From IMG/VR virus record IMGVR_UViG_3300032116_014896, positions 1-40,025 of that record: a stretch of DNA of 40,025 nt. One strand, given 5' to 3'. A program made the position numbers and the translations under genes. Shown piece by piece: positions 1 to 40,025 of the stretch (positions within the stretch are counted from its first letter, which is position 1; the number at the start of each line of letters is the position of its first letter). Below the pieces are notes generated by a model that was not told the DNA's origin, searched no databases, and saw only the letters and a program-made list of their open reading frames with translations. This stretch comes from a virus.

Positions 1-3000
1 CGGCAACAGGCATACATACCGGCTCAATTGCTGCAGTACAGGAAAGAGAAAAAAGTTTAAATAAAAAGAGAAAAATTATACAAGGATTTGATGGGTTTGA
101 ATCATTCTTATATGAATCATCATCATTTGGTTGGCCGTATTCGGGAAGTTTTAGATTACCATCAAGTGATACTGGAAGTGTTGCGCCTTGGTATGAAACT
201 ATAATAGAATTGGCTGAGGTTTATGATAATATGAACTACAACTATGTTCTTAATAACATACCCGCATACATATCCGATTATTCCGAAAATGAAAGTTATT
301 TATTATTTCTTTCAATGATAGGACATCACTTTGATAACATATACTTTTATACAAAAGCAATTGAAAGAAGTAGGGGATTGGGTTATAAATCAAAAAATGG
401 AATATCTGATAAACTATTATATGATACCCTAAAATCCTTCAATTGGAATGCGTTGACATTGGATTCAAATGCTCAACTTTGGAAATTGGTATTTGGTATG
501 GATTCGGATGGTAATACTAAACAAACAAATCCATCAAAAGAAAGAACATATGAAGTTTGGAGAAGAATTGTAAATAACTTACCATACCTTTTAAAACATA
601 AGGGTACTAAAAGAGGAATATATGCACTAATGGCTTGTTATGGTATTCCAGCTTCAAATCTATCAATAATAGAGTTCGGGGGCCCGGAACCTACTGATTT
701 AGAAACTAATAAATCTAAATTTGTATACGATAACGTAACAAATACGTTGATATTCAACGATGGTGCATATATTGAAATGCCTTGGAAAGATACGGATAAA
801 GGAAGAAGGCCCGATACTATCGAATTATTCGTAAAACCATCATATGCAAATGAATGGACACTTGTTACCGGTAGTGGTGATTGGAATATATCATTAAGTG
901 GATCCGCAAATAGTAGTTATGGTAAAGTTATATTTGATTACGGAACGGGTGTTTTACAAACATCTACTTTACCAATATTTAATGGTTCTTTTTTCGGAGT
1001 ATGTTTGACAAGAGAAATAGGTTCTCCAAATGATACATTTGTTTTGAGTGTTAAGCAAACAAATAAAGAAAGAACAGTATTTGAAGATAGTGTAACCGTT
1101 TCACTCTCAACCGGTGGACACAATTATGAGGATGGTAGTATATTAAGAATAGGTAATAATCAAAGTTATAGTGGTAGTTTGGATGAATTCCGTTTGTGGA
1201 GTGAACCATTGGATAAAGATGTTTTTTATCAACACGTTGCATTCCCCGAAATGTTAAACGGAAATAGTATTACGGCATCTACTTCTGATTTATATTTCCG
1301 TTTAGATTTTGAATATCCAAAAAATTTAGCAGTTACATCTTCATTAATAAATGTAGATACTAACATTTATTTTAGCGGAAGTATATCTAGGAATGATTTA
1401 GAAACGGGTAAAATTGATGCAATTGCAGGTTCAACCATTTTATCTATGAATCCAGATACAATATATTCGGCCTCTGCATTTGGGTTTACTAGTGTTTCCG
1501 AATATCCTTTTAATTTTGAAGCAATTGAGAGAAGTGTTGTTTTGGAAATGCCAAACATAGGTTCATCAAGATATTCAACAAATAAAGTTAGATTTGAATC
1601 ACAACAAAATTTTGATGGAAATGATGTATCTGGTGGTGTAGATTTATCGGTAAAAAGTAGAGTAACTAAAAAAGCATTTGATCAATCACCAATTGATTCA
1701 AATAGAGTTGGATTATTCTTTTCTCCTACAAAGGAGTTAAATATTGATATTGCAAAATCTATAGGTGGGTTTAATTTGGATAACTATATTGGAGACCCAT
1801 CGGATAAGTACAAATCTAATTACAAATCATTAGATGATTTAAGAAAATATTATTTTAAAAGATACGATAATAGAGACATATATCAGTATATAAATCTTAT
1901 CAAACTATATGAGAAATCAATGTTTGATGATATTAAGAAGATGCTACCTGCAAGGGTTAAGGCAACTACAGGTTTATTAATAGAGCCGCACTTTTTAGAA
2001 AGAAGTAAGATACAGCAGAATAAACCAACAGGATCAAATGATTATAATGAAACAGAATTAGATACTACCGAAAATAGATTATTATCTGCGGAAACTTCTG
2101 ATATAAATTTGTATATAGATACTAATGATGAATATGATTTGGGTGGTGAGGATAATCAATATGAAACAACATTAACCGATACCAAAATTGAAGATGTAAA
2201 CGCAGATGAATATCAAAACGATGTTATAATAAATTTAGATGAAACCAATTTAATTTCGGCTGATAATGAATATTACGAAACTACTCTTGATGCCAAATCG
2301 GATGAACCGACGTTACAATTGGAATCAGAAAACCAATCGTTTTCAACATTTGGACAAGATGAATCAAGTAATTTAGGATTCGGAATTTATTCTATGAATG
2401 GCCATTCTATAAGGTCATACTACGATAGTAATGGAATATTAAGAACGGAAAGAGTAATCGTATATTATCTTACAGAAGAAAAAACAAAAACATATGTAAC
2501 ATTTAAAGAATTTGTCGATGGTGTTGGTGACCCTAGAGGTGGGTATAATGTAACAACAATTCCATATTCGGAAACTACGTTGAATATAAAACCTTTAGAA
2601 GAAATACAAGTAGGTGATTTAATTACAATACCCGCAATAGATTTGGAAGATGATGAAATAACAATCGCAGATTCGGTATTAACAGAATTTGTTTGTGATT
2701 TAATACTATTAGATAGACAAAATGGTAAATTAGAATTTAGATACCCACAAACAACAGGAACAATATATTATGCGGATTTATTGGGAATCGATAACCAAAA
2801 CGGTGCAGCTGCTGAAGGTTATGATATGGATTTTATAACTGCTCCTGGTGGAAGTACTACCTATGGTGGATTCCCTGTGGTTGGTGGTAGAATAACCAAT
2901 GTAATTCGTGTTGATGGTTATACGAAATATCATTATAAAAGAGTTGGTGATTTAACAAAAGGATTACAAAATTCTTTCTATAATGGTTCAAAAAATACAG

Positions 3001-3116
3001 CCGCAACTACATTGGATGGTTCCCCTCCTGTTGAAGTGTTTGTTACAAATCCAAATACATTGAGAGTAAATAAAGCAGGTAGAGATTCTAATGAACCTAT
3101 TTTGGAAGTTGAATAG
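1..3116 (+). CDS. Large tail/baseplate structural protein with LamG-like domain (5' partial)
   Basis: The reading frame is open through the left edge (first full codon at base 3), so the N-terminus is missing; about 1037 residues are visible. Around bases 540-680 a segment reads RRIVNNLPYLLKHKGTKRG and then a short helix. This recalls the HKGT region of phage tail protein I / baseplate proteins, which is an analogy I could not test. Bases about 720-1250 look like a LamG/concanavalin-type beta-sandwich, ending in the typical SGSLDEFRLWSEPL strand. Bases about 2030-2340 encode a very acidic Asp/Glu/Asn-rich linker with loosely repeated YETTL motifs. The C-terminal part is beta-rich with no family I recognise. 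The context (structural genes immediately downstream) supports a virion role, probably at the baseplate or tail tip, with the LamG domain contacting a glycan. A TTG at 210 could be called as a start, but the upstream frame is coding-like and continuous, so I reject it. Confidence 0.65.
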   Translation, partial: ATGIHTGSIAAVQEREKSLNKKRKIIQGFDGFESFLYESSSFGWPYSGSFRLPSSDTGSVAPWYETIIELAEVYDNMNYNYVLNNIPAYISDYSENESYLLFLSMIGHHFDNIYFYTKAIERSRGLGYKSKNGISDKLLYDTLKSFNWNALTLDSNAQLWKLVFGMDSDGNTKQTNPSKERTYEVWRRIVNNLPYLLKHKGTKRGIYALMACYGIPASNLSIIEFGGPEPTDLETNKSKFVYDNVTNTLIFNDGAYIEMPWKDTDKGRRPDTIELFVKPSYANEWTLVTGSGDWNISLSGSANSSYGKVIFDYGTGVLQTSTLPIFNGSFFGVCLTREIGSPNDTFVLSVKQTNKERTVFEDSVTVSLSTGGHNYEDGSILRIGNNQSYSGSLDEFRLWSEPLDKDVFYQHVAFPEMLNGNSITASTSDLYFRLDFEYPKNLAVTSSLINVDTNIYFSGSISRNDLETGKIDAIAGSTILSMNPDTIYSASAFGFTSVSEYPFNFEAIERSVVLEMPNIGSSRYSTNKVRFESQQNFDGNDVSGGVDLSVKSRVTKKAFDQSPIDSNRVGLFFSPTKELNIDIAKSIGGFNLDNYIGDPSDKYKSNYKSLDDLRKYYFKRYDNRDIYQYINLIKLYEKSMFDDIKKMLPARVKATTGLLIEPHFLERSKIQQNKPTGSNDYNETELDTTENRLLSAETSDINLYIDTNDEYDLGGEDNQYETTLTDTKIEDVNADEYQNDVIINLDETNLISADNEYYETTLDAKSDEPTLQLESENQSFSTFGQDESSNLGFGIYSMNGHSIRSYYDSNGILRTERVIVYYLTEEKTKTYVTFKEFVDGVGDPRGGYNVTTIPYSETTLNIKPLEEIQVGDLITIPAIDLEDDEITIADSVLTEFVCDLILLDRQNGKLEFRYPQTTGTIYYADLLGIDNQNGAAAEGYDMDFITAPGGSTTYGGFPVVGGRITNVIRVDGYTKYHYKRVGDLTKGLQNSFYNGSKNTAATTLDGSPPVEVFVTNPNTLRVNKAGRDSNEPILEVE

Positions 3117-3136
3117 TATTTTTTTAATAAAAACTA

Positions 3137-3144
3137 TATTTATT
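3137..3144 (+). promoter_or_regulatory. TATTTATT box upstream of a structural gene (candidate phage promoter)
   Basis: TATTTATT lies 21 bases before the ATG at 3166, in a 49-base gap. The same box recurs before other gene starts that follow gaps (5131, 6134, and as TATTTATA at 11821 and 35730). Its reverse complement resembles the T4 late box TATAAATA. The sequence is very AT-rich, so a chance match is possible. Confidence 0.35.
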
Positions 3145-3165
3145 AACAAACGATAATTATATAAT

Positions 3166-3789
3166 ATGGGATACTTAAGTAATACAGAATTGACAGTTGA
3201 TGCAATTCTTACTAAAAAAGGTAGAGAAAAACTTGCAGCAGGATTGGGTTTAAATATAACTCAATTTGCATTAGCAGATGATGAAATTGATTATTCATTA
3301 TATGAACCGGCACACCCATTAGGGTCTGCTTATTACGATGCAGCAATTAAAAATATGCCTGTATTGGAAGCTTCACCTGATGAAACTCAAGTTATGAGAT
3401 ATAAGTTGGTGACTCTCCCAAAAAATACAACAAGAATACCTGTTGTTGAATTTGGTGTTCCCAATATATCTGTAAATCAAAGAAGTGGTGAAGTTGCGTT
3501 ATCACCAACCACATCACCTGCAGGAAATAGAACTTTGGGATATACAATTGTATTAGCTAATAAAAATGCAGGAGATATAGTAGGCGAAGGAGTAACATCT
3601 GAAGTTGGTTCTGTTCCTGTATTTATTGGTGATGATGTATCCGCAACGGCAGCAATTGCGAAGGGATTAACTTTTAAATTTATTCCAAACCCATCGTTAA
3701 CTGCGACTATCAAAACAACTATAACCGTATATGGTAACGAAACGGGTGGTTCACAAACAATTCCAGTAACAGTAACATACGTTCAATAA
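3166..3789 (+). CDS. Phage structural protein (VDAILTKKGRE family)
   Basis: A 207-residue protein. Residues about 1-85 carry the sequence TVDAILTKKGREKL followed by FALADDEIDYSLYEP. I associate this signature with conserved structural proteins of large T4-like and related phages, placed among tail/baseplate genes; their exact role is not established to my knowledge. The C-terminal half (about 100-207) is beta-strand rich, Thr/Val/Gly-rich and has no charged active-site-like motifs, as expected for a virion protein. No signal peptide or membrane segment is visible. It starts at the first ATG after a 49-base gap and is followed 8 bases later by another structural gene, so the two are probably co-transcribed. 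No Shine-Dalgarno motif is visible before the ATG. Confidence 0.6.
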   Translation: MGYLSNTELTVDAILTKKGREKLAAGLGLNITQFALADDEIDYSLYEPAHPLGSAYYDAAIKNMPVLEASPDETQVMRYKLVTLPKNTTRIPVVEFGVPNISVNQRSGEVALSPTTSPAGNRTLGYTIVLANKNAGDIVGEGVTSEVGSVPVFIGDDVSATAAIAKGLTFKFIPNPSLTATIKTTITVYGNETGGSQTIPVTVTYVQ

Positions 3790-3797
3790 TATAAACT

Positions 3798-5054
3798 ATG
3801 GCAATAATTAGAGACAATAGAGGATCCCTTTTAGCAAGTAACTTATCCCAATATTTGGCAGCGGTTGCTAACACATCAGGAACTCCAATAGATACAAATG
3901 AGTTAGTAAACATTGTAAATCAATTTTTAGGACAGGGAGAACAAATAAGCGCAGAGTTTACTACCATTACGAATGGTATTTATAAAAAATTTGGGCCGGT
4001 TGATAAAGTTACCAACAGAACCGAAATAGTAACATCAGGAATATGGAGTGATGATACGGGATCATTAACTGCATTTTATACATCTTCTGAACAAGTTCAA
4101 GATGTTAGTGGTAAATACTATATTGATGTATATCCTGTTGCAAATACGGGCTCATCTGAAGTTCAATTTTCTATAGCGTATGGTGATATAGATGGATATG
4201 GCGCACCTACATTGGAACAAGATGATAAATCATTCCTATCAACCAAAGCGGTATATTCTCAATTGAGAAATGTTTTACTTGGAACAGGAGATGAAAAATT
4301 TAGTGTTTATGGTGGAACGGTTGCAGGTGCAACTGATTTGGATGCATTTTACGCAATTAATATAAATAGATCCAGATACAAAGAAAGATTAGATCCAGGA
4401 AATATTTCAATCACATTATCTGGAGCAAATAAAACAATAACATTAATTGATGATAGCGGTGGTACGGATGAAAACGTATCTACATCAGGAAGAGTTTATA
4501 ATATAGTTAGTGGTTCTTTAAATATAGGAACCGCATTAGCAGCATCTATAAATACTTATACTTGTTCCGCTACAAATGGCAGTCAAGGATGGGGATTATT
4601 CTATCCTGATATGGGTATCATATTACTCAATCCTACCGCATTAAAAGATGTGGATAATAAATTAGCTAGAGCGAACGGATCTGCGGTTGGTGTATACCAT
4701 AATAATTCATTAAGTGGATCTACATACACACATAGTTCAGGATCGGTTGCATTGTTTAATTCATTGGTATCTGGTGCTGATTTTCAAGCTCGTAGAACTG
4801 AAAACGTTTCTACATCACATTACTTTGTGAGAGCAAATAATAGAGAGTTTAACTTTTCAAATAATCCAACATTCGTAACAGGATCTACAGGTCAATTTGT
4901 TCAATCAACATTTGAAAAAAATCCTAGAGTTTATGTAACAACCGTTGGCTTATATGATGATGCAAATGAATTATTAGCGGTAGCTAAAGTATCTAAACCA
5001 ATAGAAAAATCTTTTGATAAAGAAATAGCAATAAAAGTTAAATTAGATTTCTAA
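3798..5054 (+). CDS. Phage structural protein, probably tail/baseplate
   Basis: A 418-residue protein. The N-terminal region (MAIIRDNRGSLLASNLSQYL) begins with a helical segment; most of the rest is Ser/Thr/Gly/Asn-rich and beta-strand-like, typical of tail-associated proteins. The last 45 residues contain PRVYVTTVGLYDDANELLAV and then AKVSKPIEK. A closely similar ending occurs in the next gene (5145-6128), so the two share a C-terminal module, perhaps one that docks on the same virion partner. The gene starts 8 bases after the preceding structural gene and is followed by a strong hairpin terminator, which makes 3166-5054 a likely transcription unit. The precise role in the virion cannot be read from sequence. 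Confidence 0.6.
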   Translation: MAIIRDNRGSLLASNLSQYLAAVANTSGTPIDTNELVNIVNQFLGQGEQISAEFTTITNGIYKKFGPVDKVTNRTEIVTSGIWSDDTGSLTAFYTSSEQVQDVSGKYYIDVYPVANTGSSEVQFSIAYGDIDGYGAPTLEQDDKSFLSTKAVYSQLRNVLLGTGDEKFSVYGGTVAGATDLDAFYAININRSRYKERLDPGNISITLSGANKTITLIDDSGGTDENVSTSGRVYNIVSGSLNIGTALAASINTYTCSATNGSQGWGLFYPDMGIILLNPTALKDVDNKLARANGSAVGVYHNNSLSGSTYTHSSGSVALFNSLVSGADFQARRTENVSTSHYFVRANNREFNFSNNPTFVTGSTGQFVQSTFEKNPRVYVTTVGLYDDANELLAVAKVSKPIEKSFDKEIAIKVKLDF

Positions 5055-5090
5055 AGGAGAATAACAAATATTTGTGGATTACCACATTAT

Positions 5091-5119
5091 AAAACCCAAT
5101 CTTAATAGGTTGGGTTTTT
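5091..5119 (+). terminator. Rho-independent terminator
   Basis: An 11-bp stem (5091-5101 with 5108-5118, one G-U pair) encloses a six-base TTAATA loop and the right arm runs into a T-run ending at 5119. It lies 36 bases after the stop at 5054 and before the next start at 5145. This is the clearest terminator in the window. Confidence 0.8.
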
Positions 5120-5130
5120 ATCTAATAAGA

Positions 5131-5138
5131 TATTTATT
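5131..5138 (+). promoter_or_regulatory. TATTTATT box after a terminator (candidate phage promoter)
   Basis: TATTTATT sits between the terminator at 5091-5119 and the ATG at 5145, only six bases before the start. Because transcription from upstream should stop at the hairpin, the downstream gene needs its own promoter. This makes the case stronger here than at the other boxes. If it acts as a -10 element the transcript would be leaderless or nearly so. Confidence 0.45.
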
Positions 5139-5144
5139 ACTGAT

Positions 5145-6128
5145 ATGTTGAAACGAATACCGAAATCTGATATTAGTATTAGACCTTTCAAAGTTTATAA
5201 AGAATGGTCGTTTAATGAAACAAATTCATCTGGTTCATCCGTATTTATTTATAGTGCAAGTGTTGGGAATGTTGTTAATGATTATGATACTGCATTTGTA
5301 GAAAATCCAAATACGAATGAAACAATATCTTATTATCCATATTCCATATACGGTCAATTAAGAGCGCAATTTTATAATGGGAATGAAGATAATCCATTTA
5401 TGAGATTTGGAAGTAAAACGAATTCATATAATACGGATAATTCAAATAAAGAGAGATTTTTAGGTTCTGCTGCAAAGGTTATTTCGATTCCGCAAATTAA
5501 AATGGGTGAACAAATAAAAAAAGGATCTGTATCTTTAATAGATGGAACTACAATATATTTAGATGATAAGTATAGCAATTTGGTTTTAAGTGGTAGTAAT
5601 CATAGGATTGGAAATGTATTTTATAGTCAGGGATTAATTGTTATAACAAGTGGTTCAAATTCAATGCTAACATCTAGCTGGGATTTAAGTTACAAATCAA
5701 CTGAAACAATATATGAGCATGAATATCTTATTATAGTTGATGAGAGTGAATTTAATGTTTCCACCAATCCATCTTCTTATATTTTAGTTGGTAAAGAAAC
5801 TGCAAGTTTTACAGATAGTGATGGTAAAACCTTTATGGTTGTTGAAAATCCTGGTGTAAAATATATAAGGAAAAAAAGTGTATTAGAAAATGGTAGTATT
5901 TTGGATTTTAGATATGGATCAAGTATTAACTCATCTATTAGTGGTGGATTTGAACATATCGATTTAAGCGGTTCGGTAGATACTACTGGATCATTTCTTA
6001 CACCATTCATTACAACGATTGGATTGTACGATGATAATTGTGATTTGATAGCAGTAGCAAAATTACCAAAGCCAATAAAATCGGAACCGGATATACCTAT
6101 AAACTTTATTATTCGATTTGACACATAA
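5145..6128 (+). CDS. Phage structural protein with shared C-terminal motif
   Basis: A 327-residue protein, rich in Ser, Thr, Asn and Gly, with predicted beta-strands throughout and no enzymatic motif that I recognise. The last 45 residues include PFITTIGLYDDNCDLIAVAK and then LPKPIKS, parallel to the end of the gene at 3798-5054, so the two probably use the same attachment or assembly module. The N-terminal region, with the sequence RPFKVYKEWSFNETNSSGSS, has no counterpart in the other protein. The start is the first ATG after the terminator and TATTTATT box; there is no Shine-Dalgarno sequence. I infer a tail or baseplate component from context and composition. Confidence 0.55.
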   Translation: MLKRIPKSDISIRPFKVYKEWSFNETNSSGSSVFIYSASVGNVVNDYDTAFVENPNTNETISYYPYSIYGQLRAQFYNGNEDNPFMRFGSKTNSYNTDNSNKERFLGSAAKVISIPQIKMGEQIKKGSVSLIDGTTIYLDDKYSNLVLSGSNHRIGNVFYSQGLIVITSGSNSMLTSSWDLSYKSTETIYEHEYLIIVDESEFNVSTNPSSYILVGKETASFTDSDGKTFMVVENPGVKYIRKKSVLENGSILDFRYGSSINSSISGGFEHIDLSGSVDTTGSFLTPFITTIGLYDDNCDLIAVAKLPKPIKSEPDIPINFIIRFDT

Positions 6129-6133
6129 TTATA

Positions 6134-6141
6134 TATTTATT
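6134..6141 (+). promoter_or_regulatory. TATTTATT box (candidate phage promoter)
   Basis: TATTTATT lies 14 bases before the ATG at 6156 in a 27-base gap. It is the third occurrence of the same box in front of a virion-type gene in the first 6.2 kb. Confidence 0.35.
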
Positions 6142-6155
6142 ATAAACAAAAACTT

Positions 6156-6368
6156 ATGGCAACAACAATTTTAGATTTATACGATGCAAACAAATCAAAT
6201 TTGGGAGTAGATAAAATTTCATACGATGCAGGTGTGGCTGCAAAAACCCCATATACTACCAACGATTTAAAAAAGGCAGATGAGCAAGTATTATCAGCTG
6301 CAAAATTAAAAATAGGAAGAGGTGGTGAACTTAACGCTAAAAAATATAGCGATAATCCGCCAAAATAA
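6156..6368 (+). CDS. Small protein of unknown function (70 aa)
   Basis: A 70-residue, Lys/Ala/Asp-rich soluble protein with no membrane segment, cysteine cluster or known motif. The middle portion (TTNDLKKADEQVLSAAKLKI) is probably helical and the C-terminus is Gly/Lys/Pro-rich. It sits between structural genes and the endonuclease I gene, which begins 9 bases after its stop. Its composition would suit a small virion or DNA-associated protein, but I do not recognise it. The minus-strand frame over the same bases has no supporting features. Confidence 0.6.
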   Translation: MATTILDLYDANKSNLGVDKISYDAGVAAKTPYTTNDLKKADEQVLSAAKLKIGRGGELNAKKYSDNPPK

Positions 6369-6377
6369 TTTATTTTA

Positions 6378-6791
6378 ATGGCAAAAAAAGTTACAAAAAA
6401 CAACAACTCTAAATGGGTTGCAAAGAAATATGGTTTTAAGTCAGGTCTTGAAGAAAGTGTTTCCAATCAGATTGCGAGTAGAGGATTACTTGTCGAATAT
6501 GAGTCCGAAGAGGTATCTTATATTATACCTGCTTCTGAACATACTTACCATCCTGATTTTAAGTTACCGAATGGTATCAGAGTAGAAACAAAGGGTAGGT
6601 TTGTATTGGCAGATAGGAAAAAGCACCTTTTAGTAAAACAACAAAATCCAGAATTGGATATTCGTTTTGTTTTTACAAATTCCAAAAATAAAATCAACAA
6701 AAAATCTAAAACTACATACGGAGATTGGTGTGATAAGCATGGATTTAAGTATGCGGATAAAACTATTCCAGATAGTTGGTTTGACGAATAA
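6378..6791 (+). CDS. T7 endonuclease I-like Holliday junction resolvase
   Basis: A 137-residue protein closely resembling phage T7 gp3 endonuclease I, which cleaves four-way DNA junctions and branched DNA and helps debranch DNA before packaging. Visible landmarks in order are FKSGLEESVS, then YIIPASEHTYHPDFKLPNG, then VETKG, and near the end YGDWCDKHGFKYADK. The acidic and lysine residues of the T7 active site (E20, E35, D55, E65, K67 in T7 numbering) appear here at E25, E40, D60, E70 and K72, a constant +5 offset, so the enzyme should be active. Its length is close to the T7 protein (149 residues). It starts 9 bases after the preceding gene and is followed directly by a promoter and the primase gene. 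Dimerisation through domain swapping is known for the family. Confidence 0.93.
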   Translation: MAKKVTKNNNSKWVAKKYGFKSGLEESVSNQIASRGLLVEYESEEVSYIIPASEHTYHPDFKLPNGIRVETKGRFVLADRKKHLLVKQQNPELDIRFVFTNSKNKINKKSKTTYGDWCDKHGFKYADKTIPDSWFDE

Positions 6792-6823
6792 TTTGGTAAT
6801 CTAAAATATTATTCGTATATTAC
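6792..6823 (+). promoter_or_regulatory. Bacteroidetes-type promoter before the primase gene
   Basis: TTTG at 6792-6795 is followed after 20 bases by TATATTAC at 6816-6823. This fits the known Bacteroidetes sigma-ABfr pattern (TTTG at -33, TAnnTTTG at -7, spacer about 19-21). A second copy of the same pattern occurs at 20662-20692, and both share the core TTCGTATATTA. The -7 element ends only four bases before the GTG start, so the transcript may be leaderless. Confidence 0.6.
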
Positions 6824-6827
6824 ATCT

Positions 6828-7769
6828 GTGTTGAAGCAGACTGATAAAAATATCGTAGTATCCACGTTGTCTAATACGTTGGGTAGTTACTCCGCATTAA
6901 AGGGTAACGAATTAGCATTTTATTGTCCGTTTTGTAATCACCATAAACAAAAGTTACAAGTTAATACCGAAACTCAAAAATGGCATTGTTGGACTTGTAA
7001 TAGTGGTGGTAAGAAATTGACATCCCTACTTCGTAAACTTGATGTGGATAGGAAAACTATATCCATAATCAGAGAAATATATGGAGATAGTAATTGGACT
7101 CCACAACAAGAAGATGCAGAAACAAAAGTATTTGTTCAACTTCCAAAAGAATTTATTAGTTTAGCAGAAGAACCAAAGGGATTTAATCCCGAATATAAAC
7201 ATGCTATCCATTACCTTAAAGAAAGAGGTATTACACAAAAAGATATAATAAAATATAATATTGGGTATTGTAAAGAAGGATTGTATGCCCGTAGAGTAAT
7301 TGTTCCATCATATAATTCCGATGGTTCGCTTAATTACTTTGTTTCTCGTTCTTATTATCCGGATGAGAAAATGAAATACAAAAACCCACCAATCAGTAAG
7401 AATGTTATAGCATTTGAGTCACAGGTAAATTGGAAAGAGCCGATTATACTTTGTGAGGGTGTATTTGATGCAATAACAATCAAACGAAACGCAATTCCAC
7501 TTTTGGGTAAGTTTCCTTCTAAACAATTAGTTGAGAAAATCTTTATGAGTGGTGTTAGTGATATAATCATTTCATTGGATAATGATGCAATGAATGAAGC
7601 ATTGAAAGCTGCGGAGTATTTTAGAAAAAATGGAATACAAGTTAAAATGATGTATTTAAAAGATAAAGATGCCGCCGATATGGGGTATGAAAAATTTTAT
7701 GAAGAATTAAATAAAACCAAAGAATTTACTTCGGAAGAATTATTGTTAAATAAAATAAATAGTTTGTAA
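6828..7769 (+). CDS. DNA primase (CHC2-type zinc finger plus TOPRIM)
   Basis: A 313-residue primase that would synthesise RNA primers for lagging-strand DNA synthesis. A zinc-binding domain lies at residues 33-57, with C33-x2-C36 and C54-x2-C57 (CPFC ... HCWTC). The TOPRIM domain has its glutamate motif at 209-214 (CEGVFD) and the following acidic strand at DIIISLDNDA. Its size and this order fit the compact phage primases of the T4 gp61 / DnaG superfamily rather than full-length bacterial DnaG (about 600 residues); no helicase-binding domain is seen. The start is GTG at 6828 (the first ATG would remove much of the protein). The TTG at 6831 is also possible. The stop overlaps the next start by one base (TAATG), which points to translational coupling. 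Confidence 0.85.
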   Translation: MLKQTDKNIVVSTLSNTLGSYSALKGNELAFYCPFCNHHKQKLQVNTETQKWHCWTCNSGGKKLTSLLRKLDVDRKTISIIREIYGDSNWTPQQEDAETKVFVQLPKEFISLAEEPKGFNPEYKHAIHYLKERGITQKDIIKYNIGYCKEGLYARRVIVPSYNSDGSLNYFVSRSYYPDEKMKYKNPPISKNVIAFESQVNWKEPIILCEGVFDAITIKRNAIPLLGKFPSKQLVEKIFMSGVSDIIISLDNDAMNEALKAAEYFRKNGIQVKMMYLKDKDAADMGYEKFYEELNKTKEFTSEELLLNKINSL

Positions 7770-8446
7770 TGAAAAAAGCTGCAATTTTAATTTATGGGAT
7801 GTACAGAGAATTTGCCGAAGTTAGAGATAAATGGTGCGATATAGAACGGTTTTATGATTGCGATTACTATATGAGTACGTGGGATATATCATCACAAAAA
7901 TACAGAAATTCGGAAAGATATAAGACGTTTAATGTAACGCCGGATATGATTACCAATCATTTACCAAATTGTGTTTTTCAAATTTTAAATCAAAAAGAGA
8001 TATTTCCGATTAGTCCATCATCCACTCAAAACTATGTATTTTTTCATTGGAAAAATGTATATAGGTTAATGGAAGAAAGTAATAAAGAATATGATATAGT
8101 TTTTCTTATAAGAGCAGATGCACCACTTACCATAGATACACAAGATACCAAATATGTTAAAGAATGGGTTGATAACCATCCAGATGTTTTATATAGTCAC
8201 TCTCATATGTTTGTGTATCAAGTAAATCCATTTATGTTTCATGCGAGTGAAGAATTTCAAGCAGGTTCTCCTGAAATAATGTCTAAATTAATTAAAACAA
8301 TGCCAGATACTACCGATATTAATATTCATTTGAGAAGTCATATAGATTTGGCAACTCATATAATATCGGTAGGACTTTGTCCATCATCATCCATTCCATT
8401 TTCCGCACATTGGCATGTACCATATGATTATAGAAACAACGACTAA
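7769..8446 (+). CDS. Glycosyltransferase-like protein, diverged MKIAVCLSGQ family member
   Basis: A 225-residue protein that shares a layout with the four tandem paralogues at 25989-29539: a short beta-strand at the N-terminus (AAILIYGMYREF), then CDYYMSTWD in place of the CDFFxHxWD motif, then YDIVFLIRADAPL in place of YDxVIKxRxD (R115 and D117). The R-x-D after a hydrophobic strand may play the part of the DxD motif of GT-A enzymes, which is my inference. The SGQ motif itself is replaced by IYGMYR, so it is the most diverged copy. It lies between primase (1-base overlap) and the Mre11-Rad50 gene (9-base gap), far from the other copies. A role in DNA modification or simply a relocated copy are both possible. 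I cannot name a substrate. Confidence 0.5.
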   Translation: MKKAAILIYGMYREFAEVRDKWCDIERFYDCDYYMSTWDISSQKYRNSERYKTFNVTPDMITNHLPNCVFQILNQKEIFPISPSSTQNYVFFHWKNVYRLMEESNKEYDIVFLIRADAPLTIDTQDTKYVKEWVDNHPDVLYSHSHMFVYQVNPFMFHASEEFQAGSPEIMSKLIKTMPDTTDINIHLRSHIDLATHIISVGLCPSSSIPFSAHWHVPYDYRNND

Positions 8447-8455
8447 AAAAATAAT

Positions 8456-11400
8456 ATGAAAAAATTAAAAAAGATTTATCATATAGCAGATGTTCACATC
8501 CGTAACGTAAAAAGACACAAAGAGTATAGACAGATATTTGAAAAAATGTTTGATGAAATCCGTAATAGAGGTGTGGAAGATTCAATCATTTATTTGGCAG
8601 GTGATATTGCTCATGCTAAATTAGAAATGTCTCCCGAATTAGTTAGAGAGATTAGTTGGTTATTTACGGAGTGTGCTAAATTGGCACCTACAATTCTTAT
8701 CACAGGTAACCACGATTGTAATATGAACAATTTGGATAGAATTGATGTTCTTACTCCGATTGTAGAAGCATTGAATTTAGATAACTTTTACTATTTAAGA
8801 GATACACAAGTTTGGAGTTATGGTGATACTGCATTTGCTGTTTATTCTATTTTTGATAATAAGGATAACTGGCCTAAAGCAGAAGATATTAATGCAAAAA
8901 CAAAAATTGCATTGTTCCACGGACCTGTTGATAATTCTATTACCGATGTAGGTTATGTGGTTAGTAGTAGACACTTCACAACCGATATATTTGATGGATA
9001 TGATTTAGCTCTATTGGGTGATATTCATAAGCGTCAAGAAATGACTAGCCCGAAGGGATGTAAGGTAGTTTATGCCGGCTCATTGGTTCAACAAAACTTT
9101 GGTGAAACATTGGATAAGCACGGTTTCATTGTTTGGGATATGGATACTCTAACATATGAAGCAATTGATATTCCAAATGAGTATGGTTATTATACTTTGG
9201 ATGTGGATAATGGTATTGTTCCTATTGTATCGGATATGCCGAAGTATGCACGATTGAGAGTTCGTTTATCTAACACCGATACCGCCGATACAAAGAAGGT
9301 ATTGACAGAAATTAAGATGAGATACGGACTTGAGGATTTTACAATCATTAGAACAGACTCGCTTTCCAAATTAAAGACCGGAAATAGACAAAACAAGTTG
9401 GATTTTGAAGATATAACAGATGTAAACCATCAAAACTCTTTAATACATGATTATATTAAAAGAATGATGCCATTTGTGACAGATGAAGATTTGTCTGAAT
9501 TAGAATTTATAAATAGAGATATAAATAGTAGAATTATATTAGATGATGTTGTAAGAAATATCCAATGGAAACCAATCCGTTTTGAATTCTCTAATATGTT
9601 TTCCTATGGTGAAGATAATAAAATTGAATTCAGTAAATTGAATGGTTTGATGGGATTATTCGCACCAAACGCATCGGGTAAATCATCTTTATTTGACTCC
9701 ATCTCTTTTTGTTTGTATGATAAGAGTAGTAGAGCATTCAAAGCAGCAAATATAATGAATAACCGTAAAACCGATTTCAAATGTAAATTGGAATTTGATA
9801 TTAATGGTGAAAGATACTTCATTGAAAGAACTGCTAAAACCGTAAACAAAGGAAAGAATGTAAAGGTGGATGTGGAGTTCTACCGAATGGATGGAGATGA
9901 AAGAACATCACTAAATGGAACGGAACGTAGAGATACCAACGCAATAATTGAACAATATGTAGGAACGTATGAAGATTTTGTTCTAACTGCATTGAGTTTG
10001 CAAGGTAACAATGCACTGTTCATTGATAAATCCCAATCAGAAAGAAAGGATTTGTTAGCACAGTTTATGGGATTGAATATCTTTGATAAATTATACGATG
10101 CTGCATTAGAAGATATTAGAGAGGTAAGTGTACTTATCAAAAATTTTAAGAAAACCGACTTTACGACAGAATTGGCGGAGAAGGGTAATAAAATAAAAGA
10201 AGAAAAAAATTCTCTAAAGGGGTTACAAGGACAATTAGATATTAAGCTACATACTAAATCGGAAGTTGAAAACGAAATATTAGATTTAACTAGACAACTT
10301 GCACCCGTTGATTCTAATTTGGATTTACCTAAATTAGAAAACAAAAGAAAAGATATTACAAAACAAATTTCCGATTTAGAATCCGAATACGAAACCAAAG
10401 AGAGCAAGATAGAAGAATATAAAAGTTTACTTTCAGAACTTTCACAATCCCTCAATGAAATGGGTGATATGGAAACGGCGTATAATGCGTATGTAGAAAA
10501 GGTAAATGAATATAAAACTGAAAAACAAAAATTACAATTGTTGGAAGTTAAATTAAATTCAAATAAGGATAAACTTTCGCATTTAGAAAAACATGAATAC
10601 GACCCTAATTGTAAATTTTGTATGAACAACGTATTCGTAAAGGATGCACTTAAAACAAAAGAAGAATTAGAACAACAACAAACCGAATACAATGAGTTAG
10701 ATTCAAATGTTAAACTTATTAAAGGGGTAGTTGATGATTTTGGTAATATAGAAGAAAACTACAAAGGGTATGTTGAAATAAAAAACAAATATTCGAAGGG
10801 TAAGGTTATATTGGAAAAATCAGAAGCAGAGTTGAAAGGATTGGATACAAAAGAAGAATTGTTACAAACTCAACTAGATAAGGTAGAGGATGATATTGAA
10901 AAATATTATGAAAATGAGGATACCATTGAGAGTAATAAAAATTTAGAAACGGAAATTAAAACAAAAGAATCCAATAAAACTGAAATTGAAAGGGATATAA
11001 AGGAAATAAATAAGAGTATAGCCAGTTCCAATACGTCTATTGCGCAATTACAATCGTTTATAGATAACATCAAAGGTAAGATGGGTGAAGTTAAGGAATT
11101 GGAAGAAAAGAACCGCCTATACACCTATTATTTGGATGCAGTGAAGCGTGATGGAGTTCCATATGAATTGATTTCTAAAGCACTGCCGGTTATCCAAACA
11201 GAGGTAAATAATATATTAGGACAGGTGGTTGATTTCGGAGTTGTAATGGAAGTGGATGGTAAGAATATCAACGCAAAAATTGTTTATGAGGACCAAGAAT
11301 GGGCATTGGAAATGTGTAGTGGTATGGAAAAGTTTATTAGTGGTTTAGCAATAAGAGTTGCATTAATAAACATATGTGGATTACCTCGTCCAAACTTTTT

Positions 11401-11587
11401 GGTGATTGATGAAGGGTTTGGAACATTGGATAGTGATAATCTTTCATCCCTATTTGGAATGATGCAATATCTTAAAACTCAATTCGATTTTATTTGGGTA
11501 ATTTCCCATCTAGATGCTATGAGGGATATCGTAGATGGATTGATTGAAATAAAAAAAGAAAATGGATTTAGTAAGATTGATTTTTAA
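8456..11587 (+). CDS. Single-chain Mre11-Rad50 (SbcD-SbcC / gp47-gp46) nuclease fusion
   Basis: A 1043-residue recombination nuclease and ATPase in one polypeptide. Residues 1 to about 340 are a calcineurin-like phosphodiesterase (Mre11/SbcD): D12 and H14 in IADVHIRN, then LAGDIAH, TGNHDC, FHGPVD and LLGDIHKRQ. From about residue 365 the Rad50/SbcC ATPase begins, with Walker A at 403-410 (APNASGKS), a long coiled coil broken by a zinc hook (C719-x2-C722), an ABC signature at 954-957 (CSGM rather than the usual LSGG), and Walker B at 982-986 (FLVIDE). In T4 these are two genes (47 and 46) that process DNA ends for recombination-dependent replication. No frameshift or internal stop separates them here. 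The zinc hook should still allow dimerisation of the coiled coils. It has a 9-base gap from the upstream gene and its 3' end overlaps the convergent minus-strand gene by 20 bases. Confidence 0.93.
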   Translation: MKKLKKIYHIADVHIRNVKRHKEYRQIFEKMFDEIRNRGVEDSIIYLAGDIAHAKLEMSPELVREISWLFTECAKLAPTILITGNHDCNMNNLDRIDVLTPIVEALNLDNFYYLRDTQVWSYGDTAFAVYSIFDNKDNWPKAEDINAKTKIALFHGPVDNSITDVGYVVSSRHFTTDIFDGYDLALLGDIHKRQEMTSPKGCKVVYAGSLVQQNFGETLDKHGFIVWDMDTLTYEAIDIPNEYGYYTLDVDNGIVPIVSDMPKYARLRVRLSNTDTADTKKVLTEIKMRYGLEDFTIIRTDSLSKLKTGNRQNKLDFEDITDVNHQNSLIHDYIKRMMPFVTDEDLSELEFINRDINSRIILDDVVRNIQWKPIRFEFSNMFSYGEDNKIEFSKLNGLMGLFAPNASGKSSLFDSISFCLYDKSSRAFKAANIMNNRKTDFKCKLEFDINGERYFIERTAKTVNKGKNVKVDVEFYRMDGDERTSLNGTERRDTNAIIEQYVGTYEDFVLTALSLQGNNALFIDKSQSERKDLLAQFMGLNIFDKLYDAALEDIREVSVLIKNFKKTDFTTELAEKGNKIKEEKNSLKGLQGQLDIKLHTKSEVENEILDLTRQLAPVDSNLDLPKLENKRKDITKQISDLESEYETKESKIEEYKSLLSELSQSLNEMGDMETAYNAYVEKVNEYKTEKQKLQLLEVKLNSNKDKLSHLEKHEYDPNCKFCMNNVFVKDALKTKEELEQQQTEYNELDSNVKLIKGVVDDFGNIEENYKGYVEIKNKYSKGKVILEKSEAELKGLDTKEELLQTQLDKVEDDIEKYYENEDTIESNKNLETEIKTKESNKTEIERDIKEINKSIASSNTSIAQLQSFIDNIKGKMGEVKELEEKNRLYTYYLDAVKRDGVPYELISKALPVIQTEVNNILGQVVDFGVVMEVDGKNINAKIVYEDQEWALEMCSGMEKFISGLAIRVALINICGLPRPNFLVIDEGFGTLDSDNLSSLFGMMQYLKTQFDFIWVISHLDAMRDIVDGLIEIKKENGFSKIDF

Positions 11588-11753
11588 TAGTAACTTTATC
11601 AGCCTTCAACACACTAGATGAGGTTTTTGTAACACCTACGTGTTTTTTAATCAAGTTTTCTACTAAACTTCCCATTTTAAACCCATGTTCTTCACAATAA
11701 TTTTTGAGAAGTTCGTGGGTTTCTTTTTTAATTTGTAGCATTGCGTATTTCAT
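11568..11753 (-). CDS. Small probable ribbon-helix-helix DNA-binding protein
   Basis: A 61-residue protein and the only convincing gene on the minus strand. It begins with a short basic beta-strand (KYAMLQIKKE), followed by a helix (THELLKNYCEEHG), a turn (FKMGS) and a second helix (LVENLIKKHVG). This is the Arc/MetJ-type strand-helix-turn-helix order, and the family usually binds DNA as dimers and represses transcription. The last 15 residues are a Ser/Lys tail. AAAGG is placed two bases before the ATG, an unusually clear ribosome binding site for this window. Met5 is a possible alternative start. The 3' end overlaps the Mre11-Rad50 gene by 20 bases. Located divergently from the tail fibre, it might control that promoter region; this is inference from position. 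Confidence 0.65.
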   Translation of the reverse strand: MKYAMLQIKKETHELLKNYCEEHGFKMGSLVENLIKKHVGVTKTSSSVLKADKVTIKNQSY

Positions 11754-11791
11754 AACCTTTAGATTTCTTTAGTATTTATTAGTTTTCTTTA

Positions 11792-11799
11792 TATAAATA
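11792..11799 (+). promoter_or_regulatory. T4-late-like TATAAATA box upstream of the tail fibre
   Basis: An exact TATAAATA, the T4 late promoter consensus, lies 41 bases before the ATG of the tail fibre gene, in the 87-base divergent region between the minus-strand regulator and the fibre. T4-type late transcription needs the gp55 sigma factor, which is not in this window. AT-rich background weakens the match. Confidence 0.4.
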
Positions 11800-11820
11800 T
11801 ATCACATTTAAATAAATCAA

Positions 11821-11828
11821 TATTTATA
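11821..11828. promoter_or_regulatory. TATTTATA box in the divergent regulator/fibre region
   Basis: Read on the plus strand this is TATTTATA, 12 bases before the fibre ATG at 11841, matching the boxes before other genes. Read on the minus strand it is an exact TATAAATA pointing toward the ribbon-helix-helix gene, whose start is about 67 bases away. The orientation of action cannot be settled by eye. A TATTTATT also occurs at 11773-11780. Confidence 0.35.
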
Positions 11829-11840
11829 TTAAAAATTTAG

Positions 11841-14800
11841 ATGGCCGTTTTAAAGAAAACATTATTTCCTGAAGATTTAGAAAAGTACAAAATACTTGTT
11901 GAGGATACGGATCCGGATAGTAGATACTTCAGAATAACTGATTTGCCTGATACGTTTACCGGAGGAAAAAATGCATTCTTAATACAAGGATCGGATGAAT
12001 TAGTTGCCGATACAATTGTTAAAATAGAAATAAAAGATTCTTTGGGAAATGTGATATATCACGAACCCGGAGAAGGTATACCGGAATACTATGAGGGTGT
12101 ATCAAAAGTAGTTGCTGTTTATGTTTATCCAGATACTCTATTCGGTCCCTGTACAATAACAATACTTGGTGAATTAAAAGAATACGAAACTTTAAACGGA
12201 TTAAAAATTCCGGTGCCGTTTGAATGGCAAAACAAATATAATGTAAGATGGCAAAAAACGGTGAATGTCAATCCGTTTTTACAAAATACAACAAAGGTTA
12301 GGTTTTATCGTAGGCCTAAAGTAGATATAACTGAATCGGTTTTACCGATTTATAATATAAGTGTAAATAGAAAAACGGTTTCTGGATCTGTAGATGGTAT
12401 CGCAATTAATCCAATAGATGGTAATGATTATAGAACATTCAAAGGAATACTACAATACAACTTACAGATAACAAATAATGCAAGTTTATCACAATCTATG
12501 GAAGGTGAGGTTATCACTATAAATGGATTAAGTGCAAGTTATACACCAACTATAACTGATATTGTAACTGATAAAAAATGTTTAGTAAATATTCCGTATT
12601 ATGAAACATCATCCATAATACCAACGTACCAAAACATTATATCATTTACTTCCGCATCATATACAATGTCATATGATGAGCAAACTCTTTTTTCAAATTC
12701 AAATGTAAGTTCTTCTTTTGCAAGAATTAAAATAACAGATTTAGAAACATTTGCGGGGGATGCAAGTAGAGTAAAGATATATGCAAAAAGTCGTAATTCT
12801 TTGGGAGATTATGAATTATTAGAAGATATTCAATTAGAGAGTAATGAATTGTTATTGGTAGATGAATTTAATAGTGAAATAAATGTAAGAACTGGTATTT
12901 TTTCTAATCAAATTTTAACAAATTTTTGGTCAACCGAATCATTAGATACATCTGTTAATATTAGTTTGGATAATGAATTATTATTTCAATCTGCAAAATT
13001 AGAACCTACAACGGATGCATCATCATCTACTGGGTTATTTAAATTCTACTCCTCACAATCTATTGATTTTACAAAATATACAGAGTATCAATTGGATTTT
13101 ATACCAATATTGAGTTCATCTATTGGATATGCTAAAATGGAAGTTTATGGAAGTGGATCTGCATTTGTTGATACGGATGTACAAACTAATAATGGAAAAT
13201 TGTTAGGTGCGTTAGAAACTACAAAAAATTTTACAAGATTTGATAAACAACAAATAAATTTTAGTCCTGATGCAGATGGTTCTGGTAATTTGGTTTTTTT
13301 AGTAAAAGGAGGGGATTGGCAATTATCCAACATAAGTTTAAGAGCTGCACAAGAATCTGCTTTTTCTCCAAATGAAGTAACGTTAATTGCAAATGTACCA
13401 ACACGAATTAACAATGAAACTTTTGATTTTAGAGTAGAATTATACGATATAAATAACAATTATATTCCTGTAAAAATTGAAAAATCATATACATTTACAG
13501 GAGGAAATGATGTACTGATTAATAGAAATTTAGAAATAAACGTATCAAATGATGCATTTAATTTTAATACCGCATCGGCATTTCCATCTGATATTTTAAT
13601 AGATTATTTTAAAACAGGATTAACAGGATCGGTTACTTTTTATTCTTCCGCAGTCGATACAACCGGTGCAGGGATAACATCAGGCGATTTAAATATCGGT
13701 ACAAATTATCCAGGATTGTTATTGGATATAGATTCGGATACCAAACAACTTACGATTGAAAATTTTACAGCATCTTTGGTATCAAAAACCGTAGGTGCTA
13801 TATATTATACGGCCAGTTGCGAAAATATAAATAGGTATTTTACCATATATAGAGTCGATCAAGGTGCACCATCATATTTGTTTTATGCTACTGCGGATAA
13901 AAATAGTTTTACATTTAATCCTGATTATTATTATAAATCAGTAGTAGATGGTGATTATATTGATATCAGATTAGTACAACAAAATTTACCGGCGATAATT
14001 CCGCCAAATAGTTTAACTATATATTCGGCATCTTTATCGGGCCCAATTGTTGGTAGTACTAGATATACCGCTCCAATTCAAAGTATTGGGAGTGTTGGTA
14101 ATTCAACGATATATAGATTATACGTAACATCATCTGGACACCAATCATATCCAACAGGCGATGGATATTATTTTGATTTAGGACAATCCACATATGATTT
14201 TGAATTAGTAACATCCGATGGTACATTTACATCATCGGTAACAATCGATGCTATAGAAAGAGGTGCAACACCACCCACTATAAATTTTTCAAATGAAAAT
14301 ACATCTTTACCCGCATTATCAACGGGATATGTAGCACCGGCAGCATACGCCGCTACAACGGGTTCTATATCAGTTAGAATAATTGATAGGGTAATAAATT
14401 ATGCATCACCAATAACAAACGATTCATTTAGCGCATCTGTAAAATCCTATGAAGGTGTATCGGGTGCAAATATAAATACATCAGCACAATACTCAATAAC
14501 ATCTTTGGATTCGGATAGCGGTAGTGTTACATTGGAGGTAGAATATAAAAATATAAGAGGAAGTAGTAGTTTGTTCGAAAAAAAGATAAACTATACAAAA
14601 AATAAAAATGCAGTACCGAATGTTGTAATAACTGCAACACCACAATCACAAACGGTATCCGCAGATCAATACGGTACTCAAACGGGCAATCTTGTAAATG
14701 TAACAATCGACGCATTGGAGGGAAATACTAGCAGAATTCAATCACCAATTGTTATAAACTCAACTTCTGGATTTTCTACTCCACCTACTGTTAGTGGTAC

Positions 14801-17018
14801 TACATTAGTTATGACATCGGCTATTATGAATTCATCGGAGGCCTCCGTAAATTTATCCGTAACGCATACGGATAGTGAAGGTACTACCGGTCAAGTTAAA
14901 ACCATAGTTGTAACTGCAAGTAAAATAAATAGTGGTGCAAATGGTTCTAATGGTTCCAATGGTTCTAATGGTTCAAACGCACTTAATATACAATTGGTCC
15001 CTCCAACACAAACAATAGTTAGATCAAATACAGGATCATTTGGAGTATCTCTACCATTCACCGTTTTGGTTACAGAAACAGGATCATTATTAAGTTATGT
15101 TAGTGGAAACCCATCTTTGAGTAACGGACAATTCAAAATAACAAATTTGTATAGTGCAAGTGGAATTGTTAATGGTGGAGATGGTACATCAAATACAATA
15201 ACACCAATACAAGCTACTAGTGTTGCACCGTTTTACACAACATTTGGTGTGACTTATAAAAATTCAATTGGTATAGAATCTGTAACATTACCTTTTTCAC
15301 ATAGTTTAACGGTTGTGTTAGATGGACAGACCGGGCCTGGTGTTGTTTTTACAGGATTGTGGTCAGGAAGTAGAGCATATCAATTTAGTGAAGGTGCTGG
15401 TACAGGGAGAAGAGATGTTGTTTTATGGAGTGCAACCGGAACCGCACCATATGATACATACTATGCTGCGGTAAGACAGCACGTTTCTTCTTTAGGAAAT
15501 GTTGCAAATGGTTCTCCCGATCAAACCGCACAAACGGGATGGGAATCTTTAGGAACACAAGATTTTTTCGTAGCAGCTAAAATTGGTTTGTTTGAAGAAT
15601 CGTATGTACAAAATACATTAAATATTGGTACAAATAGTAATGGTGGGGTGGATTCTGCGAATATAACTTTAGCAGGTGGTACACTGTATCCATATATTTC
15701 GATAGGACAATCTTCACAAGGATATGGTAATACCGGAATATGGATTGGTAATGATAATGGAAATTTTAGAGCATCTTTTGTAAACGGTTCTACTTCTTTT
15801 TTAAAATGGAACGGTACATCTTTGGATATAAAAGGTGGAATAACAGCAACATCGGGCTCCATACAAAATACATTAACAATTGGTGGTGATGGTTCCGCGG
15901 GGAACGGTATAACTTTGGATGGAGTTAACCAAAAAATATACATAGGTTCGGGCAATTACGCCAATACCAATACGGGATTTTTTGTAAGTGGTTCTGGAGA
16001 TTTTTCTCTAAAAAGAGCGGTAATTTGGAATTCTTTAGAGAGTTTATTTAGTATCAACGATGGTATTTTAGAAATAGGAACGGAAAGTTATAGAACAACT
16101 ATAAATCAATCAGGATTATTAACCACCAGAAATGCAGAAATTCAAGGAAAAATAAATGCTACTGAAGGTAGTATAGGTGGATGGACAATCGATAGTACAA
16201 CTTTATCAGCCGGTCAATCTTCTACAAAAAATATAAAAATAAATTCATCAAGACCTTCCGTTGAGTTTTATGATGCGGCAAATTTGGTTGTGGATATAAG
16301 TGGTGATTCAACTCTATCGGGTACAGGAAGTACAAGTATTACAACAACTACTCCGGCACCTTTTGGACAGACGATTGTTGGTAGTAGTGGTGCAAATGAT
16401 GGAACTACTATACATACTCAATATCCGGGCACAGTTGCATCGTATTTATCTGGATCTGGAGTATTTCTAACAGGATCCGTTAGTTCAAGTTTTAGTATTT
16501 CTGCAGCGCAAAATAATTCTTTAGTAACAATCACATGTGATTTATTACAACTTGGAACGGATTCCGCATCTTTTGATGCTACCGTAGATCCTGGATATTA
16601 TATATCGAATGCATCTTTTAATTTGAGATATGGTGTTGCGTTGTATAGTTCATCTGTTGCTGGAGGGTCTAGAACATTTATCACTTCTTACTCTAAAGCA
16701 CAGTTGGGAGAAGCAACTTTTAGTAATTTCAATGAAACGGTTAAATGTCAAATAAATTACACAGGTTCTGCGGTAATAACTACAAGTTTAAGAGAAGGAT
16801 TTTATGAATTGATTCCATTTGTACAAACAATAAATGCTTCCGCAACTGCGGATTTGGATGCAGGAACGGGATGTAATTGCCCATCGGCGGGTACATTCTA
16901 CGGATATGGTGATTGTGGTCCATCCGGCCAGGAAATCATAAGATATACTGGCGTATGTGATGCATTTAATAATTGTACTTTTTATATTGAATACTCCGGT
17001 AGAGGAGGTTGTGTATAA
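11841..17018 (+). CDS. Giant tail fibre / host-recognition protein
   Basis: A 1725-residue fibre protein. The N-terminal ~170 residues (MAVLKKTLFPEDLEKYKILV onward) are less repetitive and probably attach it to the virion. A long Ser/Thr/Asn/Gly-rich beta region follows, with several Ig-like or fibronectin-like segments. Residues about 1032-1046 form five collagen-like Gly-x-Asn triplets. Bases 15350-15480 resemble a carbohydrate-binding module (GLWSGSRAYQFSEGAG then DVVLWSAT and YYAAVRQH). Bases 15590-16210 are a fibre shaft, including ITATSGSI and GSIGGWTIDS, phrases common in tail-tip host-specificity proteins. The final ~60 residues are cysteine-rich (seven Cys after residue 1660), which is odd for a phage fibre and may stabilise a receptor-binding tip. 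It is followed 18 bases later by a separate S74 chaperone protein, supporting the fibre role. Confidence 0.8.
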   Translation: MAVLKKTLFPEDLEKYKILVEDTDPDSRYFRITDLPDTFTGGKNAFLIQGSDELVADTIVKIEIKDSLGNVIYHEPGEGIPEYYEGVSKVVAVYVYPDTLFGPCTITILGELKEYETLNGLKIPVPFEWQNKYNVRWQKTVNVNPFLQNTTKVRFYRRPKVDITESVLPIYNISVNRKTVSGSVDGIAINPIDGNDYRTFKGILQYNLQITNNASLSQSMEGEVITINGLSASYTPTITDIVTDKKCLVNIPYYETSSIIPTYQNIISFTSASYTMSYDEQTLFSNSNVSSSFARIKITDLETFAGDASRVKIYAKSRNSLGDYELLEDIQLESNELLLVDEFNSEINVRTGIFSNQILTNFWSTESLDTSVNISLDNELLFQSAKLEPTTDASSSTGLFKFYSSQSIDFTKYTEYQLDFIPILSSSIGYAKMEVYGSGSAFVDTDVQTNNGKLLGALETTKNFTRFDKQQINFSPDADGSGNLVFLVKGGDWQLSNISLRAAQESAFSPNEVTLIANVPTRINNETFDFRVELYDINNNYIPVKIEKSYTFTGGNDVLINRNLEINVSNDAFNFNTASAFPSDILIDYFKTGLTGSVTFYSSAVDTTGAGITSGDLNIGTNYPGLLLDIDSDTKQLTIENFTASLVSKTVGAIYYTASCENINRYFTIYRVDQGAPSYLFYATADKNSFTFNPDYYYKSVVDGDYIDIRLVQQNLPAIIPPNSLTIYSASLSGPIVGSTRYTAPIQSIGSVGNSTIYRLYVTSSGHQSYPTGDGYYFDLGQSTYDFELVTSDGTFTSSVTIDAIERGATPPTINFSNENTSLPALSTGYVAPAAYAATTGSISVRIIDRVINYASPITNDSFSASVKSYEGVSGANINTSAQYSITSLDSDSGSVTLEVEYKNIRGSSSLFEKKINYTKNKNAVPNVVITATPQSQTVSADQYGTQTGNLVNVTIDALEGNTSRIQSPIVINSTSGFSTPPTVSGTTLVMTSAIMNSSEASVNLSVTHTDSEGTTGQVKTIVVTASKINSGANGSNGSNGSNGSNALNIQLVPPTQTIVRSNTGSFGVSLPFTVLVTETGSLLSYVSGNPSLSNGQFKITNLYSASGIVNGGDGTSNTITPIQATSVAPFYTTFGVTYKNSIGIESVTLPFSHSLTVVLDGQTGPGVVFTGLWSGSRAYQFSEGAGTGRRDVVLWSATGTAPYDTYYAAVRQHVSSLGNVANGSPDQTAQTGWESLGTQDFFVAAKIGLFEESYVQNTLNIGTNSNGGVDSANITLAGGTLYPYISIGQSSQGYGNTGIWIGNDNGNFRASFVNGSTSFLKWNGTSLDIKGGITATSGSIQNTLTIGGDGSAGNGITLDGVNQKIYIGSGNYANTNTGFFVSGSGDFSLKRAVIWNSLESLFSINDGILEIGTESYRTTINQSGLLTTRNAEIQGKINATEGSIGGWTIDSTTLSAGQSSTKNIKINSSRPSVEFYDAANLVVDISGDSTLSGTGSTSITTTTPAPFGQTIVGSSGANDGTTIHTQYPGTVASYLSGSGVFLTGSVSSSFSISAAQNNSLVTITCDLLQLGTDSASFDATVDPGYYISNASFNLRYGVALYSSSVAGGSRTFITSYSKAQLGEATFSNFNETVKCQINYTGSAVITTSLREGFYELIPFVQTINASATADLDAGTGCNCPSAGTFYGYGDCGPSGQEIIRYTGVCDAFNNCTFYIEYSGRGGCV
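14934..14978 (+). repeat. Five 9-bp tandem repeats encoding Gly-x-Asn collagen-like triplets
   Basis: Five consecutive 9-bp units of the type GGTTCTAAT (units at 14934, 14943, 14952, 14961, 14970) encode GAN-GSN-GSN-GSN-GSN, counted as Gly-x-Asn triplets. The units differ by one to three bases. Such short in-frame repeats can expand or contract by slippage without breaking the fibre frame. Confidence 0.85.
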
Positions 17019-17036
17019 AAATAAATAAAATAAACT

Positions 17037-17567
17037 ATGAGCGTTTTTACAGATTTTAAAGTTAAAGTATACACACCGACGTTATCATCGATTAATGTAA
17101 CAATACCTGTTCAAAAAACCGAAATAAATGCGGGTGGATTTCAGGTTATATATTCAAATACACGATATGTAATAATTCCAAGGGTAAGTAGTGGAGCAAT
17201 GTTAAGAGTTGGTGGAGATATTACTGCGACCGGAAATATAACTGCATATTATTCATCGGATGAACGGTTGAAAGAAAATATTGTTCCAATACAAAATGCA
17301 TTAGAAAAAATTGAAAAAATTAATGGTGTAGAATTTGATTGGAAAGATTCATATATTGAAGATATGGGTGGTGAAGATGATTATTTTGTTCGAAAACACG
17401 ATATTGGTGTTATCGCACAGGAGATACAGGAAGTTTTGCCAGAAATAGTTGCAGAGAGGAAAGAAACGGGTATGTTAGCAGTTAAATATGATAGAATAGT
17501 TCCGCTACTAATAGAGGCTATAAAAGAACTTAAGAAAGAAATAAATGAATTAAAAACTAATAGATAA
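17037..17567 (+). CDS. Free-standing peptidase S74 chaperone protein of tail fibre
   Basis: A 176-residue protein. Residues about 1-70 are a short beta-rich fibre-like segment (ending GGDITATGNITAYY). Residues 73-176 are the peptidase S74 intramolecular chaperone domain: SSDERLKENI at 73-82 with the serine/lysine pair S74 and K79 (five apart, as in phage endosialidases), then HDIGVIAQEIQEVLPE, then AVKYDRIVPLL, and a C-terminal coiled coil (AIKELKKEINELKTNR). In known cases the domain trimerises the fibre and then cuts itself off. Normally it is the C-terminus of the fibre itself; here it is in its own short gene 18 bases after the giant fibre. It could serve as a tip protein matured by its own domain, or act in trans on the fibre. 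Its stop overlaps the next ATG (TAATG). Confidence 0.9.
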   Translation: MSVFTDFKVKVYTPTLSSINVTIPVQKTEINAGGFQVIYSNTRYVIIPRVSSGAMLRVGGDITATGNITAYYSSDERLKENIVPIQNALEKIEKINGVEFDWKDSYIEDMGGEDDYFVRKHDIGVIAQEIQEVLPEIVAERKETGMLAVKYDRIVPLLIEAIKELKKEINELKTNR

Positions 17568-18082
17568 TGGCATTACCAAGTAGTGGTCAAATATCATTTG
17601 CGGATTTAAATGTAGAACGAGGGTTATCGGCGACTACGGAGGCAGATCTTGCAACGGCGGGTACGGATTTTGCAGTATCGTATGCTACCGATGGAACCGA
17701 TGTTTTATCTATGGATGAATTTTATGGTTTATCCTATGGTGGTGGATCTACGGTAACATTAACTGTTTATATGAAGGATACTGCAACCATAAAAAGACAC
17801 TTCATTCTTTATGCTGCAGTAAATGCGGGCCCGCCTGTCGATGTATATAATACAAATAGTGGCGGGCTTTTAACTGGTACCTGTACGCAAAAGTTCACAA
17901 TAGATTCCGGTCTTGCAGCAGGTGATACCGTTACATTTTCAACAAGCACTACAATTACTATGGCAGGATTAACTGTCAATTGTCCGAATGTATTGGGTTC
18001 TAATACCACATATACTACGGTTGGATTGGTTACGGGTGCAAATACAGTCTATTTAACAGTAAAAAGTGATACCAACGTATGA
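17567..18082 (+). CDS. Small virion-type protein (MALPSSGQISFADLN family)
   Basis: A 171-residue protein. The opening, MALPSSGQISFADLNVERG, resembles the start of many phage structural proteins found near tail fibres (the MALP-x-SG-x-I/L-S-x-x-D pattern). The region around LSMDEFYGLSYGGGSTVTL links this to a second, beta-rich Thr/Val/Gly-rich domain containing two cysteines. No enzymatic motif is visible. It is coupled by one-base overlap to the S74 protein upstream and by ATGA overlap to the first glycosyltransferase downstream, so the fibre genes and the glycan block look co-transcribed. A tail accessory or adhesin-tip role is likely but not proven. Confidence 0.6.
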   Translation: MALPSSGQISFADLNVERGLSATTEADLATAGTDFAVSYATDGTDVLSMDEFYGLSYGGGSTVTLTVYMKDTATIKRHFILYAAVNAGPPVDVYNTNSGGLLTGTCTQKFTIDSGLAAGDTVTFSTSTTITMAGLTVNCPNVLGSNTTYTTVGLVTGANTVYLTVKSDTNV

Positions 18083-19065
18083 TTGTATTCATTACAACAG
18101 GTTATGGAAAAAATGTTATTGGAGGCGCCGATATATGGTGTAACAATTTCATTGAAAATATAATTCCACTTTTAAAAACCGAATATAAAATAATAGTTGA
18201 TGCAAGACCTATAGAAAAAAATTCCAACATCACATATACATACGAAAATGATGAAGAGGTTAATAAGATTTTAGAAGATTGTGATGGGATTATTTTTTTA
18301 CACCACTCTTATAGAGAAAACAAAGTAATCAAAAAATGGTTATATAAAACCTATCTAACTTTTGTCCATGCATTTATACCCGATATGGTTGGGTTAAAAG
18401 ATGAATATGAAAACCTAATGACAAGATTAGATTGGGATTGGCAAAAGAGTATATTAGATAATTCTGAAAATATTATTTGGATTGGTTATGAAAATGATAC
18501 AATTCACACATATTATCCAAAAACAAAAAATATTACAAACTACTATGAGTGGAAAAACAATAAACCATTTAATGAAATAGTTAGTAATAGAATTGGATAT
18601 GCTGCAAGATGTGAAACAAGAAAAAATGCCGATTATTTGGATAGTTTACCAGCATATGTATTTTCAAACGAATACGATTACAAACGAATGATAGAGGCAT
18701 CAAAAATTAATTCAGATTTTCATATGTTTCAAAAATTTGATTATAAGTTTCATCAAAAATTCTTTGATAAAAATTTTCAAATATTTCATGGGGCATATAC
18801 TAAAGAACCATTTGGTTATTCCATATTTGATGCCGTTGATAACGGAAAATTACCAATACTGGATTCAAATTGGATGAAGCATATAAAATATCGTTATAGA
18901 GCCATGAATAAAAAGCAGTTTCATTATCAATGGTTACGAATATTGGAAGATGGGTTTGATAAAAATAAAAAACAATTTGATAGGTTAAAAGCCGGATTAG
19001 AAAAATATACAGATAAACAAAAATGGGTTACAGAAATATGCAGTTACTTAACGAAATACTTGTAA
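18079..19065 (+). CDS. Probable GT-B glycosyltransferase (GT4-like)
   Basis: A 328-residue protein. It begins MIVFITTGYGKNVIGGADIW, which suits the first strand and glycine loop of a GT-B fold (the GGA loop common in GT4 enzymes). Near the C-terminus, starting around residue 243, EPFGYSIFDAVDNGKLPILD matches the donor-binding EPFGL-x-x-x-EA-x-x-x-G-x-P-V pattern of GT4, with Asp where Glu is usual. It would move a sugar from a nucleotide donor to an acceptor in the cytoplasm. The length is a little below typical GT4 enzymes. It starts by ATGA overlap on the preceding virion gene and runs 28 to 43 bases into the methyltransferase gene. It is the first gene of the carbohydrate block. Donor and acceptor are unknown. 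Confidence 0.65.
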   Translation: MIVFITTGYGKNVIGGADIWCNNFIENIIPLLKTEYKIIVDARPIEKNSNITYTYENDEEVNKILEDCDGIIFLHHSYRENKVIKKWLYKTYLTFVHAFIPDMVGLKDEYENLMTRLDWDWQKSILDNSENIIWIGYENDTIHTYYPKTKNITNYYEWKNNKPFNEIVSNRIGYAARCETRKNADYLDSLPAYVFSNEYDYKRMIEASKINSDFHMFQKFDYKFHQKFFDKNFQIFHGAYTKEPFGYSIFDAVDNGKLPILDSNWMKHIKYRYRAMNKKQFHYQWLRILEDGFDKNKKQFDRLKAGLEKYTDKQKWVTEICSYLTKYL

Positions 19066-19802
19066 AAGAATATCTAACAAATAACCATACCATAGATGAA
19101 ACGGGCAAACCAATATATACGCCTGTAAAATATAGATGGTCGCATGGTGCAACGGATACGCATTTGGGGGATGGATTATTGGTATATTCTCTCATACAAT
19201 TAAACAGAGCAAAAGTATGTGTGTGTATAGGTACGGGTGGTGGATTCATACCAAGAATAATGACACAGGCCAGATTTGATTTGTGGCAGCAAGGTATATT
19301 TGAAGGAAATCCATCAAAAGAATGGGGTGATATTGGAACTACCATAATCATAGATGCATCAAATGGTATTGGTGGGTTTACCGATTGGACTGAAGAAAAT
19401 TCATTTTTGAGAATACAATTCCAACCGCAAGTTATTTTAGAAACATCTGAAAGAGCATTCTACGATTACTTTATACGACAGGATATTAAAATTGATTATT
19501 TGCACATAGATGGTGATCATTCATATGAAGGAGTAAAAAAAGATTTTGAATTGTATTCACAAATACTCTCTGATAATGGAATAATTACCATACATGATAC
19601 CCATCAAAAGTATCACGACTCATTTTTAGTACCAGATACACAAAAGAATGGATTCGATTCATTTGATGGGCCGGCGAAATTTATAAAAGAATTAGAAAAT
19701 AATACTGATTGGAATTTGGTAAATTTAAAAAATTTTGTTATGTTTGATTCAAAAAGACCAACAACAACAGGAATAACAATACTAACAAGAAAAGATAAAT
19801 AA
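19038..19802 (+). CDS. Class I SAM-dependent methyltransferase (Methyltransf_24-like)
   Basis: A protein of about 254 residues from the ATG at 19038; an ATG 15 bases upstream (19023) is an equally open start. The Rossmann-type SAM site is seen at about residue 63 (VCIGTGGGFIPRIM), an acidic strand end at IIIDASNG, and around residue 155 YLHIDGDHSYEGVKKDFELY followed by IITIHDTHQK. The HIDGDHSYEGV signature is typical of methyltransferases found in polysaccharide and macrocin-type clusters. It would O-methylate a sugar or glycan intermediate. The overlap with the upstream glycosyltransferase and the 6-base gap to the next transferase place it in the same operon. No targeting signal is present, so it acts in the cytoplasm. 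Confidence 0.75.
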   Translation: MQLLNEILVKEYLTNNHTIDETGKPIYTPVKYRWSHGATDTHLGDGLLVYSLIQLNRAKVCVCIGTGGGFIPRIMTQARFDLWQQGIFEGNPSKEWGDIGTTIIIDASNGIGGFTDWTEENSFLRIQFQPQVILETSERAFYDYFIRQDIKIDYLHIDGDHSYEGVKKDFELYSQILSDNGIITIHDTHQKYHDSFLVPDTQKNGFDSFDGPAKFIKELENNTDWNLVNLKNFVMFDSKRPTTTGITILTRKDK

Positions 19803-19808
19803 AAAGTA

Positions 19809-20660
19809 ATGATAAAAAAAAGATTACTAACAGTAACAGGATCGAGAATAGATACGTTATCCCATATGCTAAATCACTATAATGATTTGGTTGATGAAAT
19901 TTTTATTGTTGTATATGAGTGGGAAAATTTTAGTACATATGATAAAATATCAGAAATAATTTTAGATTATCCAAAAGCAAAAATTATAAAAAAAGCAAAA
20001 AAAGAAAAATATAATTGGGAATATGTAACGGAGTTATATAATGAAATTAAAAATATGTTTCCTAATGATTGGTGGATTATTGCTGATGATGATGAATTTC
20101 ATATATACTCAAAGGATTTAAATAAAATAATATCAGATTGTGAATACAATGGTTGGGATATTGTAAGAGGTGGTTTTATAGATAGAATTGGTATAGATGG
20201 TATGTTTCCAGTAATAAATCAGGAACATGATATATTTCACCAATTCCCACTTGCAGGTTTTTTTAGATACCCAATGAGTGGAGCATGTCCAAATAAAATT
20301 TGTATAGTAAAGGGGTATATTGAATTAACTCCTGGGCAACACTATGCAAAAATTGATGGACAAACTACATGGCGTTGGCAAGGGTGGAATCATCCATTAA
20401 TTGCTCCCGTTGATAAATACAATGTACAAGTACATCACTTTAAATGGGATAGTACATGTGGACAACGAATAAGAGATGTTGCTAATATAAACAAAGAATA
20501 TTCGTATTCAGAAGAATACAGAAAAATGTATAGAGAATTAGCAAAATGTAGATTTCAAATAGATATACTAAATGAGCAGTATATGTTTGAAGATATTGGT
20601 GATGATTATGGTGGATATTCTCAATGGAAAAATTTATTAAACAAAATAATATCGATATAA
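19809..20660 (+). CDS. GT-A-type glycosyltransferase (GT2/GT92-like)
   Basis: A 283-residue protein starting MIKKRLLTVTGSRIDTLSHM, a typical N-terminal strand and helix of a GT-A fold. The DxD-type metal and donor site is at residues 93-95 (WWIIADDDEF). A later HHFKWDST motif, with C and R/D residues nearby, is often seen in this group after the acceptor site. A W/G-rich segment (TTWRWQGWNHPL) lies between them. It should be a cytoplasmic sugar transferase in the same pathway as its neighbours; the sugar is unknown. It begins 6 bases after the methyltransferase and is followed by a 57-base gap carrying a host-type promoter, so it is probably the end of the transcription unit that begins with the fibre genes. 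Confidence 0.7.
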   Translation: MIKKRLLTVTGSRIDTLSHMLNHYNDLVDEIFIVVYEWENFSTYDKISEIILDYPKAKIIKKAKKEKYNWEYVTELYNEIKNMFPNDWWIIADDDEFHIYSKDLNKIISDCEYNGWDIVRGGFIDRIGIDGMFPVINQEHDIFHQFPLAGFFRYPMSGACPNKICIVKGYIELTPGQHYAKIDGQTTWRWQGWNHPLIAPVDKYNVQVHHFKWDSTCGQRIRDVANINKEYSYSEEYRKMYRELAKCRFQIDILNEQYMFEDIGDDYGGYSQWKNLLNKIISI

Positions 20661-20661
20661 T

Positions 20662-20692
20662 TTTGAAAATAAAAAAAATATTCGTATATTAG
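20662..20692 (+). promoter_or_regulatory. Bacteroidetes-type promoter inside the glycan block
   Basis: TTTG at 20662-20665 is followed after 19 bases by TATATTAG at 20685-20692, matching the Bacteroidetes -33/-7 pattern, 25 bases before the ATG at 20718. It shares TTCGTATATTA with the promoter before the primase gene, so the two are likely read by the same, probably host, polymerase and at a similar time. Confidence 0.6.
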
Positions 20693-20717
20693 TTGTTAAC
20701 TATTAAATACATAAAAT

Positions 20718-20927
20718 ATGGCAGTTACTAAAAAAAATGAAGAAAGAGAACAAGAAATATTACTTCTTGAAACTCGAAAAGTAAAAGCATTGGAAAAAAT
20801 CGCCAATTCTTTGGATGCACTAACAATTTGGTTTGAAGAAATAGAAAAAGATGAGTGGAGTGAAAGACTTCAATGGTATCTTTATGAGTGGCATTCCAAA
20901 AAAATTGCGGGAGACAAGGATAAGTAA
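20718..20927 (+). CDS. Small charged helical protein of unknown function (69 aa)
   Basis: A 69-residue protein, strongly charged and almost entirely helical by composition: a Lys/Glu-rich N-terminal helix (KKNEEREQEILLLETRKVKA) and a Trp-rich second half (IWFEEIEKDEWSERLQWYLY). I recognise no family. It is the first gene after the host-type promoter at 20662-20692, and its stop overlaps the following ATG by one base (TAATG), so it is coupled to the GT7-like glycosyltransferase. Possible roles are a small regulator, an inhibitor of a host protein or an accessory subunit; nothing in the sequence decides this. Confidence 0.6.
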   Translation: MAVTKKNEEREQEILLLETRKVKALEKIANSLDALTIWFEEIEKDEWSERLQWYLYEWHSKKIAGDKDK

Positions 20928-22357
20928 TGCAAAAACAAAAATTAGGAATAATTGTACCCTATCGTAATAGGGGTGAACATTTATCCCAATTTTTGCCCGC
21001 AATCAAAAAGTACTTATCATCTACGGATATAAAATACGAACTAATAATAGTAGAACAATCCGATGATAGACCATTTAATAGAGGTAAACTATTAAATATT
21101 GGTGTAAAACGAGCAATAGAACTGGGATGTAAATATGTTGCGCTTCACGATGTAGATATGCTACCGATTGATGCGGACTATTCCTATGTCAATAGACCTA
21201 CTCACATTGCTTATAAATTTATATCCGAAAATATAGAAAAAAATATAGTTTTTGATGAGTATTTTGGTGGGGTTACATTGTTCCCCATAAATGATTATTT
21301 AAAAATAAATGGTTACTCAAATGAATATTGGGGATGGGGTTATGAAGATGATGATTTACTTTATAGGTGTAAAGAAAATTCAATTGAATTAAATACAAAA
21401 TATTTCCCCGCAAAAACAAGAAACACTGCCGGTCTTTACTTTGATGGTAAAGATAGTTATATAAAATGTCCAATGCCTTTTGGGTTGGATAACTACACAA
21501 TATACGCATCATTTGAACCAGATGAAATTAAATGTGATGATAAATATGATTTTGATGAGTACGTTATATTTTCAATACCTGGGTATGATACTACCATAAC
21601 ATATAATTCATTTAAAAGGTATAAATTTGAAACATGGAGTAAAGGTAAAAAACTATTCAGTTTAAAATCACCCATATCACCAAAATTAAGAACAGCAATT
21701 GCAGTGACTGTAAATCAATATGAAAAAATTATAAAACTATACCAAGATGGTATATTGGTAGATTCAATTGAATTGGATGAAAAAGATAGATTGATGCCTT
21801 ACTTCAATCAAGAATTTTTTTATATAGGAAAAACAACCACATCAGAATATAATAGTCGTAGACCATTTAAAGGAATTGTAGATTATTTTGCCATATTTAA
21901 CCATGCTTTAGAAGAAGCACAAATAAAACAAATATCAAATGATAAATATATGGGGTTGACATCCGAATATGGTGATTATATTACTCCACATTGTTTAGAA
22001 GTTTGTTATGATATGAAAATAGTTAAAAAAGATAAACTAATAGATTTATCCGATAAACAAAATAATGCAATTGTAAATAATTGTAATAGAGTCCCAATGG
22101 TCGATGTTGATTTAATAACGGAAATAAAAATACCATGGAGGAGAGAATGTACATTTAAACTGTTACCACATAAAGAAAATGGTTTTTTTGAAAACAAATG
22201 GACTTTTACGGAAACACGAAAAAATCAAATAAAATTTTATAATGAAGTATTGGGTGGAAAAACAAATTGGAGAAGAGATGGAATGGATACTTTAAATTAC
22301 AAAGAAATAAGTTATACAGATATGAAAGATTACCAATATATATCCGTTGAATTATGA
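20927..22357 (+). CDS. GT7 (beta-1,4-galactosyltransferase-like) enzyme with inserted LamG domain
   Basis: A 476-residue protein. Residues 1-150 carry the full GT7 motif series in the right order: VPYRNR (10-15), FNRGKLLN (50-57), HDVDMLP (74-80, with the metal-binding DVD), YFGGV (112-116) and WGWGYEDDD (135-143). These match animal and bacterial beta-1,4-galactosyltransferases. The expected C-terminal element, RDGMDTLNYKE (450-460), like the DGLNSLTYQ region of animal enzymes, appears only at the very end. Between them (about 165-345) is a LamG/concanavalin-like domain (NTAGLYFDGKDSYIKCPMPF ... GIVDYFAIFNHALEEAQ). The lectin-type domain is thus inserted into the catalytic fold. It is predicted to transfer galactose or a related hexose. 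It overlaps its paralogue by 4 bases (ATGA). Confidence 0.85.
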   Translation: MQKQKLGIIVPYRNRGEHLSQFLPAIKKYLSSTDIKYELIIVEQSDDRPFNRGKLLNIGVKRAIELGCKYVALHDVDMLPIDADYSYVNRPTHIAYKFISENIEKNIVFDEYFGGVTLFPINDYLKINGYSNEYWGWGYEDDDLLYRCKENSIELNTKYFPAKTRNTAGLYFDGKDSYIKCPMPFGLDNYTIYASFEPDEIKCDDKYDFDEYVIFSIPGYDTTITYNSFKRYKFETWSKGKKLFSLKSPISPKLRTAIAVTVNQYEKIIKLYQDGILVDSIELDEKDRLMPYFNQEFFYIGKTTTSEYNSRRPFKGIVDYFAIFNHALEEAQIKQISNDKYMGLTSEYGDYITPHCLEVCYDMKIVKKDKLIDLSDKQNNAIVNNCNRVPMVDVDLITEIKIPWRRECTFKLLPHKENGFFENKWTFTETRKNQIKFYNEVLGGKTNWRRDGMDTLNYKEISYTDMKDYQYISVEL

Positions 22358-23817
22358 AATTAGGAGTTTGCGTACCATATAGAAACAGAGAAGCACATCT
22401 GAAAAGATTCGTACCAAGCGTTACAGAATTTTTAAACAATGCGGGTATTGAACATACCATATACCTTGCTCATCAATGTGATGATGAATTGTTCAATCGG
22501 GGTTTAATGAAAAACATTGCAGCAAAGTATGCATTTGAAGATGGGTGCGATTATATTGTGTGGCATGATATTGATATGATTCCTGAAGATAATACGTGTG
22601 ATTATTCCTTCCCAACGGAAAAACCAACACATATTGCAGTTAATATATCACAATCCGATTATATGTTAAAGTATGAAGAATATTTTGGTGGTGCCGTTTT
22701 ATTTTCAAAAGAACAAGTTGAAAAAACAAATGGTTACTCAAACGATTATTGGGATTGGGGTATGGAAGATGATGACCTTTTTTGGAGATGCGTTAAGGAG
22801 GATATGGTTGATAGAACCAAACTTGAATATAATGTAAATAAAATGGTGGGGGTTTTTGATGGTAAAACATCTTATATGGAAATACCAAATACATTTGGAC
22901 ATATTTTAAATAATTCACATACAGTTTCTATTTTAGTAAAAGCAGACCAGCAAATTGAAAAAGTTCCTATTTGGTTAATTGGTGATTCCGATAGAAGATT
23001 CGTTGAATATCCTATTTTGAGAAAACCCGGATATGATTGGGGTATATCTTTTAATAATAGTAGAGCTTATACAGCAATGCTGTGGAGTAACAATAAAGAG
23101 AGTATATACCAATGGTTTAAACGTTACGAAAATGAATGGACGTGGGTAACAATGGTTGTAGATACTATGGATAAAAAAATGCATTGGTATCTAAATGGTA
23201 GAGAAAGTTCTGCAAGAAACGGAACAGGGACGGATTCTCCTGTTAGATATTTTGGAAGCCTAAAAAGATATGGGTCAGAACCATTTTATATAGGACACAC
23301 TACGAGTATAAATCAAAATGAACCGAATGCATTTTTTAAAGGACAAATAGCAGATATTAAAATATGGGATAGAGCATTGACCGATAAGGAAGTGCAGAAT
23401 TTACACAAATCACATCCAACGGATAGTTTGATTGCTCATTATGATTTTGAAAACATAGATAGATTAAATAGAAAGTTAATAGATAATCTTAACGGAAATA
23501 ATGCTAGTTTAAGTAGGGTTTCATTTAAAACCGAAGAAATAACTATACCATATGTTGCATTACCACATAGAAGAAACGGACGGTTCTATTGTTTACCACA
23601 TAAAACTGAAGGATTGATAAATGAAGGCGGAATGGAAAAATGGGCAAAGGGTGAAACAACGGCTGCAAATGAACGTAGGTATGTATTAGAAATGCAACAA
23701 GGAAAAATAGATTATAAAAAAGATGGGATGTCAAATTTAGATGAAAAGTTTAAATTGATTGGAATTGATATAATATATGATAAGCATGTGATGATAAATG
23801 TTAAATGTGTAAAATAA
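22354..23817 (+). CDS. Second GT7-like glycosyltransferase with inserted LamG domain
   Basis: A 487-residue paralogue of the preceding gene with the same architecture. GT7 motifs: VPYRNR (7-12), FNRGLMKN (47-54), HDIDMIP (71-77), YFGGA (110-114) and WDWGMEDDD (133-141). The second glycine of the WGWG motif is Asp here. The LamG domain spans about residues 163-395, beginning VGVFDGKTSYMEIPN and ending with the classic FKGQIADIKIWDRAL strand plus a SLIAHYDFEN segment, so it is longer and better conserved than in the first copy. The C-terminal catalytic part has LPHRRNGRFYCLPHKTEG and then YKKDGMSNL. The two enzymes probably arose by tandem duplication and may add successive sugars or act on different acceptors. 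A 4-base gap leads to the radical SAM gene. Confidence 0.83.
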   Translation: MKLGVCVPYRNREAHLKRFVPSVTEFLNNAGIEHTIYLAHQCDDELFNRGLMKNIAAKYAFEDGCDYIVWHDIDMIPEDNTCDYSFPTEKPTHIAVNISQSDYMLKYEEYFGGAVLFSKEQVEKTNGYSNDYWDWGMEDDDLFWRCVKEDMVDRTKLEYNVNKMVGVFDGKTSYMEIPNTFGHILNNSHTVSILVKADQQIEKVPIWLIGDSDRRFVEYPILRKPGYDWGISFNNSRAYTAMLWSNNKESIYQWFKRYENEWTWVTMVVDTMDKKMHWYLNGRESSARNGTGTDSPVRYFGSLKRYGSEPFYIGHTTSINQNEPNAFFKGQIADIKIWDRALTDKEVQNLHKSHPTDSLIAHYDFENIDRLNRKLIDNLNGNNASLSRVSFKTEEITIPYVALPHRRNGRFYCLPHKTEGLINEGGMEKWAKGETTAANERRYVLEMQQGKIDYKKDGMSNLDEKFKLIGIDIIYDKHVMINVKCVK

Positions 23818-23821
23818 AAAT

Positions 23822-25240
23822 ATGGCAGAAGATAAAATCATAAAGGGAGAAAACCCATTATATGTACAGGTAAAAAATGAATTAGATTCGATTGGAAAGG
23901 GAATGTGCTTAGCGAAATGGACACAGGTAACTATGCAATTACAAAGTGGCCACAACCACTCCTGTCACCACCCAACAACCCACAAAATTTCAGAAAAAGA
24001 AATAGCAAGAAATCCATCTGCTCTTCATAATACTCGATTTAAAAAATTGAAAAGAAAAGAAATGTTAAGTGGGCAAAGACCTACCGAATGTGAGTATTGT
24101 TGGAATGTAGAAGATAATTCAGACCGTTTTTCGGATAGAGTATTTAAATCATCGGAGAGTTGGAGTTGGGAAAACAAAGAAGAAATATTTAATTCGGATT
24201 GGAGAGATGATTATAATCCAAAGTACGTTGAAGTTGCATTTTCTAATACTTGTAATTTTAAATGTTCATATTGTGGTCCATCATTCAGTACAACTTGGAT
24301 GGAAGAAATAGAACAATATGGCGGTTATCCAACATTGGATAATTTTAATGATATAAACTGGATGATTAGAGAAGATAAAATGCCAATCCCACAACGAGAA
24401 CATAATCCGTATGTAGAAGCATTTTGGAAATGGTGGCCTGAATTATACCACAATCTACACACATTCAGAATTACAGGAGGAGAACCTCTTTTATCAAAAG
24501 ATACTTGGAGGGTTTTGGATTATATTATTAGTGAAAAGAATCCAAACAAAAATCTTAAATTGGCAATAAATTCAAATCTTGGGGTGCCGGATGCATTAAT
24601 TGATAAATTGATTGAAAAGATTAAAAAGATAGAAGATGAAGGTAGAGTAAAGGAATTGATTTTGTTTACCTCAGCCGATACCTGGGGAGAACAGGCGGAG
24701 TATATTAGAACAGGATTGGAGTTTAATCGTTTTTGGGATAATATAAATAAGATATTATTGAACTGCCCTAAAATAGTTATAACCTTTATGGTTACATACA
24801 ACGCATTATCTGTTTTCAAATATGATAAACTTATAAAAGAAATATACAAATTAAAAGAAACATATGCAAGTCCGTATAGATATTGGAACTCTGCAACGTT
24901 TTTGGATTCATCGTATTTGAGATATCCAATGCATCAAACGGTTCAAGTATTACCACATCAATTTGCCGAAAACATAATGAATCAGGCCAAACTTGCAACA
25001 TTCTTTTCAACACCATCATTCAATTCCACACAAATTGGATATAGTGATGTAGAAGTTCAAAAGATTAAAAGAATATATGATTGGATGTTAGCACCACAGG
25101 ACGCAGAACAGCAAATGAAAAATAGATATAATTTCTATAAATATTTTAGTGAGCATGATAGGCGTAGGGGAACTGATTTTTGTAAAACGTTTCCTGAATT
25201 AGAAGAATTTTATAATTTTTGTTCAACAATTACAATATGA
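23822..25240 (+). CDS. Radical SAM protein with twitch-type C-terminal region
   Basis: A 472-residue protein. The iron-sulfur site is C144-x3-C148-x2-C151 (CNFKCSYC), the radical SAM hallmark, followed by ITGGEPLL (the GGE motif that binds SAM) and NSNLGVPDALIDKL. Ahead of it is a Cys/His-rich part (NHSCHHPTTHK; then ECEYCWNVED), which could hold an auxiliary cluster, as in twitch/SPASM-related enzymes. I recall proteins with this N-terminal arrangement (ALHNTRFKKLKRKEMLSGQ before ECEYCW) in large marine phages and their hosts; their substrates are not known to me. In this block, a role in sugar or glycan chemistry is plausible. It ends in an ATGA overlap with the LamG gene. Confidence 0.85.
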   Translation: MAEDKIIKGENPLYVQVKNELDSIGKGMCLAKWTQVTMQLQSGHNHSCHHPTTHKISEKEIARNPSALHNTRFKKLKRKEMLSGQRPTECEYCWNVEDNSDRFSDRVFKSSESWSWENKEEIFNSDWRDDYNPKYVEVAFSNTCNFKCSYCGPSFSTTWMEEIEQYGGYPTLDNFNDINWMIREDKMPIPQREHNPYVEAFWKWWPELYHNLHTFRITGGEPLLSKDTWRVLDYIISEKNPNKNLKLAINSNLGVPDALIDKLIEKIKKIEDEGRVKELILFTSADTWGEQAEYIRTGLEFNRFWDNINKILLNCPKIVITFMVTYNALSVFKYDKLIKEIYKLKETYASPYRYWNSATFLDSSYLRYPMHQTVQVLPHQFAENIMNQAKLATFFSTPSFNSTQIGYSDVEVQKIKRIYDWMLAPQDAEQQMKNRYNFYKYFSEHDRRRGTDFCKTFPELEEFYNFCSTITI

Positions 25241-25986
25241 GTTTAAATATAAATCAAGAAAACCTATATTTGGTATTACCATCAAATGTATCATTTAAAG
25301 AATCTAATATAGGAGATTCTATGGAAAATGATTTTACTTTATTTGCGAGAGTAAAAATAGATAAAGAAAAGTTAACAGAAAAAGAGGCATTCATACTTTC
25401 AAGAAGTGGAATGCATTCCGGAATATCTGTATTCAAAAATGAAATAGGTAAAGTTTTTTTACAATACACATATTGGTTTAAAAATGATGAAGATGGTACG
25501 AATTATATAAAGCAGGTTAATACGGAACTTTCGGATACGTTGTTGGAAAACTATATAAATGTTTATATGGTTAATAATGATGAAAAATCAAAAATATCTT
25601 GCTACTTAAATGGAGATATCGTTGGTAGTATTGTGTATCCTGGTTTTAAAAAAATATCTTATGTAGATTCACCATATTGGATAGGGTGTGGTAGTATGTT
25701 TACGGAAGGTGATTCAAAGGGTATTGGTGATTTTGAATATGATGTAGTTTTTTCCGTAAAGAAGAGATTATCAAATATAGATGTTGATGATATATTGAAA
25801 AACTATTATTCAACGTATAGTGAAACGGTATTTGAAACTTATAAAGTATTTAGCAAAAGTTGGGAATTATCAAAGTATTTTGCATTCTTTTGTGACTTTA
25901 AAATATCAAATAGATATAAGATTTGGAACTATGCTTTTAATGGAAACTACCCACAAATTTATATAGAAGGAAACGTATACTATTAA
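25237..25986 (+). CDS. Free-standing LamG/concanavalin-like domain protein
   Basis: A protein of about 249 residues if started at the ATG at 25237, which overlaps the radical SAM stop (ATGA). A TTG 18 bases upstream is open but less likely. The order of beta-strands (FTLFARVKIDKEKL ... ISCYLNGDIVGSIVYPG ... PYWIGCGSMFTEG ... FEYDVVFSVKKRLSNIDVD) is that of the LamG domains inserted in the two GT7 enzymes upstream, including the closing strand followed by a helix. The C-terminal 60 residues (YSTYSETVFETYKVFSKSWE onward) are Tyr/Phe-rich and unlike those proteins. No catalytic residues, signal peptide or membrane segment are visible. It may bind the same glycan in trans. It lies 2 bases before the first of four tandem paralogues. 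Confidence 0.55.
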   Translation: MSLNINQENLYLVLPSNVSFKESNIGDSMENDFTLFARVKIDKEKLTEKEAFILSRSGMHSGISVFKNEIGKVFLQYTYWFKNDEDGTNYIKQVNTELSDTLLENYINVYMVNNDEKSKISCYLNGDIVGSIVYPGFKKISYVDSPYWIGCGSMFTEGDSKGIGDFEYDVVFSVKKRLSNIDVDDILKNYYSTYSETVFETYKVFSKSWELSKYFAFFCDFKISNRYKIWNYAFNGNYPQIYIEGNVYY

Positions 25987-25988
25987 TT

Positions 25989-26888
25989 ATGAAAATAGCA
26001 GTATGTTTTAGTGGACAGATGCGAACTGCATTAGAAAATTTTGAAAATATTAAAGAATTTTTAGGAGAACTTTATGATTCTTGTGATTTTTTTGTGCATG
26101 TATGGGATTTGTGTGAATATAAAACATATAATGTATCAAATATAAAAAGAAAACCATATAGAGAGTCTGAAGAAAAATCAAATAAGATTCGTAATCAATA
26201 TCAACCTAAAAAAATGATATTTGATAATATTGATTACTCAACTGGTTATAAAATATGTACTATGTATGGTATTCAACCACTTTGGTATTCTTTTTGGAAA
26301 AGTATTCAATTAAAAAAACAATATGAAATTGAAAATGGTTTTGAATATGATTATGTGATAAAATTGAGATTTGATACAATATTTAATCCTGATGAAACTA
26401 ATTTCAAAAAAGAAATAGAAAGTACTACACAAAATATTGTTAAGTTATTGGGATACGCACCCACGGCTGTGTGTGATGAATTTGAACCAATAGCTACGGA
26501 TGTTTTATTTTTATCAAAATCAAAAGAAATGAACGTAGTTGCTGATTATTTTTGGGAATTAGTAAAAAAATACGATATCGGCAGTTACAAAAATTTACCA
26601 TATTACTTAATAGATTTGGGAATTGAACCAAAAAATACAAAAAATATGAACGATTTTTGTATATTAAGAGATGAGTTCGTACCTAAAGTACAAAATATAA
26701 AAAATAAATTAGAACTATATAATACTATAAAAGAGTTAGAAGAATATTATTATGATTCAAAAAATGATAATTGTTTTATAAATGATTTAAAACAAACATT
26801 AAAAAAAGATAATGTAGTATTGGATGAAAACAAACTTTATTTTATTGAAGATATTGAATCCATTATAAAAACACAAAAATTAATATGA
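25989..26888 (+). CDS. MKIAVCLSGQ-family glycosyltransferase-like protein, copy 1
   Basis: A 299-residue protein, first of four tandem paralogues. Family marks: MKIAVCFSGQMRT at the start (strand plus glycine/serine loop), CDFFVHVWD at about 37-45, and YDYVIKLRFDTIF with R127 and D129. I suggest a GT-A-like nucleotide-sugar transferase in which R-x-D replaces DxD; no direct evidence is visible and I do not know a characterised member. The C-terminal third is Lys/Asn-rich and ends in a Tyr/Phe-acidic segment (LYFIEDIESI) also seen in copy 2 (VYYIEDLIEI). It contains a 99-bp stretch (26271-26369) identical to copy 2. It begins 2 bases after the LamG gene and overlaps copy 2 by 4 bases. Confidence 0.6.
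   Translation: MKIAVCFSGQMRTALENFENIKEFLGELYDSCDFFVHVWDLCEYKTYNVSNIKRKPYRESEEKSNKIRNQYQPKKMIFDNIDYSTGYKICTMYGIQPLWYSFWKSIQLKKQYEIENGFEYDYVIKLRFDTIFNPDETNFKKEIESTTQNIVKLLGYAPTAVCDEFEPIATDVLFLSKSKEMNVVADYFWELVKKYDIGSYKNLPYYLIDLGIEPKNTKNMNDFCILRDEFVPKVQNIKNKLELYNTIKELEEYYYDSKNDNCFINDLKQTLKKDNVVLDENKLYFIEDIESIIKTQKLI
26271..26369 (+). repeat. 99-bp perfect direct repeat, copy A
   Basis: These 99 bases are identical to 27197-27295. They encode 33 residues (IQPLWYSFWKSIQLKKQYEI and the 13 that follow, through KLR) in the core of copies 1 and 2 of the tandem family, while the rest of the two genes has clearly diverged. That pattern points to recent gene conversion or recombination across this segment. 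Confidence 0.95.
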
Positions 26889-27835
26889 AAATAGCAGTAT
26901 GTTTAAGCGGACAGTGGAGAACCGGAAATTATTGTTATGATAATTTAAAAAGGTTTTTTGGTATACTGTACCCATATTGTGATTTTTTTATACATACCTG
27001 GGATGTAAACAAACAAAAATGTTATAATTTATCAAATGTATTTTCAAAGGAAGCAAAGTTAACTGATGATGAAATTAGTGAATTGAAAAATAAATATAAA
27101 CCAAAAAAAATAGTTATAGAAAACTATTATCAAACACATGAAACTTTAAAAAGATATGAACCCTCAATATATGTTGATATTAAGTTTTTTGATATAATTC
27201 AACCACTTTGGTATTCTTTTTGGAAAAGTATTCAATTAAAAAAACAATATGAAATTGAAAATGGTTTTGAATATGATTATGTGATAAAATTGAGACCAGA
27301 TGTAGTATTCAGCACAGATAGAAGATTGGTACAAGATATTGAATTGTATAAAGATGAAATAGATGCAGGCGAATTTTATATAGAAAATTTAATGCGAGAG
27401 TGGACAATAGATAGTACTACGGTGGATGATGTATATTTTTTATCTAAATCGTATCAAATGGATATTGCAGCAGAGTATTATACAAAATGGATTGAGTGGG
27501 GAATAATAGATTCACCATTATATCCATTTTATGGATTTTTAAGACATTCAGTTTTAAACGATTTAAAAATATGTAAATTTAAAAAAAGATATTTGGGTGG
27601 TGAATATGGATATGTAGTACAAAGACCCGAATGTTTAGAATATGGAAATATGACATTAAAAGAGTATAGAGATTGTCAATGTTGTGAAGATTACTATTAT
27701 GGAAACCCAATAGATAATCCAAAAACTCCAAAAGGGTTTTATATAGATTATATAAAAAGTAAATATGAAATTGATAATGAATCCGTATATTATATTGAAG
27801 ATTTAATAGAAATTAAAAGTAAAAAACTTATTTAA
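26885..27835 (+). CDS. MKIAVCLSGQ-family glycosyltransferase-like protein, copy 2
   Basis: A 316-residue paralogue. Family marks: MKIAVCLSGQWRT, CDFFIHTWD, and YDYVIKLRPDVVF with R137 and D139. Compared with copy 1 it has a longer C-terminal part with two adjacent cysteines (RDCQCCEDYYYGNP). Residues 105-137 are encoded by the 99-bp segment shared with copy 1, whereas the N-terminal 100 residues differ widely apart from the motif. This mixture suggests an old duplication with a recent sequence exchange. It starts by ATGA overlap with copy 1 and ends 2 bases before copy 3; no Shine-Dalgarno sequence. Function as for the family: probable sugar transfer, acceptor unknown. Confidence 0.6.
   Translation: MKIAVCLSGQWRTGNYCYDNLKRFFGILYPYCDFFIHTWDVNKQKCYNLSNVFSKEAKLTDDEISELKNKYKPKKIVIENYYQTHETLKRYEPSIYVDIKFFDIIQPLWYSFWKSIQLKKQYEIENGFEYDYVIKLRPDVVFSTDRRLVQDIELYKDEIDAGEFYIENLMREWTIDSTTVDDVYFLSKSYQMDIAAEYYTKWIEWGIIDSPLYPFYGFLRHSVLNDLKICKFKKRYLGGEYGYVVQRPECLEYGNMTLKEYRDCQCCEDYYYGNPIDNPKTPKGFYIDYIKSKYEIDNESVYYIEDLIEIKSKKLI
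27197..27295 (+). repeat. 99-bp perfect direct repeat, copy B
   Basis: Identical base for base to 26271-26369, with 827 bases between the two copies. The flanking bases differ immediately on both sides. Direct repeats of this length could also recombine to delete the interval and fuse copies 1 and 2 in frame. Confidence 0.95.
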
Positions 27836-27837
27836 AT

Positions 27838-28641
27838 ATGAAAATAGCAGTTTGTTTAAGTGGTCAATTAAGAACTTGGAAAGATTCCCATAAAAGTTGG
27901 CATGAATTATTTGAGAATTTAAAAAATTCTCCAGAATTAGATGGAGAGGATATTGAAGTTGATTACTTTGTTCATACTTGGGATTTTAATAGTACACCAT
28001 TTGCAGTTTGGACAAAACAGCAATGGGATGATGGGAAGTATCATACTGGATTTGAACAACCACCCGCTGAAGGAGTTACAAAAGAAGAACTTGATGAATT
28101 TTTAGAAACAATTAAACCCAAACACCATATAGTTGAAACCATATTAAAAAGTACAAGTAGAAAAGAGGAATTGGATGCTAGAATTCAATGGAGATTGGGA
28201 GATTATACAAAGTGGGCACCCATTAGTTGGGCCGGAGCACAATTATACGGTATTATGAGAGTCGCTGAAATGAAACGTAATTGGGAATTGGCTAATGGGT
28301 TTGAATATGATATGGTAGTTAGAATGAGAAATGATTTGAGTTTTGATTACTTAAATCGTATGATTTTTATGAACGATTTTGAAAAACCAAAACCAAAAAC
28401 AATATATTCAGTTCATAGTTTTAATACCGAATATTTCCCACATGATGCAGTTGGTGATATATTCTTTTATTCTGATAGTTTTACATATGATATTTTTACA
28501 AATGTATATAAATATTTACCACAAATATCTCCTGATATATTTCCACCTGATGTTAAGGTAGAATCAATATTAGCATATATAATTAGAATGTTTGATATTA
28601 AAAATGTAAGATTAAAAATTGATCCAGATATAATAAGATAA
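27838..28641 (+). CDS. MKIAVCLSGQ-family glycosyltransferase-like protein, copy 3
   Basis: A 267-residue paralogue, the shortest of the four tandem copies. Family marks: MKIAVCLSGQLRT, VDYFVHTWD, and YDMVVRMRNDLSF with R164 and D166. It has an extra segment between the HTWD motif and the R-x-D motif (about residues 55-130, including KHHIVETILKSTSR) and lacks the Tyr-acidic tail of copies 1 and 2. The WELANGFEYD sequence before the R-x-D strand parallels YEIENGFEYD in copies 1 and 2. It begins 2 bases after copy 2 and ends 1 base before copy 4. Separate substrates for each copy would explain why all four are kept, but this is inference. Confidence 0.6.
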   Translation: MKIAVCLSGQLRTWKDSHKSWHELFENLKNSPELDGEDIEVDYFVHTWDFNSTPFAVWTKQQWDDGKYHTGFEQPPAEGVTKEELDEFLETIKPKHHIVETILKSTSRKEELDARIQWRLGDYTKWAPISWAGAQLYGIMRVAEMKRNWELANGFEYDMVVRMRNDLSFDYLNRMIFMNDFEKPKPKTIYSVHSFNTEYFPHDAVGDIFFYSDSFTYDIFTNVYKYLPQISPDIFPPDVKVESILAYIIRMFDIKNVRLKIDPDIIR

Positions 28642-28642
28642 T

Positions 28643-29539
28643 ATGAAAAAAATTACAACTTATAACATTGCAGTTTGTTTGAGTGGACAATCACGTACGT
28701 GGAGGGCCGCAAAAGAAAACATTCTAAACTATTTTGATGTTAAAATAAACACTCACAAAAATTGTAAGGTGAATGTAGATTTTTTTATCCATACATGGGA
28801 TACAAATAGTTATAGAGAAAAAACCCAACCAAGATGGGAAAATACGGATTATAAAATAAAGAATCCAAACGAAGAAAACGAAATTAAATTGGCATTCAAA
28901 CCAAAAGCCATAGAGTATGAAACTTACAACCCAGAGGCCTTCGCAGAAGCTTGGGAAGGTATGTTTTATAGTTTTATGAAAAGTGTAGAACTTAAAAAAA
29001 GATATGAGTTAGCAAAAGATATCACATATGATATGGTTATTAAAACTCGTTTCGATATAAACTTTTTACAAGATGGTGTAAATAAATTTGGATTACCTAT
29101 GAATAAATTTTATGTACATCCTCTAATCCCATTTACCGCATACGCATCATCACCAACACCTACGAGATTTCCAAATGAATTTAATCAAGTTTGTTTTGAT
29201 GATGTATTATTTTATGCAGATTCTCCAACTATGGATATTATAGCACAATTATATAGATGGTATAAAAAAATAATGCAGGTCGGAAGATTGCAAAAAGTTA
29301 CAGGAGAGTTTGTAGAATTTCCTGAATTTTATTATGGACCGGGAACACTATTATACAAATATATGACGTTGTGGAATATACAACCTTATGCGGAACATGC
29401 AAATCCATATTATGTAGTTAGAAAGGAAGCGGAGGACAAAAAATTACATAGTATTGAAAATTGGAAAGAAATATATGATATATCCAGAGATTGGTATGAA
29501 AACGGATATTTTGAAAAATCAAAAGCAGATATACATTAA
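28643..29539 (+). CDS. MKIAVCLSGQ-family glycosyltransferase-like protein, copy 4
   Basis: A 298-residue paralogue. Family marks: NIAVCLSGQSRT (after a 7-residue N-terminal extension), VDFFIHTWD, and YDMVIKTRFDINF with R136 and D138. The central part contains FYSFMKSVELKKRYELA, the counterpart of the WYSFWKSIQLKKQYE segment of copies 1 and 2, so a helix before the R-x-D strand is conserved in the family. The C-terminal half is unrelated to copies 1-3, with FYYGPGTLLYKYM and a WKEIYDISRDWYE helix. It starts 1 base after copy 3 and ends 2 bases before the first SGNH gene. Donor and acceptor cannot be read from sequence. Confidence 0.6.
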   Translation: MKKITTYNIAVCLSGQSRTWRAAKENILNYFDVKINTHKNCKVNVDFFIHTWDTNSYREKTQPRWENTDYKIKNPNEENEIKLAFKPKAIEYETYNPEAFAEAWEGMFYSFMKSVELKKRYELAKDITYDMVIKTRFDINFLQDGVNKFGLPMNKFYVHPLIPFTAYASSPTPTRFPNEFNQVCFDDVLFYADSPTMDIIAQLYRWYKKIMQVGRLQKVTGEFVEFPEFYYGPGTLLYKYMTLWNIQPYAEHANPYYVVRKEAEDKKLHSIENWKEIYDISRDWYENGYFEKSKADIH

Positions 29540-29541
29540 TT

Positions 29542-30171
29542 ATGAATAATTTATTTGTTTTTGGATGTTCTTTTACAGAAGGAAATGGTTGTCATTTAAA
29601 TGAACCATATGCAAAAAAATATAAAAAATCAGAAGATGATTTAATATGGCCAGAATACGTAGCAAAAAAACTTAATTTAAATTTACATAATTTTGGAAGA
29701 GGATCAACGGGAAATGATCGTATACTGGATTCTATTATAGATAATTATGATAAGATAGATGAAGGAGATATTGTTATAATTCAAAAAACATTTTCACATA
29801 GATTTGATGTATGTAATACAAATCAATATGGAATCAGTCATTGGCAAACGATAACACCAACATCGTTGAATTCATTGGAAAAAATGGGATATTATGATGA
29901 TGATATTTTATCATTAACAAAGACGTTATCTATGATAGATTCGGATTTAAATAACCAAAGGTGGATACGTAGATTTAATTTTTTTAAAAGGATATTAATT
30001 TCTGATAAAAAAGTCAAAGAATGTATTTTTTGGGATTTAGAAAGTGGATATCACACTAAATGGGAAAGAATAGTTCAGGTTGACCCTGATATAAACGATG
30101 GTCATTGGTCATACGAAGGGCATAGAACATTTGCTAATGAAATTTTAGAAAAATTAAAAAACTATGAATAG
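29542..30171 (+). CDS. SGNH/GDSL hydrolase-like protein 1
   Basis: A 209-residue protein. Block I of the SGNH fold is at residues 8-14 (GCSFTEG, catalytic Ser10 expected), a glycine/asparagine block follows (FGRGSTGNDRI, giving the Gly and Asn of the oxyanion hole), and block V is near the C-terminus (D186-G-H188 in DGHWSYEGH). The family hydrolyses esters, most often removing or moving acetyl groups on sugars. No signal peptide is present, so it would act in the cytoplasm or on virion components. It begins 2 bases after copy 4 of the SGQ family and overlaps the next SGNH gene by 8 bases. It is one of five SGNH-like genes between 29542 and 35727; cognate substrates are unknown. Confidence 0.7.
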   Translation: MNNLFVFGCSFTEGNGCHLNEPYAKKYKKSEDDLIWPEYVAKKLNLNLHNFGRGSTGNDRILDSIIDNYDKIDEGDIVIIQKTFSHRFDVCNTNQYGISHWQTITPTSLNSLEKMGYYDDDILSLTKTLSMIDSDLNNQRWIRRFNFFKRILISDKKVKECIFWDLESGYHTKWERIVQVDPDINDGHWSYEGHRTFANEILEKLKNYE

Positions 30172-31109
30172 TAAATTAAAAATAATTTGTAATGGAGATA
30201 GTTGGGTATTTGGATCAGAAATAGCAGACCCACAAATAAGTATTCGTTATGATGGAACGGTGCACCCCGGAAAATATGACTGGACAGAAGAGAATGATCC
30301 TTACAGAATTCCAAAAATATTTCCAACAAAATTATCAAAAATAATGGATGCCGAAGTTACGAATTTATCTTGGCCGGCTGATGATAATGGAACTATAGTA
30401 TATTGTTCTATGTACTATAGTTCCATTATCTTGGCCGGCTGATGATAATGGAACTATAGTACATAGAACAATATCATACATAACCACAAATTATATAGAG
30501 AAAGAAATACCAACAGATAATTTATTTGTAATAATTGGTTGGTCATCTCCAGAAAGAAACTTTTTTTGGTACAAAGATGAAGAAGAAAAAAAATCAATGA
30601 GATTTAGACTTTGGCCACAAGTACAACACTTTGATGCACCGGCACAAGAAGAATTTTGGAAATTGTATGTCCAGTATCTTTGGAACGCCGAAGAATATCT
30701 ACCAAGATATGTTATGAATGTTTTACAACTTGAAAACTTTTTTAAAGCACATAATATTAAATGGTTAATGTTTAATGCATTTTATCAAACACCAGGAAAA
30801 AATCCTATGGATTGGGAAGATTTAAATGTAAGAGATGAATTACAAAAACTAAATTTACACGGAAGCCCATATACCATATCGAATGATAAAAATAGATATG
30901 CACATCAGTACAATTATGTACCAATATGGGATACTATTGATAATATACGTTTTTATAAAAAAGACCAACCAAATAATACATTTAAAAGTTTTATGGAAAA
31001 GAAAAACCCCGGCCGTGCATATTATGGTTGGCACCCATCTCCCGAATCGCATACACTATGGGCAGAAGAACTTTTTAGATATATAAACGAATATAAGTTA
31101 TTAAAATGA
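30164..31109 (+). pseudogene. SGNH/GDSL-like gene split by a 61-bp template-switch-like insertion
   Basis: The N-terminal part (from ATG 30164) has the SGNH block I, CNGDSWVFGSE (Ser13), then runs into an insertion and stops at 30442. The C-terminal part is open in another frame to 31109 and ends with the block V-like GWHPSPESHTLWAEEL. Bases 30401-30461 (61 bp) explain the break: removing them joins SWPADDNGTIV to HRTISYITT in one frame and gives a 294-residue protein. Position 30597 is the first ATG of the C-terminal piece and could give a 170-residue fragment without block I. As written the enzyme should be inactive. Either the mutation is real and recent (the rest of the gene shows no decay) or it is a sequencing/amplification artefact. 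It overlaps the upstream gene by 8 bases and the downstream one by 4. Confidence 0.8.
30365..30474 (+). repeat. Direct and inverted repeat complex at the break in the SGNH gene
   Basis: A 36-bp perfect direct repeat (30365-30400 and 30426-30461) overlaps a 31-bp perfect inverted repeat (30400-30430 with 30444-30474, 13-base loop). The inserted middle segment is thus the reverse complement of sequence just downstream. That is the signature of a polymerase that switched to the opposite strand and back, or of a chimeric amplification product. Confidence 0.95.
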
Positions 31110-31864
31110 AAATAGATTTATCAAATATTACATTGGTTGTTATAGATGATTTAAAAGATATGCCAACCGAAAATAATATACGATATATAATATTGGATAA
31201 AGCAATAAAATATGCTAAAACTTATATTGATTTTTTTGATGTAAAATTTTTTTCACCGCTTCATGGTTTTAAAAAACAATTTGTAAACGGATCCGAATAT
31301 AGCCGATGGGTAATTAAAAACTTACCATATGAAATAGAATCGGAATATTACTTAATAATGCAGTGGGATGGGTTTATTGTAAATCCAAATAAGTGGAATA
31401 CTGATTTCCTTAAATATGATTATTTAGGTGGTGGTGGTGGATTACAAAATGGTGGGTTTTCCTTAAGAAAAACATCTAAAATGAGAAAATTATCAAATAT
31501 AAAATATTGCGATTATTTTGGTAATGAAGATTCTTTTTATTCTTTATTTTTTAATGATGTTTGTAAAAATGTAAACAAAAACGATGACAGATTTGATGAA
31601 AATTTTTACAAAGAATGTGTAGAAAATGAGTGGATTTATAAAGATCAACCATTTGATATAAATTATACACATACACATGATGTAAATTGGGATTGTAATA
31701 AATTTTCATCATTTTTTACATTAAATACGGAATCATTTGGTTGGCATTGGTCCGGCCAATTAGATTTGTTTACTACATTACATTTTTATAAGAAAATAAA
31801 TATGTTTAGTGAAGAAGAATTAAAAATCATACATAATTATTTAAAAAGCAGAATAAATAGATAA
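31106..31864 (+). CDS. DUF5672-like glycosyltransferase-associated protein
   Basis: A 252-residue protein. The centre reads YDYLGGGGGLQNGGFSLRK (about residues 100-120), which resembles the YDYIGAPW ... NGGFSLRS signature of DUF5672, a family found among glycosyltransferase genes of polysaccharide clusters and thought to have a GT-A-like fold. Upstream, the YYLIMQWDGFI strand supplies a possible metal-binding Asp (QWDGF), also characteristic of that family. A C-terminal SFGWHWSG motif adds conserved-looking His and Trp residues. It starts in an ATGA overlap with the broken SGNH gene and ends 1 base before the next SGNH gene. A sugar-transfer role is probable, the substrate unknown. Confidence 0.65.
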   Translation: MKIDLSNITLVVIDDLKDMPTENNIRYIILDKAIKYAKTYIDFFDVKFFSPLHGFKKQFVNGSEYSRWVIKNLPYEIESEYYLIMQWDGFIVNPNKWNTDFLKYDYLGGGGGLQNGGFSLRKTSKMRKLSNIKYCDYFGNEDSFYSLFFNDVCKNVNKNDDRFDENFYKECVENEWIYKDQPFDINYTHTHDVNWDCNKFSSFFTLNTESFGWHWSGQLDLFTTLHFYKKINMFSEEELKIIHNYLKSRINR

Positions 31865-31865
31865 T

Positions 31866-32666
31866 ATGAAAAATGTAGTTATTTGTGGGGATTCTTTTAG
31901 TATTGGCATTGGTTGTCACAATTTACATAAAGAACCATATGGATCTCGATTGGCCAACCACTTTGATAAAACTCTTATAAATTTCGCAAAGGGTTCATCT
32001 ACAAATTTTTCGATATTTTTACAAGTAAAGCATGTAGTTGAAACAATATCTCCATCCGAAATAGAATTTGTTTGTATTGCGCCAACTTCTTATAATAGAG
32101 TTGAGTGGTTTCCTGAAAACGTAGATACAACGGATGGGGATTTAAAATTAACACAAGTAAATTATCACCAATATCCACCGTATGGAACGGATACATATCA
32201 GTATATTTTGGAAAATCCAATTGGAAATGATAAAAATTATACAGGAGAAATGTTTACAGAAAATTATTACGGCATAGTAGATTATGTTGATAATGTTTTA
32301 AGTGGAAAACGACAGGTGGGTGATTACTATTCTAAATTTAAAAAAGAAAGGTCTGATAGATTAAAATTATTAAGAAATTATTACGCCGATGTATTTGATG
32401 ATAGAATACAAAGATATTATGATATTGGTGTAATTACTATGGCGTATGGTTTATTAAAAAGTAAGGGAATTAAAGCATTTGTACTTACATATGATCCTGA
32501 TTTTAAAAATTATATTCCTGAAGAAAGTTTAGTGAACGTAGATTGGGGGATTTTATCACAAAAGTATCCTGATGATTTAAAAACTTTACATACATCAGCA
32601 GAAGGACATAAAGAGGTATTTGAATCAATAATGCAAAAAATAGAACAAAATGGATGGTACAAATAA
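31866..32666 (+). CDS. SGNH/GDSL hydrolase-like protein 3
   Basis: A 266-residue protein. Block I is CGDSFSIGIG at residues 7-16 (Ser10), a Gly/Asn block is FAKGSSTNFSI, and the C-terminal His motif is LHTSAEGH (residues 241-248, H248 the likely catalytic His). The usual Asp two residues or so before the His is not obvious, so activity is less certain than for the first SGNH protein. A long insert (residues about 85-190, rich in Tyr/Asp) separates the blocks. It ends with a 17-base overlap on the next SGNH gene. Cytoplasmic; no signal peptide. Confidence 0.65.
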   Translation: MKNVVICGDSFSIGIGCHNLHKEPYGSRLANHFDKTLINFAKGSSTNFSIFLQVKHVVETISPSEIEFVCIAPTSYNRVEWFPENVDTTDGDLKLTQVNYHQYPPYGTDTYQYILENPIGNDKNYTGEMFTENYYGIVDYVDNVLSGKRQVGDYYSKFKKERSDRLKLLRNYYADVFDDRIQRYYDIGVITMAYGLLKSKGIKAFVLTYDPDFKNYIPEESLVNVDWGILSQKYPDDLKTLHTSAEGHKEVFESIMQKIEQNGWYK

Positions 32667-33444
32667 AAAAAGATTCTTTGCATTTGGTTGCAGTTACACT
32701 TGTCATATGACGGGTACTTGGGCTGATTATATTGGTTCAAATTTTGAAGAGTATTATAATTTTGGAAGAGCTGGTGCATGTAATACTTTCATAATGAATA
32801 AATTTATAGAAGCAGACGCTAAATATAAATTTAATTGGGAAACGGATTATATAGTTGTAATGTTTACAAATTTTAATAGATTTTCTTACTACAACACCAT
32901 AGGGTGGAACCTACAGGGAAGTGTTTATCAAAATGAAACATATCAAGAACAATTTAGAAATAATATGTGGTCTGAAGATTGGGGTATTTATAATTCTTGG
33001 ATTGCAGTAAATGTTGTAAAACAATTATTAAGATATAAAGCAATTGAAAATAAAATACTATTGGCTATGGATAGTATTTATTATAAAGAATCACCATTTG
33101 ATGATACATTATCAAATCCATTATCTACCAAATTTGTAGATAATATTTATAACTTATTATCGGATTCCGAATCTTTAGATAGGTGGAAAGATAAACGATA
33201 CAAATATCCAGAAGATTATGAATTGTACGTTAAAGAAAATTTTAGAGATGGACATCCAACCCAATTAATACATTATGAGTTTATGAAAGATAAATTTCCA
33301 CAATTCGATACGGAAGAAGCAAAAAAAGAATTTGAATATTTAGAATCGATAAAAGATACATCATCTGTTCAAAAACAACAAGAATTATACAATAGAAATT
33401 ATTACCAAACAAAAAATAAAGCTTTCGGAACTCCACTATTTTAA
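32650..33444 (+). CDS. SGNH/GDSL hydrolase-like protein 4
   Basis: A 264-residue protein. Block I is FGCSYTCHM (residues 12-20, Ser15), then FGRAGACNTFI provides the Gly/Asn block, and D200-G-H202 in RDGHPTQLIHYEFM supplies the Asp-His pair, so all catalytic elements of an SGNH esterase are in place. The C-terminal 40 residues are a charged helical extension (EEAKKEFEYLESIKD) not seen in the other copies. The start codon lies inside the 3' end of the previous gene, 17 bases before its stop, and the next gene begins 1 base after the stop, which again indicates one polycistronic unit. The protein pairs naturally with the glycosyltransferase-like gene that follows. Confidence 0.7.
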   Translation: MDGTNKKRFFAFGCSYTCHMTGTWADYIGSNFEEYYNFGRAGACNTFIMNKFIEADAKYKFNWETDYIVVMFTNFNRFSYYNTIGWNLQGSVYQNETYQEQFRNNMWSEDWGIYNSWIAVNVVKQLLRYKAIENKILLAMDSIYYKESPFDDTLSNPLSTKFVDNIYNLLSDSESLDRWKDKRYKYPEDYELYVKENFRDGHPTQLIHYEFMKDKFPQFDTEEAKKEFEYLESIKDTSSVQKQQELYNRNYYQTKNKAFGTPLF

Positions 33445-33445
33445 T

Positions 33446-34882
33446 ATGAAAAAATATAAATTAAATTTTGTTTTTGATTATTTTTTTCCAAATTTTATAC
33501 TACCAAATGCAACTATGCCAGAGTTGGGAATAATAAATTATTTGGCATCAATGCATTCTAATAAAGCACAAAACGCAACGGTTTTTGAACAACAAATATC
33601 ATTGCCCGAATTATTTGGAAATAAATTGGGAGGAATGCCAAATTCAGGAACAGGATATTTTTATCAGGCAGCAGTATACCAATCTTTATTGGATTTTACT
33701 CAAAAACCACTTTATAACAATAATAATGGACAAGAAAAATTTATATATCCAATTAAACCAAATCCTGTTTTAAGTGATTTTATAGGAGCAAGTCAATCCA
33801 TTGGAAGCCGAATGAGTGGTGAGTATTTTTGGAAATATATATCCGCACAGGCAATGGAGCATATACTAAAAAGAGATGGTATAATTTTTATAGATTACTC
33901 AATGGAACCATATATAGATAAATATTTACATGATTATTTTCATGATTGTTTAAGAAATAGTGGTATACCAAAAGAAAGTATAATATTATGTGTAAATAGT
34001 TTTAATGCAAGGACTTGTTACGAAAACTATTATACAGAAAATGAAAGAATGTATTCCGTTAGAAATCTACCATTTTGTTTAGATCATAGTTCTTGGTATT
34101 ACAATGATGAATTGGAAAGAAATACCGGAATATGTATGAATGAAACTGATTTTAAAAATACAAAAGATGTAATAAGAAAAAACCATTTTCTTATGAAAAT
34201 ACGAAATGGTAGAGAACATAGAATGGCATTCTTATACCAAATGGCAAGTGCTAATTTATTGGATATGGGTGATTTTTCATTTTTAGCACCAAACGGAAAT
34301 CAATATTCAAAAGATACTGCTCAATTTGTAATAGAAAGATATGGTTTAAAAAATCCAAATATTAATAATATTAAAAAACTACATGAAACATCACCGCACA
34401 TTTTACAAAGTGAGAGAGGAATAACATACGGACAGATTAATGCTTGGACAGATGCACACTATCAACCACATATAAATTCTTATTTTGAAATATGTTTTGA
34501 AACATTTGTACACGGAGACCATAAATCATTAACAGAAAAAATATTTAAACCTATTGTAAACTTTCAACCATTTTTCTTTGTTGCATATCCTGGGGCATTA
34601 CAACTTTTAAGAAATTTAGGATTTAAAACTTTTGAAGGATTTATAGACGAAAGTTATGATGAAATGGAAAATATAAATGATAGAATACAGGCTATCTTTA
34701 AGGAAACACAACGATTATGTAAAATGAGTAAAGAAGAAATACATGAATGGTATTGGGGAATGGAAGAGATATTAATACACAATCATAGAACTTTAATACA
34801 ATATCATAAAAATAGATTATTTGCAGAAGATTTAATTAGTGAATTCTATGATATAACGCATAATGTTACAAATGTTATTTAA
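33446..34882 (+). CDS. Probable glycosyltransferase (exostosin/fucosyltransferase-like C-terminus)
   Basis: A 478-residue protein. The C-terminal half has SYFEICFETFVHGD followed by SLTEKIFKPIVNFQPFFFVA and PGALQLLRNLGFKTFEGFID. This S/L-TEK-x-FKP ... PF-x-x-x ... G-x-L-x-x-L-x-x-x-GF-x-TF pattern is reminiscent of the donor-binding domain of GT-B enzymes such as alpha-1,3-fucosyltransferases and exostosins, and occurs in many phage and cyanobacterial glycan clusters. The N-terminal half is unfamiliar (MPELGIINYLASMHSNKAQN), perhaps the acceptor domain. No membrane segment is visible. It lies between two SGNH genes with gaps of 1 and 2 bases. I regard sugar transfer as likely and the specific family as uncertain. 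Confidence 0.55.
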   Translation: MKKYKLNFVFDYFFPNFILPNATMPELGIINYLASMHSNKAQNATVFEQQISLPELFGNKLGGMPNSGTGYFYQAAVYQSLLDFTQKPLYNNNNGQEKFIYPIKPNPVLSDFIGASQSIGSRMSGEYFWKYISAQAMEHILKRDGIIFIDYSMEPYIDKYLHDYFHDCLRNSGIPKESIILCVNSFNARTCYENYYTENERMYSVRNLPFCLDHSSWYYNDELERNTGICMNETDFKNTKDVIRKNHFLMKIRNGREHRMAFLYQMASANLLDMGDFSFLAPNGNQYSKDTAQFVIERYGLKNPNINNIKKLHETSPHILQSERGITYGQINAWTDAHYQPHINSYFEICFETFVHGDHKSLTEKIFKPIVNFQPFFFVAYPGALQLLRNLGFKTFEGFIDESYDEMENINDRIQAIFKETQRLCKMSKEEIHEWYWGMEEILIHNHRTLIQYHKNRLFAEDLISEFYDITHNVTNVI

Positions 34883-34884
34883 GT

Positions 34885-35727
34885 ATGAAAGAAACAAAAG
34901 ATTATCAATTAATACTATCGGATGGTGTTTTTATAAATAAAAACTATGTAAATAAGGAATTACTTACAATTGCAAGTGATACAAAAGATGATGGTTCTAT
35001 TTTATATAAAATGAATGAACATGGATATCGTTCGAATTCGTTAAAAAATAAATCAGAATATAATATTCTAACATTAGGTTGTTCTTGGACTATGGGTGTT
35101 GGTGTTAGAAATGAGGCAATATGGCCAAATCTAATATCCGAACAAATACAAAATAAAATACAAAAAAATGTTTCGGTATTTAATTATGGAACATATGGAG
35201 TATCAACATCCTTTACTGCTAAAAATTTTTATAAAATAATAACATCAGAAATAAAGCCAGATTTAGTATTAATAATGTGGCCGGGATTTAGTAGAAGGGA
35301 TTACCTAAAGGATAATGGTGTTTTTAAAAAAATAGGTGGATTTCGTTTAGCACATGAAAGAGATGTAATTTGGAAAAATGAAGAGGAAGATAAATTATTT
35401 GTGGAATTAAGAAACGATTTTCAAGATTTAATGGAATTTTGGGAAGCATATAAATTTGTACAATCTACGGCAAAATTATACAATATTAAAGTAGTTCATA
35501 CAATTGCAGGATATTATTATGACATATTTAAAGAATTAAAACCCTACCTAAAAGAAACAATCGATTACGATTGGTTTTTTGAACCAATTGATTGTTATAA
35601 AACGGATTCATCTGCAAGAGATAATCACCATCCTGGCGAAAAGTGGCATTTAGAGTTTTCAAAAAAATTTTTTGATTTTATTGATAAAAAAATTGGAGAA
35701 AGTATTTTTCACAATTTACCACAGTAA
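34885..35727 (+). CDS. SGNH/GDSL hydrolase-like protein 5
   Basis: A 280-residue protein. It opens with a 60-residue segment ending NEHGYRSNSLKNKSEYNILT, a lead-in typical of SGNH proteins found beside glycosyltransferases, then block I LGCSWTMGVG at 64-73 (Ser67), the FNYGTYGVSTS block, and near the end ARDNHHPGEKWH with a likely Asp-x-x-His pair (DNHH). It is the last gene before a 30-base gap carrying a TATTTATA box, and starts 2 bases after the preceding glycosyltransferase, so it probably closes the long transcription unit that began at 20718. Predicted to remove or add acyl groups on a carbohydrate. Confidence 0.7.
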   Translation: MKETKDYQLILSDGVFINKNYVNKELLTIASDTKDDGSILYKMNEHGYRSNSLKNKSEYNILTLGCSWTMGVGVRNEAIWPNLISEQIQNKIQKNVSVFNYGTYGVSTSFTAKNFYKIITSEIKPDLVLIMWPGFSRRDYLKDNGVFKKIGGFRLAHERDVIWKNEEEDKLFVELRNDFQDLMEFWEAYKFVQSTAKLYNIKVVHTIAGYYYDIFKELKPYLKETIDYDWFFEPIDCYKTDSSARDNHHPGEKWHLEFSKKFFDFIDKKIGESIFHNLPQ

Positions 35728-35729
35728 TA

Positions 35730-35737
35730 TATTTATA
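35730..35737 (+). promoter_or_regulatory. TATTTATA box before the nucleotide-sugar genes (candidate phage promoter)
   Basis: TATTTATA lies 20 bases before the ATG at 35758, in the only gap of more than 20 bases between 20927 and the right edge. It matches the boxes before virion genes at 3137, 5131, 6134 and 11821. Confidence 0.35.
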
Positions 35738-35757
35738 AAATATAGAAAGTAGTTATT

Positions 35758-37668
35758 ATGAAAACAGTTACAAAGCCTTGGGGAAAGGAGGAGTGGTTAG
35801 AACTCAATGATAGTTATTGTTATAAACGCATATACATAAATGCGGGATACAAAACATCCTACCAATATCATAATTTTAAAAGAGAAACAAACTATATAAT
35901 TTCAGGTGAAGCAGAAGTTTGGCTTGAAAATGATGAAGGTGTTGTTGAGAAGAAAATTATGAAAGCGGGTGATTATTTTAATGTAACACCACCAAAAAAG
36001 CATAGAGTAATCGCACTTACTGATATAATCCTTCAGGAAGTCTCTACACCTGAAGTAGATGATGTAATCCGAATCAACGATGAGTTTGCCAGAGCGGATG
36101 GTAAAATAGAAGGAGAGCACCAAACTCCTGCTGTATTGATATTAGCAGCGGGATTGGGTACTCGTTTGGAATCTCTTACAAAAGAAATAAATAAAGCACT
36201 TTTACCAATTAATAATCGTGCAATCATATCTCATATTATTGATAAATTTCCAAAAGAATATGAATTTGTAGTTGCAATTGGATATAAGGGAGAGTTGGTT
36301 AAGGAATATTGTAAATTAGTATTTCCCAATCATAAATTCACATTTGTAGAAATTGATAATATAGATGGTGAAGGTTCCGGCCCTGGCTATTCTGCCTTAA
36401 AATGTAAAGAATATTTACAAAGACCTTTTTATATTACAACTTGTGATTGTATAATTGATTCACCAATACCACATTTGGATGGTAATTGGTTGGGAGTACA
36501 ACCGACATCTTATCCTGAAAAGTATTCCACAATATTAGTAGATGGAGAAAACATTGTAAAATATTCCAATAAAAGTGTAGAAGGATATGATTTAGCTTTT
36601 ATTGGATTGGCTGGAATTTGGGATTATAAAATATTTTGGGAAAAATTAGAAAAATCAATAAATAATGGAGAATTGGTATCGGCATTTGAATCACCATTAG
36701 AATATCCAACATTTAAAATTAAAAAATTAAAATGGCTTGATACGGGTAATTTGGATGATTTAAATAAATCAAAACAATATTTTAATGATAAACCACTATC
36801 TCTACAAAAAGATAATAACGAAATAACTTATAGAGAAGGTAATTTATTTATAAAGTTTACGCCTGAAAAATCTATATTACAAAATAGAATAGAACGTGCA
36901 AAAATTTTGAATGATTTTATACCACCCAATTTTAATAGTGTATCTAATTTTATTTATTATAATTGGAAAGACGGTAATACACTATATGAAATGGATGATT
37001 TGAATTTATTCAGAAAATTCTTAAATAATTTTGAAAAAAATTTAGTAGAAATTTGTAATAATTCAAATAAGCATACCTATGAATTTTATAAGCTAAAAAC
37101 ATTAAAAAGATTTTCCAAATTTATAAAAAAGAATGGTGAAAAGTATTATCTACATTCATACAATATAAATGGTAAACAATACCCAGAATTAGAATCATTT
37201 TTTTCATTTATAAACTATGATAGTTTTAATTCAAATCCATTTTATAAATTATTTCATGGTGATTTACAATTTGATAATATTATTTATAATTCAAATGAAA
37301 ATAAATTTACATATATCGATTGGAGAGAATCATTTGGGGGGTATACGCCAGCCGGAGATGTTTATTATGATTTAGCTAAATTATATGGGGGGTGTATAAT
37401 ACCATATGATAAAATGAAAGATGAAAATAACATAAATTATATAGAAGGAGAATACACTATTAAATATTCTTATGAGGTCTCTAATAATTTAAGTTTATTT
37501 AAATCTGAATTTGAAAATTGGGTTATCCAAATGGGATTTGATTTGAATAGAGTAAAATTCATAACGGGTTTAATATTCTTAAATATGTCACCATTACATG
37601 ATGAGAAATTTTCAAAAATGCTTTGGTTTAAATCAATAGAAATGTTATACGAATATGCAAATAAATAA
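35758..37668 (+). CDS. Cupin + sugar nucleotidyltransferase + kinase triple-domain protein
   Basis: A 636-residue protein with three recognisable parts. Residues 1-115: a cupin of the mannose-6-phosphate isomerase type II kind (KPWGKEEWLELN, YQYHNFKRETNYIISGEAEV, KHRVIAL). Residues about 123-345: an NTP-transferase domain (LILAAGLGTRLESLTKEINK, with the GxGTR loop; then ITTCDCIIDSP in the position of the metal-binding Asp, and LDTGNLDDL). Residues about 350-636: an aminoglycoside-phosphotransferase/choline-kinase-like fold with H500-G-D502 in HGDLQFDN and a D521 metal motif in YIDWRES, followed by GDVYYDLAKL. The order suggests synthesis of an activated sugar: isomerise or epimerise, phosphorylate, and couple to a nucleotide. 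Exact sugar unknown. It overlaps the next gene by 14 bases. Confidence 0.85.
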   Translation: MKTVTKPWGKEEWLELNDSYCYKRIYINAGYKTSYQYHNFKRETNYIISGEAEVWLENDEGVVEKKIMKAGDYFNVTPPKKHRVIALTDIILQEVSTPEVDDVIRINDEFARADGKIEGEHQTPAVLILAAGLGTRLESLTKEINKALLPINNRAIISHIIDKFPKEYEFVVAIGYKGELVKEYCKLVFPNHKFTFVEIDNIDGEGSGPGYSALKCKEYLQRPFYITTCDCIIDSPIPHLDGNWLGVQPTSYPEKYSTILVDGENIVKYSNKSVEGYDLAFIGLAGIWDYKIFWEKLEKSINNGELVSAFESPLEYPTFKIKKLKWLDTGNLDDLNKSKQYFNDKPLSLQKDNNEITYREGNLFIKFTPEKSILQNRIERAKILNDFIPPNFNSVSNFIYYNWKDGNTLYEMDDLNLFRKFLNNFEKNLVEICNNSNKHTYEFYKLKTLKRFSKFIKKNGEKYYLHSYNINGKQYPELESFFSFINYDSFNSNPFYKLFHGDLQFDNIIYNSNENKFTYIDWRESFGGYTPAGDVYYDLAKLYGGCIIPYDKMKDENNINYIEGEYTIKYSYEVSNNLSLFKSEFENWVIQMGFDLNRVKFITGLIFLNMSPLHDEKFSKMLWFKSIEMLYEYANK

Positions 37669-38290
37669 AGATACAAAAATATACGGATCATTTTCTAAAA
37701 CACCTGGTAACAACGGGTGTTTATTTTTCAATACAGCTTTTGAAAAGTACAAAATAAATGCAATATATAAATCATTTTATTCGGATAATATAGTAGACAC
37801 AGTTAATTCGGTTAAACATTTAGGCTTTTCCGGATTCGCATTGAGTATGCCACATAAAATTAGTGTAGTTCCATATCTAAACGATATGGATGATATATCT
37901 AAAAACATAGGAGCAGTTAATACGGTTATAAATGATAGTGGAAATTTGATTGGATATAATACTGATTTTTTTGGTATTATTGATTTTTTTTCTTATATTA
38001 GTGTAGGAAAAAGTGTAAATATAATTGGTAATGGTGGATTTAGTAAAGCAATACAATTTGCTTGTAATAAAATGAATATAGAATATAAAATATTTGAAAG
38101 AAATGATATTGGTAGGATAGAATTTATAACTAATCAAATATTCATAAATGCCACACCAATAGAAATAAAATCACTTTATAATAGGATAATAGATTTAAGG
38201 CCACATACTCATTACGGAAAAATAGTAGCGGAACTTCAAGCAAAACACCAGTTTAAATTATATACAGGAATAGAATATGCAACTACCTAA
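37655..38290 (+). CDS. Short shikimate-dehydrogenase (AroE)-like protein
   Basis: A 211-residue protein. AroE signatures are in order: GSFSKTPGNNGCLFFNTAFE in place of the SxSxSP substrate loop, FALSMPHK with the catalytic lysine K68, IGAVNTVIN with N89, GYNTDFFG with the catalytic aspartate D104, and the NAD(P) loop SVNIIGNGGFSKAI. Usual family length is about 270-290; here the C-terminal helices after the cofactor domain are reduced. In this context it is more likely to oxidise or reduce a sugar-like intermediate than to serve the aromatic pathway, since no other shikimate gene is present; that is inference. It overlaps the upstream gene by 14 bases and the downstream gene by 14 bases. Confidence 0.75.
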   Translation: MQINKDTKIYGSFSKTPGNNGCLFFNTAFEKYKINAIYKSFYSDNIVDTVNSVKHLGFSGFALSMPHKISVVPYLNDMDDISKNIGAVNTVINDSGNLIGYNTDFFGIIDFFSYISVGKSVNIIGNGGFSKAIQFACNKMNIEYKIFERNDIGRIEFITNQIFINATPIEIKSLYNRIIDLRPHTHYGKIVAELQAKHQFKLYTGIEYATT

Positions 38291-39245
38291 ATATTACATA
38301 TGTCCAATGTCCAAAAATATAGTAGATTCTGTTTTAGAACTGAATGACCCTATGTTTGCATTACTACCAACTCGTAGACAAATAGATTATAATGGTGGTT
38401 ATGTAAATTCGTGGGATACAAAATCTTTTTACAAATATGTTAAAGATGTAAACCCAAATATTGTATTAGAAAGAGATCATTCCGGCCCAATGCAAGGAGT
38501 TCAAGAAGATAGTGGATATGTTAGTTATACAAATGATGCTAATTATTTTGACATAATACATTTAGACCCTTGGAAAAATGCATCAAACCATATAGATGGT
38601 ATAAAGCAAACGGTAGATGCGTTAAAATATATACATTATTTAAATCCAAATGTTAAGTTTGAAATCCTAACAGAACAGACAATACGTCAATTTGAAGATG
38701 CTGAAATTATTGAAATGATGCGGTATTTGTTAAAAAACCTATCTAAAGAAGAGTTTGAAAGTATAGTATATATTGTATTACAATCCGGTGTTGGATTGGA
38801 TTTAATCAATATGAAAAATACAGGGCATTTTGATTTAGAAAAATTAAAAAAACAATCGTTTTTAATAAAATCATTCGGTAAAAATACAAAAGAACACAAT
38901 GGTGATTATTTAAGTTTTGATGATATATCTGTTAGATTTGCAAATGGATTGGATTCATTGAATATTGGACCCGAAATTGCGCAGATAGAAACCTTAACTT
39001 ATTTAAAACATATGACAGAAATTCAAATAGATGAATTTTATAAAATATGTTTGGATTCTAAAAAATGGGAAAGATGGGTATCGGATGATTTTGATTTTTC
39101 GGATAAGAAAAAACTTATACAGATATGTGGGCACTATTGTTTTAGCTTATATGATTTACCAAAAATAGATAATATTATTAAAGAAATAATTAAAAATAAA
39201 TTAAATAATTTACCATTATGTCAAAAATCTATGCGTTTGATTTAG
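38277..39245 (+). CDS. Probable TIM-barrel aldolase-like protein (GatZ/KbaZ-like)
   Basis: A 322-residue protein. The N-terminal part, ALLPTRRQIDYNGGYVNSWD then NIVLERDHSGPMQG, recalls the RDH-x-GP-x-QG strand of class II tagatose-bisphosphate aldolase non-catalytic subunits (GatZ/KbaZ) and related barrels. Later segments fit barrel strands and helices: HYLNPNVKFEILTEQTIRQF, VYIVLQSGVGLDLINMKNTG, and ISVRFANGLDSLNIGPEIAQ. No enzyme assignment can be made without a profile search. It would suit production of a sugar intermediate for the adjacent nucleotidyltransferase and epimerase genes. It overlaps the AroE-like gene by 14 bases and the HAD gene by 28. Confidence 0.5.
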   Translation: MQLPKYYICPMSKNIVDSVLELNDPMFALLPTRRQIDYNGGYVNSWDTKSFYKYVKDVNPNIVLERDHSGPMQGVQEDSGYVSYTNDANYFDIIHLDPWKNASNHIDGIKQTVDALKYIHYLNPNVKFEILTEQTIRQFEDAEIIEMMRYLLKNLSKEEFESIVYIVLQSGVGLDLINMKNTGHFDLEKLKKQSFLIKSFGKNTKEHNGDYLSFDDISVRFANGLDSLNIGPEIAQIETLTYLKHMTEIQIDEFYKICLDSKKWERWVSDDFDFSDKKKLIQICGHYCFSLYDLPKIDNIIKEIIKNKLNNLPLCQKSMRLI

Positions 39246-39577
39246 ATGATACCCTATGTTATAGACCCAAAGATATTGAACATTTGGGAGGAGATAAATA
39301 CCACCATTGTAAACCAATACAGGAAATGATTGATATATCGAATTCACTATACGATGGAGGAAATACTATATATATTTATACGGCAAGAGGTATGAAAACT
39401 TTTGATGGTGATATTAAAATTATATATGAAAAATTATATGATTTGACATTAAAAAGTTTGGAAGATTGGGGAGTAAAGCATCATGGGTTATTTATGGGTA
39501 AAATACATTATGATTTACTAATAGATGATAAGGCTATGGATTTGGAAACTGCAAAAAGAGAATTAAAGGATATATGA
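39218..39577 (+). CDS. HAD-superfamily phosphatase (short, capsule-type)
   Basis: A 119-residue HAD-fold protein. Motif I is FDLDDTLC at residues 7-14 (D8 nucleophile, D10 acid/base), motif II IYIYTARGM supplies the Thr, and motif IV is near the end in LLIDDKAMD (DD). There is no cap domain, and its size is close to the small HAD phosphatases found beside nucleotide-sugar and capsule genes, which dephosphorylate a sugar phosphate. It starts 28 bases before the end of the preceding gene and overlaps the epimerase start by ATGA, so it is translationally coupled to both. Confidence 0.8.
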   Translation: MSKIYAFDLDDTLCYRPKDIEHLGGDKYHHCKPIQEMIDISNSLYDGGNTIYIYTARGMKTFDGDIKIIYEKLYDLTLKSLEDWGVKHHGLFMGKIHYDLLIDDKAMDLETAKRELKDI

Positions 39578-40025
39578 AAATATTAGTTACTGGCGGTGCC
39601 GGCTATTTGGGTTCCGTTATTGTTGGAAAAATGTTAAACGAAGGTTATGAGGTTATCGTATTAGATAGACTTTTATTTAACCAAACATCTCTGCTGCAGT
39701 ATACATCAAATCCTAATTTTAGTTTTATTTATGGTGATGTTCGTGATATAAATCTATTAGAAAAATTATGCGATGAGTGTGACGCGATAATTCCACTTGC
39801 AGCAATTGTAGGATTTCCAGCATGTGCATCTGATCCAAAATTAGCAAAGGAAATTAACTTTGACCAAATTGTAAATATAGTTAAATTTACAAATGGTAAG
39901 AGTAAAAAAATATTATATCCAAATACAAATAGTGGATATGGAATAGCCGAAGGACAAACAATGTGTACGGAAGAATCACCACTAACGCCAATATCGGTTT
40001 ATGGACAAACTAAATGTGATGCTGA
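39574..40025 (+). CDS. NAD-dependent sugar epimerase/dehydratase (3' partial)
   Basis: An ATG at 39574, overlapping the HAD stop (ATGA), opens a frame that is still open at the right edge; 150 residues are visible. The N-terminal Rossmann motif is TGGAGYLGS (G7-G8-A9-G10-Y11-L12-G13). It is followed by VLDRLLF (Asp binding the NAD ribose), YGDVRD, LAAIVG, the Asn/Ser-Gly-Tyr-Gly segment NTNSGYG, and the catalytic tyrosine/lysine pair Y143-x3-K147 in YGQTK. This is the extended short-chain dehydrogenase (GalE/RmlB-like) fold; it would remodel a nucleotide sugar using NAD. A complete protein of this type is about 300-340 residues, so roughly half is off the window. Confidence 0.88.
   Translation, partial: MKILVTGGAGYLGSVIVGKMLNEGYEVIVLDRLLFNQTSLLQYTSNPNFSFIYGDVRDINLLEKLCDECDAIIPLAAIVGFPACASDPKLAKEINFDQIVNIVKFTNGKSKKILYPNTNSGYGIAEGQTMCTEESPLTPISVYGQTKCDA

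Follow-up and report, generated by a model that had tools for sequence, protein, structure and literature searches.

A LamG-like domain inserted within the GT7 catalytic domain of two tandemly encoded phage glycosyltransferases

An uncultured aquatic phage has two adjacent genes for glycosyltransferases of family GT7 whose catalytic domain is split by a LamG-like domain, and this GT7::LamG architecture is a real, conserved and apparently undescribed form of a known family. The genes lie on a 40,025-base virus contig from IMG/VR, which as a whole is the window; all features given below with coordinates of the window are on its plus strand. The first protein, p1 (GT7::LamG-A, 476 aa), is encoded at 20927-22357, and the second, p2 (GT7::LamG-B, 487 aa), at 22354-23817, so that the p2 start codon overlaps the p1 stop codon. 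Both were characterised by ORF, Pfam and Foldseek analysis, together with AlphaFold2 models and PDB searches. An earlier note on this DNA had given the same gene limits and had listed the motifs VPYRNR, FNRGKLLN, HDVDMLP, YFGGV, WGWGYEDDD and RDGMDTLNYKE, all of which are present in the ORFs.

The N-terminal GT7 part of p1 comprises residues 1-161 (20927-21409) and contains the DxD motif (D75/D77), the donor-site Y112, W137 and E140/D141, as assigned by Pfam, by conservation and by a PDB match to B4GALT1 (E 3e-26). It is followed by a LamG/pentraxin-like domain at about residues 168-390 (21428-22096; Pfam and Foldseek) and by the C-terminal GT7 part at residues 400-476 (22124-22354), which carries R405-R406, the metal-ligand H415, N433 and D451-G452 (HHalign, alignment and conservation). 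The corresponding parts of p2 are residues 1-158 (22354-22827; D72/D74, Y110, W135, E138/D139; Pfam, PDB search and conservation), about 164-390 (22843-23523; Pfam, Foldseek and comparison of the two LamG domains) and 398-487 (23545-23814; H416, N439, D457-G458; conservation, alignment and HHalign).

With Pfam, Glyco_transf_7N was matched at E values of 5e-20 in p1 and 7e-17 in p2 (71.9 and 62.8 bits, cut-off 27) and Glyco_transf_7C at 2e-17 and 3e-19 (61.8 and 68.7 bits, cut-off 23). The latter match stops in both proteins at profile position 60-63 of 78 and gives way to Laminin_G_3 (PF13385) at residues 173-334 of p1 and 169-348 of p2 (7e-11 and 9e-16; 43 and 58.8 bits, cut-off 27.6). A sequence search of the PDB likewise aligned B4GALT1/B4GALT7 to about residues 1-156 of p1 and as far as residue 165 of p2. 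The insert starts past residue 161 or so in p1, and the GT part is back by about residue 400, ahead of R405-R406 and H415. The insert of p2 is bounded by residues 158 and 398, approximately, and the inserted domain is about 220 residues long. Since p1 and p2 align colinearly, with 33% identity over 484 columns that span the insert boundaries, the split architecture is not a matter of chance.

Relatives were gathered from viral contigs using p1 and p2 separately, and a second, insert-blind collection was made with a DNA pattern for WGWGxxEDDD, which returned 38 complete LamG-free GT7 ORFs of 195-300 aa besides many with LamG. The alignment of the insert-less enzymes (A3) matched B4GALT1 over its entire catalytic domain (E 1.5e-60); on 6fwu, GRFKSLKH was aligned to GRCRMIRH and the C-terminal DGL--L to DGLNSL. 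In HHalign comparisons, profiles of the segments that follow LamG in families A and B, typified by p1 and p2, matched the C-terminus of A3 (P 97.5%, E 6e-12 and P 97.0%, E 1e-10, respectively), in a region that includes the metal-ligand His and the DG-L motif. The LamG profiles gave no match to A3 (P < 0.2%). When the insert was excised and the single joined sequences were searched against the PDB, the match still ended at about residue 156, so the profile of the insert-less relatives was needed to reveal the C-terminal match.

The order N-LamG-C was found in 377/377 complete LamG-bearing GT7 ORFs, in which 182-335 residues separate the two GT parts; the same distance is -8 to 21 in the 16 insert-less ORFs with a C-terminal match. 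Taken together, the Pfam order, these ORFs and the alignment of A3 with B4GALT1 confirm what had been proposed from the letters of the two genes, namely that a LamG domain sits inside the GT7 catalytic domain, and the profile matches show that GT7 resumes behind it. PF02709 and the LamG profile, which the earlier note had suggested as a check, both exceed their cut-offs in p1 and p2, PF02709 as the partial match described above. The C-terminal element expected after the insert was found as regards the DG-L motif and has to be extended, as the metal-ligand His (H415 in p1, H416 in p2) also lies downstream; the second half therefore holds a catalytic ligand and not the DG-L motif alone. The insert is present in both tandem genes, as had been claimed, and the survey of other phage GT7s that had been called for found it in hundreds of genes of uncultured phages. 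On sequence grounds, the split, its position, the completeness of both halves and their conservation are established.

One possibility is that the insert is a passenger that is tolerated and has no function of its own. The LamG domain is indeed less conserved than the catalytic part, the mean fraction of the commonest residue being 0.45 vs 0.65 in family A and 0.57 vs 0.77 in family B. However, several LamG positions are nearly invariant among the relatives, and the insert is kept in every one of the complete relatives, across two paralogue families. We regard a mere passenger as very improbable.

The catalytic residues are well kept. Among 64 proteins of family A, D75 is found in 64/64, D77 in 63/64, Y112 in 63/64, W137 in 62/64, D141 in 63/64, H415 in 62/64 and G452 in 64/64; most of the 60 members of family B keep the equivalent positions, and a minority of copies are divergent. 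Both proteins have a DxD and a GWGxED-type motif, the latter reading WDWGMEDDD in p2. As to family membership, GT7N and GT7C score over their cut-offs and the C-terminal metal-ligand His and the terminal DG-L element are in place, while the continuous catalytic domain usual in GT7 is interrupted by LamG. Because continuity is the usual form and not a defining requirement, and because both halves are kept, the proteins were filed as a GT7 variant. The best PDB and Foldseek matches, B4GALT1 and B4GALT7 (PF13733 + PF02709), share the DxD, YFGG and WGWGxEDD motifs, the metal-ligand His and DGLNSL. In these animal enzymes the domain is continuous and is preceded by an N-terminal membrane anchor and stem, whereas p1 and p2 have no anchor and open directly with the first catalytic-domain strand. 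The insert-less GT7s of phages (202-300 aa) and bacteria belong to the same family and align over both halves, but lack LamG. A Tyr that matches Tyr289 of B4GALT1 suggests a preference for UDP-Gal. Judged by sequence, p1 and p2 are metal-dependent inverting GT7 enzymes, most likely galactosyltransferases.

Structure prediction of both proteins, also proposed earlier, gave confident AlphaFold2 models (pLDDT 91.1 for p1 and 92.2 for p2, pTM 0.86 for each) with a B4GALT-like and a pentraxin-like part. In Foldseek searches the GT part matched B4GALT1/B4GALT7, nearly all of the top hits falling within 1.1-2.8 A across some 150 columns; the LamG part matched pentraxins, PAPP-A, a Bacteroides putative carbohydrate-binding protein (4dqa) and sialidase CBM40. 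Beyond LamG, residues 404-412 of the p1 model make up a strand and 428-441 a helix, followed by two last strands; judged by homology and predicted secondary structure, this fits a GT domain that is completed there. In the p2 model the GT strand continues into the first LamG strand without a break (153-169) and residues 390-403 lead back, which suggests that the two parts are joined by a two-stranded connection. Among the best 50 BFVD matches all named ones were LamG-like or GT7-like, and the query TM-score never exceeded 0.39, so that a full-length viral counterpart was not found there. The insert resembles pentraxin and LamG-like jellyroll domains (PF13385) in fold and strand order; such domains are usually appended or free-standing, whereas here the domain is internal, its lectin fold being indicated by sequence and model. 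A circularly permuted LamG was considered because other LamG proteins often carry the last element (YDM..DLS..NN) ahead of the domain. It was rejected in view of an element order that appears to be that of pentraxins, by comparison with CRP, and of sequential Foldseek matches that cover most of the pentraxins (target TM about 0.6-0.74).

The two genes belong to a conserved block within a glycan gene cluster, which comes after the tail-fibre genes. Its order is a GT2-like gene, a small ORF, GT7::LamG-A, GT7::LamG-B, a twitch-type radical SAM gene and, usually, a free LamG protein. In the window these are a GT2-like glycosyltransferase (19809-20660; PF13704, weak), preceded by a methyltransferase (19023-19802; PF13578, 1.5e-10); a 69-aa ORF (20718-20927) with the strongly conserved core KALEKIANSLDALTxWFEEIxKDEW, whose stop overlaps the p1 start; the tandem pair; a radical SAM enzyme of the NF033640 twitch type (23822-25240; 354 bits, cut-off 170); and, 3' of it, a free LamG-like protein of 255 aa (25219-25986; Laminin_G_3 E 0.0014, under the Pfam cut-off). 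Loci from separate searches overlap, and the following pair and neighbour counts include repeats of the same contigs: A-B tandem pairs on the same strand numbered 159, with a gap of 0-19 bases in 135; a radical SAM homologue lay downstream in all 97 pairs with at least 4 kb of downstream sequence, and an ORF matching the LamG profile or the free LamG protein of the window followed in 81 of these 97; a GT2-like homologue was found upstream in 162 fetched loci and a methyltransferase homologue in 135. A similar small ORF, a recurrent neighbour upstream of GT7::LamG-A genes, precedes 131 of 173 of them and none of 67 insert-less GT7 genes.

The proposed mechanism is as follows. The LamG beta-sandwich takes the place of a hairpin turn that would link the strand after the xED helix to the one bearing the metal-ligand His. 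The two GT halves are predicted to fold into one B4GALT-like domain, with LamG held near on two strands and probably placed beside the flexible loop, at the entrance to the active site. When B4GALT1 binds its donor, a long flexible loop that carries the metal site closes, and the acceptor site is thereby created (PMC4202792); the insert thus adjoins that loop. An adjoining position had been anticipated in the earlier note, and the alignment does place the insert a few residues before the metal-ligand His. There LamG may recognise the acceptor or its carrier and restrict the enzyme to that acceptor, a reading to which we give about an even chance. The acceptor in this phage would be a virion or host-surface structure produced by the glycan gene cluster.

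LamG might instead act from within, modifying loop closure and specificity as alpha-lactalbumin does on B4GALT1, with no separate target bound. Such a role would fit the proximity of the insert to the metal-ligand His and to the segment equivalent to the B4GALT1 flexible loop, and the strands that run from the GT part into LamG in the models, but it leaves the free LamG protein and the fusions of LamG with radical SAM enzymes unexplained; we consider it unlikely.

A more serious competitor is that LamG is a docking or oligomerisation module by which both GT7s, the radical SAM enzyme and the free LamG protein, perhaps via the small ORF, are held in one complex, the acceptor being chosen elsewhere. 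Its conservation, lower than that of the catalytic part, speaks against acceptor recognition, and so does the fact that LamG domains in many cases bind proteins or lack a known ligand. The nearest fold relatives of this LamG include the multimeric pentraxins. The same LamG family occurs in both GT7s, in the free protein and at the N-terminus of some radical SAM enzymes (L216:1170-3275:-, L117:2175-4292:- and L153:6562-8613:+). Furthermore, a 914-aa frame (L059:4175-6916:+) fuses GT7::LamG-B to the radical SAM enzyme, apparently a natural fusion, though loss of a stop by assembly error is possible. Because the same LamG is found free and on the radical SAM enzyme of the block, docking is nearly as likely as acceptor recognition. 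However, LamG is detected by HMM in few of the block's radical SAM enzymes (3/181 complete ORFs, one of them the GT7::LamG fusion), and a lone bacterial GT7::LamG (L226:5941-7428:+) occurs in a genome where no NF033640-type radical SAM gene exceeds the cut-off, so that GT7::LamG can occur without its block partner. We infer that acceptor recognition ranks first for the LamG function and docking, which has roughly one chance in three, second.

If acceptor recognition is preferred, the LamG shared with the free protein and, in some relatives, with the neighbouring radical SAM enzyme suggests that the block acts on one common acceptor. Somewhat more tentatively still, the pair of galactosyltransferases may form a machine with the radical SAM enzyme and the free protein, whose members share a lectin-fold address domain, internal in the transferases, and work together on that acceptor.

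A partial parallel is offered by the GT27 polypeptide GalNAc-transferases, GT-A enzymes of the same clade as GT7 (PMC7185993), whose lectin module binds the glycosylated acceptor (PMC4202792). In contrast, these enzymes are retaining and their ricin-type lectin is appended at the C-terminus; p1 and p2 have no such C-terminal lectin, and their module is internal and LamG-type. Acceptor specificity in GT-A enzymes is described as arising from three hypervariable regions, the beta3-alphaC loop, the beta6-beta7 segment and the tail after beta8 (PMC7185993). As the insert apparently precedes the strand with the metal-ligand His, its position, judged by sequence, seems to lie outside all three. A whole lectin-fold domain between the xED helix and that strand, kept in hundreds of phage genes, may represent a natural design for acceptor-gated galactosyltransferases.

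It also marks a conserved glycan-modification block absent from the phage records searched: p1, p2, an insert-less phage GT7, the small ORF, the radical SAM enzyme and the GT2-like protein had no match among 50,697 phage records, and the small ORF none in PHROGs. The host recognition cluster of pelagimyophages and cyanomyophages (PMC7029224) likewise has tail-fibre genes beside glycosyltransferases and radical SAM cassettes, but the text on it mentions no galactosyltransferase. No published description of a GT7 with an internal LamG was found in the open-licence literature.

The insert survey covered viral contigs and bacterial and archaeal species genomes. In the species genomes the insert was found on a few MAG contigs, and most bacterial GT7s recovered had none. 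A distribution limited to phages is not supported, since the lone copy occurs in two genomes of one bacterial family. The copy in L226 lies next to a GT2, an ABC exporter and a weak HlyD match, on a contig whose bacterial genes include this exporter and an SNF2 helicase, and the second genome (L266) has a lone 78% relative. It had further been claimed that the insert predates the duplication of p1 and p2. The two LamG domains are homologous along their length (E 4.6e-42), the proteins are colinear across the boundaries, and the AU test does not reject one common origin for the insert (p = 0.08); however, the best trees place family B beside insert-less enzymes and require two changes, so the claim is supported in part.

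Two other ORFs of the window have composite structures. A single 1043-aa ORF at 8456-11587 contains SbcD-like (4-335) and SbcC-like (313-1042) parts and is nearest to Microcystis phage Mel-JY01 (42.7%), and a 636-aa ORF at 35758-37668 combines cupin/mannose-6-phosphate isomerase, nucleotidyltransferase and kinase-like parts.
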